Source: Microcella flavibacter
GTDB taxonomy: Bacteria > Actinomycetota > Actinomycetes > Actinomycetales > Microbacteriaceae
Length of the DNA stretch: 64,000 nt
Assembly (NCBI RefSeq): GCF_012530535.1
Contig: NZ_CP051299.1
Location: 868,001-932,000, forward strand
Direction of reading: 5' to 3'
The notes beneath the pieces were generated by a model. That model had not been told where the DNA came from and did not search any database. It was given only the letters and a program-made list of their open reading frames with translations. The position numbers were made by a program, and so were the translations under genes. Shown here piece after piece: positions 1 through 64,000 of the stretch (position 1 is its first letter; each line of letters begins with the position of its first letter).

Positions 1-455
1 GCGGCACCTCTGAGGGCGAGTTCGGCCACGGCGACGCCGAGCGCCACGACCTCGCCGCCGCCGTGCGCTTCGCCGAGGAGCGCGGCCTGCCCGAGCGCTG
101 GCTGCTCGGCTGGTCGTTCGGCACGGAGGTCGCCCTCAAGCACGGGCTGCCGCACGACGTCGTCGGCGCCATCCTGCTCTCGCCCCCGCTGCACCGCACG
201 AGCGAGGCCGAGGTCGCCGCCTGGGCGCACGGCGGCAAGCGGCTCGTCGTCGTGATCCCCGAGCTGGACGACTACCTGCGCCCCGAGGAGGCGGCCGTCC
301 GCTTCGCGGCGGTGCCGACGAAGGAGTTCGTGGCGGTGGAGGGCGGCAAGCACCTCTGGGTGGGCGAGAGCCAGACCTACCGGGTGCTCAGCGAGATCGT
401 CGAGCGGCTCAACCCCCGTGCGCTGCCGCTGCCGACGGAGTGGCCCGCGGGCTGA
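1..455 (+). CDS. alpha/beta hydrolase, 5' end outside the window
   Basis: The reading frame is open from base 3 and ends in TGA at 453-455, so only the C-terminal 150 or so residues are present. The nucleophile elbow GWSFGTE (Ser in the G-x-S-x-G position) is followed by a likely acid in ELDDYLRPE and a catalytic His in GGKHLWVG near the C-terminus. This Ser-Asp-His order is typical of small soluble alpha/beta hydrolases; the substrate cannot be told. It converges on the AI-2E exporter gene with 19 bases between the stops, and a GAGCATCCC motif sits in that gap. Confidence 0.8.
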   Translation, partial: GTSEGEFGHGDAERHDLAAAVRFAEERGLPERWLLGWSFGTEVALKHGLPHDVVGAILLSPPLHRTSEAEVAAWAHGGKRLVVVIPELDDYLRPEEAAVRFAAVPTKEFVAVEGGKHLWVGESQTYRVLSEIVERLNPRALPLPTEWPAG

Positions 456-474
456 GGCGGAGCATCCCGAACCG

Positions 475-1536
475 CTACAGCTTCTGCTGCCGCGGCACGA
501 AGACCTGATCGATGATGATGAGGATCGACGCGGCTACCGGGATGGCGATGAGCGCGCCGAGCACGCCGAGCAGGGTGCCGCCGATGAGGGCCGCGATGAC
601 GACGACCGCCCCCGGCACCTTCACCGCGCGGTTCATGATGTTCGGGCTCAGCAGGTACGCCTCGACCTGCATGTAGACCAGGTAGTAGATCGCGGCGGCG
701 ATGACGGTCGACATCGACTCGGGGTTCACCACGAGCTGCGTCGCGACGATGAGGATCGAGCCGGAGATCGTGCCGACGAGGGGCACGAGCGAGAACAGGA
801 ACGCCACGAAGGCGAAGAGCGCGGGATACGCGGCGCCGATGACGCTGAGGAAGATGAAGCTCAGCACGCCGTTGACGAACGCGAGGCTGGCCTGCCCGAC
901 GACGTAGCGGCCGACGGCCGAGGCCACCTGCTCGGAGATGTGCACGAACTTCTCGCGGCGCGAGGCCGGCACCAGGCGGTAGGTGGCCTGCTTCATCGAG
1001 TTCAGCGACGCCGTGAAGTACAGCGTCAGGATGAGGATGATGATGCCGCCGAACAGCCCGCTGGCGATGCCGATGCCGACGCCGAGCACGCCGCCGCCGA
1101 TCTCGGCGAGGTTCGCCGGGTCGCTGAGGAACTCGATGCCCGCGTCGACGGCGTCCTGCACGTTGAGCAGCTCGACGGGCACGAAGGTCTGCACGGTCGC
1201 GACGAAGGCCTCGAGCGACTCGATCTCGCTGACGAAGTCGACGATCTGCCGGATCAGGCGGGTGACCTGCTCGACGATGACGGGCACGAGCGCGAAGACG
1301 AGCCCGGCGAAGAGCCCGAGCACGCCGAGCAGCACCGTGAGGATGGCCAGCCAGCGCGGCCAGCCTCGCTTCTCGAGCCCCGAGACGAGCGGGTCGAGGC
1401 CGAGGGCGATGAACAGCGCCGCCCCGATGTAGGTGATGATCGTCGCGAGCGAGGCGATCGCACCGCCGATGACGAGGGCCACGAGCACGCCGAGACCCCC
1501 GAAGAGGCCGAGCCGGAACGCGTTGGTGATCTTCAC
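475..1536 (-). CDS. AI-2E family transporter (PerM/TqsA-like membrane protein)
   Basis: A 353-residue polytopic membrane protein with about eight hydrophobic segments, starting VKITNAFRLGLFGGLG and ending VPRQQKL. Length and hydrophobic layout fit the AI-2E exporter/PerM family, whose members are thought to export small molecules or ions. The true start is taken as GTG at 1536 because AGGAG lies about 9 bases upstream; the frame stays open far upstream only as a shadow of the coiled-coil gene. It follows that gene by 35 bases on the same strand, so the two are probably cotranscribed. Substrate unknown. Confidence 0.85.
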   Translation of the reverse strand: MKITNAFRLGLFGGLGVLVALVIGGAIASLATIITYIGAALFIALGLDPLVSGLEKRGWPRWLAILTVLLGVLGLFAGLVFALVPVIVEQVTRLIRQIVDFVSEIESLEAFVATVQTFVPVELLNVQDAVDAGIEFLSDPANLAEIGGGVLGVGIGIASGLFGGIIILILTLYFTASLNSMKQATYRLVPASRREKFVHISEQVASAVGRYVVGQASLAFVNGVLSFIFLSVIGAAYPALFAFVAFLFSLVPLVGTISGSILIVATQLVVNPESMSTVIAAAIYYLVYMQVEAYLLSPNIMNRAVKVPGAVVVIAALIGGTLLGVLGALIAIPVAASILIIIDQVFVPRQQKL

Positions 1537-1571
1537 GGGGTGGAGCTCCTCGTCGTTCGGCTGCAGGGCTC

Positions 1572-4160
1572 CTACTCGTCGCTGATCGAGCCGGAGATCC
1601 TCTCTGCCTGCGACAGTACTCCGCGCAGACCCTCCAGATATCCCGCCACGGCATCGCGCTCGACGCGGATGCGGGCCAGACGCTCCTCCGCCTCGGAGAC
1701 GAGCTGACGGGTGCGCTGCTCCGCCTCCTCGACGATGGCGGATGCGCGCTGCTCGGCGTTCTGCAGCACCTCCCGGGCGCGGCCGTCGGCGTCGCTGCGC
1801 AGGGCCTCGGCGTCGCCGCGCGCGGTGCGGGCGAGGCCCTCGGCCTCGGCGCGCGCCTCGGCGGCCCGCTTCTGCGCGTCGGTGAGCTGCGCGGTGGCCT
1901 CGTCGAGGTACTTCTGCGTCTGCGCGACGGCCTCCTGCTGGCGGGCCAGGTGCTCGCGCTCGGCCTCGTCGCGACGGGCGGTCAGCTCCACCTCGAGGTC
2001 GATGCGCGCCTCCTCGGCGGCGCGCGCGAGGCGCGCGGCCTGGGCGTCGGCGTCGTGCTGCGCGGCGGCAGCCGCAGTGGCGGCCGCGTCGGCGATCGCG
2101 CGCTCCTGGGTCTCCCGCTCGCGGTCGAGCGAGGCTCGCTGGGAATCCGCCTCGGCGCGCAGCGCCCGCTGCTGCTCGGCGCGCTCGGCGGCGGCGGCGG
2201 CCCGCGCACGGGCGTCCTCCGCGGCGGCGGCGGCCCGTCGGTCGACGATCTCGGTGTCGAGGGCGTCGCGGCGCGCGGCGGCCTCGCGCTCGTGCTCGGC
2301 GCGGGCCGCGTCGAGCTCGTGCTGCAGGTCGGCGCGGGCGCGGCCGATCTCCTGCTCGAGGTCGGCGCGGCGCTCGGCGACCTCGGCATTGAGGGCGGCG
2401 CGGGTGTCGGCGAGGTGCGCGGCCCACTCGGCCCGCGCCGCGGCGATCTCCGCGTCGGCGGCGCCGCGCTCCTGCTCGGCGTAGGCGGTCGCGCCCGCGC
2501 GCACGTCGGCGGCGTGGGCGTCGGCGGTGGAGCGCTTCTCACGGGCCTCGGCGTCGGCCTCGGTGCGCACGGCGTGGGCGTAGGCGTCGGCGCTCGACCG
2601 CGCCTCGTGGGCGTAGGCATCGGCGGCGCTCGTGACCTCGACCCGGCGGGCCTCCGCGCCCGCCGTGAGCTCGGCGGCCCGGGCCTCGGCCTCCGCCGTC
2701 ACCGTCGCCGCGCGCGCATCGGCCTCGGTCGTGCGAGCGGCGGCGCGGGACTCGGCCTCGGCGACCACGGCCGCCGCCCGGGCCTCGGCGGCCGCGACGA
2801 CGTCGGCCGCCCGGGCCTCCGCGGTCGTGGTCGTCTCGTTCGCGCGGGCCTCGGCCTCCGCGACGAGGGATGCGGCGCGCGCCTCGGCCTCGCCGACGAC
2901 GTCCCGGCCCCGAGCATCCGCCGCCTCGGTGACCTCGAGCGCGCGGGCGTCCGCCGCGGCCGTGACCTCGTGCGCGTGCGCATCGGCCGCCGCGGTGACC
3001 TCGACGGCGTGGGCGTCGGCGCCGCCGCGCGTCTCGGCCGCATAGGCGTCGATCTCGCTGCGGGTGGAGAGCGCGTAGGCGTCGGCGGCGCTGCGGGTGT
3101 CGGCGGCGTAGGCGTCGACCTCGGCCCGCGTCGCCCGCACGTAGCGGTCGACCTCGGTGCGCTGCTCGGTGGTCGCCCGGTCGGCATCGGCGCGGGCCGC
3201 GTCGATCTCGCGCTCGAGCTCGGACCGTCGGGTGGCGAGCTCCTGCTCGAGGCCGGCCCGCACCGCGGCCTCCTGCTCGTCGAGGGCGCCGCGTCGGCGG
3301 TCCTCCTCGGCCTCGAGGGCGTCGCGCCGGCGGTCCTCCTCGGCGTTCCACTCGTCCGCGCGGCGGGCGAGCTCGGCCGCGGCCGCGCTGCGGGCGGCGT
3401 CCAGCTCGGCCTCGAGCGCGGCGCGGTCGCCCGCGAGGTCGGCGTCGAGCTGGGCCCGGCGGGTCGCGCTGTCGCTCTCGAAGACCGCGCGCTCGCGCTC
3501 GGTCTCGCGGGCGAGCGCGCCGGCGCCCTCCCGCGCGTCGGCGACCTCGCGGTCGGCGACGACGCGCAGCTCGGCGAGCTCGCGCTCGGCCTCCGCGCGC
3601 AGCGCGGCCGCCTCGCGCTTGGCGGTCGCGCGCGCCTCGGCGGCCTCGGTGGCCACGGCGCCGCGGATGGCGGCCGCCTCGCGCGAGGCCTCCTGCACCA
3701 GCTGGTCGGCGTCGTCGCGGGCCCGCTCGAGCAGCTCCTCGGCGGTGCGCTGGGCGGTCTCGGCCGCCGCGGCCGCGCGCTCGCCCGCCTCGGCGACGAG
3801 GCGCTCGACGCGGTCGTGCGCCTCCGCCATGGCGCGCTCGGCGTCGTCCTGGGCGGCGGAGCGCACCCGCTCGGCATCGATGTCGGCCTGGCTGATGACG
3901 CGGGTCGACTGCTCCTCGGCGAGGCGCAGGGTCTGCTCGAGCTTCGTGCCGAGACCGGCGTAGGTGGGGCGCCCGACCTCGTCGAGCTCGGCCTGCAGAT
4001 CGTCGACGACGGCCTGCAGCCGCTTCAGCTCCTTGGCCGTCTCGGCCCGGGCGCCGTTGGCCTTGATGACGTCGCGACGCAGCTCCTGCAGGGCCTTGTC
4101 GACCTCGTCGCGCTTGTACCCGCGCATCTCGGTGCCGAACTCGCTGTCGATCGCTGCCAC
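1572..4160 (-). CDS. DivIVA-like giant coiled-coil protein with hendecad repeats
   Basis: An 862-residue protein, almost entirely Ala/Glu/Arg-rich coiled coil. The N-terminus contains FGTEMRGYKRDEVDKAL, which resembles the membrane-targeting head of DivIVA/cell-division-initiation proteins. Residues about 341-574 are some 20 near-perfect 11-residue repeats of the form AEARAADVVAA; the rest is heptad-like, and the tail carries ANEQR/EEAEQR-type segments before ISGSISDE. Overall design recalls the polarity and filament proteins Scy and FilP of Streptomyces, so a role in polar growth or cytoskeletal scaffolding is inferred. GTG start at 4160 has GGGAG about 9 bases upstream, and a TACACT -10 box lies near 4196-4201. 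The AI-2E exporter follows. Confidence 0.8.
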   Translation of the reverse strand: MAAIDSEFGTEMRGYKRDEVDKALQELRRDVIKANGARAETAKELKRLQAVVDDLQAELDEVGRPTYAGLGTKLEQTLRLAEEQSTRVISQADIDAERVRSAAQDDAERAMAEAHDRVERLVAEAGERAAAAAETAQRTAEELLERARDDADQLVQEASREAAAIRGAVATEAAEARATAKREAAALRAEAERELAELRVVADREVADAREGAGALARETERERAVFESDSATRRAQLDADLAGDRAALEAELDAARSAAAAELARRADEWNAEEDRRRDALEAEEDRRRGALDEQEAAVRAGLEQELATRRSELEREIDAARADADRATTEQRTEVDRYVRATRAEVDAYAADTRSAADAYALSTRSEIDAYAAETRGGADAHAVEVTAAADAHAHEVTAAADARALEVTEAADARGRDVVGEAEARAASLVAEAEARANETTTTAEARAADVVAAAEARAAAVVAEAESRAAARTTEADARAATVTAEAEARAAELTAGAEARRVEVTSAADAYAHEARSSADAYAHAVRTEADAEAREKRSTADAHAADVRAGATAYAEQERGAADAEIAAARAEWAAHLADTRAALNAEVAERRADLEQEIGRARADLQHELDAARAEHEREAAARRDALDTEIVDRRAAAAAEDARARAAAAAERAEQQRALRAEADSQRASLDRERETQERAIADAAATAAAAAQHDADAQAARLARAAEEARIDLEVELTARRDEAEREHLARQQEAVAQTQKYLDEATAQLTDAQKRAAEARAEAEGLARTARGDAEALRSDADGRAREVLQNAEQRASAIVEEAEQRTRQLVSEAEERLARIRVERDAVAGYLEGLRGVLSQAERISGSISDE

Positions 4161-4195
4161 GTGCTGTCTCCCGGGTCTGAGGCGGACGCTGTCGA

Positions 4196-4201
4196 GTGTA
4201 G
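4196..4201 (-). promoter_or_regulatory. -10 box of the DivIVA-like gene
   Basis: Read on the minus strand the hexamer is TACACT, about 36 bases before the GTG start at 4160. This leaves a short leader carrying the GGGAG ribosome-binding site. No convincing -35 hexamer was seen. Confidence 0.45.
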
Positions 4202-4280
4202 TCGGGCGGGTGACGGGGCCAGGAGGGGCGGGAGCGGGGGCGACGAGGGCCCCTCCGAGGCGGCCGAGGCGGGCATCCGC

Positions 4281-4286
4281 TAGGCT
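4281..4286 (+). promoter_or_regulatory. -10 box upstream of the three-helix membrane protein gene
   Basis: TAGGCT on the plus strand, in the gap between the divergent coiled-coil and membrane protein genes. If used, it gives a leader of about 140 bases before the GTG at 4434. No clear -35 is visible. Confidence 0.4.
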
Positions 4287-4433
4287 GGAACGTCTTTGTT
4301 CTGCTGGCCGGCGCCTCGTCCACGATGGGGTTCCGCTCGACGACAGAGGGTCGCGGGTGCGTCATACCCCGCGCGTCCGCGCTCCCGCGGCCGCCTGCGC
4401 CCCCGTGAGCCGGCACGAAAGGAGTTACCCCCC

Positions 4434-6242
4434 GTGCGTTTCATCGTCGCGATCGTGCTCTTCGTCGTCGCCTTCGCCTCCATCGGCCTCGGCGTCGCCC
4501 AGCGCACCGTCTTCGCCGAGCCCGACCGGCTCACGTCCTCCGTCGAGTACGAGAGCGCCGCCCCCGTCACGATCATCGACGGGGAGGCCCTCAACGCCCT
4601 CGACGGCCGGCAGACGATCGCCGTGCGCGGCGGGGTGACCGCCGCACCGGTCGGCGACGACGCCCTCGACCCGGCAGCGGCCGCACCCGCCTCGAGCAGC
4701 GCGATCGTCGCCGCCTACGGCAGCACCACTGACGTGGTCGCCTGGGTGGGCGACGCCCCGCACACCCTCATCACCTGGGATGCGGAGCTGCAGCAGCTCG
4801 TCGCCGAGACCGTGCGCGGCACGGCCACCGAGGTGCCCGACCCCGTGGGCAGCGACCTCTGGTACCAGGACTACCGCGGCGAGGGGGAGCTCGGCATCAC
4901 GCTGAACGTGCCCGAGGACGTCTCGCTGCTCATCGCGACCGACGGGGTGCTGCCCGCTCCGCAGGCGGTCTCCGTGACCTGGCCGCTCGAGAGCGACTCC
5001 CCGTACTCCACGCCGCTCCTGCTCGGGGGCTTCGGCGCTCTGCTGCTCGGCCTCATCGCGCTCATCTGGGCGCTGCTGCACCTGCGCAAGCAGCGCGGCC
5101 CGCGGCGCAAGAACCCCAACCAGCCGAAGATGCCGAAGGTGCCGCGCCCCTCCCGCTACCGCGCGGTCTCCTCGAGCGCCCTCGTCGGTCGCTCGAAGGG
5201 CCGCCGCGCCGTGCGCAGCATCGCGCTGCTGCCGGGCGCCCTCATCGGCACGCTCGTGCTCGGCGCCTGCACCGCGCCCGGCGCCGTGACGGTGCCCGAG
5301 CCCTCGGCCTCGGCGACCGAGGCCGTCGACGAGCTGCCCCCCGTCGCCGTCACGGCGAGCCAGGGCGAGCGCATCGTCTCGCGCGTGCTCGCCGCCGTCG
5401 CCGAGGCGGATGAGGCGCGCGACGCCGAGCTCGCCGGCACGCGCCTCGCCGGCCCCGCGCTGCAGCTGCGGCAGTCGAACTACGACGCCGTCACCGCCAA
5501 CGGCGAGCTTCCGCTCGTGGCGCCCATCCCGTCGGGCTCGGTCGAGCTGCTGCTGCCGCAGCAGACCGACACCTGGCCGCGCCGCATCCTCGCGGTCGTC
5601 TCCGACCCCGCCGACACCGCGGTGCCGCCGACCGCGCTCGTGCTCATCCAGGAGACGCCGCGCGACGACTACAAGGCCCACTACGTGCTGACGCTCGAGC
5701 CGCAGGCCCAGGTGCCGGAGGTCGCGCCCGCGAGCCTCGGCACCCCGGCGCTGCAGCCCGACACCCCGTTCCTGCCCGTGACGCCCGCCCGCGTGCTGCA
5801 GGCCTACACCGACAGCCTGCTCACCGGCGAGGCCGCCGACGGCTACGACCTCTTCGCGATCGAGGGCGACAGCCTGCGGTCGCAGATCGGCGCGGCCGTG
5901 AAGCAGGAGCGCAGCGACGCCTTGCCCGACACCGCCTCGATCGAGTTCACCAACGCGGTGGGCGACGCCGAGATCGTCACGCTCGGCACGCTCGACACCG
6001 GCGGCATCGTCGTCGGCTACCTCACCGAGACGGAGACCGTGCGCCCGACGCAGGACGGCGCCTCCGTCAACGCGAGCGGCGCCGTCGCCGCGCTCTCGGG
6101 CGTCGAGTCCAGCGAGGCCGGGCTCGTCGCCACCTACGGCACGCAGGTCATCTTCTCGGTGCCCTCGCTCGCCGATCCCGACGCCCCCATCGTGCTCCTG
6201 GGGTACTCCCAGGGCCTCATCGCCGCTTCGGAGGTCTCCTGA
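4434..6242 (+). CDS. three-helix membrane protein with internal lipobox-like segment, function unknown
   Basis: 602 residues. Hydrophobic segments lie at about 1-22, 193-215 and 263-281. The stretch 216-262 is strongly basic (KQRGPRRKNPNQPKMPKV), consistent with a cytoplasmic loop, which puts 23-192 and 282-602 outside the cell. The third helix ends in LVLGAC (Cys279), a perfect lipobox shape but deep inside the protein, as if a membrane protein and a lipoprotein had fused. GTG at 4434 is chosen because AAAGGAG lies 10-15 bases upstream; the longer open frame has no such signal. The stop overlaps the next ATG by one base, so the two genes are translationally coupled. No family was recognised. 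Confidence 0.75.
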   Translation: MRFIVAIVLFVVAFASIGLGVAQRTVFAEPDRLTSSVEYESAAPVTIIDGEALNALDGRQTIAVRGGVTAAPVGDDALDPAAAAPASSSAIVAAYGSTTDVVAWVGDAPHTLITWDAELQQLVAETVRGTATEVPDPVGSDLWYQDYRGEGELGITLNVPEDVSLLIATDGVLPAPQAVSVTWPLESDSPYSTPLLLGGFGALLLGLIALIWALLHLRKQRGPRRKNPNQPKMPKVPRPSRYRAVSSSALVGRSKGRRAVRSIALLPGALIGTLVLGACTAPGAVTVPEPSASATEAVDELPPVAVTASQGERIVSRVLAAVAEADEARDAELAGTRLAGPALQLRQSNYDAVTANGELPLVAPIPSGSVELLLPQQTDTWPRRILAVVSDPADTAVPPTALVLIQETPRDDYKAHYVLTLEPQAQVPEVAPASLGTPALQPDTPFLPVTPARVLQAYTDSLLTGEAADGYDLFAIEGDSLRSQIGAAVKQERSDALPDTASIEFTNAVGDAEIVTLGTLDTGGIVVGYLTETETVRPTQDGASVNASGAVAALSGVESSEAGLVATYGTQVIFSVPSLADPDAPIVLLGYSQGLIAASEVS

Positions 6243-7186
6243 TGACTGATGCGCCCTTCTCGCCCGCCGCCATGCGCGGCGCGGTCGACCTCACCTCGCT
6301 CGTGCGCGCCGCCTCGGCCCCGCCGGCGTCCGCCGCTCCGGCCGCGTCCGGCGCGTCCGGCGCTCCTGCCGCGCCCGGAGCCGCCCCTGCCGGCGGCCTC
6401 GTGCGCGACGTCGACGACGTGAGCTTCGGCGAGATGCTCGAGCTCTCGTCTCAGGTGCCCGTGATCGTCGAGTTCTACGCGCAGGGGATCGCCCCGGCGC
6501 TCGGCGCGATCATCGCCTCCTACGACGGTCGCCTCGCGCTCGCGACCGTCGACGGCAACCGTGCCCCGCAGCTCGCGCAGGCCTTCCAGGTGCAGCAGGT
6601 TCCGGCCGTCGCCGCCGTCATCGGCGGCCGCCCGATGCAGCTCTTCGTCGGCATGCCGGCCGAGGCCGAGCTGCGCTCGGTGCTCGAGGAGGTGCTGCAG
6701 GTCGCCGCGCAGAACGGCGTCACGGGCGTGCTCGACGTCGCCGAGGAGGCGGAGGCGCCCGCGGAGGAGCCGCTCGCCCCGCTGCACCAGGCCGCCTACG
6801 ACGCGATCAGCAGCGGCGACTACGCGGCGGCCGTCGAGGCGTACCGCCAGCAGCTCGCCCAGGCGCCGCGCGACCAGGAGGCCGTCGCCGGACTCGCCCA
6901 GGCGAGCCTGCTGCTGCGCCTGGACGGCACGACCGCCGCCGCCCTCCGCGACGCCGCGGCCGCCGGCCCCCATGATGCGGATGCTCAGCTCGCGGTCGCC
7001 GACCTCGACCTCTCCGGCGGCCACGTGGAGGACGCGTACGGGCGCCTGCTCGACGTGTTCCCGGCCCTCGATGCCGAGGGGCGCACCGCGGTGCGGACGC
7101 GCCTGCTCGAGTACTTCGAGATCGTCGGCGCGGAGGACCCGCGCACGGTGGCCGCGCGGCGTCGACTGACGGCGCTGCTCTACTAG
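6242..7186 (+). CDS. YbbN/CnoX-like thioredoxin-fold and TPR co-chaperone
   Basis: 314 residues. An Ala/Pro-rich N-terminus (about 1-55) leads into a thioredoxin-like domain (about 56-165) with VIVEFYAQGIAPALGAII where thioredoxin has WCGPC, so the redox cysteines are absent. Helical TPR-type repeats fill about 180-314 (YDAISSGDYAAAVEAYRQQL). This matches YbbN/CnoX proteins, which bind unfolded clients and hand them to chaperones. It overlaps the upstream membrane protein gene by one base (TGATG). A strong hairpin at 7206-7242 ends the operon. Confidence 0.85.
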   Translation: MTDAPFSPAAMRGAVDLTSLVRAASAPPASAAPAASGASGAPAAPGAAPAGGLVRDVDDVSFGEMLELSSQVPVIVEFYAQGIAPALGAIIASYDGRLALATVDGNRAPQLAQAFQVQQVPAVAAVIGGRPMQLFVGMPAEAELRSVLEEVLQVAAQNGVTGVLDVAEEAEAPAEEPLAPLHQAAYDAISSGDYAAAVEAYRQQLAQAPRDQEAVAGLAQASLLLRLDGTTAAALRDAAAAGPHDADAQLAVADLDLSGGHVEDAYGRLLDVFPALDAEGRTAVRTRLLEYFEIVGAEDPRTVAARRRLTALLY

Positions 7187-7205
7187 AGCATCCCGCAACG
7201 ACGAC

Positions 7206-7242
7206 GAACGGGCCGCACCCCTCGAGGGGATGCGGCCCGTTC
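7206..7242. terminator. bidirectional terminator between ybbN-like gene and glgB
   Basis: Perfect 12-bp inverted repeat GAACGGGCCGCA (7206-7217) and its complement (7231-7242). The loop itself contains the 12-bp palindrome CCCCTCGAGGGG. It lies between two convergent stop codons and can serve both strands; there is no long T-run, as is common at high GC. Confidence 0.8.
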
Positions 7243-7258
7243 GGCGTTCGCGAGGGCG

Positions 7259-9462
<2,204 letters not shown>

Positions 9463-9463
<1 letters not shown>

Positions 9464-11655
9464 CAGATGCCCTTCGGGTACTCGATGCGGAGGATGTGCA
9501 CGGGCTCGACGAACGCGTTGAGGCGCACGTAGTTGTGCTCGCCCCAGCGGTAGCGCTCGCCGGTGATGAGGTCCTTCACGTCGAAGGTCGCGCCCTCGGG
9601 CAGGCCGAGCGCGGCGAGGTCGAGGTGCACGGTCGTCTCGCGCTGCGAGTGCGGGTCGACGTTGGCGACGACGATGATGCCGTCGGTGCGGCCCGAGCGC
9701 ACGAAGCGGCCGGGGGTGACCTTCGAGTAGACGAGGATCGCCTCGTCGTCGCTCCAGTGCACGCGCAGGTTGCGCAACTGGCGCAGCGCCGGGTGCTGGG
9801 CGCGGATCTCGTTGAGCCTCGTGAGGTAGGGCGCGATCGTGCGCCCCTCGGCGGCGGCCGCATCCCAGTCCCGCGCCTTGTACTCGTACTTCTCGTTGTC
9901 GATGTTCTCCTCGCTGCCGGGGCGGGCCACGTTCTCGATGAGCTCGTATCCGGCGTACACCCCCCAGCTCGGGCTGGCGGTGGCGGCGATCGCGGCGCGC
10001 ACCTTGTAGGCCGGCACGCCGCCGAACTGCAGGTACTCGGTGAGGATGTCGGGAGTGTTGACGAACAGGTTCGGGCGGAACCACGCGCTCGTCTCCTGCG
10101 ACAGCTCGGTGAGGTACTCCTCGAGCTCGACCTTCGTGTTGCGCCAGGTGAAGTACGTGTACGACTGCTGGAACCCGGCACCCGCGAGCGACTGCATCAT
10201 CGCCGGTCGCGTGAAGGCCTCGGCGAAGAACACGACGTCGGGCCGCTCCTCGGCGACCTCGTGCAGCAGCCACTCCCAGAAGTCGAGCGGCTTCGTGTGC
10301 GGGTTGTCGACGCGGAAGATCGTGACGCCCTGGTCGATCCAGTGCCGCACGAGGCGCAGCACCTCAGCCCGGATCCCCTCCGGGTCGTTGTCGAAGTTCA
10401 CCGGGTAGATGTCCTGGTACTTCTTCGGCGGGTTCTCGGCGTAGGCGATCGAGCCGTCCGGCAGCGTCGTGAACCATTCGGGATGCTCGCTCACCCACGG
10501 GTGATCGGGCGCGCACTGCAGCGCGAGGTCGATGGCCACCTCGATGCCGAGCTTCTTCGCCGCGCCGACGAAGGCGCGGAAGTCGTCGAGCGTGCCCAGG
10601 TCGGGGTGCACGTCGAAGTGCCCGCCGTCGCTCGAGCCGATCGCCCAGGGGCTGCCGGGATCGTTCGGGCCCGGGGTCAGGGTGTTGTTCGGCCCCTTGC
10701 GGTTGACGCGACCGATCGGGTGGATCGGCGGCAGGTAGAGCACGTCGAAGCCCATCTGGGCGACGGCCGGCAGGCGCCGGGTCGCGGTCGAGAAGGTGCC
10801 GCTGACCCACGAGCCGTCCTTGCGCCGCTTGGCGCCCTCGCTGCGGGGGAAGAACTCGTACCAGGATCCGACGCCGGCGCGGGTGCGCTCGACCCGGATG
10901 GCGAGCTGCTCGCTCTCGGTCTCCAGGCTCGCGAGGCGGTGCCGGGCGAGCGCGGCCGTCACGCGGGCGTCGTTCGCCGCGCCCAGGCGGGCGGCCGGGG
11001 TGCTCGTCTTCTTCATCATGGCGGTGCGGGCATCCCGCAGCACCTTCTGATCGGGCGTGCCCGCGGCGAGCTCGGCGGCGCGCTCGAGCAGCTGGGCGCC
11101 GGCGAGCAGCATGACCTCGACGTCGACGTCGGCCTCGATCTTGACGGTGGCGTTGTGGTGCCAGGTGGCCCAGTCGTCGGTGTAGGCCAGCACGTGCCAG
11201 TGCCAGGTGCCCTCGGCGTCGAGCTGCGCCTCGGCGTGCCAGCGGTCGCTGCCCTTGGTGCCGGGGGAGAGGGGGATGCTCTGCCGAGCTTCGTCGGGGG
11301 CGACGAGCACCACGTCCGCGCCGAGCTTGTCGTGGCCCTCGCGGAAGACGGTGGCGGCGAAGGGGACGACCTCGCCGACGACGGCCTTGCTCGGCCAGCG
11401 GTCCTCCGGCTGGCGGGGGGAGAGGTGGCGGATCGGGATGCGCCCGATGCGCGCGGCGAACGGCTGCGGGGCGGCGGCACCGGCTGCCGGCGTCGGTGCG
11501 GGGGCTGCCGGAGCGGGCGCTGCCGGGGAGGCTGCCGCGGCGGGCGCGGGTGCGGACGCCGGTGCGGGGGCGGCCGGTTCCGGGGCGGCCGGCGGCATCG
11601 CGCGCGGGGTGGTCGTCGACTTCGGGCGGGACGGGGGCTTCGGTTTCTGTGCCAC
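9463..11655 (-). CDS. glgE: alpha-1,4-glucan:maltose-1-phosphate maltosyltransferase GlgE
   Basis: 730 residues. GlgE transfers maltose from alpha-maltose-1-phosphate to the non-reducing end of alpha-glucan. Residues 1 to about 60 are a Pro/Ala-rich linker; the rest aligns by eye with GlgE, including [41 protein letters not shown] with the likely nucleophile Asp450, and [11 protein letters not shown] with Glu479. The start is GTG at 11655. A TACGGT -10 box ends exactly six bases before it, so the mRNA is probably leaderless. No TreS, Pep2 or GlgM gene is in the window, so the source of maltose-1-phosphate must be encoded elsewhere. Confidence 0.96.
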
Positions 11656-11661
11656 TAGTCG

Positions 11662-11667
11662 ACCGTA
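11662..11667 (-). promoter_or_regulatory. -10 box of glgE, leaderless type
   Basis: On the minus strand the hexamer is TACGGT, followed by CGACTA and the GTG start. The six-base spacing predicts transcription starting at the start codon. Confidence 0.6.
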
Positions 11668-11785
11668 CTCCCCGGCCCGGTCGAGCGGGCTTGCGACATT
11701 GCGCGGGTTCTCAGCGGCGGGCGCACTCCGCGGTGAACCAGATTCACCTACATTCCGGCGATGTCGGCATTAGGGGGGACAAAAT

Positions 11786-11803
11786 GTACCCCGGCCGGGG
11801 TAC
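11786..11803. promoter_or_regulatory. 18-bp perfect palindrome, candidate operator
   Basis: GTACCCCGGCCGGGGTAC reads the same on both strands. It lies about 120 bases upstream of the glgE -10 box and about 60 bases upstream of the small-RNA candidate. Its form (TACCCC...GGGGTA) resembles operators of CsoR/FrmR-type repressors, but nothing in the window identifies the binding protein. Confidence 0.5.
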
Positions 11804-11849
11804 GCGAATACTGGTCATCTCCCTGCGGATGCCTCGGCGGAGTCGTACA

Positions 11850-11990
11850 GTCGTAGACGAGGGAGCACGAACCGCAGGGAGTACCCGGTCCCCGCGAGTT
11901 CTCCCCCCGAACGAGCACGTCGCCACCCGAAGGCGCACGTGAACCAGGATCGAGCCCCGTGTCCCCCGCACGGAGGGCTCGATCCTGCTC
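11850..11990 (+). ncRNA. candidate 6C RNA (actinobacterial C-loop small RNA)
   Basis: Two hairpins with C-rich loops lie in tandem. Hairpin 1 (11898-11912) is GTTC, loop TCCCCCC, GAAC. Hairpin 2 has a perfect 13-bp stem (11945-11957 with 11975-11987), a 4-bp inner stem CGTG/CACG and the loop TCCCCCG. 6C RNAs of actinobacteria are defined by two stem-loops whose loops contain runs of about six C; here the runs are six and five. Hairpin 2 can double as the terminator. A possible -10 (TACAGT, 11846-11851) lies just upstream, with no clear -35. The exact 5' end is a guess; a covariance search with the Rfam 6C model would decide. Confidence 0.65.
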
Positions 11991-12186
11991 GTCGTTAACG
12001 AGGCATCGCCGCAAGGCGATCGACCCGGTCGGGGCCGTCCGAGCGGCGCCGACCGGGCCGCCCCGTCCGCACGCCGAGGCGGTCGCGAGGGCACTTCCGA
12101 TGGGGTGTCGTCCCGTGCCCGGGCCCCCTCGTCTGGAACGGTTCTGCGGGCCGGATGTGGAACCTCGGGAACGGCGATCGGTCGCC

Positions 12187-12192
12187 TAGGCT
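12187..12192 (+). promoter_or_regulatory. -10 box of glgP
   Basis: TAGGCT, giving a leader of about 65 bases to the GTG at 12265. GAGGAGTG at about 12249-12256 is the ribosome-binding site. Confidence 0.5.
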
Positions 12193-12264
12193 GTCCCCTC
12201 GCGGGCGTATGCCGGCGCGATGCGCGCCCGTTCCCCGCCCGATCCGCACGAGGAGTGATGACCT

Positions 12265-14817
12265 GTGAAGGCGATCCGCCGATTCACCGTCCGAACCGTT
12301 CTTCCCGAGCGCCTCGCCGCCGTCGGCGACCTCGCGGCCAACCTGCGCTGGTCGTGGCACGAGCCCACCCGCCGGCTGTTCGAGCGCGTCGACCCCGCGC
12401 GCTGGGAGGAGCTCGGCCATGACCCCATCGCCCTCCTCGGCGAGGTCGACCCCGCCCGCCTCCAGCAGCTCGCCGACGACCAGCACTTCGTCGCCGACGC
12501 CGAGGCCCTGCGCGCCGACCTGCACGCGTACCTCGCCGAGCCCCGGTGGTACCAGGGGCTCGAGGGCGCTCCGGCCCGCATCGCGTACTTCTCGCCCGAG
12601 TTCGGCATCGCCAGCGCCATCCCGCAGTACTCCGGCGGGCTCGGCATCCTCGCCGGCGATCACCTCAAGAGCGCATCCGATCTCGGCGTGCCCCTCATCG
12701 GCGTCGGCCTCTTCTACCGCGCGGGCTACTTCCGCCAGGCCATCGACCGCGACGGCTGGCAGAAGGAGACCTACCCGCTCATCGACCCCGACGGCCTGCC
12801 GATGCAGATGCTGCGCGAGCACGACGGCACCGCCGTGCGCATCACGCTCGCCCTGCCCGGCGGCGAGGCCATGCACGCCCGCGTCTGGCAGATGGCGGTC
12901 GGCCGCGTCGTGCTGCTGCTGCTCGACACCGACATCCCCGAGAACTCCGACGGCCTGCGCGGCGTCACCGACCGCCTCTACGGCGGCGGCGGCGAGCACC
13001 GCCTGCTGCAGGAGCTGCTGCTCGGCATCGGCGGCGTGCGCGCCATCACGAGCTACCTCGCCGTCTCGGGCACGCCCGCTCCCGAGGTCTTCCACACCAA
13101 CGAGGGTCACGCCGGGTTCCTCGGGCTCGAGCGCATCAGCGACCTGATCGCCGAGGGTCTGAGCTTCGACGAGGCCCTGCAGGTCATCCGGGCCGGCACG
13201 CTCTTCACCACCCACACGCCCGTCCCCGCCGGCATCGACCGCTTCGAGAACGGCCTCATCGAGCGCTACTTCTCCACCGGCCTGCTGCCCGGCGTCGACG
13301 TGCACGACGTGCTCGCGCTCGGCCGCGAGGACTACGACGGCGGCGACGCCGGGGTCTTCAACATGGCCGTCATGGGCCTGCGCCTCGCGCAGCGCGCCAA
13401 CGGCGTCTCGCAGCTGCACGGCGACGTCTCGCGCGGCATGTTCGGCCAGCTCTGGCCGGGCTTCGACCAGGCCGACGTGCCCATCACCTCGGTGACGAAC
13501 GGCGTGCACGCCCCCACCTGGACCGACCCGCTCATGGTGCGCCTCGTCCACGAGAAGCTCGGCACCTACGAGACGAGCACCGCCGACTGGGCGAGCGACG
13601 CCATCAGCGACGAGGAGCTGTGGTTCGTGCGCCGCTCGATGCGCGAGCAGCTCGTCACCGACGCGCGCGCCCGGGTCGCCGCCGCCTGGAGCGAGGAGAA
13701 CGGCTCCGTCGCCCCGCCCAGCTGGATGGACGACCTGCTCGACCCCGACGTGCTCACCATCGGCTTCGCGCGCCGCGTGCCGACCTACAAGCGCCTCACC
13801 CTCATGCTGCACGACGAGGCCCGCCTGCGCGCCCTGCTCACCGACCCCGAGCGGCCCGTGCAGCTCGTCATCGCCGGCAAGTCGCACCCCGCCGACGACG
13901 GCGGCAAGGCGCTCATCCAGAAGCTCGTGCAGTTCAGCCAGGATCCCGAGCTGCGCCGCCGCATCGTGTTCCTGCCGAACTACGACATCGCCATGGCGCG
14001 CCTGCTCTACCCGGGCACCGACATCTGGCTCAACAACCCGCTGCGCCCGCTCGAGGCCTGCGGCACCTCCGGCATGAAGGCCGCGCTCAACGGCTCGCTC
14101 AACCTCTCCATCCTCGACGGCTGGTGGAACGAGTACTACGACGCCGAGAACGGCTGGGCCATCCCGACCGCCGACTCGGCCGGCGACGACGCCGAGCGCG
14201 ACAAGCTCGAGGCGAACGCCATGTACGACCTCATCGAGCACCAGATCGCGCCGCGCTTCTACGACCGCGACGCCGAGGGCCTCCCGCGCCGCTGGCTGCA
14301 GAACATCCGCCACACCCTCGCCACCCTGTCGCCCGAGCTCTCGGCCGACCGCATGGTCGCCGAGTACGTGCAGCGGCTCTACATGCCGGCGGCGGATGCC
14401 CAGCGCACGATCATCGCCGACCACCACGCGCCCGCCCGCGAGCTCTCCGCCTGGAAGTCGCGCGTGCGCGCCGCATGGCCCGGGCTCTCGGTCGCGCACG
14501 TGGAGTCGGGCGGCGTCGAGTCGCCGCAGCTCGGCGACGCGCTGCAGGTGCGCGCGCACGTCGACCTCGGCTCGCTCGAGGCCGACGACGTGCGCGTCGA
14601 CGTGGTCTTCGGCCGCGCCGACGAGGGCGACGACCTCGCCGACGTGCGCACCCAGACCCTGCAGCTCGTCAGCCACGAGATCGGCCACCCGGCGACCTTC
14701 GCCGGCACGGTGCCGCTGCAGCGCTCCGGCTCGTTCGGCTACAACGTGCGGGTGACCCCGCGGCACGACCTGCTCGCCAACCCGGCCGAGCTCGGACTCG
14801 TCGCGGTCGCCCACTAG
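12265..14817 (+). CDS. glgP: alpha-glucan (glycogen/maltodextrin) phosphorylase GlgP
   Basis: 850 residues, GT35 family, of the shorter bacterial/archaeal type. It releases glucose-1-phosphate from alpha-1,4-glucan. Visible features are YFSPEFGIASAIPQYSGGLGILAGDHLK near residue 110, the repeated phosphorylase core, and EACGTSGMKAALNG carrying the pyridoxal-phosphate lysine at about Lys605. The GTG start at 12265 has GAGGAG about 10 bases upstream. It diverges from glgE-glgB, so synthesis and breakdown genes share one regulatory gap. An 89-bp repeat follows 40 bases after the stop. Confidence 0.96.
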   Translation: MKAIRRFTVRTVLPERLAAVGDLAANLRWSWHEPTRRLFERVDPARWEELGHDPIALLGEVDPARLQQLADDQHFVADAEALRADLHAYLAEPRWYQGLEGAPARIAYFSPEFGIASAIPQYSGGLGILAGDHLKSASDLGVPLIGVGLFYRAGYFRQAIDRDGWQKETYPLIDPDGLPMQMLREHDGTAVRITLALPGGEAMHARVWQMAVGRVVLLLLDTDIPENSDGLRGVTDRLYGGGGEHRLLQELLLGIGGVRAITSYLAVSGTPAPEVFHTNEGHAGFLGLERISDLIAEGLSFDEALQVIRAGTLFTTHTPVPAGIDRFENGLIERYFSTGLLPGVDVHDVLALGREDYDGGDAGVFNMAVMGLRLAQRANGVSQLHGDVSRGMFGQLWPGFDQADVPITSVTNGVHAPTWTDPLMVRLVHEKLGTYETSTADWASDAISDEELWFVRRSMREQLVTDARARVAAAWSEENGSVAPPSWMDDLLDPDVLTIGFARRVPTYKRLTLMLHDEARLRALLTDPERPVQLVIAGKSHPADDGGKALIQKLVQFSQDPELRRRIVFLPNYDIAMARLLYPGTDIWLNNPLRPLEACGTSGMKAALNGSLNLSILDGWWNEYYDAENGWAIPTADSAGDDAERDKLEANAMYDLIEHQIAPRFYDRDAEGLPRRWLQNIRHTLATLSPELSADRMVAEYVQRLYMPAADAQRTIIADHHAPARELSAWKSRVRAAWPGLSVAHVESGGVESPQLGDALQVRAHVDLGSLEADDVRVDVVFGRADEGDDLADVRTQTLQLVSHEIGHPATFAGTVPLQRSGSFGYNVRVTPRHDLLANPAELGLVAVAH

Positions 14818-14857
14818 AGCCGGGGCATCCCGGCGGGGTCGGCCGCCCGCGGCAGGC

Positions 14858-14946
14858 GTGCACAAATGCAGGACCCTTGCGGCGCGTCGTTCGCCGCTTC
14901 GCGGTGACACGCCGTGCCCGTGCGCGAGTCTCCTGCATTTGTGTAC
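14858..14946 (+). repeat. 89-bp palindromic repeat, copy A
   Basis: Begins GTGCACAAATGCAGGAC and ends with the near-complement TCCTGCATTTGTGTAC. An inner inverted pair (GGCGCGTCG and ACACGCC) suggests a cruciform-forming element. Copies B (15941-16029) and C (21325-21413, inverted) have the same length and share an internal consensus. A lies 41 bases from the 3' end of the AbiEi/DUF559 gene, and B lies beyond its 5' end in the same orientation. Confidence 0.85.
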
Positions 14947-14987
14947 GCCGGGGGCGGATGATCGGTGCCGTCGAGCCGACCTCCGAC

Positions 14988-15836
14988 TCAGCGGAGATGG
15001 TCGCCGCGGGAGACCGCGGCCAGCACGGCGGCGACGACGCGATCGAGGTGGTTCACGATCTGGTCGTAGTCGAAGCGCAGGCAGCGGTAGCCGGCGAGGC
15101 TGAGGTCGAGGTCGCGACGCCGATCGGCTGCGCGGCCCGGGGCGGTGTCGTGGAACTCTCGGCTGTCGATCTCGACGACGAGCCGCTCGCCGATGAGGAA
15201 GTCGACCCGCCCCACACCGGGGATCCGCTGCTGTCGACGAATAGACGGCAGCAACTCTCGGATCGCGAGCCAGAACATCGTCTCGGTGCCGCTCTCGCAG
15301 ACGCCGTCGATGCCGTCGACCCCGACGGGATGCCCTGCTCGACGGAGCGCGTCTCTCTCGAGCGGCGCGTGGTGCAGGGCCGAGTCGAGCGCAGCCAGGT
15401 ACCAGTCGTGGGGCACGCACCGTCGGTAGTCGGAGAGCGCATCGCTCACCGTCGCCACGAGCCGCTCGGTCTCCGCGGAGCGTCCCGTCCAGTGCACGAC
15501 GGCCGAGCTCGCCGGGGTTCTCCGACGACGACTGTCGCGATCCTCGCGGAGTCGGGAATCGGTCCCGGCGACGCGGACGTGCACCTCAGGGTGCTCGAGC
15601 GCCCACAGCCCGTGCCGACGCAATGCATGACCGCAGGTCAGCACGCCGCCCACCCGCACGGCGCGGAGAGCCATCGGGTCGGTGTCGGGGCGGGCGAACC
15701 ATCCCTGACGGATCCGCCAGAGCACGCCGTCGTCCAGAAGCTGTCGACGGGCTCGGCGTCCGAACCCCGCTTCGATCAGCTCGTGGGTGGCGATCAGGCC
15801 GCCCCGGGCATCCAGCGTTCGGATCGCATCGTGCAT
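14988..15836 (-). CDS. AbiEi-antitoxin-like HTH plus DUF559 (Vsr/REase-fold) protein
   Basis: 282 residues. The N-terminus (about 10-55, LIATHELIEAGFGRRARRQL then DGVLWRIRQGWF) looks like the winged-helix of type IV AbiEi antitoxins. The C-terminal 110 or so residues (SGTETMFWLAIRELLP, VGRVDFLIGERLVVEIDSREFH, RRRDLDLSLAGYRCLRFDYDQI) fit DUF559, a Vsr-like fold of the restriction-endonuclease superfamily; the Asp/Glu pair in VDF...VVEID are candidate metal ligands. No AbiEii toxin gene is adjacent. The gene is bracketed by 89-bp repeats A and B in direct orientation. ATG at 15836 has only GAGG abutting it, so the start is uncertain. Function unknown; such genes are common singletons in actinobacteria. 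Confidence 0.8.
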   Translation of the reverse strand: MHDAIRTLDARGGLIATHELIEAGFGRRARRQLLDDGVLWRIRQGWFARPDTDPMALRAVRVGGVLTCGHALRRHGLWALEHPEVHVRVAGTDSRLREDRDSRRRRTPASSAVVHWTGRSAETERLVATVSDALSDYRRCVPHDWYLAALDSALHHAPLERDALRRAGHPVGVDGIDGVCESGTETMFWLAIRELLPSIRRQQRIPGVGRVDFLIGERLVVEIDSREFHDTAPGRAADRRRDLDLSLAGYRCLRFDYDQIVNHLDRVVAAVLAAVSRGDHLR

Positions 15837-15940
15837 CCTCGGATGATCCGTCGGTCCCGCGATCTGAGTGGGTGGTAGAGGTCGGGCTGGGGACGAACGT
15901 CCTCCGGATCGACCTGTGATGGACCGGCCGGCCGGCGCCC

Positions 15941-16029
15941 GTGCACAAGTGCAGGACAGCGTCGGCGTGTCGTTCGGCGCGAGGCGGCAACACGCCGGAC
16001 GAGGGACTGGAAGTCCTGCATTTGTGCAC
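15941..16029 (+). repeat. 89-bp palindromic repeat, copy B
   Basis: Same orientation and length as copy A, with ends GTGCACAAGTGCAGGAC and GTCCTGCATTTGTGCAC. The inner pair CGGCGTGT/ACACGCCG is perfect here. It sits 104 bases upstream of the AbiEi/DUF559 start codon and 53 bases beyond the 3' end of the YbaK gene. Confidence 0.85.
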
Positions 16030-16082
16030 CCGGCTAGCGCGGGCAGGCGGTGCCGGACGGCGGACGACCGCGCGCCCGCGGC

Positions 16083-16577
16083 TCAGCGGGCGATGTCGGC
16101 GAGCTGCGCGCCCGTCACGGCGACGAGGTCGGCGGGGGCGAGCTCGAGGTCGAAGCCGCGGCGGCCGCCCGAGACGAGCACGGTGGGCCAGAGCAGCGCC
16201 GACTCGTCGAGCCAGGTGGGCAGCCGCGTGCGTTGGCCGATGGGCGAGATGCCGCCGACGACGTAGCCGGTGCGGCGCTCGGCGAGGGCCGGGTCGGCCA
16301 TGGCGGCGCGGCGACCGCCGGCGGCCGCGGCCAGCGACTTGAGGTCGAGCAGGCACGAGACGGGCACGATGCCGACCACGAGCGAGCCGTCGACCTCGGC
16401 GAGGAGGGTCTTGAACACGCGCTCCGGCTCGACGCCGAGGGCGGCGGCGGCCTCGAGGCCGTAGCTCGCCGCGCCCGGGTCGTGCGCGTAGGGGCGGGGC
16501 GTGTACGGGATGCCCGCCGCCGCCAGCGCGACGGTCGCCGGGGTCGCGGGGCCGGCCGAGGGGCGCGGCTTAGGCAT
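16083..16577 (-). CDS. ybaK: YbaK/EbsC family Cys-tRNA(Pro) deacylase
   Basis: 164 residues, the usual size of YbaK. It hydrolyses mischarged Cys-tRNA(Pro) in trans. Visible motifs are GVEPERVFKTLLAEVDG, with the conserved K-T-L segment, and GYVVGGISPIGQRTRLPTWLDE, the Gly-rich loop of the YbaK fold. The start is taken as ATG at 16577, which overlaps the glgX stop by eight bases and suggests coupling to glgX. A longer open frame begins at 16613 inside glgX and adds only 12 residues. Confidence 0.9.
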   Translation of the reverse strand: MPKPRPSAGPATPATVALAAAGIPYTPRPYAHDPGAASYGLEAAAALGVEPERVFKTLLAEVDGSLVVGIVPVSCLLDLKSLAAAAGGRRAAMADPALAERRTGYVVGGISPIGQRTRLPTWLDESALLWPTVLVSGGRRGFDLELAPADLVAVTGAQLADIAR

Positions 16578-18777
16578 TCCGGTCGGGCTCGGGCTCAGCA
16601 TCCATCGCCGCATCGTCGGAGGGCGCGGCGAGCCCCTCGTCCGAATCGTCAGGAGAAGGAGCGGACGCGGCCGAGGCAGCGGACGACGGAGCGGGCGCCG
16701 ACGGCGGCGAGACCGGCGACGGCACCTGATCCCCGTGCGCCCGGAACAGCAGCATCGAGGTCGGCCCGACGGTGAGCGGCTCGCCCGGCTGGTGCTCGAG
16801 CTCGAGCTGCGAGATGTCGTCGTGCGAGCTGTCCCACAGCAGGGTGTAGCCGGTGACGCCGACGTGGGCGGGCAGGCGCACCGAGGTGGGCTCCTCGAGG
16901 CCGTGCACGACGAGCAGGATGCGGTTGAAGTGCTCGAACTCGGGGGTCGAGGCGGCGAGGTACTGCAGGGTGCGCTCGGCGGGCGAGTCCCAGTCGTCCA
17001 TCGTCATGGCCCGGCCGTCCTTGTTGTACCAGTCCATCTGGGTGGCGCTCGGGATGGTCTCGCCCCAGCGCCCGTAGCGCACCGGTCGCAGTGCCGGGTT
17101 CTCGCGCCGCAGCTGCAGCAGGCGCCGGGTGACCCGCAGCAGGTCCTCCTGCCAGCCGGAGCGGTCCCACGACAGCCACGTGAGCTCGCTGTCGTGGCAG
17201 TACGCGTTGTTGTTGCCGCGCTGGCTGCGGCCGAACTCGTCGCCCGCGGTGATCATGGGCATGCCGGCGCTGAGCAGCAGCGTGCCGAGCAGGTTGCGCA
17301 TGGTGCGGCGGCGGGCGGCGGTGATGTCGGGGTCGTCGGTGGGGCCTTCGAGGCCGAAGTTGTACGAGCGGTTGTTGTCGGTGCCGTCGCGGTTGTCCTC
17401 GCCGTTGCCGATGTTGTGCTTCGAGTCGTAGGCGGTGAGGTCGGCGAGGGTGAAGCCGTCGTGGGCGGTGACGAAGTTGACGCTCGCGAGGGGCCCGCGG
17501 TCGGCGGCGAAGACGTGGGCGCTGCCGGTCATGCGGCGGGCGAGCGAGCCGATGCCCTCGGCCGCGGTGCCGTGGCGGCGCGAGGCGGCGGTGTCGGTGA
17601 GCCAGAAGGTGCGGGCGCGGTCGCGGAATCCGTCGTTCCACTCGTGGTAGCCGTCGGGGAAGTTGCCGACCTGCCAGCCGCCGAGGCCGACGTCCCATGG
17701 CTCGGCGATCATGAGCGAGTCGGCGAGGAGGGGGTCGGCGAGGATGGCGGCGAGCAGCGGGTGCTCCGGGTCGAAGTGGGCGCGGGCATCCCGACCGATC
17801 GTCGCCATGAGGTCGAAGCGGAACCCGTCGATCTGCACCTCCTCGGCCCAGTAGCGCAGCGAGTCGAGCAGCAGGCGCTGGGCGGCGGGCAGCGAGAAGT
17901 CGACGGTGTTGCCGCAGCCGGTGGTGTCGATGTACTCGCCCTCGCGGGTCTGGCGGTAGTACGAGGCGGCGTCGAAGCCGCGCAGGCTCGAGGTCGGCCC
18001 GGTCGGCCCCTCTTCTGCCGTGTGGTTGTAGACGACGTCCATGACGACCTGGATGCCCGCCTCGTGCAGCAGGCGCACCATGCCCTTGACCTCCCGCAGC
18101 ACGGCCCCGGTTCCGCCGTTCTGGGCGCCGCGCGTGGCGTACTGCGCGTGCGGCGTGAAGAAGTTGAGGGTGTTGTAGCCCCAGTAGTTGGTGAGACCCT
18201 GCTTGAGCAGCCGCTGCTCGCTGATGCTCTGGTGGATGGGCAGCAGCTCGACGGTCGTGACCCCGAGATCCTTCAGGTAGGCGATCGTCGTGGGGTGCGC
18301 GAGGCCCGCGTAGGTGCCCCGCAGCTCGTCGGGCATGTCGGGGGCGAGCTTGGTGAGGCCCTTGACGTGCGCCTCGTAGAGCACGACGTGGTCGAGCGGG
18401 ATGCGCGGCTTCTGCACCCCGCCCCAGTCGAAGTCGTCGTGCTGCACGTAGCCCCGCCAGTCGCCGCCGGTGGTGCGGGCGAGCCCGCGGGCGTAGGGGT
18501 CGATGAGGTGCCGCTCGGGATCGAAGGCGTGCGTCGGCCCGCTCGGCCCGTCGGCCCGCACGGAGTAGCGGGTTCCCGGCACGAGGGCGGCGTGCTCGAC
18601 CTGCCAGACGCCGTGCTCGTCGCGGGCCATGGGCACGCGCTCGGCCATCCACGCCGGGTCGTCGGGGCTGAAGAGGCACAGCTCCATGGCGGTCGCGTGC
18701 TCGCTCCACACCCGCAACCGCCCGCCCCGCGCGGTCGCGGTCACTCCGAGGTGACCCAGCGGGTCGGTCGTCGCCAT
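16570..18777 (-). CDS. glgX: glycogen debranching enzyme GlgX (isoamylase type)
   Basis: 735 residues. It cleaves alpha-1,6 branches of glycogen limit dextrins. An N-terminal CBM48-like region (about 1-140) precedes a GH13 barrel with DVVYNHTAEEG, GFRFDLMATIGR (nucleophile about Asp322), LMIAEPWDVG (acid about Glu359) and NFVTAHDGFTLADL. The tail from about 690 is acidic and Ser/Ala-rich. TACTCT lies exactly six bases before the ATG, so the message is probably leaderless. YbaK follows with an overlap. Confidence 0.95.
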   Translation of the reverse strand: MATTDPLGHLGVTATARGGRLRVWSEHATAMELCLFSPDDPAWMAERVPMARDEHGVWQVEHAALVPGTRYSVRADGPSGPTHAFDPERHLIDPYARGLARTTGGDWRGYVQHDDFDWGGVQKPRIPLDHVVLYEAHVKGLTKLAPDMPDELRGTYAGLAHPTTIAYLKDLGVTTVELLPIHQSISEQRLLKQGLTNYWGYNTLNFFTPHAQYATRGAQNGGTGAVLREVKGMVRLLHEAGIQVVMDVVYNHTAEEGPTGPTSSLRGFDAASYYRQTREGEYIDTTGCGNTVDFSLPAAQRLLLDSLRYWAEEVQIDGFRFDLMATIGRDARAHFDPEHPLLAAILADPLLADSLMIAEPWDVGLGGWQVGNFPDGYHEWNDGFRDRARTFWLTDTAASRRHGTAAEGIGSLARRMTGSAHVFAADRGPLASVNFVTAHDGFTLADLTAYDSKHNIGNGEDNRDGTDNNRSYNFGLEGPTDDPDITAARRRTMRNLLGTLLLSAGMPMITAGDEFGRSQRGNNNAYCHDSELTWLSWDRSGWQEDLLRVTRRLLQLRRENPALRPVRYGRWGETIPSATQMDWYNKDGRAMTMDDWDSPAERTLQYLAASTPEFEHFNRILLVVHGLEEPTSVRLPAHVGVTGYTLLWDSSHDDISQLELEHQPGEPLTVGPTSMLLFRAHGDQVPSPVSPPSAPAPSSAASAASAPSPDDSDEGLAAPSDDAAMDAEPEPDRNA

Positions 18778-18783
18778 GGATTT

Positions 18784-18789
18784 AGAGTA
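18784..18789 (-). promoter_or_regulatory. -10 box of glgX, leaderless type
   Basis: TACTCT on the minus strand, followed by AAATCC and the ATG of glgX at 18777. Confidence 0.6.
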
Positions 18790-18845
18790 GGTCAGCGCGA
18801 CCGCGCGTCCGCCGCGCCTCGCGTCGCGTCGTTCGAAGGGGGTGG

Positions 18846-20048
18846 ATGCCGATGCCGGTGTACCTCGACCACGCCGCCACCTCGCCCATGCCCGCCTCGG
18901 TGCGCGCGGCGTACCTGCACGCTCTCGAGACCGCGGGCAACCCGAGCTCGATCCACTCCGCGGGCCAGTCGGCGAGGGCCATGCTCGATGACGCGCGAAG
19001 CCGCATCGCGGCGACCCTCGGCGTCGACGCGATCGAGCTGACCTTCACGGGCGGCGGCACCGAGGCCGTGAACCTCGCCGTCAAGGGACTCTTCTGGCGG
19101 GCCCGCCAGGCCGACCCGCGCCGCACCCGCCTGCTCGTGCCGCGCGCCGAGCACCACGCCACCCTCGACGCGGTCGAGTGGCTCGTCGCGCACGAGGGCG
19201 CCTCGGTGACGTGGCTCGAGGTCGACGCGGAGGGGGTGCTGCTGATCGACGGCCCGGGCGGGGTGGCGGCGGCGCTCGCCGACGCGTCCGATGCGGCCCT
19301 CATCACCATGCTCGCCGCCAACAACGAGGTCGGCTCGGTGCAGCCCGTCGCCGCGGTCGCGGCGCTCGCCGCGGCCGCCGGCGTGCCGCTGCACGTCGAC
19401 GCGATCGCCGCCTACGGGCAGATCGACCTCGCGCCCCTGCCGCCGGGGGTCGCGGCCCTCTCGATCTCCGCCCACAAGGTGGGCGGCCCCGTGGGCGTGG
19501 GCGCGCTCGTGCTGCGGCGAGGAAGCGAGGTCGTGCCGCTCATGCACGGGGGAGCGCAGCAGCGCGGGCGGTCGGGAACGATGGATGCTCCGGGCGCGTG
19601 GGCCTTCGCCGTGGCTGCTGAGGCGGCGCACGCCGAGCTGGCGGCGCGGGCGGCGCACAAGCGCGCGCTGCGCGATCGGCTCGAGGCGGGCATCCACCGA
19701 CTCGTGCCGCAGGCCGTGCTGCACGGCACCGGCGCCGCCGACCGCCTGCCCGGAACCGTGCACCTCACCGTGCCGGGCTGCGAGGGCGATTCGCTGCTGT
19801 TCCTGCTCGATCAGGCGGGCTTCGCCGTCTCGACCGGGTCGGCCTGCCAGGCGGGGGTTCCCGAGCCCTCGCAGGTGCTGCTCGCCATGGGGCTGAGCCC
19901 GGCGGATGCCCGAGGCGCGCTGCGCGTCACCCTCGGCCCCGACACCACGGCCGACGAGATCGACGCGCTGCTGGCCGCGCTGCCGGCCGCGGTCGCCCGT
20001 GCCGAGGCCGCGGGACTCGCGGCGCGCACGCCGACGCTCGGGCGGTAG
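18846..20048 (+). CDS. cysteine desulfurase (NifS/IscS-like)
   Basis: 400 residues. This PLP enzyme takes sulfur from L-cysteine as a persulfide. Visible are [11 protein letters not shown] at the N-terminus, AEHHATL with cofactor-stacking His104, [12 protein letters not shown] with the PLP lysine at about Lys211, and STGSACQAG with the catalytic Cys334. The neighbour 59 bases downstream is mnmA, which needs persulfide sulfur for 2-thiouridine, so a dedicated sulfur-supply role is inferred. ATG at 18846 and 18852 are both possible behind the AAGGGGG site. Confidence 0.93.
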
Positions 20049-20056
20049 TCGCGCTC

Positions 20057-20086
20057 GACCTGCGCCCCGCAGACCTGCGCCCCGTC
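20057..20086 (+). repeat. 15-bp tandem duplication in the mnmA upstream region
   Basis: GACCTGCGCCCCGCA (20057-20071) is followed directly by GACCTGCGCCCCGTC (20072-20086), just upstream of the mnmA -10 box. Two copies only; probably slippage. Confidence 0.6.
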
Positions 20087-20095
20087 GACCCCGCG

Positions 20096-20101
20096 TACCC
20101 T
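20096..20101 (+). promoter_or_regulatory. -10 box of mnmA, leaderless type
   Basis: TACCCT, then GGAGGC, then the ATG at 20108. The GGAGG is too close to the ATG to act well as a ribosome-binding site, which favours a leaderless start. Confidence 0.55.
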
Positions 20102-20107
20102 GGAGGC

Positions 20108-21283
20108 ATGCGGGTTCTGGCAGCGATGAGCGGCGGCGTCGACAGCGCCGTCGCGGCCGCGCGCGCGGTCGACGCCGGGCACGACGTGGTCGGGGTGCAC
20201 CTCGCGCTGAGCCGCATGCCGGGCACGCTGCGCACCGGCAGCCGCGGCTGCTGCACCATCGAGGACAGCCTCGATGCGCGCCGCGCGGCCGAGAGGCTGG
20301 GCATCCCCTTCTACGTCTGGGACTTCTCGGAGCGCTTCGCCGACGACGTCGTCGGCGACTTCATCGCCGAGTACGCGGCCGGCCGCACGCCGAACCCCTG
20401 CATGCGCTGCAACGAGCGCATCAAGTTCGCCGCCGTGCTCGAGAAGGCGCTCGCCCTCGGCTTCGACGCCGTCGCGACCGGGCACTACGCCCACATCGTC
20501 ACCGACGCGGCCGGCAACCGCGAGCTGCACCGGGCCTCCGACGAGGCGAAGGATCAGTCGTACGTGCTCGGCGTGCTGACGACCGAGCAGCTGGCGCACG
20601 CGATGTTCCCGCTCGGCACGACGCCGTCGAAGGCCGTCGTGCGGGCCGAGGCCGCCGCACGCGGACTCACCGTCGCGCAGAAGCCCGACAGCCACGACAT
20701 CTGCTTCATCCCCGACGGCGACACCCGCGGCTGGCTCGCCGAGCGCATCGAGCCGCGCGAGGGCGCGATCGTCGACCGCTCGGGCGAGACGCTCGGCAGT
20801 CATGACGGGGCCACGAGTTACACGGTCGGCCAGCGCAAGGGCCTCGGCATCGGCCGGCCCGCCCCCGACGGGCGCCCTCGCTTCGTGCTCGAGGTGCGGC
20901 CCCGCACGAACGAGGTCGTCGTCGGGCCTCGTGAGGCCTTGGCGGTGCGCGAGTTGGCCGGTGTTCGGTACAGCTGGGCGGGGCTCGACCCCGTGGCGAG
21001 CGGCGTCACGGCGGCGTCGGGCGACGGCGGTACCGCGTTCTTCGATTGCGAGGTGCAGGTGCGGGCCCACGGCGAGCCGGTGCCCGCGCGGGCGCGGCTG
21101 GCGACCGGCTCCGCTGCGGCCCTCGAACTCGTCGTCGAGATGGATGCCCCGCTCATGGGCGTCGCCCCCGGCCAGACCGCGGTGCTCTACGTCGGCACCC
21201 GCGTGCTGGGCCAGTGCACGATCGACCGCACGACCTCCGCCGAACCGGTGGATGCTGCGGCCGGCTCTGCCCGAGCATCCTGA
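20108..21283 (+). CDS. mnmA: tRNA-specific 2-thiouridylase MnmA
   Basis: 391 residues, the normal length. It makes s2U34 in tRNAs for Lys, Glu and Gln using ATP and persulfide sulfur. The N-type ATP pyrophosphatase loop MSGGVDSAV lies at about residues 7-15. The two catalytic cysteines are in [14 protein letters not shown] and [11 protein letters not shown]. The C-terminal beta-barrel region includes [12 protein letters not shown]. The cysteine desulfurase immediately upstream is the likely sulfur donor. A copy of the 89-bp repeat lies 41 bases after the stop. Confidence 0.96.
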
Positions 21284-21324
21284 CCCCTGCGCGCCCGCCG
21301 TCGAGGTGTCTCCCCGCCTCCGGC

Positions 21325-21413
21325 GTGCACAAATGCAGGACATCTCGACAGGGCCTCGGCGTGTTGCCGCTCGGCGTCGATCGACGCGCCGAGCAGGTCC
21401 TGCATTTGTGCAC
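21325..21413 (-). repeat. 89-bp palindromic repeat, copy C (inverted)
   Basis: Exactly 89 bp with perfect ends GTGCACAAATGCAGGAC and GTCCTGCATTTGTGCAC. Its reverse complement aligns along its length with copies A and B, including the inner CGGCAACACGCCG that is identical in B. It stands alone between mnmA and ligA. Confidence 0.85.
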
Positions 21414-21493
21414 GGTCGAGGCGCTCGGCAGGGCGAGCCGCAGCGGCCCTGCGCGCCCGCCGTGAGGCCCCGAAGACTGTCGGAGCTCGCTTC

Positions 21494-23809
<2,316 letters not shown>

Positions 23810-23843
23810 CGCCCCGCGCACGCATCCTGCTGGGGAGAGCGCC

Positions 23844-23899
23844 CGCCCCGATTGTTAACTCCAGGAGACGATTGCCAGCTTGGCCCCCCAATCGGGGCG
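23844..23899. terminator. weak inverted repeat after ligA
   Basis: CGCCCCGATT (23844-23853) pairs with AATCGGGGCG (23890-23899) across a 36-base loop. It could terminate ligA, but the loop is long and there is no T-run. Confidence 0.35.
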
Positions 23900-23944
23900 C
23901 GTTTGGCCATACCATGAAACCGCGTCAGTCGACCCCGGTTCGGG

Positions 23945-25528
23945 GTGACCCCTCCCGGCTGCCGCGGAAGGCTCCCCGACGTGCTCGCAGAGGCAACCGC
24001 TCTCCTGCTGGCCTCGCTCACCGCACTCACGGTGGCGGGGCCGTCCAGCGCGCCCGCTGTGAATCGCCCGGCCATCTCCGCCGTCTCCACCGCCGTTGCC
24101 ACGACCGGGGGCAGCACGGCGCCGAGCGCCGCCGCGTCGAGCAGCGCGACCTCGGCCGTCGGCGGGCTCGGCACGGGCATCCCGACCGCGATCGAACCGC
24201 GCGGCACCGCCCTGCTCGACCGCCTCGTCAGCGCCGCATCCCCCCGCACGGCCGGCTCCGAGAGCAGCGCCCTCAACGCCGCCGTCACCACGCCGCTCGA
24301 CCGGGCCGCGCTGCGCGAGTCGATGCGCACCGTGCTCGCCGACCCGCCCGCCCCGCGCACCGTCTCGAACTGGTGGAGCGCGCTCGACGGCAGCGAGCAG
24401 CTGCGCGCCGCCATCGCCGCCCCCGAGCTCGTCGGCAACCTCGACGGCGTTCCCTACGCGGTGCGCGACCAGGCCAACCGCACCGTGCTGCGCGAGACCA
24501 TCCGCGACCTCGAACTCGGGCTCGTCGGCGGCACCTCGCGCGCGCTGCAGACCCGCGACGACGGCCAGCTGCAGATGCTCTACTCCATCGCCGACGCGCT
24601 CGGCCCGGCCGAGGCGAACCCGCAGCGGCAGCTCATCACGCTCGACGTCGAAGGCGCCGGCAAGGCCTCGATCGCGCTCGGCGACCTCATGACAGCCGAC
24701 TACGTCAGCTACCTCGTGCCCGGCATGTTCATCTCCGTCGGCGGCAACATCGTCGAATGGGCCGACACGGCTGCGCGCATCTACGACGAGCAGGTGTCGT
24801 GGCTCGCCCTGCTCGACCAGTCGGCCGCTACGCCCGAAGCGGTCACCGCGCTCGCGCCGAGCTCGGCGGCGACCTCGCCCTCGGCCATCGCCGCGGCGAT
24901 CCGCGCTTCCGACGAGCTCGCCCTCGACGAGGCCATCGACGACGAGGGTCCGACCGTCGCGACCGTCGCCTGGATCGGCTACCAGACCCCGCACCTGCTC
25001 AACGTCGGCAGCCTCGACCTCGCCTACGAGGGCCGCGACGCGATCTCCTCCACGCTGCTCGGCCTCGACGCCCTCCGGGGCGCCGACCAGCCGCACGTCT
25101 CGCTGCTCGCGCACTCCTACGGCACGACGGCCTCGATGCTCGCGCTCAGCGAGACGCCCGCCCGCGTCGACGCGCTCGCCATGATCGGCTCGCCCGGTTC
25201 CCCCGCCGAGACGGTCGACGACCTCAAGGTCAGCGGCGCGGTGTTCGTCGGCGAGGCCGCGTGGGATCCGATCAGCAACAGCAGCTTCTTCGGCACCGAC
25301 CCCGGCGAGACCGCGTTCGGCGCCCGGGTCATGAGCGTCGCCGGCAGCGTCGACCTCATCACCGACAAGGTGCTCGCCGGGTCGACCGGGCACAACGAAT
25401 ACTTCAGCCCCGGCACCGAGTCGATGCGCAACCTCGCGCTCGTCGGCATCGGCCAGGCCGACCTCGTCACCGACGGCACCGAGCGCGATGCGCTCCGAAC
25501 CCTCGCGCTCGCCCGCCCGGGAGCCTGA
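23945..25528 (+). CDS. secreted DUF1023-type alpha/beta hydrolase
   Basis: 527 residues from GTG at 23945. A hydrophobic segment (ALLLASLTALTVAG) close to the N-terminus suggests export. Residues about 330-510 match DUF1023 hydrolases: VAWIGYQTPHLLNV, then LLAHSYGTTASM (nucleophile Ser), then DLITDKVLAGSTGHNEYFSPG with a likely catalytic His. Substrate unknown. GTG at 23981 has a better ribosome-binding site (GGAAGG, 10 bases away) but gives a signal segment without basic residues, so either start is possible. Confidence 0.75.
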   Translation: MTPPGCRGRLPDVLAEATALLLASLTALTVAGPSSAPAVNRPAISAVSTAVATTGGSTAPSAAASSSATSAVGGLGTGIPTAIEPRGTALLDRLVSAASPRTAGSESSALNAAVTTPLDRAALRESMRTVLADPPAPRTVSNWWSALDGSEQLRAAIAAPELVGNLDGVPYAVRDQANRTVLRETIRDLELGLVGGTSRALQTRDDGQLQMLYSIADALGPAEANPQRQLITLDVEGAGKASIALGDLMTADYVSYLVPGMFISVGGNIVEWADTAARIYDEQVSWLALLDQSAATPEAVTALAPSSAATSPSAIAAAIRASDELALDEAIDDEGPTVATVAWIGYQTPHLLNVGSLDLAYEGRDAISSTLLGLDALRGADQPHVSLLAHSYGTTASMLALSETPARVDALAMIGSPGSPAETVDDLKVSGAVFVGEAAWDPISNSSFFGTDPGETAFGARVMSVAGSVDLITDKVLAGSTGHNEYFSPGTESMRNLALVGIGQADLVTDGTERDALRTLALARPGA

Positions 25529-25583
25529 GAACCCGCCCGAAGTGGGGGCCCGCCCGAGGGGTGGCACCTGAGTGCGCCGGTGA

Positions 25584-25589
25584 TACCGT
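25584..25589 (+). promoter_or_regulatory. -10 box of the lipoprotein gene
   Basis: TACCGT, 30 bases before the ATG at 25620, leaving a leader of about 24 bases. Confidence 0.4.
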
Positions 25590-25619
25590 GCATCAGCATC
25601 CCGCGCGAAATGGACGGCC

Positions 25620-26075
25620 ATGACCACCCGCAGCTCGCTTCGAATGCTCACGATCGCAGCGGTGCTCGTGAGCGTCAGTGCCGTGAGCCTGAGCGGATGC
25701 GCCCTGCAGAGCCCCTCGGAGGTCACCGACGCCGAGGCGCGCGACCGCTTCCTCGCGGTCATCGACGAGACGCAGCAGCTCGTGGGAGGCGCCTGGCAGG
25801 TGGATGACGACCCCACTCCGCGCGGCTGCACCGTGCCGGTCTGGGTCGCGGGGGAGCGGTACCCGGCGCTGCGGGTCAGCGAGGATCCGCGCGGCGACGG
25901 CCACGCCGACCGCGTGCAGGAAGCCTGGGAGGACAACGGACTCGAGGTCGACCGCTCGCTCGTCGGCGACGTCGTCGAGCTCAAGGCCGAGAGCGAGTTC
26001 GGCGAGGTGTACCTGTTCCGCGTGAGCGAGCAGGCGATGACGCTGCAGGGCGAGAGCGAGTGCCGGCCCGCCTGA
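25620..26075 (+). CDS. putative lipoprotein, function unknown
   Basis: 151 residues. The signal peptide ends in the lipobox LSGC with Cys27 as the lipidation site, so the protein is probably anchored on the outer face of the membrane. The mature part is about 125 residues with two further cysteines (GCTVPVW and SECRPA) that could form a disulfide. No family recognised. Its last codons and the TGA stop lie in the first units of a 17-bp tandem repeat, so the extreme C-terminus may be recent. Confidence 0.8.
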   Translation: MTTRSSLRMLTIAAVLVSVSAVSLSGCALQSPSEVTDAEARDRFLAVIDETQQLVGGAWQVDDDPTPRGCTVPVWVAGERYPALRVSEDPRGDGHADRVQEAWEDNGLEVDRSLVGDVVELKAESEFGEVYLFRVSEQAMTLQGESECRPA

Positions 26076-26138
26076 CCCGCCGGCCCGCCTGACCCGCCGG
26101 CCCGCCTGACCCGCCGGCCCACCTGACCCGCCGCCCGG
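26063..26138 (+). repeat. 17-bp tandem repeat, about 4.5 copies
   Basis: Unit CCTGACCCGCCGGCCCG. A partial copy (26063-26070) is followed by four copies at 26071, 26088, 26105 and 26122; the last two have diverged slightly. The array covers the lipoprotein stop codon and runs toward the gatC promoter. Confidence 0.85.
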
Positions 26139-26160
26139 CGGCGTGAGCCCGCTCGCTCAG

Positions 26161-26166
26161 TAGACT
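26161..26166 (+). promoter_or_regulatory. -10 box of the gatCAB operon
   Basis: TAGACT, about 36 bases before the gatC ATG; a leader of about 30 bases contains AGGGAGCT as the ribosome-binding site. Confidence 0.5.
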
Positions 26167-26202
26167 GGGGCTTCCCCCGTTCGTTCCGCCCTAGGGAGCT
26201 CC

Positions 26203-26502
26203 ATGTCCGAGATCACGCCCGAGACTGTCGCCCATCTGGCGATGCTCTCGCGCATCGCCCTGACCGACGACGAGATCCAGAAGCTCACCGGCGAGCTCGG
26301 GGCGATCGTCGACTCGGTCGAGAAGGTGCAGCGGGTCGCGACCCCCGACGTGGCGGCGACGAGCCACCCCATCCCCCTGACCGGCGGGATGCGCGTGGAC
26401 GAGCCGGGCGTCACGCTCACCACCGAGCAGGCCCTCGCCGGCGCTCCCGACCACGACGGCAGCCGCTTCCGCGTCACCGCCATCCTGGGGGAGGAGCAGT
26501 GA
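26203..26502 (+). CDS. gatC: Asp/Glu-tRNA amidotransferase subunit GatC
   Basis: 99 residues, the usual size. GatC wraps around and stabilises GatA in the GatCAB complex, which converts Glu-tRNA(Gln) and Asp-tRNA(Asn) to the amidated forms. The start [23 protein letters not shown] and the tail MRVDEPG...L are typical. The TGA overlaps the gatA GTG by four bases (GTGA). Confidence 0.93.
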
Positions 26503-28028
26503 GCGGCACGTCGAGCGACCTCACCCGCACGAGCGCCGCCGACCTCGCCGCCGCCCTGCAGTCGGGCGAGGTCTCGAGCGTCGAGGTGACGCAGGCGCAC
26601 CTCGACCGCATCGCCGCCGTCGACGGCGACGTGCACGCCTTCCTCCACGTGTCGCAGAACGCGCTCGAGACGGCCGCGCAGGTCGACGCCGACCGCGCCG
26701 CCGGGCAGATCCTGCCCGACCTCGCCGGCGTGCCGATCGCCATCAAGGACGTCCTCTGCACGATCGACATGCCGTCGACCTCGGGCTCGAGGATCCTCGA
26801 GGGCTGGGTGCCGCCGTACGACGCGACCGTCGTCGCGCGCCTGCGCGCCGCCCGCCTCGTGCCGCTCGGCAAGACGAACATGGACGAGTTCGCGATGGGC
26901 TCCTCCACCGAGTTCTCGGCCTACGGCCCCACGCGCAACCCCTGGGATCTCGACCGCATCCCCGGCGGCTCGGGCGGCGGCTCGGCCGCGGCCGTCGCCG
27001 CCTTCGAGGCGCCCATCGCGCTCGGCTCCGACACGGGCGGCTCGATCCGCCAGCCGGGCGCCGTCACGGGCACGGTCGGCGTGAAGCCCACCTACGGCGG
27101 CGTCAGCCGCTACGGCGCGATCGCGCTCGCGAGCTCGCTCGACCAGGTGGGCCCCGTGTCGCGCTCGGTGCTGGATGCTGCGCTCGTCCACGACGTCATC
27201 GGCGGGCACGACCCCCGCGACGCCACGAGCATCCCCGACGCCTGGCCCTCGATGGCCGAGGCCGCGCGGCGCGGCATGACGGGCGACGTGCTCAAGGGCA
27301 TCCGCGTCGGCGTCGTCAAAGAGCTCGAGGGCGAGGGCTTCCAGGCCGGCGTCAAGCAGCGGTACCACGAGACCCTCGACCTGCTGGCCGCGGCCGGCGC
27401 CGAGATCGTCGAGGTGAGCGCCCCGCACTTCGAGTACGCGGTCGCCGCCTACTACCTGATCCTGCCGGCGGAGGCCTCGAGCAACCTCGCGAAGTTCGAC
27501 TCGGTGCGCTTCGGCATGCGCGCGGGCGTCACCGGAACCGTCGAGGACGTCATGGCCGCGACGCGCGAGGCCGGCTTCGGCCCCGAGGTGAAGCGCCGCA
27601 TCATCCTCGGTACCTACGCCCTCAGCGCCGGCTACTACGACGCGTACTACGGCAGCGCGCAGAAAGTGCGCACGCTCATCCAGCAGGACTTCGAGGCCGC
27701 CTTCGAGAAGGCCGACATCCTGGTGTCGCCGAGCGCGCCGACGACGGCGTTCCGCTTCGGCGAGAAGCTCGAGGACCCGCTGGCGATGTACCTCAACGAC
27801 GTCACGACCATCCCGGCGAACCTCGCCGGCGTACCCGGCATGGGCCTGCCGATGGGGCTCGCGCCCGAGGACGGCCTGCCGACGGGCCTGCAGCTCATGG
27901 CTCCCGCCCGCCACGATGCGCGCCTGTACGAGGCGGGTGCCGCGATCGAGCAGCTGCTCGAGGCGCACTGGGGCCGCACGCTGTGGAGCCAGGCTCCCGA
28001 GCTCGCGACGACGGAAGGGGCACGCTGA
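26499..28028 (+). CDS. gatA: Asp/Glu-tRNA amidotransferase subunit GatA
   Basis: 509 residues, the usual length. GatA is the glutaminase/amidase subunit. The amidase-signature triad is visible as Lys83 (IAIKDV), Ser158 ([12 protein letters not shown]) and Ser182 ([11 protein letters not shown]). The usual GGSSGGS is GGSGGGS here, a minor change next to the cis-Ser. GTG start overlapping gatC; the stop overlaps the gatB ATG by one base, so all three subunits are coupled. Confidence 0.96.
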
Positions 28029-29542
28029 TGGCGCGCGCTGAACTCATGGACTTCGACCAGGCTCTCGAGATGTTCGAGCCGGTGCTCGGCTTCGAGGTGC
28101 ACGTCGAGCTGTCGACGAAGACGAAGATGTTCTCGGATGCTCCGAACCCGGCCTTCGGCGGCAACGAGATCACCGAGCCGAACACGGCGATCACGCCCGT
28201 CTGCCTCGGCCTGCCGGGCTCGCTGCCCGTCGTCAACGAGACCGCTGTGCGCTACTCGATTTCGCTGGGCCTCGCGCTCGGCTGCCAGATCGCGCCCTCG
28301 TCGCGGTTCGCCCGTAAGAACTACTTCTACCCGGATCTGGCGAAGAACTACCAGATCAGCCAGTACGACGAGCCGATCGCCTTCGAGGGCACCCTCGACA
28401 TCGAGCTGGAGGACGGCTCGATCGTCACCGTGCCGATCGAGCGCGCGCACATGGAGGAGGACGCCGGCAAGCTGACCCACGTGGGCGGCTCGACCGGCCG
28501 CATCCAGGGCGCCGAGTACTCGCTCGTCGACTACAACCGCGCCGGCGTCCCGCTGGTCGAGATCGTCACGAAGCCGATCTACGGCGCCGAGCACCGCGCC
28601 CCCGAGATCGCGAAGGCCTACGTGTCGACGATCCGCGACATCGTGCGCGCCCTCGGCATCTCCGAGGCCCGCATGGAGCGCGGCAACCTGCGCTGCGACG
28701 CGAACGTCTCGCTGCGCCCGCGCGGCCAGCAGGAGCTCGGCACGCGCACCGAGACGAAGAACGTCAACTCGCTGCGCAGCGTCGAGCGCGCCGTGCGGTA
28801 CGAGATCCAGCGTCAGGCGGCCATCCTCGCCCAGGGCGGCACGATCACGCAGGAGACCCGGCACTGGCACGAGGACACCGGCGCGACCTCGCCCGGCCGC
28901 CCGAAGAGCGACGCCGACGACTACCGCTACTTCCCCGAGCCCGACCTGCTGCCCGTCACGCCGACGCCGCAGCTGATCGCCGAGCTCACCGCCGCCCTGC
29001 CCGAGGCCCCGGCCGCGCGTCGCCGCCGCCTCAAGCAGGAGTGGGGCTTCAGCGACCTCGAGTTCCGCGACGTCGTCAACTCAGGGCTTCTCGTCGAGGT
29101 CGACGAGACGGTCGCCGCCGGCGCCGCCCCGCAGCAGGCCCGCAAGTGGTGGACGGGCGAGATCGCCCGCATCGCCAACGCGCAGAACGCCGAGCCCGCC
29201 GCCCTCATCACCCCCGCCGACGTGGCCGCGATCGTCGGCCTGGTCGACTCCGGCGCGCTCACCGACCGTCTGGCCCGCCAGGTCGTCGAGGGCGTCATCG
29301 CCGGCGAGGGAACGCCGCAGCAGGTGGTGGATGCCCGGGGCCTCGCCGTCGTCAGCGACGACGGTGCCCTCATCGAGGCGATCGACCAGGCGCTCGCCCA
29401 GCAGCCCGACGTGCTCGAGAAGATCCGCGACGGCAAGGTGCAGGCCGCCGGCGCGGTCATCGGCGCGGTCATGAAGGCGATGGGCGGCAAGGCGGACGCG
29501 GCGCGCGTGCGCGAGCTGGTGCTGGAGCGCGCGCAGGCGTAG
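28028..29542 (+). CDS. gatB: Asp/Glu-tRNA amidotransferase subunit GatB
   Basis: 504 residues. GatB binds the misacylated tRNA, activates the acyl group with ATP and transamidates it. Visible are the cradle-domain signatures [34 protein letters not shown] and [16 protein letters not shown], and the C-terminal YqeY-like tail ending [11 protein letters not shown]. The ATG at 28028 is chosen over 27983 because it overlaps the gatA stop and has GGAAGGGGC upstream. Confidence 0.96.
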
Positions 29543-29559
29543 CGCAGCGGCGGTACCCC

Positions 29560-30321
29560 ATGGCCTGGAGCACGCGCGAACTCGCCGATCTGGCGGGCAC
29601 CACGGTCAACGCGGTGCGCCACTACCACCGGCTGGGGCTGCTCGCCGAGCCCGAGCGGCGGCACAACGGCTACAAGCAGTACGGGGTGCGCGACCTCGTC
29701 TCGCTGCTCCGCATCCGCCGTCTCGTGGAGCTGGGCGTGCCGCTCGCGCAGATCGGGGATGCGATCGATGCGGGAGGCGCCGATCGCGAGATCCTCCAGA
29801 ACCTGGACGCCGACCTCGCCGCTCAGATCGACCGCTTGACGAGGGCTCGTGTCGAGCTGGCCGACATCATGCGCGACGAGGCTCCGGCCGATGCGCCGGC
29901 CGGGTTCAGCGCGGTGGCCGGCCGGCTCTCGGAGGCCGACAGCTCGATCCTCCACATCTACTCGCGCGTGTACGACCCGGCGGTCATGTCCGACGTGCGG
30001 CGGATGGTCGAGGAGGATGCCGCGACGGGCACGGCGAGCCGCGAGGTGGACGAGCTGGCGCCCGATGCGGACGAGGCCACCCGCGAGCGGCTCAGTGCGG
30101 AACTGGCCCCGATCATCGCCCAGTACATGCGCGACTACGCCTGGGTCAGCGACCCCGAGTCGCACTTCGTCGGCAGCCCCGACACGGACAAGTCGACCGT
30201 GACCGCCGCGCTCGTCGAGCTGTACAACCCCGCGCAGCTCGACGTCTACGCACGCGCGAGCGCGCTCGCGCGCGAGGTGATCGCGCAGGAGTCCGGCGCC
30301 GAGGAGACCGGGACCGCTTGA
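29560..30321 (+). CDS. MerR-family transcriptional regulator
   Basis: 253 residues. The N-terminal winged helix STRELADLAGTTVNAVRHYHRLGLL, then YKQYGVRDLVSLLRIRRLVELGVPLAQI, is a clear MerR DNA-binding domain, followed by the dimerising helix (about 75-110). The C-terminal 130 residues are acidic and helical and were not matched to a ligand family. The ATG at 29560 starts 18 bases after gatB but has a poor ribosome-binding site. A dyad (30320-30340) immediately after its stop and before the GPP34 gene is a likely binding site, so it probably controls GPP34. Confidence 0.88.
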   Translation: MAWSTRELADLAGTTVNAVRHYHRLGLLAEPERRHNGYKQYGVRDLVSLLRIRRLVELGVPLAQIGDAIDAGGADREILQNLDADLAAQIDRLTRARVELADIMRDEAPADAPAGFSAVAGRLSEADSSILHIYSRVYDPAVMSDVRRMVEEDAATGTASREVDELAPDADEATRERLSAELAPIIAQYMRDYAWVSDPESHFVGSPDTDKSTVTAALVELYNPAQLDVYARASALAREVIAQESGAEETGTA

Positions 30322-30340
30322 CCCTGTCGTTGCAACAGGG
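30320..30340. promoter_or_regulatory. dyad ACCCTGT-N7-ACAGGGT, likely MerR operator
   Basis: Two perfect 7-bp arms with a 7-base spacer that contains most of a GTTGCAAC palindrome. MerR regulators bind such dyads in over-long promoter spacers. It overlaps the stop of the MerR gene and lies 15 bases before the GPP34 ATG. Confidence 0.6.
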
Positions 30341-30354
30341 TTTTGACTGTCCTC

Positions 30355-31080
30355 ATGACCCATGCCGACCGAGACGATCGCACCGTGACCCCTGACGTGC
30401 CCTCCGTCGAGCAGCCGACCCTCGCCGAGGATCTGCTGCTGCTGCTCTTCCAGCCCGACTCGAGCACCGTCGCCGGCGAGAACACGCTGTACTACGCGCT
30501 CGCCGGTGCCGTGGTCGCCGACCTCGCGCTGCAGGAGCGCGTCACGTCGACGAGCACCAAGCCCACCTGGGCGCGCGTCGAAGCCGTGGCGGATGCGGCG
30601 CCGAACGACCCGCTCCTGCTCACGGCGTGGGAGTACGTCGCGACGAAGCCCCGCAACGTCCAGACCGTGCTCGCCGCGGTCGGCCCGCCCCTGCGCGAGC
30701 CTCTCATGAAGCGGCTCATCGCCCGCGGCGACCTCGTCGAGCGTGATCATCGGGTGCTGGGCATGTTCCCGACGACGAAGCTTTTCGAGGGCGGCACGGG
30801 CCGTCGGGAGGCGTTGCTCGCGGGCGTGCGCGAGGTGCTCGTCGACGGCAGCGAGCCCGAGCCCCGTGTGGCGGCGCTCGGCGCGCTGCTCTACGCGAGC
30901 GGCGCTCTGCCCCAGATGCACCGGGAGATCCCCTGGACGTCAGCGGTCATCACGCGCGCCGAAGAGCTCAAGCGGGGCAACTGGGGTGCGGGGGCCGCCG
31001 CGCAGGCGATCGCGCGCACGATCGCCTCGATCGTCGCGAGCAACGTCTTCGTCGCGACGAACATCCTGCCCGACTCCTGA
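30355..31080 (+). CDS. GPP34 (GOLPH3-like) family phosphoprotein
   Basis: 241 residues. The sequence LAEDLLLLLFQPDSS..., then YYALAGAVVADLALQERV, fits the GPP34 domain, the fold of the Golgi phosphoinositide-binding protein GOLPH3/Vps74. The bacterial role is not established; membrane or lipid association is inferred from the family. ATG at 30355 is used; GTG at 30385 and TTG at 30343 are alternatives. The MerR gene and its dyad directly upstream suggest a regulator-target pair. Confidence 0.85.
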   Translation: MTHADRDDRTVTPDVPSVEQPTLAEDLLLLLFQPDSSTVAGENTLYYALAGAVVADLALQERVTSTSTKPTWARVEAVADAAPNDPLLLTAWEYVATKPRNVQTVLAAVGPPLREPLMKRLIARGDLVERDHRVLGMFPTTKLFEGGTGRREALLAGVREVLVDGSEPEPRVAALGALLYASGALPQMHREIPWTSAVITRAEELKRGNWGAGAAAQAIARTIASIVASNVFVATNILPDS

Positions 31081-31261
31081 CCGTCCGGCGTAGACGCGGC
31101 GGGGCGAATGCCTGGGTTGAGCCGACTCGGAGTCAATGGCGTGCCCGCCTCTGCCAGCGCGGCCCCTGGTGGGTAGACGTCCAGTCTGACGGCGCCGCCG
31201 GCGCAGCGACGGGGGCGGCTTGCCGCAGGTTCGGGCGGCGCGGCGGTCGCCGGGAGTGCCG

Positions 31262-32611
31262 CTAGTCGTTGTCCTGCGACGAGAGCGCGGCCGACGGCAG
31301 CGAGCTGTCGATGCCGGGCTCGGTCTCGACGACCTGCGTCGGTCGCAGCTTCGGGGGAGTGGCCGACCAGGCCTTGAGCGACTGCCCGATCTCGGAGTAC
31401 GCGCAGTCGATCGCGGTCAGCATCGAGTCGATGAAGGTGCCACGACCGGATCCGCGCTTGGCGCCGAGCGGCACCGACCGGGTGACCACGAACGTCTTGA
31501 TGTCGCGGCCGGATGGGGGAACGAGCACAGCCGAGTCCTCGCGAACGCGACCGAGCAGTTCGGCAGGGCCGGTGCTCGAGCGCACGGGGACGGCCTCGAC
31601 GCGGACGCCGTCGGGCGCCTCCTTCAGTTGACGCACGAGCCAATTGATGCGCGTCGTCGGGCGGCCCTCCTTCGGAGCATCGACGCTGAAGGACGCGGTG
31701 ATCGTGTTGGCGCGCAGGTCGGCGATGACCTCGAGATCGGAGACGACACCGGGGATGCGGAGCCCGCCGCGCAGATGACCGTCCTTGACCAGTTCGGAGA
31801 CCAGGCGGGCGCTTCGCGCGGCGGGATCCGCCGCCTCCGCGCGGTTGAGGGCGGGCAGCACCTCCGAGCCCAGCTGCCGACCGAGTCGCAGGCCCGCGAA
31901 GCGCAGCAGGGCGTCGAACCGACTCGCCACCTCAGCGACGCCCTTGTCGGACGCGCGGAGCGTTCCGGCTGACAGCGCATCGCGGACGGGGACCCAGCTG
32001 GCACCCATGTCCTCGAACGACATGGCACCGGACTTCGGGTGCTCCAGGTACCGGATGAGCTCGCCGAGGATCCAGGCCTGATCGGGATCGGCGACCCCGC
32101 GGTGCTCTTTCTGCACGACGGCGGCGGTGAGGATCTCGGACCACGAGAAGTGGTGCAGCGCGACCTTCTTCAGCTTGCGCTTGTCCACCGCGGTGGGGTG
32201 CGCGCCGATCATCCCCGGGATCTCGTTCGAGATCGTGATGAGCGCGTCGAAGCCGTGCTCGCGGGCGACGTCGAGGTAGTCCTCGAGCTGGGATGCCTCG
32301 AGGGCGTTCGTGCCGGTCTTGACCTCGACGAGCGCCGTCCACGAGCGACTGCCGCGAGTGGCCCGAATGAGACCGTCAGGGAAGACCCTCCGCTCCCCGA
32401 TCATGAACGGCACCTCGATGAAGGTCTCGAGGGCGGCGGCCGGCGCGCCGAACGGCTGACTGAGCGCCTTGCCGAACTCCCGCACGGAGGCCATGACAGC
32501 GAGGAGAGCCGACGTCGCACGCCGTTCCTGCTCTTCCGCTCCGTTGATGCCCGACGTGGGGATGAGGCGGGCTGCATTCCAGACGGGCTCTGGGGACGTC
32601 TTCGTAACCAT
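31262..32611 (-). CDS. PD-(D/E)XK nuclease-like protein, function unknown
   Basis: 449 residues. Asp79 (FPDGLIRA), Glu96 and Lys98 (WTALVEVKTG) and Gln108 in SQLEDYL have the spacing of a PD-(D/E)XK nuclease core. The rest is mixed alpha/beta with no recognised family. No methyltransferase, ATPase or toxin partner is adjacent, so it does not look like a classical restriction system. ATG at 32611 is preceded by GGAGGT at good spacing. A 42-bp hairpin (32694-32735) lies upstream. Confidence 0.7.
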   Translation of the reverse strand: MVTKTSPEPVWNAARLIPTSGINGAEEQERRATSALLAVMASVREFGKALSQPFGAPAAALETFIEVPFMIGERRVFPDGLIRATRGSRSWTALVEVKTGTNALEASQLEDYLDVAREHGFDALITISNEIPGMIGAHPTAVDKRKLKKVALHHFSWSEILTAAVVQKEHRGVADPDQAWILGELIRYLEHPKSGAMSFEDMGASWVPVRDALSAGTLRASDKGVAEVASRFDALLRFAGLRLGRQLGSEVLPALNRAEAADPAARSARLVSELVKDGHLRGGLRIPGVVSDLEVIADLRANTITASFSVDAPKEGRPTTRINWLVRQLKEAPDGVRVEAVPVRSSTGPAELLGRVREDSAVLVPPSGRDIKTFVVTRSVPLGAKRGSGRGTFIDSMLTAIDCAYSEIGQSLKAWSATPPKLRPTQVVETEPGIDSSLPSAALSSQDND

Positions 32612-32693
32612 GAAACCTCCAGCGAGTCGGTCTCACGTTACTTCGCCGATTCGCGATTGCGGAGGAGGTCGCCGGCGGGCGCGTCGCGCGCTC

Positions 32694-32735
32694 GCTATGT
32701 GCGTTCAGGCCCCCGGAGCCTCGAGCGCACATAGC
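32694..32735. repeat. 42-bp hairpin/inverted repeat
   Basis: GCTATGTGCG (32694-32703) and CGCACATAGC (32726-32735) are perfect complements, and the inner TTCAGGC/GCCTCGA is partly complementary. It lies in the divergent gap between the nuclease-like gene and the kinase gene. Only one copy occurs in this window. Confidence 0.65.
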
Positions 32736-32862
32736 CAGCAGAGAAAGTCCTGTCCCCGGGGTCGACTCGTGGCCTCCCGCTCGGGTTGCGGAAGCTTCCG
32801 GGTACACGGCCACAGGAGAAACTCATGGCCTCCCCGGCCACTCCCTGCGGCATCATGACCCC

Positions 32863-33354
32863 ATGACCGCGATCCTCCTCACCGGCATGTCGGGCACGGG
32901 CAAGTCCACCGCCCTCGCCGCACTCGCCGACCGCGGGTACGAGTGCGTCGACACGGATGAGGGCGACTGGATCGAGGTGGTCGACGGCGAGCCGCTGTGG
33001 CGCATCGAGGCAGTGGATGCCCTGCTCGAGCATCCCCGCACCGGCACGCTCTTCGTGCAGGGCACCGTCGCCAACCAAGGCGAGCTCTACGACCGCTTCG
33101 CCGCCGTCGTGCTGCTGACCGCCCCGAAAGATGTCATCCTGCAGCGCCTCGCGACCCGCACCACCAACGACTTCGGCAAGACACCGGAAGAGCGGGAACG
33201 CGTTCTCGACGACCTCGAGCACGTCGAACCGCTGCTGCGCCGAGGCGCCTCGCACGTCATCGACACCGACCGTCCGCTCGCCGACATCGTCGACGAGCTC
33301 GAGCGCATCTCCCGCGAGACCAGCGGCAGCGCGCCCGACGCGCCCGCCGAGTAG
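32863..33354 (+). CDS. P-loop small-molecule kinase-like ATPase
   Basis: 163 residues. Walker A GMSGTGKS is at residues 8-15. DTDEGDW and the VVLLTAPKDVILQRLATRTTNDFGKTPEER segment have the layout of shikimate kinase or small AAA-type kinases, with an Arg-rich lid. Substrate unknown. Cytoplasmic. It converges on the MFS gene with only nine bases between stops. Confidence 0.8.
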   Translation: MTAILLTGMSGTGKSTALAALADRGYECVDTDEGDWIEVVDGEPLWRIEAVDALLEHPRTGTLFVQGTVANQGELYDRFAAVVLLTAPKDVILQRLATRTTNDFGKTPEERERVLDDLEHVEPLLRRGASHVIDTDRPLADIVDELERISRETSGSAPDAPAE

Positions 33355-33363
33355 GCGAAACCC

Positions 33364-34758
33364 CTACGGCTGCGGATTTTCCGCGTCGTATTCGCGGAAC
33401 CCCCGCTGAACGCGAAGAATTACCGCCGCCGCCACCACGATCACGACCCCGCCGAGCAGCGGCGGGAACCACAGCATCGCCAGCACGCTCAACGCCCCCA
33501 CGTACAGGTCGCCGATGCGCGGCCCGCCCGTCACGACGACCGTGAACAGCCCCTGCAGGCGCCCGCGCATCGCGTCGGGCACGGAGGCCTGCAGCATCGT
33601 GTTGCGGTAGATCATGCTCACCGAGTCGGCCGCTCCGGAAAGCGCGAGCACGATGACCGCCGCCACCAGGCCCGGCACGAACACGTCGTCGAGCGCCGGG
33701 CCGGCATCAGCATCCACCAGCTGCGCCCACAGCAGCACCGCGCCGAACGCGACGATCGTCGCCCCGTACGCCGCCACGCCGATGCCCACGCCCAGGCCCT
33801 GTCGGCGCACCGCGCCCAGCTGCCCCGACAGCAGGCCCAGCAGCAGCGCGCCGACCGCCGTCGCCGACGTCAGCACGCCCACCGTCACCGCCCCGCCGCC
33901 GAGCAGCACCGCGCCGATCGCCGGCAGCAGCACCCGCGGATTGCCGAACGTCATCGCGAAGATGTCGAGCAGGAACGAGGCGCGGATGTTCGGCGCCTCC
34001 CGCAGGAAGCGGGCGCCGTCGATCACCGAGCGCAGCCCCGGCCGCCCCGGCGTGCCCTCCGGCCGCAGCGCCGGCAGCGTGTACAGGCCGATGAACGCCG
34101 CGATGAACAGCACCGCATCGATCGAGTACGTCCACGCGACGCCGACCGAGGCCACCAGCACGCCCGCGAGTGCCGGCCCCACCGTCGCCATCAGGCCACC
34201 GCTGATCCCGCCGAGCGCGCCCGCCGCCGGCAGCAGCTCGCGGCGCACCAGCCGCGGCACCATCGCCTGCCGCGCCACGCCCACCATCGTCGACGCCACC
34301 GTGTTCAGCGTGATCAGCAAGTACAAGGGCCATAGCTCTTCGGCACCCAATCCGAGCGCGCTCACCCAGGCGTAGCCGGCGAGCGCCACCGTCGACACCC
34401 ACGCCACGATCGCCGACAGCAGCGCCACCTTGCGGCGGTCGAACGAGTCGGCGAGCACCCCGCCGTACAGCCCGAACACGACCATCGGCACGAGCGCGAA
34501 CGCGGCCACGAGCGACACCGCGAGGGTCGACGACGTGCGCGCGTAGATGTCGAGCCCCACGGCGACGATCGTCATCTGGCTGCCGATGCCGGTGATCGTC
34601 GCACCGATCCACATGCGGGCGAACGCGGGGCTCTCCGACAGCGGACGCAGGTCGACGAAATGCCCGCGCCGCGCAGTCGTCTGCAGGTCGGGCGGGGTGT
34701 CGGGCGTGCTCGAGCTGATGAGGTCCTCCGGGCGTCGGCGCCCGTGCGCAACGGGCAC
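33364..34758 (-). CDS. MFS transporter, EntS-like exporter
   Basis: 464 residues with about 12 hydrophobic segments after a 40-residue polar N-terminus. GGVLADSFDRRKV after the second helix is the MFS loop motif with the conserved D-R-R. Overall similarity is to the enterobactin-exporter/MFS_3 group of small-molecule or drug exporters. The GTG start at 34758 has AGAAGG only a few bases upstream, so translation may start elsewhere in the polar N-terminus. Confidence 0.85.
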   Translation of the reverse strand: MPVAHGRRRPEDLISSSTPDTPPDLQTTARRGHFVDLRPLSESPAFARMWIGATITGIGSQMTIVAVGLDIYARTSSTLAVSLVAAFALVPMVVFGLYGGVLADSFDRRKVALLSAIVAWVSTVALAGYAWVSALGLGAEELWPLYLLITLNTVASTMVGVARQAMVPRLVRRELLPAAGALGGISGGLMATVGPALAGVLVASVGVAWTYSIDAVLFIAAFIGLYTLPALRPEGTPGRPGLRSVIDGARFLREAPNIRASFLLDIFAMTFGNPRVLLPAIGAVLLGGGAVTVGVLTSATAVGALLLGLLSGQLGAVRRQGLGVGIGVAAYGATIVAFGAVLLWAQLVDADAGPALDDVFVPGLVAAVIVLALSGAADSVSMIYRNTMLQASVPDAMRGRLQGLFTVVVTGGPRIGDLYVGALSVLAMLWFPPLLGGVVIVVAAAVILRVQRGFREYDAENPQP

Positions 34759-34822
34759 GGCCTTCTATCGAAACACAGAACGAGGGATGCCCCGCGCACG
34801 CCCCCCGTGCACCGGGCCCCGG

Positions 34823-34828
34823 TAGCGT
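34823..34828 (+). promoter_or_regulatory. -10 box of the isochorismatase-like gene
   Basis: TAGCGT, seven bases before the ATG at 34836, suggesting a leaderless or nearly leaderless mRNA. Confidence 0.5.
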
Positions 34829-34835
34829 GTGCCGC

Positions 34836-35414
34836 ATGTGGGCATCCATCCGTGCCGGACGACCGGCGCTGCTCGTCATCGACGCCCAGCGCGGATTCGC
34901 CGACCCGTCGTGGGGCCCGCGCGACAACCCCGCCGCCGAAGCCAACATCGTCGCCCTCATCGATGCCTGGCGCGCCGCCGGCGACCCCATCGTGCTCGTG
35001 CGGCACGACTCGATCGACCCCGACTCGCCCTTGCGCCCCGGCCAGGCGGGCAACGCCTTCATCGACGGCGTCGACGGCCCGCACGACCTGCTCGTCACCA
35101 AGACGGTCAACTCCGCCTTCCTCGGCGCGCCCGCCCTCGACGACTGGCTGCGGGCGGCGGGCATCGCCGAGGTCACGATCTGCGGCGTCACCACCAACCA
35201 CTGCTGCGAGACCACCGCACGCATGGCCGGCAATCTCGGCTACGCCACCGACTTCGTCATCGACGCCACGCACACGTTCGACCGGGCGGCGCGGGACGGG
35301 TCGGTCGTGCCCGCCTCCGAGCTGAGCCGCATCACCGGCGTCAACCTCGACGGGGAGTTCGCCCGCGTGCGCACCACCGCCGAGGTGCTGGGCGAGCGCG
35401 CGCCGCGCGACTAG
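34836..35414 (+). CDS. isochorismatase-like cysteine hydrolase
   Basis: 192 residues. The triad of this family is visible as Asp16 (LLVIDAQRGF), Lys89 (LLVTKTVNSAF) and Cys123 (ICGVTTNHCCETTAR). Members hydrolyse isochorismate, nicotinamide or other amides; the substrate here cannot be told. ATG at 34836 fits the -10 box seven bases upstream; GTG at 34827 would start inside it. The stop overlaps that of the convergent gene by three bases. Confidence 0.88.
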   Translation: MWASIRAGRPALLVIDAQRGFADPSWGPRDNPAAEANIVALIDAWRAAGDPIVLVRHDSIDPDSPLRPGQAGNAFIDGVDGPHDLLVTKTVNSAFLGAPALDDWLRAAGIAEVTICGVTTNHCCETTARMAGNLGYATDFVIDATHTFDRAARDGSVVPASELSRITGVNLDGEFARVRTTAEVLGERAPRD

Positions 35415-36061
35415 GAGGCGGCGTCGGCGTCGAGGCGGAGCATCCCGCGCGCCTCGATGAGCGTCGCCGTCAAGCCCGCCTCATCGACCTTGTTGATCGG
35501 GGTGCGCAGCACGGCGAGCGGCACGCCGATGGTCTCGCCGCGGCGCGCGACGGCGAGGTTCAGGCTCGGCACGCGGAAGAGCGAGTCGACGATCGCGCCC
35601 GTGCCGGCGTCGAGGATGGCGGAGCGCGCGATGACGACGGCCGGTTCGCCGAGGTGCTTGAAGACCCGAACGCCGTCCTCCGCGACCTCGACGATCGCCC
35701 AGCCCGAGAACGTGCTCGACGGGCTGCCGAGCCCGAGCGCGCGGGCCAGGCGCACCGCCGTCGGGCCGAAGCCGTAGGTCGGGAACCGCAGGGCGTCGGG
35801 TGCGCGGGCCTCGCGCGCATCGAGCACGGTGCTGAGCCGATGCACGGCCCGAGCCACGATCAGCGCCGCGATGAGCAGCACGACGAGCACCGTCGCGATG
35901 AGCGCGAGGATGCTGCCGACCGCCGTCTCGGTCGTCGTGAAGTCCTCGCCGCGGCGCGACAGGAACGAGCCGATGCCGACCACGAGCGCGATGAGGCTGA
36001 CGCGTTGGCGCCACGACCGACGGCCGCGGGTGATCGCGGGGTCGTCGAGGGCGGGGTGCAC
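35411..36061 (-). CDS. membrane protein of unknown function
   Basis: 216 residues. Two hydrophobic segments lie at about 20-35 (VSLIALVVGIGSFL) and 47-72 (AVGSILALIATVLVVLLIAALIVA). The C-terminal 130 residues are soluble and beta-rich (GWAIVEVAEDGVRVFKHLGEP). No family recognised. A TAGGCT box six bases before the GTG start supports this start and a leaderless message. Confidence 0.75.
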   Translation of the reverse strand: MHPALDDPAITRGRRSWRQRVSLIALVVGIGSFLSRRGEDFTTTETAVGSILALIATVLVVLLIAALIVARAVHRLSTVLDAREARAPDALRFPTYGFGPTAVRLARALGLGSPSSTFSGWAIVEVAEDGVRVFKHLGEPAVVIARSAILDAGTGAIVDSLFRVPSLNLAVARRGETIGVPLAVLRTPINKVDEAGLTATLIEARGMLRLDADAAS

Positions 36062-36067
36062 GGCAGA

Positions 36068-36073
36068 AGCCTA
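36068..36073 (-). promoter_or_regulatory. -10 box of the 36061 membrane protein gene, leaderless type
   Basis: TAGGCT on the minus strand, then TCTGCC and the GTG at 36061. Confidence 0.55.
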
Positions 36074-36099
36074 AGCGGCGAGTCCGAAGGGCTCTCAGG

Positions 36100-37023
36100 C
36101 TACGAGAACGCCACCCCGGTGAGCAGCTCGCTCTGCTCCCAGAGCCGAACCGCAGTCTGCCGGCGCTTCGCCTGCGGGGGAACGCGCACGATCGACGGCT
36201 CGCCCTTGACCTCGAGCGGGCCGTTCGGCCCGTAGTAGGCGCCCGGCTGGGCGTGCGCATCCACCGCCGCGTACAGCGACGGCAGGATGCCCATCGCGAC
36301 GGGCTGCATGAAGCGGTTCATGCGTTCCTCGCCCTTGGCGTCGAGCGGCTCGCCGTTGCGGGGGCCTGCCACCTGCAGATTCGTCGCGGTGCCGCCCGGG
36401 TGGGCGGCGATGCTGCGCAGGTTCCAGCGCTTCGCGTCGGAGCGGCGCTGCAGCTCGCGCGCGAACATCAGGTTCGCGAGCTTCGACTGGGCGTAGGCGC
36501 CCCACGCCGAGTACGAGCGCTGCCACTGCAGGTCGTCGAACCGGATGCGTCCCGGCCACGCGGCGAGGCTGCTCGTCGAGACGACGCGCGGGGCCTCGGC
36601 GGCCTTCAGCAGCGGCAGCAGGTGCCCGGTGAGGGCGAAGGGGCCGAGGTGGTTCGAGCCGAACTGCAGCTCGAAGCCGTCGTCGGTGCTCTGCCGCTCG
36701 GGCGGTGCCATGACGCCGGCGTTGTTGATGAGCACGTCGAGCGGGGCTCCGTGGGCGAGCTGCGCCTCGGCGAAGGCGCGGATGCTGCCGAGGCTCGCGA
36801 GGTCGAGGTGCTGCAGCTCGAGCTGCGCGGCCGGGTTCTCGGCGAGCAGGCGCTCGCGGGCATCCCGGCCCTTCTCCTCGTTGCGCACCGCCATGATGAC
36901 GTGCGCCCCCTCGGCGGCGAGGCGGCCGGTCAGGCCGAAGCCGAGGCCGCTGTTGGCGCCGGTGACGATGATGCGGCGGCCGGAGAGATCGGGAACGGTC
37001 AGGGGGAGTGCGGAACGGGCCAT
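36100..37023 (-). CDS. short-chain dehydrogenase/reductase
   Basis: 307 residues. The cofactor motif TGANSGLG lies near residue 21, DVLINNAG near 96, the active-site Ser in [10 protein letters not shown] and the Y-x-x-x-K motif in [10 protein letters not shown]. Layout and length match the retinol-dehydrogenase/protochlorophyllide-reductase-like oxidoreductases of actinobacteria. Uses NAD(P)H; substrate unknown. No ribosome-binding site is obvious. Confidence 0.9.
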
Positions 37024-37116
37024 GGTGCCAGTGCACCACGGCCCGCCGCGGGAACCGCTGGGAGCGGGGCGAGTGCGGGCTGATTGCCAGCCGCGCCCGC
37101 GCCGCGCATCCGCCGT

Positions 37117-37144
37117 GATCGGATCAGGCGGATCGGATCAGGCG
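37117..37144 (+). repeat. 14-bp direct repeat, two copies
   Basis: GATCGGATCAGGCG occurs twice in tandem. The second copy covers the stop codon (37138-37140) of the DJ-1/PfpI gene. Confidence 0.7.
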
Positions 37145-37689
37145 TGCTGCCCCGCGTGCTCGCCCTCGAAGATCTCCTCGACGAGCTTCGCGCAGAACGC
37201 GGGCAGGTCGTCGGGGGTGCGGCTCGAGACGAGCCCCTGGTCGGTGACGACCTCCTCGTCGACCCAGTCGGCGCCGGCGTTGATGAGATCGGTCTTGAGG
37301 CTCGGGTAGCTGGTGAGCTCGCGGCCCTTCACGACGTCTGCCTCGATGAGAGTCCACGCCGCGTGGCAGATGACGCCCACGGGCTTGCCGGCCGTGAAGA
37401 AGGCCTTCGCGAAGGCGACGGAGTCGGCGTCCATGCGCAGGTGGTCGGCGTTGACGACGCCGCCCGGCAGCATGAGCGCGTCGAAGGCCGCGGCGTCGGC
37501 GCGGGCGATGTGCTGGTCTACCGGCTGCGTGTGGCCGTTCTTGCCCTCGATCGCCCCCTCGGCGGGGGAGACGAGCACGGCGGTGCCGCCCGCCTCGGTG
37601 ACGGCGGCCCAGGGCGCCGTGAGCTCGCTGTCCTCGTAGCCGTCCGTCAGCAGGAAGGCGACGGTCTTGCCGGTGATGTCGTAGGTCAT
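37138..37689 (-). CDS. DJ-1/PfpI family protein (type 1 glutamine amidotransferase-like)
   Basis: 183 residues, the usual size. The nucleophile elbow VICHAAW carries Cys108 with His109 next to it, and LMLPGGVVNADHLR is the conserved loop before it. Family members act as proteases, deglycases or stress chaperones; the activity here is not determined. ATG at 37689 has GAGGAG at good spacing; the longer frame to 37755 has no support. Confidence 0.9.
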   Translation of the reverse strand: MTYDITGKTVAFLLTDGYEDSELTAPWAAVTEAGGTAVLVSPAEGAIEGKNGHTQPVDQHIARADAAAFDALMLPGGVVNADHLRMDADSVAFAKAFFTAGKPVGVICHAAWTLIEADVVKGRELTSYPSLKTDLINAGADWVDEEVVTDQGLVSSRTPDDLPAFCAKLVEEIFEGEHAGQHA

Positions 37690-37818
37690 GAGTGCTCCTC
37701 TTTCTCGTCTCGTGCGGTTCGACCACGGTAGGAGCGCCGGTCCGGTCGCGTCCATCGCGCGCCCAGCCCGTATTCAGAGACGGGATGCCCCACCCGAGCA
37801 TCCCGCGACACCGTGCGG

Positions 37819-37824
37819 TACCGT
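37819..37824 (+). promoter_or_regulatory. -10 box of the small membrane protein/yidC unit, leaderless type
   Basis: TACCGT followed by six bases (GCTCGC) and GTG at 37831. Confidence 0.55.
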
Positions 37825-37830
37825 GCTCGC

Positions 37831-38139
37831 GTGACCCTCTCCCTGCACCGTGCGATGGCGGCCCTCGGGCTCGCGCTCGTCGCCGTGGTCGCGGGGCAGC
37901 TCATCGCCGGGTCGCTCGGAGCCCCCGTCGCGGCGACCGCCGCGATCGGCGCCGCGATGCTGCTCGGCGCCCTCCTGGCCCGCACCCTCGCCCGCGCGGC
38001 CACGAGCCGCCAGCTCACCGTCGGGCACCGGGCCCGGGCGCACCGCGAGCCCGTGACGAGCCTCATCGAGCCCGCGCATCCCCTCACGGCGGGGCGCCCG
38101 CTCGGGCGCGCGCCGGCGCCGGCCCTCCCGGCCGCCTAG
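37831..38139 (+). CDS. small two-helix membrane protein (DUF6412-like)
   Basis: 102 residues. Two hydrophobic helices (about 8-50) are followed by a basic, Ala/Pro-rich tail. Position directly upstream of a YidC gene and the size fit the DUF6412 family, which I recall beside yidC in Microbacteriaceae; this is from memory. GTG at 37831 is fixed by the -10 box six bases upstream. Confidence 0.65.
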   Translation: MTLSLHRAMAALGLALVAVVAGQLIAGSLGAPVAATAAIGAAMLLGALLARTLARAATSRQLTVGHRARAHREPVTSLIEPAHPLTAGRPLGRAPAPALPAA

Positions 38140-38264
38140 CGCGCTCGACCCCTCGCCCGCCCTCGCGAGCCTCCGCGCACCGGAGCGCCCCGGGCGGCCT
38201 CGGTCGATGCGATGCGCAGCGGCCCGATGGCCCCCCGCCCGCTCCCGACCCTGCGAGGTTCTCC

Positions 38265-39038
38265 TTGGACGTCTTCTCCTTCCCCCCGATCGCCTTCCTG
38301 CTCACCCTGCTCGCCGGCGCGCTCGACGCGCTCTCCCTCCCGCTCGACCCGCTCCTCGGCTCCGCCGCCGCGGCCGGCGGGGTCGTGCTGCTCACGCTCA
38401 TCGTGCGCACCCTGCTGCTGCCCGTCGCCGTCGCCCAGGTGCGCGCCGAGGGGGCCCGTCGCCGGCTCGCCCCGGCGCTCGCCGAGATCCGTCGCCGCTG
38501 GAAGGGCGACCCGCAGCGGCTGCAGGCGAAGACGATGGAGCTGTACCGCGAGGCCGGGGTCTCGCCCATCGCCGGCATCGGCTCGGCGCTGCTGCAGGCG
38601 CCGATCGTCTCGCTCGTCTACGCGCTCTTCATCGCGCAGCGCATCGGCGGCGAGCCGAACGCGCTGCTCGCCGAGGCGCTGCTCGGCGTGCCGCTCGGCC
38701 GGCCCCTCGGAGCGGCGGCGCTCGCCGGCGACGGGGGAGGGCTGCTGCTCGCCGGCGCGGTCGTCGTGCTGCTCGTCATCGCCGGCCTCGCCACGCGCGC
38801 GATGATGCTGCGGATGCAGCTGCCGACCTCCGCGGATCAGCCGGGCATGCCGCCCGGCCTGCTGCGCGCCCTCGGCTGGCTGCCGCTCATCACGGCGCCC
38901 GTCGCGCTCATCGTGCCGCTCGCCGCCGCGCTGTACCTCGTCACGACGACCCTGTGGACGCTCGCCGAGCGCCCGCTGCTGCGCCGTCTGCTGTGGAGCG
39001 AGGCGGAGCGGCACCCGCGCGGCATCGACGGCCCGTGA
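38265..39038 (+). CDS. YidC/Oxa1 family membrane insertase, short form
   Basis: 257 residues with about five hydrophobic segments. VVLLTLIVRTLLLPVAVAQVRAEGARRRLAPALAEIRRRW holds the YidC substrate-groove arginine and the amphipathic loop; MELYREAGVSPIAGIGSALLQAPIVSLVYALF is the second signature. It inserts small membrane proteins alone or with Sec. The start is most likely TTG at 38265 with GAGG six bases upstream; no in-frame ATG or GTG fits. No rnpA or rpmH is nearby, so this is probably an accessory copy. Confidence 0.88.
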   Translation: MDVFSFPPIAFLLTLLAGALDALSLPLDPLLGSAAAAGGVVLLTLIVRTLLLPVAVAQVRAEGARRRLAPALAEIRRRWKGDPQRLQAKTMELYREAGVSPIAGIGSALLQAPIVSLVYALFIAQRIGGEPNALLAEALLGVPLGRPLGAAALAGDGGGLLLAGAVVVLLVIAGLATRAMMLRMQLPTSADQPGMPPGLLRALGWLPLITAPVALIVPLAAALYLVTTTLWTLAERPLLRRLLWSEAERHPRGIDGP

Positions 39039-39164
39039 GGCGCGGGCGGCGCGTCCGGCCCCTCGGCCCCCTGCTCGGGGGCGTTCGGCGGGGCGGCGGC
39101 CGGTCTACGCTCGGCCGCAGGACGGCCGTGCGCTCCTGCATCGCCGCAGACGGAGGAGCCGATC

Positions 39165-39713
39165 GTGGCGCAGCGCATCAGCAGGACCGGGTGGGCCGCG
39201 CGCATTGCGGCGGGCGCGGGGGCGGTCGCGCTCGGCCTCACCGGGATGGCGGCCGCGGGGGCGCTCCCCTCCGATGCGCAGCTCGTCGTGGACGACGCCG
39301 TCGCCGTGGTCGAGCCCGTCGCCGAGGAATCGGCGGAGGCCGAGGCGTCGGAGTCCCCGGAGTCGGGTGCCCTCGACTCGGACGACGAATCCGCCGCCCC
39401 CGAGGCCGAGGAACCCGCCCTGCCCGCCGGCTCCGACGAGTTCTCCGCGTGGGTGCGCGAAGGCGCGAAGGATGCGGACAAGGTCGGTCGCGAGTTCGGC
39501 GCCGCGGTGTCGGCGCAGGCGCGCGAGCTGCGCGAGGAGAAGGCGGCGGAGCGCGCAGCGGCGTCGCCGCCGGAGCAGGAAGTGCCGGGGGAGCAGGAGC
39601 CCGATGAGGAGTCGGCAGAGCCCGGCACGCCGGGGAAGTCGGAGAAGGCAGACAAGCCCGACAAGCCCGACAAGCCCGACAAGGCGTCCGGCCCGCCGAA
39701 GAAGGACCGCTGA
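39165..39713 (+). CDS. secreted acidic/charged repeat protein, function unknown
   Basis: 182 residues. The N-terminus has basic residues and a hydrophobic stretch (IAAGAGAVALGLTGMAAAGALP) like a signal peptide or membrane anchor. The rest is highly acidic (VAEESAEAEASESPES), and the C-terminus has three or four DKP repeats (ADKPDKPDKPDK) and a basic end. Probably unstructured outside the cell. GTG at 39165 has GGAGGAG upstream. No family recognised. Confidence 0.65.
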   Translation: MAQRISRTGWAARIAAGAGAVALGLTGMAAAGALPSDAQLVVDDAVAVVEPVAEESAEAEASESPESGALDSDDESAAPEAEEPALPAGSDEFSAWVREGAKDADKVGREFGAAVSAQARELREEKAAERAAASPPEQEVPGEQEPDEESAEPGTPGKSEKADKPDKPDKPDKASGPPKKDR

Positions 39714-39758
39714 GCCGCGAGTCCGCGAGCCCGCGAGCCCGCGAGTCCGCCCGGTCCG

Positions 39759-40784
39759 CTAGATCGCGAGCCGCATGCGGCGGCTCTGCGAGTCCTCGTC
39801 GAGCTCGGCGATCGCGCCGCGCGACTTCACGAAGTCGCTGAACGACCGGAACCCGAGCACCTTCTCGTTGAAGGCCGGATCGAGGCGCACCATCTGCTTC
39901 TTGACCTCCGAGTTGTGCAGCCAGTCGGCGTCGTCGTCCTTCTCGTGGCTGAGTCGCAGGGCGCGCAGCAGCAGCGCGGTGGCGGCATCCTGCACGGGGT
40001 CGCCGATCGCGCCCGGGATGGTCGGGCCGGCCTTGGAGGAGGCGCGGCGCTTCACCGTCGGCGGCGCGACGAAGGCGACCTCGACCGAGCGCGCGGCGGC
40101 CTTCGCGTCGGGCTCGGCATCGGCCGGCGCGTCGGGCTCGCTCGCGGTCGCGGCGGCGGCCGGGGCATCCCGCTTGGGGGAGATGGCCGACGCAGGGCGG
40201 ATGCCCGGCATCGAGTCGTAGTCGGCGAACTCGTTGCACGCCGCGGCGAGCGACTTGCTCGTGCCGCCCGCGACCCCGACGCCCACCACGTACCGGCCGA
40301 GCCGCTTGCTGCGCTGCGCGAGCGGGATGTAGTCGCTGTCGCCCGCGGCGATGAGCACGTGGGTGAGGTCGGTGAGGCGGAACAGGTCCTCCATGACGTC
40401 GACCGCGAGGCGGATGTCGGCCCCGTTCTTCATCTGCTTGGTGGAGGGGAAGAGCTGGGTGAGGTCGACCGCGCGCTCGGTCAGCTGACCCTGGTAGCTC
40501 GCGTTGACGCCCACCGACCAGTCGGCGTAGGCGCGGCTGACGACGATCGTGCCGAACGAGCTGGCGTAGTCGAGGATCGCCGAGATGTCGACGGTGGCCG
40601 CGCGGATCTTCTCGCGCTGCTCGTCGGTCGCCCCCGTCAGCCCGGGGCCGAGGCGGTAGACGTTGTCCTTGCGCCAGGCGCCGCGACCGTGCACCTGGTC
40701 GTAGCGCGAGATGACGATGTTGTCGAAGTCGATGTAGACGGCGACGCGGTTCTCGTAGCTGCGCGTCTCGCTGCTGTCGGCCAT
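39759..40784 (-). CDS. NYN-domain protein with C-terminal OST-HTH/LOTUS-like domain
   Basis: 341 residues. The N-terminal NYN (PIN-like) domain spans about 10-190, with acidic residues Asp19 and Asp21 (VYIDFDNIVIS) and VLIAAGDSDYIPLAQRSKRLG. An Ala/Pro-rich linker follows (about 200-260). The last 75 residues (ALRLSHEKDDDADWLHNSEVKKQM, NEKVLGFRSFSDFVKSR) look like an OST-HTH/LOTUS domain. NYN domains are predicted RNases and LOTUS domains bind RNA, so an RNA-processing role is inferred. Confidence 0.87.
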   Translation of the reverse strand: MADSSETRSYENRVAVYIDFDNIVISRYDQVHGRGAWRKDNVYRLGPGLTGATDEQREKIRAATVDISAILDYASSFGTIVVSRAYADWSVGVNASYQGQLTERAVDLTQLFPSTKQMKNGADIRLAVDVMEDLFRLTDLTHVLIAAGDSDYIPLAQRSKRLGRYVVGVGVAGGTSKSLAAACNEFADYDSMPGIRPASAISPKRDAPAAAATASEPDAPADAEPDAKAAARSVEVAFVAPPTVKRRASSKAGPTIPGAIGDPVQDAATALLLRALRLSHEKDDDADWLHNSEVKKQMVRLDPAFNEKVLGFRSFSDFVKSRGAIAELDEDSQSRRMRLAI

Positions 40785-40911
40785 GAGCCACCTCTCTCGG
40801 TGCCGAGCGGCGCGCCCGGCGGCTCCAGTCTCTCAGTCCGCGTCGCCCTCGCGGCGCTCCGCCCCGCCTCGGCGGCAGCGCCACCACGCCGCGGCTGAGA
40901 AATCAACCCCC

Positions 40912-40940
40912 TGACGAGGGCGCGGCGATGTTCGTACTGT
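40912..40940 (+). promoter_or_regulatory. promoter of the DUF5519-like gene
   Basis: TGACGA (40912-40917) and TACTGT (40935-40940) with a 17-base spacer, about 58 bases before the ATG at 40998. The -35 match is moderate. Confidence 0.4.
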
Positions 40941-40997
40941 GAACAGTGGCGCTGAGGGATCATCCGATCCCCGCCCACGACGGCGAGGGGCGACACC

Positions 40998-41534
40998 ATG
41001 ACCGACACCATGTCGAATGCGACGACGGGGGCTCTGCTCCCCCGCGTCGGCCCCCTCCCGCGGCTCGACCAGGACGGCCCGCACTGGCAGCGCGAGCAGT
41101 GCGCCGCACCCGCGCTCTGGGTCGCGACCTGGGACGCCCTGCGCGACATCCCCGGCGTCATCATCGGCCCGAGCAGCATGGCCGAGCCGGATGCGCGGGC
41201 GGTGCTCGTGCCGCAGGTGACGAACCCCGTCGAGGGCACCTCGTTCTCGCCGGTCGGCGCGCCGCTCGAGCCCGCTCACCTGCACGGCCCGCGCGATACG
41301 AGCCTGCACGTCGTGCTGCCGCGCTCCCGCGGCGCCGAGGTCGTCGAGAACGGCTGGGGAGTGCCCTGCCCCTACGGCCGGTACGGCACCGAGCTCATCC
41401 TCTTCGCCCCGCGCGACGAGGTCGAGCTCTCGGTCGTCGTGGGCCTGGCGCGCGAGGGCGTGCTCTGGGCGCTGCGCGAGAACGCGGTCACGACGTTCCG
41501 GCGGCCGGTGCTCGAGACCCGCTTCGCCCTCTAG
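40998..41534 (+). CDS. luciferase-like/DUF5519 family protein
   Basis: 178 residues. The C-terminal half (SLHVVLPRSRGAEVVENGWGVPCPYG, then ELILFAPRDEVELSVVVGL) resembles the small luciferase/DUF5519 family, named from similarity to a domain of bacterial luciferase-associated proteins; no activity is known. No signal peptide. The promoter candidate at 40912-40940 faces this gene, diverging from the NYN gene. Confidence 0.6.
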   Translation: MTDTMSNATTGALLPRVGPLPRLDQDGPHWQREQCAAPALWVATWDALRDIPGVIIGPSSMAEPDARAVLVPQVTNPVEGTSFSPVGAPLEPAHLHGPRDTSLHVVLPRSRGAEVVENGWGVPCPYGRYGTELILFAPRDEVELSVVVGLAREGVLWALRENAVTTFRRPVLETRFAL

Positions 41535-41558
41535 CGACGGGGGCGTCGGCGCACGCCG

Positions 41559-41894
41559 TCAGCGCGCGAGCTTCGCCTGACCGGGGGGCGCCATCGACCC
41601 CAGCCGGGTCTCATCGGTCAGATCGAGCCCCTGCGAGCTCGACGCGAGCACGGCCAGCTGCTCGAGCCAATCGCGGTCGATCTCGGGATGGCGGCTGCCG
41701 CTGTAGCGGAAGTAGAGAGGGATCGACGAGTCGATCCAGATCGAGTTGCGGCCGACGCCGCCGTTCTCGCGCCAGCTGAAGAAGAAGTTCTCGCCGCGCC
41801 GCAGCTTCGTGGCCATCACGATCTGCACGTGCGCGAGCACGCGGTCGTCGAAGGCGATCTCGAGCGAGGGCGAGCCGTAGATCAGCGATCCCAT
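41559..41894 (-). CDS. DUF7882-type small protein
   Basis: 111 residues. MGSLIYGSPSLEIAFDDRVLAHVQIV, then KLRRGENFFFSW, then SIPLYFRYSGSRHPEIDRDWL, fits a small family found repeatedly in Microbacteriaceae and often mis-named ATP-dependent DNA ligase; the function is unknown. GGAGAG is seven bases before the ATG, and a TATATT -10 candidate lies at 41971-41976 on the minus strand. It converges on the DUF5519-like gene. Confidence 0.8.
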   Translation of the reverse strand: MGSLIYGSPSLEIAFDDRVLAHVQIVMATKLRRGENFFFSWRENGGVGRNSIWIDSSIPLYFRYSGSRHPEIDRDWLEQLAVLASSSQGLDLTDETRLGSMAPPGQAKLAR

Positions 41895-42078
41895 CGGACG
41901 TCTCTCCGACGCTCAGGGTCCTGCCCCGGTCCGCCGGGGGAGGCGGGTCGTGAGCGCAGCGCGTCGTGCTCAATATAACGGCATCGGTCCACCCCCGTCC
42001 GGGGGACATCCAGCGGGCGGCACCGCTCCTCGGCGCGTGCGTCGATTCCCGGCGAGAACCTGGCACAATGGAGCCACC

Positions 42079-42252
42079 ATGAAGATCCTCGCCGCCGTCG
42101 TGTCGCTCGCACTCTTCTTCGCGTCGTTCCCGCTCTTCGCGTACGCCTTCTGGGTGCCCGAGCAGTGGGCGGCCCTGGTCTTCTTCACCGGCATCATGTC
42201 GGTGACGCTGTCGCTCGCGATCCCGTTCAACCTGCTCGGCCGGCGCGACTAG
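42079..42252 (+). CDS. 57-residue membrane protein
   Basis: Two hydrophobic helices (about 4-25 and 31-51) joined by WVPEQW, with a short basic tail GRRD. It has a clear ATG behind GGAG. Small, conserved-looking and probably expressed, but no family is recognised. Confidence 0.7.
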   Translation: MKILAAVVSLALFFASFPLFAYAFWVPEQWAALVFFTGIMSVTLSLAIPFNLLGRRD

Positions 42253-42293
42253 TCCCGTTCCGCCGCCGGTTGCGCCTCAGGCCCGGCCGCGCC

Positions 42294-42788
42294 TCAGGCC
42301 GTCTCGAGGATCCGCTCGGTGAAGCGGCCCACCCGCTGCTGCAGTCCCGCGCTGCGACGCGCGATGAGCTCGTCCCGCATGAGCAGCATCTCGCTCTGAC
42401 CGGGGAAGATGCGGATCATGATCGGGCACGCCAGATCGGCGCAGATGTAGGTGCCGATCGAGTTTCCCTCGCGACCCGACTCGCCGCCGCGGGCGGCGGA
42501 GAACATCAGCACCTGCGTCGCCGGCTGCGGCGTGTGGCAGAGCGAGCAGATCGCCCCGATGCCGGGGCGCAGGCTGTTGGATGCGGCGCGCACCATCATG
42601 CCCACGGGGCGGTCGCCCACCCACGCGACGATGTAGCCGCGCTGCGAGCCCTGCGGGTCGCGCCAGCCGAGGAACTCGCGCTCCTCCCACACCATCTCGT
42701 GCAGGCCGGGCAGCTGCATGCGCTCGATCTCCGCGGCGGAGGCGTTGACGATGGAGGAGCGGATCTGCTCGGCGGTCAGCGGTTTCAT
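42294..42788 (-). CDS. FBP-domain treble-clef zinc-finger protein
   Basis: 164 residues. CSLCHTPQ and YICADLAC provide the four zinc ligands, and LGWRDPQGSQRGYIVAW is the preceding conserved strand. This matches the C-terminal domain of the elongation-factor-G-binding protein FBP, which rescues EF-G from fusidic acid, so a ribosome-associated role is inferred. The ATG overlaps the stop of the upstream Asp23-related gene by four bases. Confidence 0.85.
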   Translation of the reverse strand: MKPLTAEQIRSSIVNASAAEIERMQLPGLHEMVWEEREFLGWRDPQGSQRGYIVAWVGDRPVGMMVRAASNSLRPGIGAICSLCHTPQPATQVLMFSAARGGESGREGNSIGTYICADLACPIMIRIFPGQSEMLLMRDELIARRSAGLQQRVGRFTERILETA

Positions 42789-43183
42789 CCCAGCCAGGCT
42801 ACGTCACCCTCCGGCGAGTCGACCTGGGCGAGATCGGGCCCGGCGGGCAGCGCGGCCTGAGCCGGCGGCGTGACGCGGCGGATGCGCACGGTGATCGAGG
42901 CGCCCTCGCCGAGCATCCGTCGAAGGGATGCGGCGACCGCCCGCGCGGTCGCCGGCGCCTGCGCGCTGCTCTCGACCGCGATGGCGACGAGCACGGCGAG
43001 CGTGCCGTCCGCGCCGGTCTGCACGATGCTGCGCGCGGGGCGCTGCTGTCCGGCCGCGAGCTCGCGGGCCGCGTGGCGGAGGGCCGCGCGCGCGGGGAAC
43101 AGGGCGCGCACGCCCGTCACGGCGAGCACCGCCTCGTCGACCAGGCGAGCCTGTTCCTCGGGGCGCGGGTCGACGCCGCTCAT
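42785..43183 (-). CDS. small Asp23-operon protein, function unknown
   Basis: 132 residues, with a helix-rich N-terminus (EEQARLVDEAVLAVTGVRALFPARAALRHAARELA) and a beta-rich C-terminus including ITVRIRRV. It may itself be a diverged Asp23-like domain. Strong GGAGGA ribosome-binding site; it overlaps both neighbours by four bases, so it is a middle member of a three-gene operon. Confidence 0.75.
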   Translation of the reverse strand: MSGVDPRPEEQARLVDEAVLAVTGVRALFPARAALRHAARELAAGQQRPARSIVQTGADGTLAVLVAIAVESSAQAPATARAVAASLRRMLGEGASITVRIRRVTPPAQAALPAGPDLAQVDSPEGDVAWLG

Positions 43184-43647
43184 GATTCCTCCTCGGTGCC
43201 GCTGCCGGTGCTGTGCTCGATGCCGGTGTAGACGGGGTGCACGTCGTCGACGATGATGTCGATGCCGGTCACGGCGAGCTCGGTGTGGGTGAGCAGCGCG
43301 GTGGTGACCGCGTCGCGCACGCTGTCGGCGAGCTCGGCGAGGGGCCGCACGAGCGCGGCGCTGATGCGCACGGTCACGCCCACGGGCTCGCCGGCGCTCG
43401 CGTCGCCGTCGAGCTGCACGCGCCCCACGATGACGCCGGGCACGCCGTCGCCCGCGGCCCGCACGAGCTCGCGCACGGCGCCCTCGGAGATGGTGATCTC
43501 GACGCTCGGGTCGCTGTCGCTGAGCGGCAGGTCGCGGCCGGCGCGCAGGTCGGTCTCGAGGCCGTCGAGCACGCGGGCGATCCAGTCGGCCGGCATCGCG
43601 AGCCTGCTGGCCTCGTCGTCGACGAGGTCGAGGCTGAGGGCCCGCAT
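43180..43647 (-). CDS. Asp23/Gls24-like envelope stress protein
   Basis: 155 residues from ATG at 43647. VEITISEGAVRELVRAAGDGVPGVIVGRVQL, then VTVRISAALVRPLAELADSVRDAVTTALLTHTELAVTGIDIIVDDVHP, is a typical Asp23 (DUF322) pattern. These proteins sit under the membrane and respond to envelope or alkaline stress. The start is uncertain: an in-frame GTG 30 bases upstream follows a GGGGG stretch. First gene of an operon with four-base overlaps. Confidence 0.8.
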   Translation of the reverse strand: MRALSLDLVDDEASRLAMPADWIARVLDGLETDLRAGRDLPLSDSDPSVEITISEGAVRELVRAAGDGVPGVIVGRVQLDGDASAGEPVGVTVRISAALVRPLAELADSVRDAVTTALLTHTELAVTGIDIIVDDVHPVYTGIEHSTGSGTEEES

Positions 43648-43959
43648 GCGGCGCAGTCGCCTGCCGCGCCGCACGGCACCCCCGTCACCGGTCCGAGCGT
43701 CAGCGCGCGCCTCCAGCTGCCCGTCGACGAGCCAAATCCGACGGGCGCTTAGCGCACGCAGGTGTCCGGGCGGGGGCGGAACGGGGCCCCCGCGCTGTGA
43801 ATGCGTCGGTGCCGGGCGCATGCTCGGCCCGCTGGCGGACGATGCGCGGGCGCCGCCCAGCGACACGCCCGCCCGGCCTGCATAGCTTCATTTCTGCGCG
43901 GTCATCCGATCGCGGGGGCGCCCCCGGCGCCCGACCTCTCACGAGAGAAGATTCATCTC
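43648..43959. other. divergent intergenic region, 312 bases
   Basis: Between the Asp23-like operon and the fasciclin gene. Apart from the fasciclin promoter (43860-43888) it shows only GC-rich sequence and no credible gene. Confidence 0.6.
43860..43888 (+). promoter_or_regulatory. promoter of the fasciclin gene
   Basis: GCGACA (43860-43865), a 17-base spacer and TAGCTT (43883-43888), giving a leader of about 65 bases to the ATG at 43960. Confidence 0.45.
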
Positions 43960-44358
43960 ATGGCCACCATCGTCGAAACCGCCGTCTCGGCCGGATCGTT
44001 CACCACCCTCGTCGCCGCCGTCACCGCCGCCGACCTCGTCGACACCCTCAACAGCGACGGCCCGTTCACGGTCTTCGCCCCGACCGACGAGGCCTTCGCG
44101 GCGCTGCCCGAGGGCACCGTCGAGGCGCTCCTCGCCGACATCCCCAAGCTCACCGAGATCCTCACCTTCCACGTCGTGGCCGGTGCGGTGCACGCCGCCG
44201 ACGTGACCGACGGCCTCGCCGCCGCGACCGTCAACGGCAAGGAGCTGCACTTCTCGACCACCGACGGCGTGACCGTCAACGGTGCCAAGGTCGTCACGGC
44301 CGACATCGTGTGCGACAACGGCGTGATCCACGTCATCGACGCGGTGCTGCTGCCGTAG
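43960..44358 (+). CDS. fasciclin (FAS1) domain protein
   Basis: 132 residues, a single FAS1 domain. The H1 motif [13 protein letters not shown] and the H2 motif [10 protein letters not shown] are clear. Secreted relatives mediate adhesion, but no signal peptide is present here (METs start MATIVETAV), so export is not supported. AGAAG precedes the ATG. A 14-bp-stem terminator follows 15 bases after the stop. Confidence 0.88.
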
Positions 44359-44373
44359 TCCTTCTTCAGGACG

Positions 44374-44412
44374 GAGAAGAGGCGGGCCCCCGAAGGGAGC
44401 CCGCCTCTTCTC
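44374..44412. terminator. bidirectional terminator between fasciclin and YceI genes
   Basis: Perfect 14-bp stem GAGAAGAGGCGGGC (44374-44387) with its complement (44399-44412) and an 11-base loop, between convergent genes. Confidence 0.85.
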
Positions 44413-44442
44413 ATGCGCGCGGCCGCGGCCGCGCCATCCCGA

Positions 44443-45000
44443 TCAGGCCTCGAGCGCGAACTGGGCGTCGATGGTGATGGTGACCTCGTCGCCGAGGAGG
44501 AAGCCGCCGGCCTCGAGCGGGGCGTTCCAGCTGACGCCGAAGTCGTGGCGGTTGATGACCGCGGTGCCGTTCGCGGCGGCCTTCGTGGCGCCCCACGGGT
44601 CCTTCGCGATGCCGGCGAACTCGCCCTTCAGGGTGACCGGCTTGGTGACGCCGCGCAGGGTCAGCTCGCCGTCGAGCAGCAGGGCGTCGCCCTCGACGCG
44701 GATGCCGGTCGAGCGGAACGTCATCGTCGGGAACTCGTCCGGCGCGAAGAAGTCGTTGCTGCGCAGGTGCTGGTCGCGGTCCTTGTTGTTGGTGTTGATC
44801 GACTTGACGTCGATCGTGACCTCGACGGAGGAGTCGAGGGGGTTCTCGGCGGCGTGCACCACGCCGTCGACGGTCTCGAAGGCGCCGCGCACCTTGCTGA
44901 TGGCGAGGTGGCGCACGGTGAAGCCGACCTCGGTGTGGGTGGGGTCGAGCTTCCAGGTTCCGGCGACGTACCCGGGGATGCTCTCGGCGGTGATGGTCAT
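44443..45000 (-). CDS. YceI family protein
   Basis: 185 residues. WKLDPTHTEVGFTVRHLAISKVRGAF is the classic YceI start, followed by the lipocalin-like barrel (SSVEVTIDVKSI, LTLRGVTKPVTLKGEF). Relatives bind polyisoprenoids or respond to base or osmotic stress. No signal peptide is seen, as in many actinobacterial members. GGAGT precedes the ATG. Confidence 0.92.
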   Translation of the reverse strand: MTITAESIPGYVAGTWKLDPTHTEVGFTVRHLAISKVRGAFETVDGVVHAAENPLDSSVEVTIDVKSINTNNKDRDQHLRSNDFFAPDEFPTMTFRSTGIRVEGDALLLDGELTLRGVTKPVTLKGEFAGIAKDPWGATKAAANGTAVINRHDFGVSWNAPLEAGGFLLGDEVTITIDAQFALEA

Positions 45001-45136
45001 GAGTGACTCCTTCGTGGTGGTGCGATGGTCAGGAGGAGCGCCCGCGGACGCGCCGGTCTATACAATCGCATAGATTTCGGCCGTATTCCCGATCCACAGG
45101 TTTTTCTCGTCGTGCGGCGTGCGGTTCACTGAGGGG

Positions 45137-46699
45137 GTGATCTCCGCGCCGCTCGACGACCCCGCCCGCGCCCTCGTCGATCGCCTGCGCGACGACCTCC
45201 TCGCCGCCGAGTACACCGTCGACGCCCTGCGCCGCCTCTGGGGCGATGAGGCGGATGCCGCACTCGCGCGCGCGGACCGCGTTCCCGCCCGGCGGGCGCT
45301 CGCCGCCCTCGACCCCGCACCGGCCGCCGCGGTGCTCGCCGCCCTGCACGTGCTCGGCGATCCGGTCGACGAGCGGGATCTCGCCAGGGCGCTCCCCGCG
45401 CTCGGGGTCGCGGGTGCGGCCGAGCTCGGGCTCGTCGCCGTCGTCGACGGCCGGGTCGCGCCGCTGCTCGACCTGCGGCCGTACGCGGCGCTCGACGCGG
45501 GCGGCGCCGCCTCCTGGTGGATCGTCTCCGACCTCGGCGAACGGCACCATGCGGGGGCGCTGCCCGCCGACCACGTGCTGGGGGTCGGCGGCGCCTCGCT
45601 GACGCTCGCCGGGCTCATCCCGACCTCCGCGGCCGAGCGCGTGCTCGACCTCGGCACCGGCTGCGGCATCCAGTCGCTGCACGCCGCCCGCCATGCCGAC
45701 GCGGTCGTCGCCACCGATCTCTCGGAGCGCGCGGTGCGGCTCGCCGCGATCACCCTGCGCCTCGCCGGTGCCGAGGCCGTCGCCGATCGGGTCGCGCTGC
45801 GGCAGGGCGACCTCTACGCGCCGGTCGCGGGCGAGCGCTTCGACCGCATCGTCTCGAACCCGCCCTTCGTCATCACCCCGCGCCGCGACGGTGTGCCGCT
45901 CTACGAGTACCGCGACGGCGGCCGCGTCGGCGACGGCATCGTCGAGGAGGTCGTGCGCGGCGCCGCCGAGCACCTCGTCGAGGGCGGCACCGCCCACCTG
46001 CTCGGCAACTGGGAGTACCGCGACGCGCTCGGCGGCGACGGGCTCGTACGCGTGCGGCGTTGGGCCGAGGAGGCGGGGCTCGACGCGTGGATCGTCGAGC
46101 GCGAGCGCCAGAGCCCGGCGCAGTACGCCGAGACGTGGATCCGCGACGGCGGCACCCTCGTCGGCAGCGACGACTTCGAGCGGTTGGCGGGGGAGTGGCT
46201 CGACGACTTCGCCGCCCGCGGCGTCACCGGCGTCGGCTTCGGCTACGTCGTGCTGCGCCGCCCGCGCACCGGGGCGCCCGCCCGGCTGCTGCGCAGCGAG
46301 CGCCTGCCCGAGCCGCTCGGCGCCGCCCCCACCGGCATCGGCGACCACCTCATGGCGGGCATCGCCGCGCACGACGCCACGGCGCCCCTCGACGACGCCG
46401 CGCTCGCCGAGCTGCGTCTGCACGTGGCCGGCGACGTCACCGAGGAGCGCCACCAGTGGCCCGGCGCGGAGGGGCCGACCGTGATCCGGCTGCGCCAGGG
46501 CGGCGGCTTCGGCCGCACCGTCGACGCGGACGCCGCGCTGGCCGGCCTCGTCGGCGCCTGCGACGGCGAGCTCTCGGTCGGGCGCATCATCGGCGCGCTC
46601 GCCGCCCTGCTCGAGGTCGACGAGGCCTCGCTCTCGGCCGAGCTGCTGCCGACCGTGCGCGAGCTGCTGCTGATCGGGATGCTCGTCCTCGAGCCCTGA
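45137..46699 (+). CDS. class I SAM-dependent methyltransferase with N- and C-terminal extensions
   Basis: 520 residues from GTG at 45137. The N-terminal 150 residues resemble the helical DUF7059-type region. The methyltransferase core has VLDLGTGCGIQSLHAARH (motif I) and FDRIVSNPPFVITP; the NPPF motif is typical of enzymes that methylate glutamine or nucleobase amines. The C-terminal 150 residues form a winged-helix-like extension. Target unknown. TTCACT lies six bases before this GTG, which could be a leaderless -10; GTG at 45119 is the alternative. Confidence 0.85.
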   Translation: MISAPLDDPARALVDRLRDDLLAAEYTVDALRRLWGDEADAALARADRVPARRALAALDPAPAAAVLAALHVLGDPVDERDLARALPALGVAGAAELGLVAVVDGRVAPLLDLRPYAALDAGGAASWWIVSDLGERHHAGALPADHVLGVGGASLTLAGLIPTSAAERVLDLGTGCGIQSLHAARHADAVVATDLSERAVRLAAITLRLAGAEAVADRVALRQGDLYAPVAGERFDRIVSNPPFVITPRRDGVPLYEYRDGGRVGDGIVEEVVRGAAEHLVEGGTAHLLGNWEYRDALGGDGLVRVRRWAEEAGLDAWIVERERQSPAQYAETWIRDGGTLVGSDDFERLAGEWLDDFAARGVTGVGFGYVVLRRPRTGAPARLLRSERLPEPLGAAPTGIGDHLMAGIAAHDATAPLDDAALAELRLHVAGDVTEERHQWPGAEGPTVIRLRQGGGFGRTVDADAALAGLVGACDGELSVGRIIGALAALLEVDEASLSAELLPTVRELLLIGMLVLEP

Positions 46700-46728
46700 G
46701 GCCGACCGGTGCCCGTCGACGGGGCGCG

Positions 46729-47607
46729 TCAGACCGTGGCGGAGGGCCGAGCCGCCGCGCGGCGAGGCATCCGCCAGCGCGGCACCGCGATGAGGATCGC
46801 GGCCGCGCTCAGCGCGATGCCGAGCTGCCCGAAGGCCCAGCCCGCGCCGGTCGCGGTCGCGCCGCCGAGGCCGAGCACGTCGCCGAGCTCCTGTGCGACG
46901 ACGAACGCCGGGGCGCCGGACGCCACGACGGCGGCGCTGCCCAGCACGCAGGCGAGCACGGCGAGGCGCCGCGCGGGCAGCAGGCGCTCGAGCGCCGTGC
47001 TGCGGCGCAGGCCGGCGACGGCCACGATGAGGGCGAGCAGCACCGCGAGGGCTCCCCACAGCACGACCCCGACGATGAAGCCCGAGCTGCCGACCCCGCC
47101 CCAGCGCGCGTAGACGTCCCCGAGCGGGATGCCCGGCGCGAGCTGCTGCGGAATGCCGACCAGCAGCACGCCGAGCCCGAGCGCCGCGAGCGCGGCGAGG
47201 CCTGCGGCGAGCATCCCGCCCGCGACGCGGCGGTCAGCCGGAGCGCGCGCGGCCCGCTCCTCGCCCTCGCCGCCGATCTCGTGCCCCTGCGCGTCGAGGA
47301 TGCGGATGCGCGGCGCCGCCGGCGCGGCCGGGTCGAGCGTTCCGCGGTCGGCCGCGGCGGCGACGCGTTCGAGCCGCCGCACGCCGGCGCGCACGGCGAG
47401 CACGTTGAGCAGGCCGCCGGCGAGCAGCAGCAGCAGGCCGAGGATCGGCGCCGCCGTGCCCCAGCCGAGCATGACCGCGGTCATCGTGCTACCCGTGCCG
47501 GGCGCGATCGCCGCCTCGCCGCCGGGGGAGACGATCCACGCGACGAAGAGCACGGGCGCGAGCAGCAGGCAGGCGATGCCGGCGCGGAGGAGGGCGAGAG
47601 CGCGCAT
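46729..47607 (-). CDS. polytopic membrane protein, function unknown
   Basis: 292 residues with about six hydrophobic segments and a hydrophilic loop at about 72-125 (GTLDPAAPAAPRIRILDAQGHEIGG). No transporter or enzyme motif was recognised. GGAGACTCCC precedes the ATG. Divergent from the aldo/keto reductase gene. Confidence 0.75.
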   Translation of the reverse strand: MRALALLRAGIACLLLAPVLFVAWIVSPGGEAAIAPGTGSTMTAVMLGWGTAAPILGLLLLLAGGLLNVLAVRAGVRRLERVAAAADRGTLDPAAPAAPRIRILDAQGHEIGGEGEERAARAPADRRVAGGMLAAGLAALAALGLGVLLVGIPQQLAPGIPLGDVYARWGGVGSSGFIVGVVLWGALAVLLALIVAVAGLRRSTALERLLPARRLAVLACVLGSAAVVASGAPAFVVAQELGDVLGLGGATATGAGWAFGQLGIALSAAAILIAVPRWRMPRRAAARPSATV

Positions 47608-47687
47608 GGGAGTCTCCTTCGTGCCGATTCGGATCGGCGACCGGCATGCGACACGATATCGAGACCGTCTGAATCGAGGAGAGACCC

Positions 47688-48707
47688 ATGAAGCAGCGTT
47701 TGCTCGGCCGTTCCGGCACCGTCGTCAGCGAGGTCGCCCTCGGCACCATGACCTTCGGCATGGAGGCGGACGAGGCCGAGAGCCACGCCATGCTCGACGC
47801 CTTCGCGGCCGCCGGCGGCACCCTCATCGACACCGCCGACGTCTACAGCCGCGGCATCAGCGAGAGCATCATCGGCCGCTGGCTCGCCGCGAACCCCGAC
47901 CAGGCCGAGGTGATGGTCATCGCCTCGAAGGCCCGCTTCGCGATGGGGGAGGATGCCAACGACCTCGGCAGCTCGCGCCGCCACCTGCGCCGCGCGATCG
48001 ACGCGTCGCGGCAGCGCCTCGGGGTCGACTGCCTCGACCTGTTCCAGCTGCACGCCTGGGATCCGCTGACGCCCATCGAGGAGACGCTGTCGGCCATCGA
48101 CGACGAGATCCGCGCCGGGCGCATCGCGTACTGGGGCGTGTCGAATTTCACCGGCTGGCAGCTCACGAAGGCCGTGCACCTCGCCGCCGCGCGCGGCATG
48201 GACGCGCCCGTCACCATCCAGCCGCAGTACTCGCTGCTGTCGCGCGAGATCGAGTTCGAGATCGTGCCCGCCGCGCTCGATGCCGGGCTCGGGCTGCTGC
48301 CCTGGGGTCCGCTCGCGGGCGGCTGGCTCACCGGCAAGTACCGCCGCGACACCGCGCCGACGGGCGCGACCCGGCTCGGCGAGGATCCGGACCGCGGCAT
48401 GGAGGCCTACGGGCGCCGCTCGGCCGACGAGCGCACCTGGGCGGTGCTGGATGCTCTGCACGCGGTCGCCGACGAGCACGCCGCCCCGCCCGCGTCGATC
48501 GCGCTCGCGTGGCTGCAGGGCCGCCCGGGCATGACCTCGGTGATCCTCGGCGCGCGCACCGTCGCGCAGCTCGAGCAGAACATGGCCGCGGGCGACCTCG
48601 AGCTGAGCGCCGAGCAGCGCGCGCGCCTCGACGCCGCGAGCGCCCCCGCGGCGCCCGACTACCCCTACGGCGAACTCGGCGTGGAGCAGCGGGCCCGGCG
48701 CCTGTAG
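47688..48707 (+). CDS. aldo/keto reductase
   Basis: 339 residues. The catalytic tetrad is visible as Asp48 and Tyr53 (LIDTADVYSRG), Lys81 (VIASKARF) and His122 (LFQLHAWDP). VILGARTVAQLEQNMAA near the end is the NADP(H)-binding loop. It is of the AKR11/YajO-like type, reducing carbonyls; substrate unknown. GAGGAGA precedes the ATG. Confidence 0.92.
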   Translation: MKQRLLGRSGTVVSEVALGTMTFGMEADEAESHAMLDAFAAAGGTLIDTADVYSRGISESIIGRWLAANPDQAEVMVIASKARFAMGEDANDLGSSRRHLRRAIDASRQRLGVDCLDLFQLHAWDPLTPIEETLSAIDDEIRAGRIAYWGVSNFTGWQLTKAVHLAAARGMDAPVTIQPQYSLLSREIEFEIVPAALDAGLGLLPWGPLAGGWLTGKYRRDTAPTGATRLGEDPDRGMEAYGRRSADERTWAVLDALHAVADEHAAPPASIALAWLQGRPGMTSVILGARTVAQLEQNMAAGDLELSAEQRARLDAASAPAAPDYPYGELGVEQRARRL

Positions 48708-48712
48708 TCCAG

Positions 48713-48718
48713 TACGGT
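48713..48718 (+). promoter_or_regulatory. -10 box of the DUF3097 gene, leaderless type
   Basis: TACGGT then CGCCGG and GTG at 48725. The box lies in the 17-base gap after the aldo/keto reductase stop. Confidence 0.55.
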
Positions 48719-48724
48719 CGCCGG

Positions 48725-49561
48725 GTGGATCGTTACGGCTCGGACGTGCTCGGCGGCGACTGGCGCGCGGCGGGCCGCCGCGCGGTGCCGCAGGTGCCCG
48801 CCGAGCGGGGTCTCGTCGTCGAGCTGCCCGACTCGGGCTTCGTCGGCGCGGTCGTCGGCGTCGAGGCCGGCAACGTGCACCTCGAGGATCGCGCCGGTCG
48901 CGTGCGCGGCTTCCCGCTCGGCGCCGGGTTCCTCGTCGAGGGCGAGCCCGTCGTGCTCGTGCCGGCCATCGCCGTCGCGGCTGCGCCCGCCGGGCGGCAG
49001 CGCACCGCGAGCGGCTCCTTCGCCGTCGCCGACGCCCGCGCCCGGGTGGCGCGCGGCAGCCGCATCTGGGTCGAGGGCCGCCATGACGCCGAGCTCGTCG
49101 AGCAGGTCTGGGGCGACGACCTGCGCGTCGAGGGCGTCGTCGTCGAGTACCTCGAGGGCGTCGACCACCTGGCCGAGCGGCTGCGCGACTTCGCGCCGGG
49201 CCCCGGCCGCCGGGTCGGCGTGCTGGTCGACCACTGGGTCGCAGGGTCCAAAGAGGAGCGTCTCGCTCGCGAGGCGCTGAGAGGGGTGGATGCCCGCCAC
49301 GTGCTCGTCGTCGGGCATCCGTTCATCGACGTCTGGCAGGCCGTCAAACCGTCGTCCGTCGGCATCGAGGCCTGGCCGGTCGTACCCCGGGGTGAGGAGT
49401 GGAAGACCGGCGTGCTGCGCCGCCTCGGCTGGCCCCACGCCACTCAGGCCGATACCGCGGCGGGATGGCGGCGCATCCGCTCCGGCGTGCGGCACTTCGG
49501 CGATCTCGAGCCCGAGCTGCTCGGCCGGGTCGAGGAGCTCATCGACTTCGTCACCGCGTAG
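48725..49561 (+). CDS. DUF3097 family protein
   Basis: 278 residues. The motif SRIWVEGRHDAELVEQVWGDDLRVEGVVVEYLEG resembles a TOPRIM-like core with E-G-x-x-D, and VGVLVDHWVAGSKEERLA follows; both are typical of DUF3097, a family largely limited to actinobacteria. TOPRIM similarity suggests a nucleic-acid role but nothing is established. The start is set by the -10 box six bases upstream. Confidence 0.85.
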   Translation: MDRYGSDVLGGDWRAAGRRAVPQVPAERGLVVELPDSGFVGAVVGVEAGNVHLEDRAGRVRGFPLGAGFLVEGEPVVLVPAIAVAAAPAGRQRTASGSFAVADARARVARGSRIWVEGRHDAELVEQVWGDDLRVEGVVVEYLEGVDHLAERLRDFAPGPGRRVGVLVDHWVAGSKEERLAREALRGVDARHVLVVGHPFIDVWQAVKPSSVGIEAWPVVPRGEEWKTGVLRRLGWPHATQADTAAGWRRIRSGVRHFGDLEPELLGRVEELIDFVTA

Positions 49562-49634
49562 CTCGCGGGCAGCCGAGCGCGCGCGGAGCATCCCGAATCG
49601 CATCGCGGCACTCGTGCGCGGCCTGCGGACATGA

Positions 49635-49668
49635 CGAAGGCCGCCCCGGCGGACCGGGACGGCCTTCG
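49635..49668. terminator. hairpin between DUF3097 and cspA
   Basis: CGAAGGCCG (49635-49643) and CGGCCTTCG (49660-49668) form the outer stem, with CCGG/CCGG inside. It can terminate both convergent genes. Confidence 0.7.
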
Positions 49669-49717
49669 ATGTTCAGGACGCGTGATCGCTCACGCGGGCC
49701 TGCTCAGTTCTGACGAA

Positions 49718-49921
49718 CTAGAGCGGGCGGATGTTCTCGGCCTGGAGGCCCTTGGGGCCCTGGGCGACGTCGAACTCGACCTTCTGGTTCTCATCGAGCG
49801 AACGGTAGCCGTTCGACTGGATGGCGGAGAAGTGCGCGAACACGTCGGCGCTTCCGTCATCGGGGGTGATGAAGCCGAAGCCCTTTTCAGCGTTGAACCA
49901 CTTCACGGTACCTGTAGTCAT
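49718..49921 (-). CDS. cspA: cold shock protein CspA
   Basis: 67 residues, the standard length. RNP1 KGFGFITP and RNP2 VFAHFSAI are intact in [20 protein letters not shown]. It binds single-stranded RNA/DNA and melts mRNA structure in the cold. AAAGGAG lies nine bases before the ATG. The leader is long (about 140 bases, see 49922-50074), as in cold-regulated csp genes. Confidence 0.97.
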
Positions 49922-50074
49922 GACTGACTCCTTTAATCCTGTTTCACGGAGTTTCGACTGTCGAAACCACCAGTCGAACCAACTCGTGAACCGTATCCAT
50001 AGGGGAGTAGCGACCTGCTTGGTGTTTCAGGGCGTTCGGTGCAGCGAGGCGTATCAACTTCGGTACCGACAGTA
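49922..50074 (-). promoter_or_regulatory. structured 5' leader and -10 box of cspA
   Basis: TACTGT on the minus strand (50069-50074) would start a leader of about 140 bases. In it, GTTTCGA/TCGAAAC (49951-49957, 49961-49967) forms a tight hairpin, nested in an outer TTCACG/CGTGAA pair (49943-49948, 49985-49990), just upstream of the ribosome-binding site. A thermosensing or stability role is inferred from the known csp leaders. Confidence 0.5.
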
Positions 50075-50200
50075 GTGCACGATGCCCCTCCCGTCACCAT
50101 CCGCGTCGAGTTGTTACCTGTCGGACACACAGGAGGCTGCGAGCGCGCGCCCCTAGCGTCGACCGCGCACCCCGCTCGAACCGACGTTGAATGAGGACCC

Positions 50201-50812
50201 ATGAGCTTTCTCGACCGCATCTTCGGCGCCCGCACCCCCGAACCCGAGCCCGTCCCGCGCGCGGCTCCCCGCAGCGACGACGAGCGGGCGGTCGAGCGCT
50301 ACCGGTACCTGCTCGAGACCGCGCCACCCGCCACGATCGAGCAGGTGCACGCCGAGGCCTTCGCGAAGCTGACCCCCGAGCAGCGGCAGCTCGTGTTCCG
50401 GCAGCTGACCGATGCGGCCCCGGCGGGCGAGGCCCCGGCGGACGACCGCGCCCCGACGCTCGCGCAGGCCGCGACCCGCGCCGAGCTGCGCCAGCCGGGC
50501 ACGATGGAGCGCGCCTTCCAGGGCGGCGAGGGACAGGGGCAGGGCGGCCGCGGCGGCCCCGGCTTCGGCAGCATGCTCGGCGCCTCCCTGCTCGGCACGG
50601 TCGCCGGCTACGTCGTCGGGTCGGCGCTCGTCAGCGCCTTCCTGCCGCCGATGGACGGCATGAGCGACGCCGGCGCGGCGGACGGCGGCGACGCGGGTGC
50701 CGACGGCGGCGACGCCGGAGCGGATGCCGGCGGCGACGCGGGCGGGTTCGACGGCGGTTTCGGCGACGGCGGCGGCTTCGACGCCGGCGGCTTCGGCGAC
50801 TTCGGGTTCTGA
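50201..50812 (+). CDS. protein with Gly/Asp/Ala-rich tail, function unknown
   Basis: 203 residues. Residues 1-75 are charged and helical (SDDERAVERYRYLLETAPPATIEQVHAEAFAKLTPEQRQLVFRQL). A hydrophobic segment lies at about 122-150 (GSMLGASLLGTVAGYVVGSALVSAFLP). The last 50 residues are almost only Gly, Asp, Ala and Phe (DGGDAGADGGDAGADAGGD). GAGGACCC precedes the ATG. Probably a single-pass membrane protein with a disordered acidic tail; family not recognised. The DUF427 gene follows 10 bases downstream. Confidence 0.75.
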   Translation: MSFLDRIFGARTPEPEPVPRAAPRSDDERAVERYRYLLETAPPATIEQVHAEAFAKLTPEQRQLVFRQLTDAAPAGEAPADDRAPTLAQAATRAELRQPGTMERAFQGGEGQGQGGRGGPGFGSMLGASLLGTVAGYVVGSALVSAFLPPMDGMSDAGAADGGDAGADGGDAGADAGGDAGGFDGGFGDGGGFDAGGFGDFGF

Positions 50813-50822
50813 GGCGACGACG

Positions 50823-51320
50823 ATGGCCCGCCCGAAGCGCATCGCCCCCGGCCCCGGACAGGAATCGGTCTGGGACTACCCGCGCCCGCCGCGCGTCGAG
50901 CCCGTGCACGCCCGCGTGACGATCGAGTTCGGCGGCCGGCTGATCGCCGACACCACGCGCGCCGTGCGCGTGCTCGAGACGAGCCACCCGCCGGCCTACT
51001 ACCTGCCGCAGGACGACTTCGTCGCGGGAGCGCTGCAGCCCGTGGACGGCAGCACCTTCTGCGAGTTCAAGGGGCGCGCCGCCTACTTCGACATCGTCTC
51101 GGGCGGCGCGTCGGCGCCGCGCGCGGGGTGGACGTACCCCGAGCCGAGCCGCGGCTTCGGCGAGCTCGCCGGCCTCGTCTCGGTCTACCCCGGGCGGATG
51201 GACCGCTGCACGGTCGACGGCGAGGTGGTGCAGGCGCAGGAGGGCGACTTCTACGGCGGCTGGATCACGGCGGCCATCGTGGGGCCGTTCAAGGGGGCCG
51301 CGGGCACCTGGGGCTGGTAG
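50823..51320 (+). CDS. DUF427 domain protein
   Basis: 165 residues. VHARVTIEFGGRLIADTTRAVRVLETSHPPAYYLPQDDF and CEFKGRAAYFDI are the DUF427 signatures; GRMDRCTVDGE ends the domain. Enzymatic activity is not established. It starts at ATG 50823, 10 bases after the previous stop, so it is probably in the same operon. Confidence 0.88.
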   Translation: MARPKRIAPGPGQESVWDYPRPPRVEPVHARVTIEFGGRLIADTTRAVRVLETSHPPAYYLPQDDFVAGALQPVDGSTFCEFKGRAAYFDIVSGGASAPRAGWTYPEPSRGFGELAGLVSVYPGRMDRCTVDGEVVQAQEGDFYGGWITAAIVGPFKGAAGTWGW

Positions 51321-51419
51321 CCGCGGCGACGGCGTGCGGGGAGTCCGCGACGACCCGCGGCGCCGTCGCTTTCGGGCGGCCGAACCCCGGGCGGGCATCC
51401 CCGCTGGCACTCTGAGGGC

Positions 51420-52517
51420 GTGACCGCCCCGCAGCCCGCCGCCGAACCCGCGCCCACCGCGGCCGACCTGCGCCGCTGGCGGCGCTACCTCGCCGACGAG
51501 CGCGCCGAGGCCGCCGTCTACCGCGACGTGGCGCGCCGTCGCGCGGGCGAGGAGCGCGCCATCCTGCTCGCGCTCGCCGAGGCGGAGGGCCGGCACGAGG
51601 CGCACTGGATGCGCCTGCTCGGGGCCGAGGCCGACCGCGTGCCCGCGGTGTCGCTGCGCACGCGGCTGCTCGGATTCTTCGCCCGGCGCTTCGGCTCGGT
51701 CTTCGTTCTCGCCCTCGCGCAGCGCGCGGAGGGCCGCTCGCCCTACGAGGCGGATGCGCACGCGACGGCCGCCATGGCCGCGGACGAGCGCATCCACCAG
51801 GAGGTCGTGCGCGGACTCGCCGCGCGCGGGCGCCAGCGGCTCTCGGGCAGCTTCCGCGCGGCGGTCTTCGGCGCCAACGACGGGCTCGTCTCCAACCTCG
51901 CGCTCGTGCTCGGCATCGGCGCGACGGGGGTGCCCGCCACCACCGTGCTGTTCACCGGGCTCGCGGGGCTGCTCGCCGGCGCCCTCTCGATGGGCGCGGG
52001 GGAGTACGTCTCGGTGCGCTCGCAGCGCGAGCTGCTCGCCGCCTCGGTGCCCGACCCGCAGGCGCACACGGCCGTGCCGCACCTCGACGTCGACGAGAAC
52101 GAGCTCGCCCTCGTCTACCGCGCCCGCGGCATGACCGAGCAGCAGGCCGCCGCGCACGCCCACGAGGTGCTCACCGGCTACGACCCGGTGGCGGCGGCCG
52201 CGCAGGCCACGGCCGCCCCGGTCGACGAGCACGAGGAGATCGGCTCGGCGTGGGGCGCCGCGGGCTCGAGCTTCGCCTTCTTCGCCTCGGGAGCGATCAT
52301 CCCGGTACTGCCCTATTTGTTGGGGCTCTCGGGCGGCGCTGCGGTGCTCGTCGCCGCCGTGCTGGTCGGGGCCGCGCTGCTCGTCACGGGGGCGATCGTC
52401 GGCGTGCTCTCCGGCGCCTCGCCGCTGCGGCGGGCGCTGCGCCAGCTCGCCATCGGCTTCGGTGCCGCGGGGGCCACCTACGCGCTCGGCCTCGCCTTCG
52501 GCACGACGCTCGCCTGA
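51420..52517 (+). CDS. ferritin-like domain fused to VIT1/CCC1 family transporter
   Basis: 365 residues. An N-terminal ferritin/rubrerythrin-like four-helix region (about 15-140) has ADERAEAAVYRDVARRRAGEER and AEGRHEAHW, with paired Glu/His iron ligands. The C-terminal VIT1 domain has FGANDGLVSNLALVLGIGATG, the SMGAGEYVSVRSQRE signature and four or five helices. Related MbfA proteins export iron, so an Fe/Mn efflux or sequestration role is inferred. GTG start at 51420, with a CACTCT box six bases upstream. Confidence 0.92.
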   Translation: MTAPQPAAEPAPTAADLRRWRRYLADERAEAAVYRDVARRRAGEERAILLALAEAEGRHEAHWMRLLGAEADRVPAVSLRTRLLGFFARRFGSVFVLALAQRAEGRSPYEADAHATAAMAADERIHQEVVRGLAARGRQRLSGSFRAAVFGANDGLVSNLALVLGIGATGVPATTVLFTGLAGLLAGALSMGAGEYVSVRSQRELLAASVPDPQAHTAVPHLDVDENELALVYRARGMTEQQAAAHAHEVLTGYDPVAAAAQATAAPVDEHEEIGSAWGAAGSSFAFFASGAIIPVLPYLLGLSGGAAVLVAAVLVGAALLVTGAIVGVLSGASPLRRALRQLAIGFGAAGATYALGLAFGTTLA

Positions 52518-52774
52518 GCCCCTTCCGCACGCTCGAGCGCAAGTGCGACGCGCGCCGCCCAGCTTCTTGCCAGGTTCGGTCGGTCACCCTGGAAGGGCGG
52601 CTACGGAGCCGTGGGAGCGAGCATCCCCGCTGTGAATGGTCCGGCGGGCGCGGTGCGATGACCTCCGGTCGCCCGGCACCTACCCCTGGTCGGGCGCGAT
52701 CGCGCAACGGTGTGCACTGCCCTGACGAGACGGCGCCCGATGCGCCCGCCCGAACCCGGAAACATCCCACCTCC
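52518..52774 (+). other. 257-base leader region of the M23 peptidase gene
   Basis: No gene. It contains several GC-rich inverted stretches, including GGCGGCTACGGAGCCG, and a GAGCATCCC motif at 52619-52627. Its place before a secreted peptidoglycan peptidase recalls c-di-AMP (ydaO) riboswitches of actinobacteria, but the invariant GGGGUGAAUC-type core is not present, so no riboswitch is called. Confidence 0.4.
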
Positions 52775-53458
52775 ATGCTGCCTGCCCCCTCCGGCGCCGC
52801 CCTGCCCGTGCGCGCGCTCGATCCCCGACGATTCCACCAGCGCCTGCTCGCCGCCGCCGCGATCCTGCTCGCCGGCACGCTCGCCGCCGGCACCGGCATC
52901 AGCGCCTGGGGATCCCCGGCCGCGGGCGATGGCGGCGGCACTCCGGCGCCCGCCCCGCAGAGCCTCACTGTCGCGGGGGATGCCCTCCCGCAGTCGATCC
53001 TGCGCGACGAGGTCACCGTCTCCTGGTCGCCGCCCGTGGTCTACCCGGTCGGCACCGCCGCGCCCATGGGCAGCGGGTTCGGATACCGCGCAGCGCCCTG
53101 CTCCGGCTGCTCCTCGAACCACCAGGGCGTCGACTGGAACCCCGGCGCGGGGGCCCCGATCTCGGCGATGGCCGACGGCGTCGTCGTGGGGATCGGCAAC
53201 CCCGACGGGGCGTACGGCGTGTGGATCGAGATCGAGCACGTCGTGAACGGGCAGCGGGTGACGACCCTCTCGGCCCACCTGCAGTACGGCTCGCTGCGGC
53301 ACGGCGTCGGCGATGTCGTGGAGGTCGGCGACGTCATCGGCGCGGTCGGGAGCACGGGGGCGAGCACCGGCGCGCACCTGCACTTCGAGGTGCGCATCGG
53401 GGGTGCCGCGGTGGATCCGGCGGCCTGGCTGCGGGCGAACTACTGCGAGGCTCCGTGA
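52775..53458 (+). CDS. secreted M23 family metallopeptidase
   Basis: 227 residues. The N-terminus has a hydrophobic segment (LLAAAAILLAGTLAAGTGISAWG) for export or anchoring. The LytM/M23 domain has GSGFGYRAAPCSGCSSNHQGVDWNPG (zinc ligands His and Asp) and GAHLHFEVRIGG (the H-x-H motif). It is expected to cut peptidoglycan cross-links in the cell wall. ATG at 52775 is chosen; an in-frame GTG at 52712 is possible. GGAAA lies upstream. Confidence 0.88.
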   Translation: MLPAPSGAALPVRALDPRRFHQRLLAAAAILLAGTLAAGTGISAWGSPAAGDGGGTPAPAPQSLTVAGDALPQSILRDEVTVSWSPPVVYPVGTAAPMGSGFGYRAAPCSGCSSNHQGVDWNPGAGAPISAMADGVVVGIGNPDGAYGVWIEIEHVVNGQRVTTLSAHLQYGSLRHGVGDVVEVGDVIGAVGSTGASTGAHLHFEVRIGGAAVDPAAWLRANYCEAP

Positions 53459-53611
53459 CGCTCGCGCGGTGACGCGGGGCGGGGCGGCTCGACGCGCGGG
53501 GAGCACCAAGCGGAGCATCCCCTCGCTCCGAATGGGTGGTGCTGAGAACTGACGCTGCACCGCGCACCGGGACGGTGACCGCAGCGTCGCCGCAACCCCG
53601 AGGAGCCCCCT

Positions 53612-55078
53612 ATGTCGATCGCCGCCTTCGCCCGCCGGATCGAGCTCGAGACCCGCCCCATCCACCCCGACACGCGCGTCGCCCTCGACAAGCGCTGGGC
53701 GGAGCTGCCCGAGCACGCGAAGACGCCCGAGCAGCTGCTCGGCAAGTGCGCGGTCGGCTGCGAGGGCACCCACGGGGTGTTCCCGAAGTGCAACCTCACC
53801 TGCTCGCCCTGCTACCACTCGGCCGACGCCAACAAGGTGCGCATCGACGGCAACCACACCGTCACCGAGGTCACCAAGCAGATGGCGCTGCTGCGTCAGA
53901 TCCGCGGCCCGCGCGCCCACGCCCAGCTCATCGGCGGCGAGGTCAGCCTGCTCGACCCGAAGGACCACCGCGACACCCTCAAGACCATGCGCGCGGTCGG
54001 CCGCGAGCCGATGTCGATGACGCACGGCGACTTCGACTACGAGTACCTGCTCGCGACCGTGCTCGACGAGGACGGCAAGCCCGCCTTCAAGAAGGTGTCG
54101 TTCGCGGCGCACTTCGACTCGCTCATGCGCGGCCGCCGCGGCGCCGTGCGCCCGAAGAGCGAGGCCGAGCTCACTCCCTTCCGCGAGCAGTTCACGAAGA
54201 TGTTCGCCGACCTCAAGAAGGATCACGGCGTCGACTCCTACCTCGCGCACAACATGACGGTGACCCCCACCAACCTCGACGAGGTGGAGGAGGTCACGCG
54301 CGACGTGCTCGCCATGAACTACGACATGATGTCGTTCCAGCCCGCGGCCTTCATCGGCGACGACCGCCGCTGGAAGGAGAACTTCGAAGAGGTCACGATC
54401 GACGCCGTCTGGGAGCGCATCGAAGCCGGCGCCGGCCAGAAGCTGCCGCACAAGGCCGTGCAGTTCGGCGACCCGCGCTGCAACCGCCACACCGTGGGCG
54501 TTATGGTCGACGGCCGCTTCGCGACCGTGCTCGACGGCGACGAGCCGAAGGACATCGCGGCGCGCGACCGGTTCCTCAGCCACTTCGGCGGCATGATCTT
54601 CGGCGACATCCCCACCTGGGCCCTCACCGTAAAGGTCATCCGCGCCGTCGCCAGCCACCCCGGCGACATCCCGCCGCTCATCGGCCTCATGAGCCGCATC
54701 CTCAAGCGCGCCGGCGGCACCCGCGCCGTTATTCGCGCCGCCCGCAAGGGCAAGGTCAGCTTCAAGACCTTCGTCGTGCACAACTTCATGGACGCCGAGC
54801 AGGTCAAGCCCGCCTGGGACATGATGAAGAAGGGCATCGTCGCCGACGACCCGAAGCTCAAGGAGACGCAGGAGCGCCTCGGCGCGTGCATGTACGCCAT
54901 GAGCCACCCCGAGACGGGCGAGCTCGTGCCCGCCTGCGCCCAGCACTCGGTGCTCGACCCGATCGAGAACATCGGCCTGCGCAAGCTGCTGCCGCTCGAG
55001 CCCCGGGGCGAGCGACGCACCGGCATCTCGAACGGCAAGGCCGATGAGCTCGTGGCCGAGGGCGGCTCGCGCTGGTAG
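53612..55078 (+). CDS. radical SAM protein
   Basis: 488 residues. CNLTCSPCYHSADANKVR (residues about 68-85) carries the C-x3-C-x2-C 4Fe-4S motif, and IGGEVSLLDPKDH the SAM-binding GGE-like loop. Extra Cys residues upstream (CAVGCEGTHG) and near the C-terminus (ACMYAMSHPE, PACAQHS) may bind a second cluster. Reaction unknown. A GAGGAG site precedes the ATG. The stop lies directly against the stop of the convergent ABC ATPase gene, with no spacer. Confidence 0.85.
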   Translation: MSIAAFARRIELETRPIHPDTRVALDKRWAELPEHAKTPEQLLGKCAVGCEGTHGVFPKCNLTCSPCYHSADANKVRIDGNHTVTEVTKQMALLRQIRGPRAHAQLIGGEVSLLDPKDHRDTLKTMRAVGREPMSMTHGDFDYEYLLATVLDEDGKPAFKKVSFAAHFDSLMRGRRGAVRPKSEAELTPFREQFTKMFADLKKDHGVDSYLAHNMTVTPTNLDEVEEVTRDVLAMNYDMMSFQPAAFIGDDRRWKENFEEVTIDAVWERIEAGAGQKLPHKAVQFGDPRCNRHTVGVMVDGRFATVLDGDEPKDIAARDRFLSHFGGMIFGDIPTWALTVKVIRAVASHPGDIPPLIGLMSRILKRAGGTRAVIRAARKGKVSFKTFVVHNFMDAEQVKPAWDMMKKGIVADDPKLKETQERLGACMYAMSHPETGELVPACAQHSVLDPIENIGLRKLLPLEPRGERRTGISNGKADELVAEGGSRW

Positions 55079-56155
55079 TCAGCCGGCCGGCACCACCGCG
55101 CACGCCGAGCGCGGGATGAGCGCCGTCACGCGCTGACCCGCGGTGAGCGGGCGGCTCGCGGCGACCTCCGCCTCGAGCGTCGTGGCCGCGGGGCCCTCGC
55201 CGATGAGGAGCTCGAGCGCCGCCCGGGCGCCGCGCGCCCGGCGGGCGGCGACCACCGCGTCGAGCGCGAGCGTGGCGTCGTCGCGGGGCGGAGCATCCCC
55301 GCTGATGATCTGCACCGCCTCGTGGCGCATCACCAGCACGCCCTCGCCGTCCGGCCACAGCTCGCCGGAGGGTGCCGCGACCGTGCCGATCGCCGAGGTG
55401 TGCACGCCGTCGACGACCGAGCCGGGCAGCTCGATGCGGCCGCCCATGAGGCGGGCGACGGCGAGCGAGCGCGGGCGCGTGTAGAGCCGCTCGACGGCGT
55501 CGTGCTGCAGCAGGTGCCCGCCCCGCAGCAGGGCGACCTTGTCGGCGACGGTCGCCGCCTCGTCGCGGTCGTGCGTGACCATGACGACGGTCGGGTTGAG
55601 CTGCGCGCGGATGCGGCCGAGCAGGTCGTGCATGTCGAGCCGCAGCTCGGGATCGAGGGCGCTGAACGGCTCGTCGAGCAGCAGCACGCGGGGCCGCGCG
55701 GCGAGGGCGCGGGCGAGGGCGACGCGCTGCTCCTGCCCGCCCGAGAGCGCGGTGACGGGGCGCTGCCCGAAGCCCTCGAGCTGCACGAGCGCGAGGAACT
55801 GCTCGGCGTCCGCTCGCGCCTCGCGGCGCGGCTGCCCGGCGACGGTCGCCGCGAAGGCGACGTTGTCGAGCACGCTGAGATGCGGGAAGAGCAGGGGCCG
55901 CTGGAACACCATGGCCATGCCGCGGCGCTCGGGCGCGACGCCGGCGACGTCGGCGCCGTCGACGAGGATGCGCCCCGCATCGGGCACGTCGAGCCCGGCG
56001 ATGGAGCGCAGCACGGTCGACTTGCCCGAGCCCGAGGGGCCGAGCACGGCGAGGCACTCGCCGGGGGCGACGTCGAACGAGATCGCGTCGACGGCGGGGG
56101 CGGCGGCGTCGTCGAAGGTCTTGGTCAGCGCATCGATGCGCAGGGAGGCGCTCAC
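55079..56155 (-). CDS. ABC transporter ATP-binding protein (YnjD-like)
   Basis: 358 residues. Walker A LGPSGSGKST, Q-loop FQRPLLFPHLS, signature LSGGQEQRVALARAL, Walker B VLLLDEPFSALD and the H-loop VTHD are all intact. The C-terminal 120 residues form a TOBE-like regulatory domain. The GTG start overlaps the stop of the upstream permease gene by four bases. With the two permeases and binding protein it forms a complete YnjBCD-type importer; the substrate is unknown, with thiamine- or sulfate-like small anions or cations only possibilities. Confidence 0.93.
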   Translation of the reverse strand: MSASLRIDALTKTFDDAAAPAVDAISFDVAPGECLAVLGPSGSGKSTVLRSIAGLDVPDAGRILVDGADVAGVAPERRGMAMVFQRPLLFPHLSVLDNVAFAATVAGQPRREARADAEQFLALVQLEGFGQRPVTALSGGQEQRVALARALAARPRVLLLDEPFSALDPELRLDMHDLLGRIRAQLNPTVVMVTHDRDEAATVADKVALLRGGHLLQHDAVERLYTRPRSLAVARLMGGRIELPGSVVDGVHTSAIGTVAAPSGELWPDGEGVLVMRHEAVQIISGDAPPRDDATLALDAVVAARRARGARAALELLIGEGPAATTLEAEVAASRPLTAGQRVTALIPRSACAVVPAG

Positions 56156-57063
56156 AGGAAGCCTTTCGCGGAGCGGCTGCGGGGCGATCCGCTGCCGGGC
56201 AGGTTCGAGACGGGGTAGCGCCGGCCGAAGCGGCCGAGCACGAGCAGGAGGAGCAGCGGAGGCAGGATGGCGCTGATCGAGAGCACCGCCACGACGGCGC
56301 TGTTGCCGACGCCGGCGGCGGAGCCCGCGACGAGCAGCGGCAGGGTGATGATCGTGCCGCCGCCGACGAGCACCGTGATGACGTAGTCGCTCCAGCCGAC
56401 GAGGAAGGCGAGGAACGCCGCCCGGGCGAGCCCGGGCGCGACGAGCGGCAGGTGCACGCGCCACAGCACGTGCCGCCGGCCGGCGCCGAGCGTGCGCGCC
56501 TCCTCCTCGTACGCCATGTCGTGGGCCGCGTAGGCGACGCGCATCGTGTACACCGTGTAAGGGATGGCCGCGGCGACGAGCAGCAGCACGACGGCGACGA
56601 GGCCGGGCACGCGCGCCCGCAGCAGCACCACCGTGAGGCCCATGACGGCCACGAAGGCCGGCAGGGCGAGCGGGGCGAGCAGGATGCCGCTCACGAGCCG
56701 CGGCGCCGGCACCGAGCCCTTCGTCAGCGCCCGCGCGGCCATGGCTCCGAGCGGTGTGGCGATGGCCGCCACCACGAGCCCGAGCACCAGGGAGCGGCCG
56801 AAGGCCGGCACCGCCCCCTGCGCCACGGCCGACGCCGCCCCCGAGAACCCCCACTCGGTGGGCAGCGGGGCGGGGAACGACCACCGATCGGCGACCATCC
56901 ACAGCAGCAGGGGCACGACGGGCAGCGCGAACCAGACGGCGAGCAGCGCGGCGACGACGATGCGCACGGTGCGGTCGACCGGCCGCGGGCGCATGAGCCC
57001 GCGCGCGCCGGTCGTGCGGTCGTCGGGGGTGACCCGCTGCCCGTAGGGCACCATCATCGCCAT
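56152..57063 (-). CDS. ABC transporter permease 2 (YnjC C-half-like)
   Basis: 303 residues with about six hydrophobic segments. The EAA-like loop YEEEARTLGAGRRHVLWRVHLPLVAPGL faces the ATPase. The ATG at 57063 has a poor ribosome-binding site; ATG codons at 57057 and 57054 also fit. Overlaps the ATPase gene by four bases and follows permease 1 by 13 bases. Confidence 0.88.
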   Translation of the reverse strand: MAMMVPYGQRVTPDDRTTGARGLMRPRPVDRTVRIVVAALLAVWFALPVVPLLLWMVADRWSFPAPLPTEWGFSGAASAVAQGAVPAFGRSLVLGLVVAAIATPLGAMAARALTKGSVPAPRLVSGILLAPLALPAFVAVMGLTVVLLRARVPGLVAVVLLLVAAAIPYTVYTMRVAYAAHDMAYEEEARTLGAGRRHVLWRVHLPLVAPGLARAAFLAFLVGWSDYVITVLVGGGTIITLPLLVAGSAAGVGNSAVVAVLSISAILPPLLLLLVLGRFGRRYPVSNLPGSGSPRSRSAKGFL

Positions 57064-57076
57064 CGGCGGCCGCCGC

Positions 57077-57916
57077 TCAGTTCCACAGCGGCGTGCGCCG
57101 CAGCAGGGCCATGCCGACGCCGACGGCGATGAGGCTGATGAGCGTGGTGAGGACGGCGACGGCCGCCGCCTCGGGGCGCGAGGTCAGGGTGATCGAGTCG
57201 AAGAGCCGGAAGGCGAGCACCGGCAGGGGCTCGGGGTACGGCCGGCCGAGCAGCCAGGCGACCTCGTACGAGCCGAGGGTGTAGACGAAGATGATCATCG
57301 CGCAGACGATGACGGCGGGCCGAGCGAGCGGGATGACGACGTGCCGCAGCCGGCGCGCGCGGGAGGCGCCGAGGAGCGCCGCGGTCTCGTCGTAGCGGGC
57401 CACGCGGCTCGCGAGCACCCCGGCGACGACGAGGGCCACGAAGGCCGACTCCTTCCAGGTGTACTCGAACACGACGGCGATCCACCACGCGCCGCCGACG
57501 AGGTCGGGCCAGGCGCCGGAGGAGATGCCGAGCATCCGGGGCAGGATGCCGGCGTCGGAGAGCAGGAGCCCCACCGAGGCGGCGCCGACGAGGTGGGGGA
57601 TGGGTATGGTGATGGCCGACAGCCCCGCGACGAGGCGGCCGGTGACCCGGCCCTGGCTGATGACGACGGCGGCCGCGAGCCCGATCACGCAGGAGAGAAC
57701 GGTGGAGACGGTCGCGATGGCGAGGGAGAGCAGGGTTCCGGTGAGCAGCTCGCCGGCGTTGGCGCCGTAGGCGTCGAGCGAGAGCCGCGCATCCCCCACC
57801 AGCGGGTCGAGGCCGACGCTCTGCACCACCGACATGACGATGCCGCCGACGACGACGAAGCCGGCGACGAGCAGCGCCGGCATCACGAGCGCGGCCGAGA
57901 GCCACCGGCGGCGCAC
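57077..57916 (-). CDS. ABC transporter permease 1 (YnjC N-half-like)
   Basis: 279 residues from GTG at 57916, with about six hydrophobic segments and the EAA-like loop DETAALLGASRARRLRHVVIPLARPA. The start is uncertain: the frame remains open to the upstream gene, but no ATG, GTG or TTG occurs before this GTG; CTG at 58000 would add 28 residues of basic N-terminus (ten bases after the binding-protein stop). In E. coli ynjC is a single gene with both halves fused; here the halves are separate. Confidence 0.85.
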   Translation of the reverse strand: MRRRWLSAALVMPALLVAGFVVVGGIVMSVVQSVGLDPLVGDARLSLDAYGANAGELLTGTLLSLAIATVSTVLSCVIGLAAAVVISQGRVTGRLVAGLSAITIPIPHLVGAASVGLLLSDAGILPRMLGISSGAWPDLVGGAWWIAVVFEYTWKESAFVALVVAGVLASRVARYDETAALLGASRARRLRHVVIPLARPAVIVCAMIIFVYTLGSYEVAWLLGRPYPEPLPVLAFRLFDSITLTSRPEAAAVAVLTTLISLIAVGVGMALLRRTPLWN

Positions 57917-58008
57917 GCGGTCGCGCTCGACCGGAGACCACGACGGACGCCGGGAGCCCGCGGTGCGGACTCCCGACGTGGTGGTCGGGGTCGAGGTCAG
58001 GGCGCTGC

Positions 58009-59250
58009 CTAGCGGGCGAGTACCTGCTGGCGCCAGGCCTCGTCGATCGGCGAGACCCAGCCCGAGGCGAGCTCGGGGTTGGCGTTCTCGCTCAGCACGT
58101 CGTAGGCGGGCACCACGGGCGAGGAGGGCACGGCGTCGAACTCGGCGCGCTGCTCGTCGCTCAGCTGGTCGAGGTCGAGCACCGTGAACTGGCCCCACAC
58201 GTCGGGCAGGGCCTTGGCGACCTGCTGCTCGACGGAGAGGGCGATGTTCGCGACGACCATGGCGCCGGCCTTGCTGCCCGAGGTGGAGGCGAGGCCGAGG
58301 AAGCTGGCGTTGCCGACGGTGCCCTCGTCGAAGGTGACGACCTTCGTGCCGGCGGGGTAGGTGCCGTTCGCCACGAGCTCGGTGAGCGTCGCCGGGCCGT
58401 AGGTCATGGTGAAGTCGACCTCGCCGTTGGCGAAGAGCTCGTTGAGCTCGTTCGAGTCCTGAGGGTAGGTCGCGCCCTCGCGCCACAGCGACGGGGCGAG
58501 GTCGGTGAGCTCCTCGTAGAGCGCCGGGGTCACCTCGTCGAAGTCGGCCTGGTCGAAGGCGAGCGGAACGTTCTCGTAGCCGCCGTTGACGCTGTAGAGC
58601 ACCTGGCGCACGAAGACCGAGCCGGTGAAGTCCGGCGGGGCGGGGTAGGTGAAGCGGCCCGGGTTGGCGCGCGCCCACTCCAGCAGCTCCTCCATCGAGC
58701 TCGGCACGTCGGTGACGGTCTCGCTGTTGTAGGCGAAGGTGAACTGCGCCTTGTGCCAGGGGGCCTCGCAGCCGTCGACGGGGGTGCCGAAGTCGTCCTG
58801 CAGCAGCGGGTCGGCGGGGTCGGTGAGCTCCATGTTCGGCAGCATCTCCGTCCAGCCGCACTCCCAGGCGCCCGCCTTCTTGCCGGTGCCGAAGTTGTTG
58901 CCGTTGACCCACACGAGGTCGACCTCGCCGTCGGTCTCGCCGGCCTGCACCTCGCTGAGGATGCGGTTGAGCGCATCGGGGGTGTCGGCGATCGGCACGC
59001 GCTCGAGCGTGACGCCCGCCTCGGCCGCGGCCGGGATGAGCTCGGAGTCGATGTAGGCGTTGCCCTGCTCGTCGCCGCCGTACATCCACAGGCGCACGGT
59101 CTGGCCGTCGGCGGCCTCGAGCACCTCCTCCCAGCTGCCGTACTCCTGGTCGTCGGCGGCGTCGCCGGCGGGGGCCGAGCAGGCGGCGAGGGAGGCCGCC
59201 AGGCCGAGCGCGAGCGCGCCGGCGGTGACCGCGCGGCGGGGGCTCTTCAT
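58009..59250 (-). CDS. ABC transporter substrate-binding lipoprotein (YnjB-like)
   Basis: 413 residues. The lipoprotein signal ends LAAC with Cys24. VRLWMYGGDEQGNAYID starts the mature domain; NELNELFANGEVDFTMTYGP and DEGTVGNASFLGLASTSGSKAGAMVVANIALS closely recall YnjB (COG4134). Two cysteines in WECGW and DGCEAPW may form a disulfide. ATG at 59250 has AGGAG 11-12 bases upstream. First gene of the four-gene importer operon (58009-59250, then the two permeases and the ATPase). Confidence 0.9.
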   Translation of the reverse strand: MKSPRRAVTAGALALGLAASLAACSAPAGDAADDQEYGSWEEVLEAADGQTVRLWMYGGDEQGNAYIDSELIPAAAEAGVTLERVPIADTPDALNRILSEVQAGETDGEVDLVWVNGNNFGTGKKAGAWECGWTEMLPNMELTDPADPLLQDDFGTPVDGCEAPWHKAQFTFAYNSETVTDVPSSMEELLEWARANPGRFTYPAPPDFTGSVFVRQVLYSVNGGYENVPLAFDQADFDEVTPALYEELTDLAPSLWREGATYPQDSNELNELFANGEVDFTMTYGPATLTELVANGTYPAGTKVVTFDEGTVGNASFLGLASTSGSKAGAMVVANIALSVEQQVAKALPDVWGQFTVLDLDQLSDEQRAEFDAVPSSPVVPAYDVLSENANPELASGWVSPIDEAWRQQVLAR

Positions 59251-59347
59251 GATCACGATGCTCCTGGTGAGGAAGGGCCCGACGGCGGGGATGCTGCGGG
59301 CGGGTGAGGGATGCTGCGTCGGCACAAGGACGACCCACGACGGCTCC

Positions 59348-59353
59348 TACAAT
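59348..59353 (+). promoter_or_regulatory. -10 box of the TVP38 family gene
   Basis: TACAAT, eight bases before the ATG at 59362; nearly leaderless. Confidence 0.5.
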
Positions 59354-59361
59354 GACGCAGG

Positions 59362-60132
59362 ATGACCGATTCGCAGGAAGACCACGCCGCGACCCCGACC
59401 CGGTCTGCGGGCGGCACCGCGACGATCGCTCGCGCGGTCGCTCTCGCGGTGTTCGGAGTCGTCGCGGTTCTGGTCTGGATCCTCGTGCCGCTGCCCTCGG
59501 TGGAGGAGGTGCGGGCCTTCGTCGACGGCCTCGGACCGCTCGGCGGCATCGCCCTCGCCCTCGCTTACGCGGCCATCACGCTCACCCCCGCGCCGAAGAA
59601 CGTGCTCACCATCGCCGCGGGCCTCGCCTTCGGCTTCTGGCAGGCGCTGCTGTGGGTCTACCTCGGCGCCCTGCTGGGTGCCGCCGCTGCCTTCTGGCTC
59701 TCGCGCCGGCTCGGCCGCGACGCCGTCGAGCGCTACACCGGCGCCCGCGTCGAGCGCTTCGACGACCTGGTGCGCCGCCGCGGATTCGTCGCGATCGTGG
59801 GGGTGCGCCTCGTGCCGATCCTCCCCTTCACCGCGATCAACTACCTCGCGGGGCTCTCGGCCGTGCGCCGCCGTGACTACGCGCTCGGCTCGGCCATCGG
59901 CATCGTGCCGGGCACCGTCGCGTACATCGCCGTCGGCGCCTTCGGTCTCGACGCGGGATGGCGGGCCTGGGCGGCCATCGGCGGCCTCGTCGCGCTGACC
60001 CTCGCGGGCGGGGCCGTCGCGCTCGTGCGTCGGCGACGCGGTCGGGATGCCCGTGCCGCCGCCGCGACCGCGAGCGAGCATCCCGACCCCGCCGCCGCGA
60101 CCCGCCCGGCCGCACCGTCGTCGGGAGCCTGA
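59362..60132 (+). CDS. TVP38/TMEM64 family membrane protein
   Basis: 256 residues with about six hydrophobic segments. [45 protein letters not shown] and [24 protein letters not shown] are the DedA/TVP38 signatures (the re-entrant F-G-x-x-G and R-x-x-P segments). Relatives act as phospholipid scramblases or small-molecule carriers. The last 40 residues are basic and then disordered. The stop overlaps the next ATG by one base. Confidence 0.9.
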
Positions 60133-60761
60133 TGCTCGACTCCCGCGCCCGGGCGCTGCTCGCCCGCCCCGTCGACGCCATCACCCGCGCCGTCGACCGC
60201 CCCGGTATCACCCCCGACGGGCTGACGCTCGCGGGGCTCGGCCTCGGACTGGCCTCGGCGCTCGCCGCGGGTCTGCAGCTCTGGGCGGTCGCGCTCGTGC
60301 TCTGGCTCGTCTCGCGCGTCGTCGACGGCGTCGACGGGGCGCTCGCCCGCCGCCGCAAGGCCGACGGCCGGCTGCGCGGCGACAGCGAAGCGGGCGGGTT
60401 CCTCGACATCACCTCCGACTTCGTCGTCTACGGCGCCACCGTCGTCGGCGTCGCGGTCGGAGCGACCGCCGCGTTCGGCGCGCCGTGGTGGCCGTTCCTG
60501 CTCGTGCTCTTCGTCTACTACGTCAACGGCACGGCGTTCCTCGCGTTCTCGTCGATCGCCGAGCGCACCGGGCGCCGCATCGACGACGGCCGCTCGCTGT
60601 CGTTCCTCGGCGGCCTCGCCGAGGGCACCGAGACGATCATCGTGCACGCGCTGTGGCTGATCCTGCCGTTCTGGGCGTGGCAGATCGCGCTCGTGTGGGT
60701 CGTCGTCGTCGGCATCAGCGCGACGCAGCGCATGGTCGCCGGGTACCGCGCGCTGCGCTGA
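60132..60761 (+). CDS. CDP-alcohol phosphatidyltransferase family protein
   Basis: 209 residues with six hydrophobic segments. The catalytic motif is DGVDGALAR, then GGFLDITSD, that is D-x2-D-G-x2-A-R-x14-G-x3-D-x3-D. The usual spacer between A-R and G is eight, so a six-residue insert is present; all catalytic Asp residues are kept. The product class (phosphatidyl-inositol, -glycerol or other) cannot be told. Coupled to the upstream TVP38 gene (TGATG), so both probably act on membrane lipids. Confidence 0.88.
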
Positions 60762-60799
60762 GGGGGAATGCCCTCGGGATGCGCGCGGTTGCAGCAGGG

Positions 60800-61813
60800 G
60801 TGAGTGACGAGCGCAGCATCCCCCTCTCCCTTCTCGATCTGGCCCCCATCGCCCCCGGGCAGTCGGCGGGCGAGAGCTTCGCCGCGAGCGTGCGCCTCGC
60901 CCAGACGGGCGAGGAGTCCGGCTACCGCCGCGTCTGGTACGCCGAGCACCACAGCATGGCCACGATCGCCTCCTCGGCGCCCGCCGTGCTCATCGCGCAC
61001 ATCGCCGCGCACACGTCGACGATCCGCCTCGGGGCGGGCGGCGTCATGCTGCCCAACCACGCGCCGCTCACGATCGCCGAGCAGTACGGCACGCTCGCCG
61101 AGCTGCACCCCGGCCGCATCGACCTCGGGCTCGGCCGGGCGCCCGGCAGCGACCGCACCACGATGCGCGCGCTGCGGCGCGACGCCGCCTCGAGCGAGGC
61201 CTTCCCGCAGGACGTGCGCGAGCTGCAGGGCTACCTCGCCGACTCGTCCCTGATCGAGGGCGTGCGCGCCGTTCCCGGTGCCGGAACGAACGTGCCCCTT
61301 TACATCCTCGGCTCGTCGCTCTTCGGGGCGCAGCTCGCCGCCGCCTTCGGCCTGCCCTTCGCCTTCGCCTCCCACTTCGCGCCCGACCTGCTGCTCGAGG
61401 CGGCGGCCCGCTACCGCGCCGGCTTCACGCCCTCGCAGCAGCTCGCCGAGCCGCACCTGATCGCGGCCGTCAACGTCATCACCGCCGAGACCGAGGAGGA
61501 GGCGCGCGCCCAGCACCGTGCCGCCGTGCGGCACCGCGTGCGCCTCATGATCGCGCGCGGCCCCGAGCCGGTGACCTACAGCGACGAGCAGATCGACGCG
61601 TTCCTCACCACGCCGCAGGGCGCCCAGATCGCCGACATGATGCGGTACACCGCGGTCGGCGCTCCGGCGGAGGTGCGCGAGTACCTGCACGAGTTCGCGC
61701 GGCACGCCCAGGCCGACGAGCTCATCACCGCGCACGCCGCGCTCGACCTCGACGCGCGGCTGCGGTCGGTGCGGCTCACGGCCGAGGCGATGCGGCCCGT
61801 GCTGGCCGCGTAG
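60800..61813 (+). CDS. luciferase-like (LLM) FMN-dependent oxidoreductase
   Basis: 337 residues. [42 protein letters not shown] and [40 protein letters not shown] are signatures of the LLM group most similar to alkanal-monooxygenase-like YhbW. It binds FMN and is not predicted to emit light. GTG at 60800 is used; ATG at 60779 is in frame and would add seven residues. It converges on the S4 gene; a terminator lies between them. Confidence 0.92.
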
Positions 61814-61821
61814 GCCGGCAG

Positions 61822-61859
61822 CGGCATCCCCTCGCCCCTCGATCGGGCGCGGGATGCCG
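61822..61859. terminator. bidirectional terminator between the LLM and S4 genes
   Basis: CGGCATCCC (61822-61830) with GGGATGCCG (61851-61859) forms the outer stem and CGCCC/GGGCG the inner one. Between convergent genes. Confidence 0.75.
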
Positions 61860-61873
61860 TCGGGCGGCGGCGA

Positions 61874-62101
61874 TCAGGAGCGCACGCGCACCGTGCGGCC
61901 CTCGAAGCCGACGACGTCGCCGTCGTGCAGCTGGCGGCCGCGCCGGCGCTCGACCTCGCCGTTGACCGTGACGTAGCCGTCGATGACGACCTCCTTGGCG
62001 TTGCCGCCGGAGTCGAGCAGGCCGGAGAACTTCAGGAACTGACCGAGGCGGATCATGTCGCCGTCGATGGAGACGGCATCGGTCGGGTCGGGGGTCGTCA
62101 T
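61874..62101 (-). CDS. S4-domain RNA-binding protein (YbcJ-like)
   Basis: 75 residues, one S4 domain: IRLGQFLKFSGLLDSGGNAKEVVIDGYVTVNGEVERRRGRQLHDGDVVGF. Small S4 proteins of the YbcJ/RlbA type bind RNA or the ribosome. TAGCAT exactly six bases upstream of the ATG suggests a leaderless mRNA. Confidence 0.9.
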   Translation of the reverse strand: MTTPDPTDAVSIDGDMIRLGQFLKFSGLLDSGGNAKEVVIDGYVTVNGEVERRRGRQLHDGDVVGFEGRTVRVRS

Positions 62102-62107
62102 GCCTGA

Positions 62108-62113
62108 ATGCTA
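62108..62113 (-). promoter_or_regulatory. -10 box of the S4 gene, leaderless type
   Basis: TAGCAT on the minus strand, then TCAGGC and ATG at 62101. Confidence 0.55.
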
Positions 62114-62127
62114 ACGACGCGCGCCGG

Positions 62128-62937
62128 TCAGAGCAGGCCGTCCTGCTTCTCGTGGCGGCCGTCGGGCTTGCCGGCGATCTTGCGGGCGTCATGGGCGCCC
62201 GTGGTGGCCGCGGCCTCGTGGCGGCCGTCGTGCTCCTCGCCCTCGACCCAGATGGTCGGCTCGGGCACGGGGATGCCGGCCTTCTCGAGCGCCTCCTCCT
62301 GCTTCTGCTCGCGACGCTCCTTCAGCACGTGGAAGGCGATGCCGAGCAGCACGAAGCCGATGATGATGAGCAGCACCACTTCGAAGTACTCGGTGACGAG
62401 CTCGGCCACGCCGGGGATGTGCGCGACGCCCCAGCCGAGCAGCGTCAGCCCGGTGCCCCACAGCACGGCGCCGATCGTGTCGAAGAAGAGGAACGTGCGG
62501 TAGTTCATGCGCCCGACGCCGGCCGCCACGGGGGCGATCGTGCGCACCACCGCGATGAAGCGGGCGATCGTGATGGCGAAGCCGCCGTACTTGAGGAAGA
62601 AGGCCTCGGTGCGCGCCACCGACTTCTTCGAGAAGAACCCGGCCGACTTTCGCTCGAAGATCGACGGGCCGACCTTGCGGCCGATCCAGTAGCCGAGGTT
62701 GTCGCCGCCCATCGTCGCGAGGGTGATCGCCAGGCAGACGAGCCAGATGGGCTGCTCGACGACCCCGGTGTACGTGAGCACGCCCGTGATGATGAGGAGC
62801 GTGTCGCCCGGAAGCAGGAACCCGACGAGCAGGCCCGTCTCGACGAACACGATCGCGCACACCACGACGAGGGCCCACGGGCCCGCGCCGGTGATGATCC
62901 CTTCGACGTCGAAGAGACCGATGTCGGTCGCGAGCAT
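62128..62937 (-). CDS. DedA family membrane protein
   Basis: 269 residues. ALVVVCAIVFVETGLLVGFLLPGDTLLIITGVL, then GGDNLGYWIGRKVGPSIF, then ARFIAVVRTIAPVAAGVGRMNYRTFLFFDTIGAVLWG, are clear DedA motifs with the membrane-embedded E and R residues. DedA proteins recycle undecaprenyl phosphate or move protons across the membrane. The last 60 residues are soluble, charged and His/Asp-rich (EGEEHDGRHEAAATTGAHDARK). Confidence 0.93.
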   Translation of the reverse strand: MLATDIGLFDVEGIITGAGPWALVVVCAIVFVETGLLVGFLLPGDTLLIITGVLTYTGVVEQPIWLVCLAITLATMGGDNLGYWIGRKVGPSIFERKSAGFFSKKSVARTEAFFLKYGGFAITIARFIAVVRTIAPVAAGVGRMNYRTFLFFDTIGAVLWGTGLTLLGWGVAHIPGVAELVTEYFEVVLLIIIGFVLLGIAFHVLKERREQKQEEALEKAGIPVPEPTIWVEGEEHDGRHEAAATTGAHDARKIAGKPDGRHEKQDGLL

Positions 62938-63117
62938 GCAGGGCTCCCGGGGCTGGGCGCGGATGAAGTGGCTTCAGCGTACTGCCGCGGGGTGAACGCC
63001 CGGATAACGGAACGGCCAGCATCGGCCGGGAGTGCGCGACGCTCCGCGCGCTCTGCTCCACGCCCTCTGCTCCGCGCCTTCCGCTCTGCGCGGTCGACGA
63101 CTGTCGGCGACGGCGCG

Positions 63118-63123
63118 TACTCT
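63118..63123 (+). promoter_or_regulatory. -10 box upstream of the 63172 gene
   Basis: TACTCT, about 48 bases before the ATG at 63172, with GAGGAG between them. Confidence 0.4.
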
Positions 63124-63171
63124 GCTGATCGCGGTGGCCGGACTGCGCATCCCTGACTCGAGGAGCGCGCG

Positions 63172-63498
63172 ATGGACGACCGGCGGCACGCCCCCGTCTG
63201 GCATCCCCTGCTCGCCGCCGTCGAGCAGCAGCCGGGGCTGTGGCACATGACCTCGCAGACCGGCGTCTACGCGGTCGTGCGCCTCATCCGCATCGGCGAC
63301 GAGACGGGGTACCGCGCGACCACCTTCGACGAGCCGCGGCGCCTGCTCGGGTACCGCCGCACGCTGCGCTCGGCCTGCGAGCTCGCGCACCGCGCCTGGG
63401 TGCGCGGCCACGGGCCCGATCCGGGGGCGGATCAGTACCCGGTGTTCCTCGTGCGGAAGGAGGGACTCGAACCCTCACGCCGAAGCACAGGAACCTAA
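63172..63498 (+). CDS. hypothetical protein whose 3' end overlaps an antisense tRNA-Leu
   Basis: 108 residues. The first 90 or so are well formed (VEQQPGLWHMTSQTGVYAVVRLIRIGDETGYRATTF, then LGYRRTLRSACELAHRAWVRGHG) with GAGGAG before the ATG. Residues about 94-108 (RKEGLEPSRRSTGT) are read from the complement of the tRNA-Leu gene, and the stop lies in it. No family recognised. Either the C-terminus is genuinely borrowed from the tRNA or the real gene is shorter. Confidence 0.6.
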   Translation: MDDRRHAPVWHPLLAAVEQQPGLWHMTSQTGVYAVVRLIRIGDETGYRATTFDEPRRLLGYRRTLRSACELAHRAWVRGHGPDPGADQYPVFLVRKEGLEPSRRSTGT

Positions 63499-63530
63499 AT
63501 CCTGCGTGTCTACCATTCCACCACTCCCGC
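63452..63530 (-). tRNA. tRNA-Leu (anticodon TAG)
   Basis: On the minus strand the acceptor stem GCGGGAG pairs with CTTCCGC (one G-U). The anticodon arm is CAGGA-TTTAGGT-TCCTG, giving anticodon TAG. A long class II variable arm (TGCTTCGGCGT) and the T-arm GAGGG-TTCGAGT-CCCTC are present. The discriminator is A; CCA is not encoded. Length 79 bases. Confidence 0.93.
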
Positions 63531-63578
63531 GAGCGGCGCCAGTCTAACCAGCGGGCTGACGGCCTTGGGATGCTCCGC

Positions 63579-64000
63579 TCACGCCCGCCCCGCGGCGACG
63601 AGCGCCGCCCACAGCTCCGCCCGCGCGGGGAACGCCTTGAGGTCGCGCCCGAGCAGCCCCTCCGCGCGCAACACGCGGGCCCGGAGCGTGTGCCGATGCA
63701 CCCCGAGGCGCGCGGCGGCCGCTTCCGCGACCGCGTCGGCGCCGAGCCATTCGGCCAGCGTGCGCACCAGCTGATCGCCCGTGCGCGCGTCGTGCTCGTC
63801 GAGCGGGGCGAGCACGGCGACGGCGATGCGCCGGGTGTCGTCGCCGGAGAGCGAGGCGAGCACGCCGTCATCGCGCACGCTCGCGTAGTCGATGAGGGGC
63901 TGGGCGCTGCTCGCGCGGTCGGCGGCGCGGCCGGCGTCGTCGACGGCGGCCGCGAGCTCGTCGTACCGGGCGCCGCGCACGAGCCCGCCGGTGACGCGGG
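63579..64000 (-). CDS. PucR-like transcriptional regulator, C-terminal part
   Basis: The frame runs off the right edge of the window, so only the C-terminal 140 residues are present. LVRTLAEWLGADAVAEAAAARLGVHRHTLRARVLRAEGLLGRDLKAFPARAELWAALVAA fits the HTH_30 domain at the end of PucR/CdaR-type regulators, which control purine, sugar-acid or related catabolism. The ligand and target genes are not in the window. Confidence 0.8.
   Translation of the reverse strand, partial: RVTGGLVRGARYDELAAAVDDAGRAADRASSAQPLIDYASVRDDGVLASLSGDDTRRIAVAVLAPLDEHDARTGDQLVRTLAEWLGADAVAEAAAARLGVHRHTLRARVLRAEGLLGRDLKAFPARAELWAALVAAGRA

What the first reader, a model, noticed from the sequence alone, without database searches (positions are those of the whole stretch)
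11850..11990. Candidate 6C small RNA in the divergent glgE/glgP region
Seen: two consecutive hairpins with C6 and C5 loops, the second with a 13-bp perfect stem, in a gap with no protein gene. Known: 6C RNAs are widespread actinobacterial small RNAs defined by C-rich loops in two hairpins. Inference: a 6C RNA is encoded between the alpha-glucan synthesis and breakdown operons, making a link to glycogen metabolism worth testing.
Basis: partly seen in the sequence, partly recalled or inferred. Interest (0 to 1): 0.6.

Follow-up and report, generated by a model that had tools for sequence, protein, structure and literature searches.

The report
New Microcella small RNA, not 6C

Summary
Promoter (-10 11846-11851), RNA (~11858-11999) and upstream twin palindromes (11762-11804) are conserved at the glgE/glgP junction in 23 of 26 Microcella genomes and in no other Microbacteriaceae sampled with comparable score. 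Rfam 6C gives no match here, whereas a sub-threshold, syntenic 6C RNA lies between acs and a tadA-type gene at G000:C1:480329-480409. Both RNAs share a similar upstream operator, also found before acs, a glycosyltransferase-2 gene and a giant surface protein. The glycosyltransferase leader carries the same ACCCGAA-loop hairpin in the same sense, so I favour a decoy or competitor RNA for a shared unknown partner; loop-antisense pairing (6C-like) is the main rival. A direct glycogen link is unsupported: two species lost the whole cassette while keeping glgE, glgP and their promoter motifs. Transcription itself was not shown here.

The parts
11762..11781 (.). Upstream palindrome 1, TGTCGGC..GGGGGGACA (half-site type TGTCCnCC)
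   Evidence: Conserved in 22 distinct sRNA loci; related sites before the GT2 gene and before acs/6C
11785..11804 (.). Upstream palindrome 2, TGTACCCC-GGCC-GGGGTACG, starting 23 bp after palindrome 1; candidate transcription-factor operator
   Evidence: Most conserved block of the junction (82-94% identity); in the own genome the exact 18-mer palindrome occurs once; model R2 places related sites elsewhere
11823..11828 (+). -35 element of the sRNA promoter (CTGCGG; TTGnnn in most relatives), 17 bp before -10
   Evidence: Read from the homologous loci. The strict sigma-70 scan found none; inference from conservation
11846..11851 (+). -10 element TACAGT; start site predicted near 11858
   Evidence: TAnnnT at this place in all but one or two species; start site is inference
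11858..11999 (+). The small RNA, about 140 nt (predicted ends)
   Evidence: CM R1 finds it in 23 of 26 Microcella genomes; covariation
11869..11901 (+). Hairpin A, loop core ACCCGG at 11883-11888 (ACCCGA in 19 of 22 species)
   Evidence: All 8 pairs show compensatory changes in the refined alignment; GGGA/TCCC pairs at probability 0.99
11903..11908 (+).
   Evidence: Hairpin probability 0.00; C6 here only in the two closest species
11916..11941 (+). Hairpin B, loop ACCCGAA at 11925-11931
   Evidence: Loop ACCCGA in 21 of 22 species, stem covaries, probability 0.998
11945..11987 (+). Terminal hairpin (13 bp + 5 bp) with CCCCC loop at 11963-11967; terminator-like, tail CTCGTCGTTAAC to 11999
   Evidence: base of stem CAGG..CCTG present in all 22, loop C>=5 in 14 of 22
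9463..11655 (-). glgE, divergent neighbour; GTG start matches a conserved leaderless arrangement (-10 at 11667-11662, minus strand)
12265..14817 (+). glgP-type phosphorylase, downstream neighbour with its own promoter (-10 TAGGCT 12187-12192)

Best explanation
It is an independently transcribed, genus-specific small RNA of about 140 nt: own promoter, three hairpins, the last one acting as terminator. Part shown: the unit is conserved as DNA, its stems covary, and its hairpin loops are nearly fixed as ACCCGA(A). Part inferred: it is switched on together with the 6C RNA, acs, a glycosyltransferase-2 gene and a giant surface-protein gene by one unknown transcription factor that binds the twin TGTnC..CCCC palindromes. 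It presents two (sometimes three) ACCCGAA loops that imitate the hairpin in the 5' leader of the glycosyltransferase mRNA. It thereby competes for the factor, most likely an RNA-binding protein, that reads this hairpin in the mRNA, so that more sRNA frees or silences the mRNA. The C-rich terminal loop may add 6C-like pairing with G-rich ribosome-binding sites.
For: RNA gene: CM R1 hits 23/26 Microcella genomes, 17/19 of those with good completeness; pairs 84% of cells against 28-43% when slid, covariation 0.356 against at most 0.114, 18 of 29 pairs with changes on both sides; the model-fitted alignment agrees. Loops: ACCCG(A/G) nearly fixed while the stems around them change. Own unit: promoter and palindromes conserved; G007/G009 lost the whole cassette at once. 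Shared control: operator model R2 also hits the GT2 leaders (E down to 1.5e-13; these were in its training set), acs promoters and, weakly, the 6C promoter. Shared loop: the leaders of the GT2 gene in 7 species have -10, a further ACCCGA and a hairpin with ACCCGAA loop and stems of 6-9 bp just before the start codon, whereas the 64-kb window has only one such hairpin with a 5-bp stem and none with 6 bp on either strand. Same-sense loops cannot pair with each other, which points to a common partner. Surface-protein leaders of G009, G010 and G022 also carry ACCCG(G)AA hairpins; G009 lacks the sRNA, so the loop seems to have a use without it.
Against: No transcript data; no partner protein or RNA identified. 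The GT2 gene is found in only 7 of 26 genomes while the sRNA is in 23, so the GT2 leader cannot be the only reason for its conservation. Sharing of promoter plus hairpin could partly reflect duplication. The operator match at the own-genome 6C promoter is weak (E = 0.058). MFE folds of two of the six GT2 leaders (L119, L124) do not show the simple two-level structure.
Confidence: 0.45

Rival explanations
1. Antisense sRNA working like 6C/B11: the CCC cores of the ACCCGAA loops and the C-rich terminal loop pair with G-rich ribosome-binding sites and repress translation.
For: 6C/B11 works this way: either C-rich loop of B11 represses a target with a G6 tract (PMC10470900). The terminal loop is C5-C6 in 14/22 species and in some identical to a 6C loop of the genus (GATTCCCCCCAATC). 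A conserved G5-G7 tract sits at the ribosome-binding site of the giant surface-protein gene in the same operator set.
Against: The C run is lost or shortened in 8/22 species, so it is not the constrained part; the fixed flanks (A before, GAA after CCC) are not needed for G-tract pairing; the surface-protein gene is absent from this genome; no target with UUCGGGU was sought genome-wide.
Confidence: 0.33
2. Genuine 6C RNA that has diverged.
For: C-rich terminal loop; upstream operator of the same kind as the 6C gene of the genus; similar size.
Against: No 6C covariance hit; the syntenic 6C lies at acs/tadA in the own genome and eight other genomes and scores 28.9-39.8 bits; three hairpins instead of two abutting ones; first two loops are ACCCGAA.
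Confidence: 0.05
3. Cis-acting leader or attenuator of glgP (or an upstream part of the glgE control region) rather than a free RNA.
For: It lies upstream of glgP on the same strand; the operator sits between glgE and the RNA and could also serve glgE.
Against: Ends in a terminator-like hairpin before a separate conserved glgP promoter; lost without change of the glgE and glgP promoter motifs in G007/G009; other family members have no such element.
Confidence: 0.07
4. Decoy of an ANTAR-domain antiterminator (like EutX/Rli55): dual hairpins bind an ANTAR protein.
For: Dual hairpins with a conserved loop A and G, related hairpins in mRNA leaders; ANTAR-target RNAs are widespread in actinobacteria (PMC8164766).
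Against: ANTAR targets need hexanucleotide loops with A1 and G4; here the hairpin-B loop is ACCCGAA (7 nt, G at 5) and the hairpin-A loop is about 9 nt.
Confidence: 0.05

Closest known systems
6C RNA (RF01066; B11 of mycobacteria)
   Same: Actinobacterial sRNA with hairpin loops containing C runs, 3' hairpin with C-rich loop, intergenic with its own promoter; in this genus it has an upstream operator of the same kind and in some species the same terminal loop
   Different: Three hairpins, not two abutting ones; the first two loops are ACCCGAA; no covariance hit; located at glgE/glgP, not acs/tad; found only in Microcella
CsrB/RsmZ-type and EutX/Rli55-type decoy sRNAs (from general knowledge)
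   Same: Repeated hairpins with a fixed loop motif that also occurs in mRNA leaders near the start codon
   Different: Loop motif ACCCGAA is not the GGA motif of CsrA nor the A1/G4 hexaloop of ANTAR; no protein partner known
CsoR type-2 operator (upstream palindrome only)
   Same: TACCCC..GGGGTA pseudopalindrome (PMC3902906: ATATACCCCTNAGGGGTATAT)
   Different: 4-bp centre here against 3-5 bp in the listed CsoR sites; arranged as twin palindromes with TGTCCnCC; the sites seen are not near copper genes
RamA boxes of Corynebacterium glutamicum (upstream palindromes only)
   Same: Runs CCCC/GGGG; target set includes an acetate gene, acs (PMC4847777: A/T/C-GGGG-N and A/T/C-CCCC-N)
   Different: Motif here is longer and palindromic; no RamA homologue was searched for

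Membership tests
6C RNA (RF01066) | Match to the Rfam covariance model at or above 47 bits | tested here: not met
   No match in the window, none at E<=10 in 11600-12200, none in ten homologous loci at E<=5
6C RNA (RF01066) | Two stem-loops, each with about six or more C in the loop | tested here: not met
   Two of three loops are ACCCGA(A/G); the C6 run at 11903-11908 is a linker in the predicted fold
6C RNA (RF01066) | Conserved neighbourhood: ssd-like gene in L041, acs/tadA-type genes in Microcella | tested here: not met
   glgE/glgP in all 23 genomes; the syntenic 6C is elsewhere
6C RNA (RF01066) | Pairing of C-rich loops with G-rich mRNA targets | not testable with these tools
   Needs expression and mutation experiments
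Independently transcribed bacterial sRNA | Own promoter, conserved covarying structure, 3' terminator-like hairpin, no coding capacity | tested here: met
   the U-tract is weak (CTCGTCGTTAAC) and transcription is not shown
ANTAR-target RNA | Two hairpins with hexanucleotide loops, A1 and G4 | tested here: not met
   Loops of 7 and about 9 nt; in ACCCGAA the G is at position 5
Protein-decoy sRNA (CsrB-like, in kind) | Repeated loop motif shared with regulated mRNA leaders | tested here: met
   Two loops in the sRNA; ACCCGAA hairpin in GT2 leaders of 7 species
Protein-decoy sRNA (CsrB-like, in kind) | Binding and titration of a specific RNA-binding protein | not testable with these tools
   Needs pull-down or EMSA
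CsoR operator | TAC/GTA inverted repeat with the CsoR centre length | tested here: inconclusive
   TACCCC-N4-GGGGTA here; CsoR sites with N3-N5 in PMC3902906

The most novel reading that the evidence does not exclude
A Csr-like post-transcriptional system of actinobacteria: an unknown RNA-binding protein reads ACCCGAA hairpins in leaders of exopolysaccharide and surface-protein mRNAs, and this sRNA, controlled by the same transcription factor as 6C RNA and acs, titrates it, tying cell-surface construction to carbon status.
Probability: 0.3. Interest if true: 0.78.

Novelty: new variant of a known kind. Interest (0 to 1): 0.55.

Why it matters
Little is established about how actinobacterial sRNAs such as 6C act without known Hfq or CsrA. 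Here a small RNA has a fixed loop motif that also stands in an mRNA leader of the same apparent operator set, in a harmless genus, with natural loss in two species. That gives a direct handle: one loop mutant, one reporter and one pull-down could reveal a partner protein. It also ties 6C RNA and acs in this genus to one recognisable operator, which gives 6C a testable regulator.

Tried and rejected
6C membership: rejected. Weak CM hits in other genera (G163, G191, G233, G291; L036-L039): in the two inspected closely the hit lies beside unrelated genes (metE-like and aldo/keto-reductase-like ORFs), and G163 is an ordinary terminator hairpin; taken as chance. L091 and L093, which have two ACCCGA motifs upstream of glgP: these lie in what reads as coding sequence without matching hairpins. 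Small peptide across the terminal hairpin: frame not conserved. CsoR and RamA as the regulator: resemblance only. Literature on ACCCGAA, Microcella sRNAs, glgE/glgP sRNAs and Csr-like systems in actinobacteria: nothing relevant found in the papers held. The Mai 2019 and Pahlke 2016 papers on 6C are not held.

Full report
What was checked. The interval lies between glgE on the minus strand and a glgP-type phosphorylase on the plus strand.

The observation. The second hairpin is exact: 13 perfect base pairs (11945-11957 with 11975-11987), a 5-bp inner stem and a C5 loop. The first hairpin is only a 4-bp stem and is not predicted to form (probability 0.00); its left arm closes another hairpin. 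C-rich loops with short stems are common in this GC-rich window (19 with stems of at least 5 bp), so the loop composition by itself was not evidence. The fold of the whole strand is far better than shuffles (z -4.76).

It is a conserved RNA gene. In 23 loci (22 distinct) glgE and glgP flank the same order of elements: two palindromes, a -35/-10 pair with TAnnnT, hairpin A, hairpin B, and a terminal hairpin with a CAGGaCCG/CGGtCCTG base followed by a short TTCGTCGTTAAC-like tail. On a plain MAFFT alignment the proposed pairs are formed in 84% of cells; sliding the partners by one to three columns gives 28-43%; the covariation score is 0.356 against at most 0.114, and 18 of 29 pairs have changes on both sides. 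The model-fitted alignment, which leans towards the structure and includes one antisense artefact row, gives 86% and 20 pairs. Against this variation the loop of hairpin A is ACCCGA in 19 of 22 species (ACCCGG in this genome and its nearest relative, TCCCGA in one) and the loop of hairpin B is ACCCGA in 21 of 22. The terminal loop is less constrained: C5-C6 in 14, C3 in four, ACCCGAA in one, no C run in three (counted by eye).

Distribution. A covariance model built from the alignment finds the RNA in 23 of 26 Microcella genomes and with comparable score in none of the other Microbacteriaceae among 300 family genomes (that search used strict filters). Of 28 non-Microcella glgP loci fetched, 24 have glgE divergent in the flank, most with shorter gaps, and the model finds nothing there. 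G007 and G009 have lost operator, promoter and RNA together while both flanking promoter motifs remain; G015 is incomplete and had no glgP hit. So the cassette is a separate unit and is not needed for glgE or glgP to be kept.

Not 6C. Rfam 6C has no match here or in homologues. Among 198 genomes of the order, 37 have a 6C match, so the family is present in the order; one fetched 6C locus (L041) is canonical at 76.4 bits and lies beside an ssd-like gene (my reading of the ORF). In Microcella a syntenic RNA with two hairpins and two C-rich loops lies between acs and a tadA-type gene: own genome G000:C1:480329-480409 at 28.9 bits, G009 at 35.2, seven others at 33.8-39.8 bits, all below the gathering score of 47. 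Taking these as 6C rests on synteny and shape, not on the curated threshold. The whole-genome 6C search missed the own-genome copy because it is sub-threshold.

Shared control. A sequence-only model of the twin palindromes (trained on the sRNA and GT2 sites) finds those sites again and further ones: upstream of acs in many species, with the 6C RNA divergent on the other side, and before a gene for a giant surface protein of about 3,250 residues. In the own genome the hits besides the two training sites are weak (E 0.058 at acs/6C, 0.089 elsewhere). The arrangement metabolic gene, operator, divergent small RNA occurs twice: acs/6C and glgE/this RNA. Which factor binds is unknown; CsoR-like and RamA-like motifs are partial look-alikes only.

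Shared loop. The second strong operator site of the own genome precedes a gene for a glycosyltransferase of family 2. Its orthologues in seven species have, between -10 and start codon, a further ACCCGA and a hairpin whose loop is ACCCGAA, with stems of 6-9 bp that differ between species. Hairpins of this type with 6-bp stems are absent from both strands of the 64-kb window, and one has 5 bp. Some surface-protein leaders have ACCCG(G)AA hairpins too (L182, L183, L185), and nearly all have a G5-G7 tract at the ribosome-binding site, complementary to the C6 loops of 6C; in G009 the complementarity to its 6C loop is 10 bp, GAUUCCCCCC with GGGGGGAAUC (read by eye).

Mechanism. Shown: a conserved, covarying RNA unit with nearly fixed loops, an operator shared in kind with named genes, and the same loop in mRNA leaders. 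Inferred: transcription, coregulation, and function. Because sRNA and leader carry the loop in the same sense they cannot pair with each other; the simplest reading is one partner recognising both, with the sRNA as competitor. I put the decoy reading at about 0.45 and loop-antisense pairing at about 0.33; both could be true, with ACCCGAA loops for one and the terminal C loop for the other. That it is an RNA gene of its own I would put at about 0.93, and that it is not the orthologue of 6C at about 0.95.

Limits. No expression data; no genome-wide target scan; the operator model was trained partly on the sites it is then said to share; genus sampling includes close relatives; the promoter of the own genome deviates at -35 (CTGCGG) and the strict promoter scan found nothing.

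Noticed in passing
L167:1630-1710 (own genome G000:C1:480329-480409); also L154-L157, L159-L161, L169: Syntenic 6C RNA of Microcella between acs and a tadA-type gene, below Rfam's gathering score (28.9-39.8 bits against 47) and therefore missed by routine annotation.
   Followed up: partly
L119-L125, leaders of a family-2 glycosyltransferase gene: 5' leader with outer stem, ACCCGA in the internal loop and inner hairpin with ACCCGAA loop just before the start codon; possible cis-regulatory RNA element.
   Followed up: partly
L174-L185, leaders of a ~3,250-residue surface protein: Conserved G5-G7 tract at the ribosome-binding site, complementary to 6C loops; a strong candidate 6C target in this genus (10 bp in G009). 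Gene absent from the own genome.
   Followed up: partly
11651-11668: Conserved GTGGC start plus -10 (TACGGT on the minus strand) suggests a leaderless glgE mRNA in most Microcella species.
   Followed up: no
12134-12192: Conserved TGGAACCGGTTCC-type palindrome and TAGGCT/TAGAGT -10 upstream of glgP, looks like a LacI-family operator at the glgP promoter.
   Followed up: no
12019-12063: Strong GC-rich inverted repeat (CCGGTCGG..CCGACCGG) between the sRNA terminator and the glgP promoter; perhaps a second terminator.
   Followed up: no
L015 (G010) terminal hairpin: The terminal loop is ACCCGAA instead of a C run, which suggests the two loop types can replace each other.
   Followed up: no
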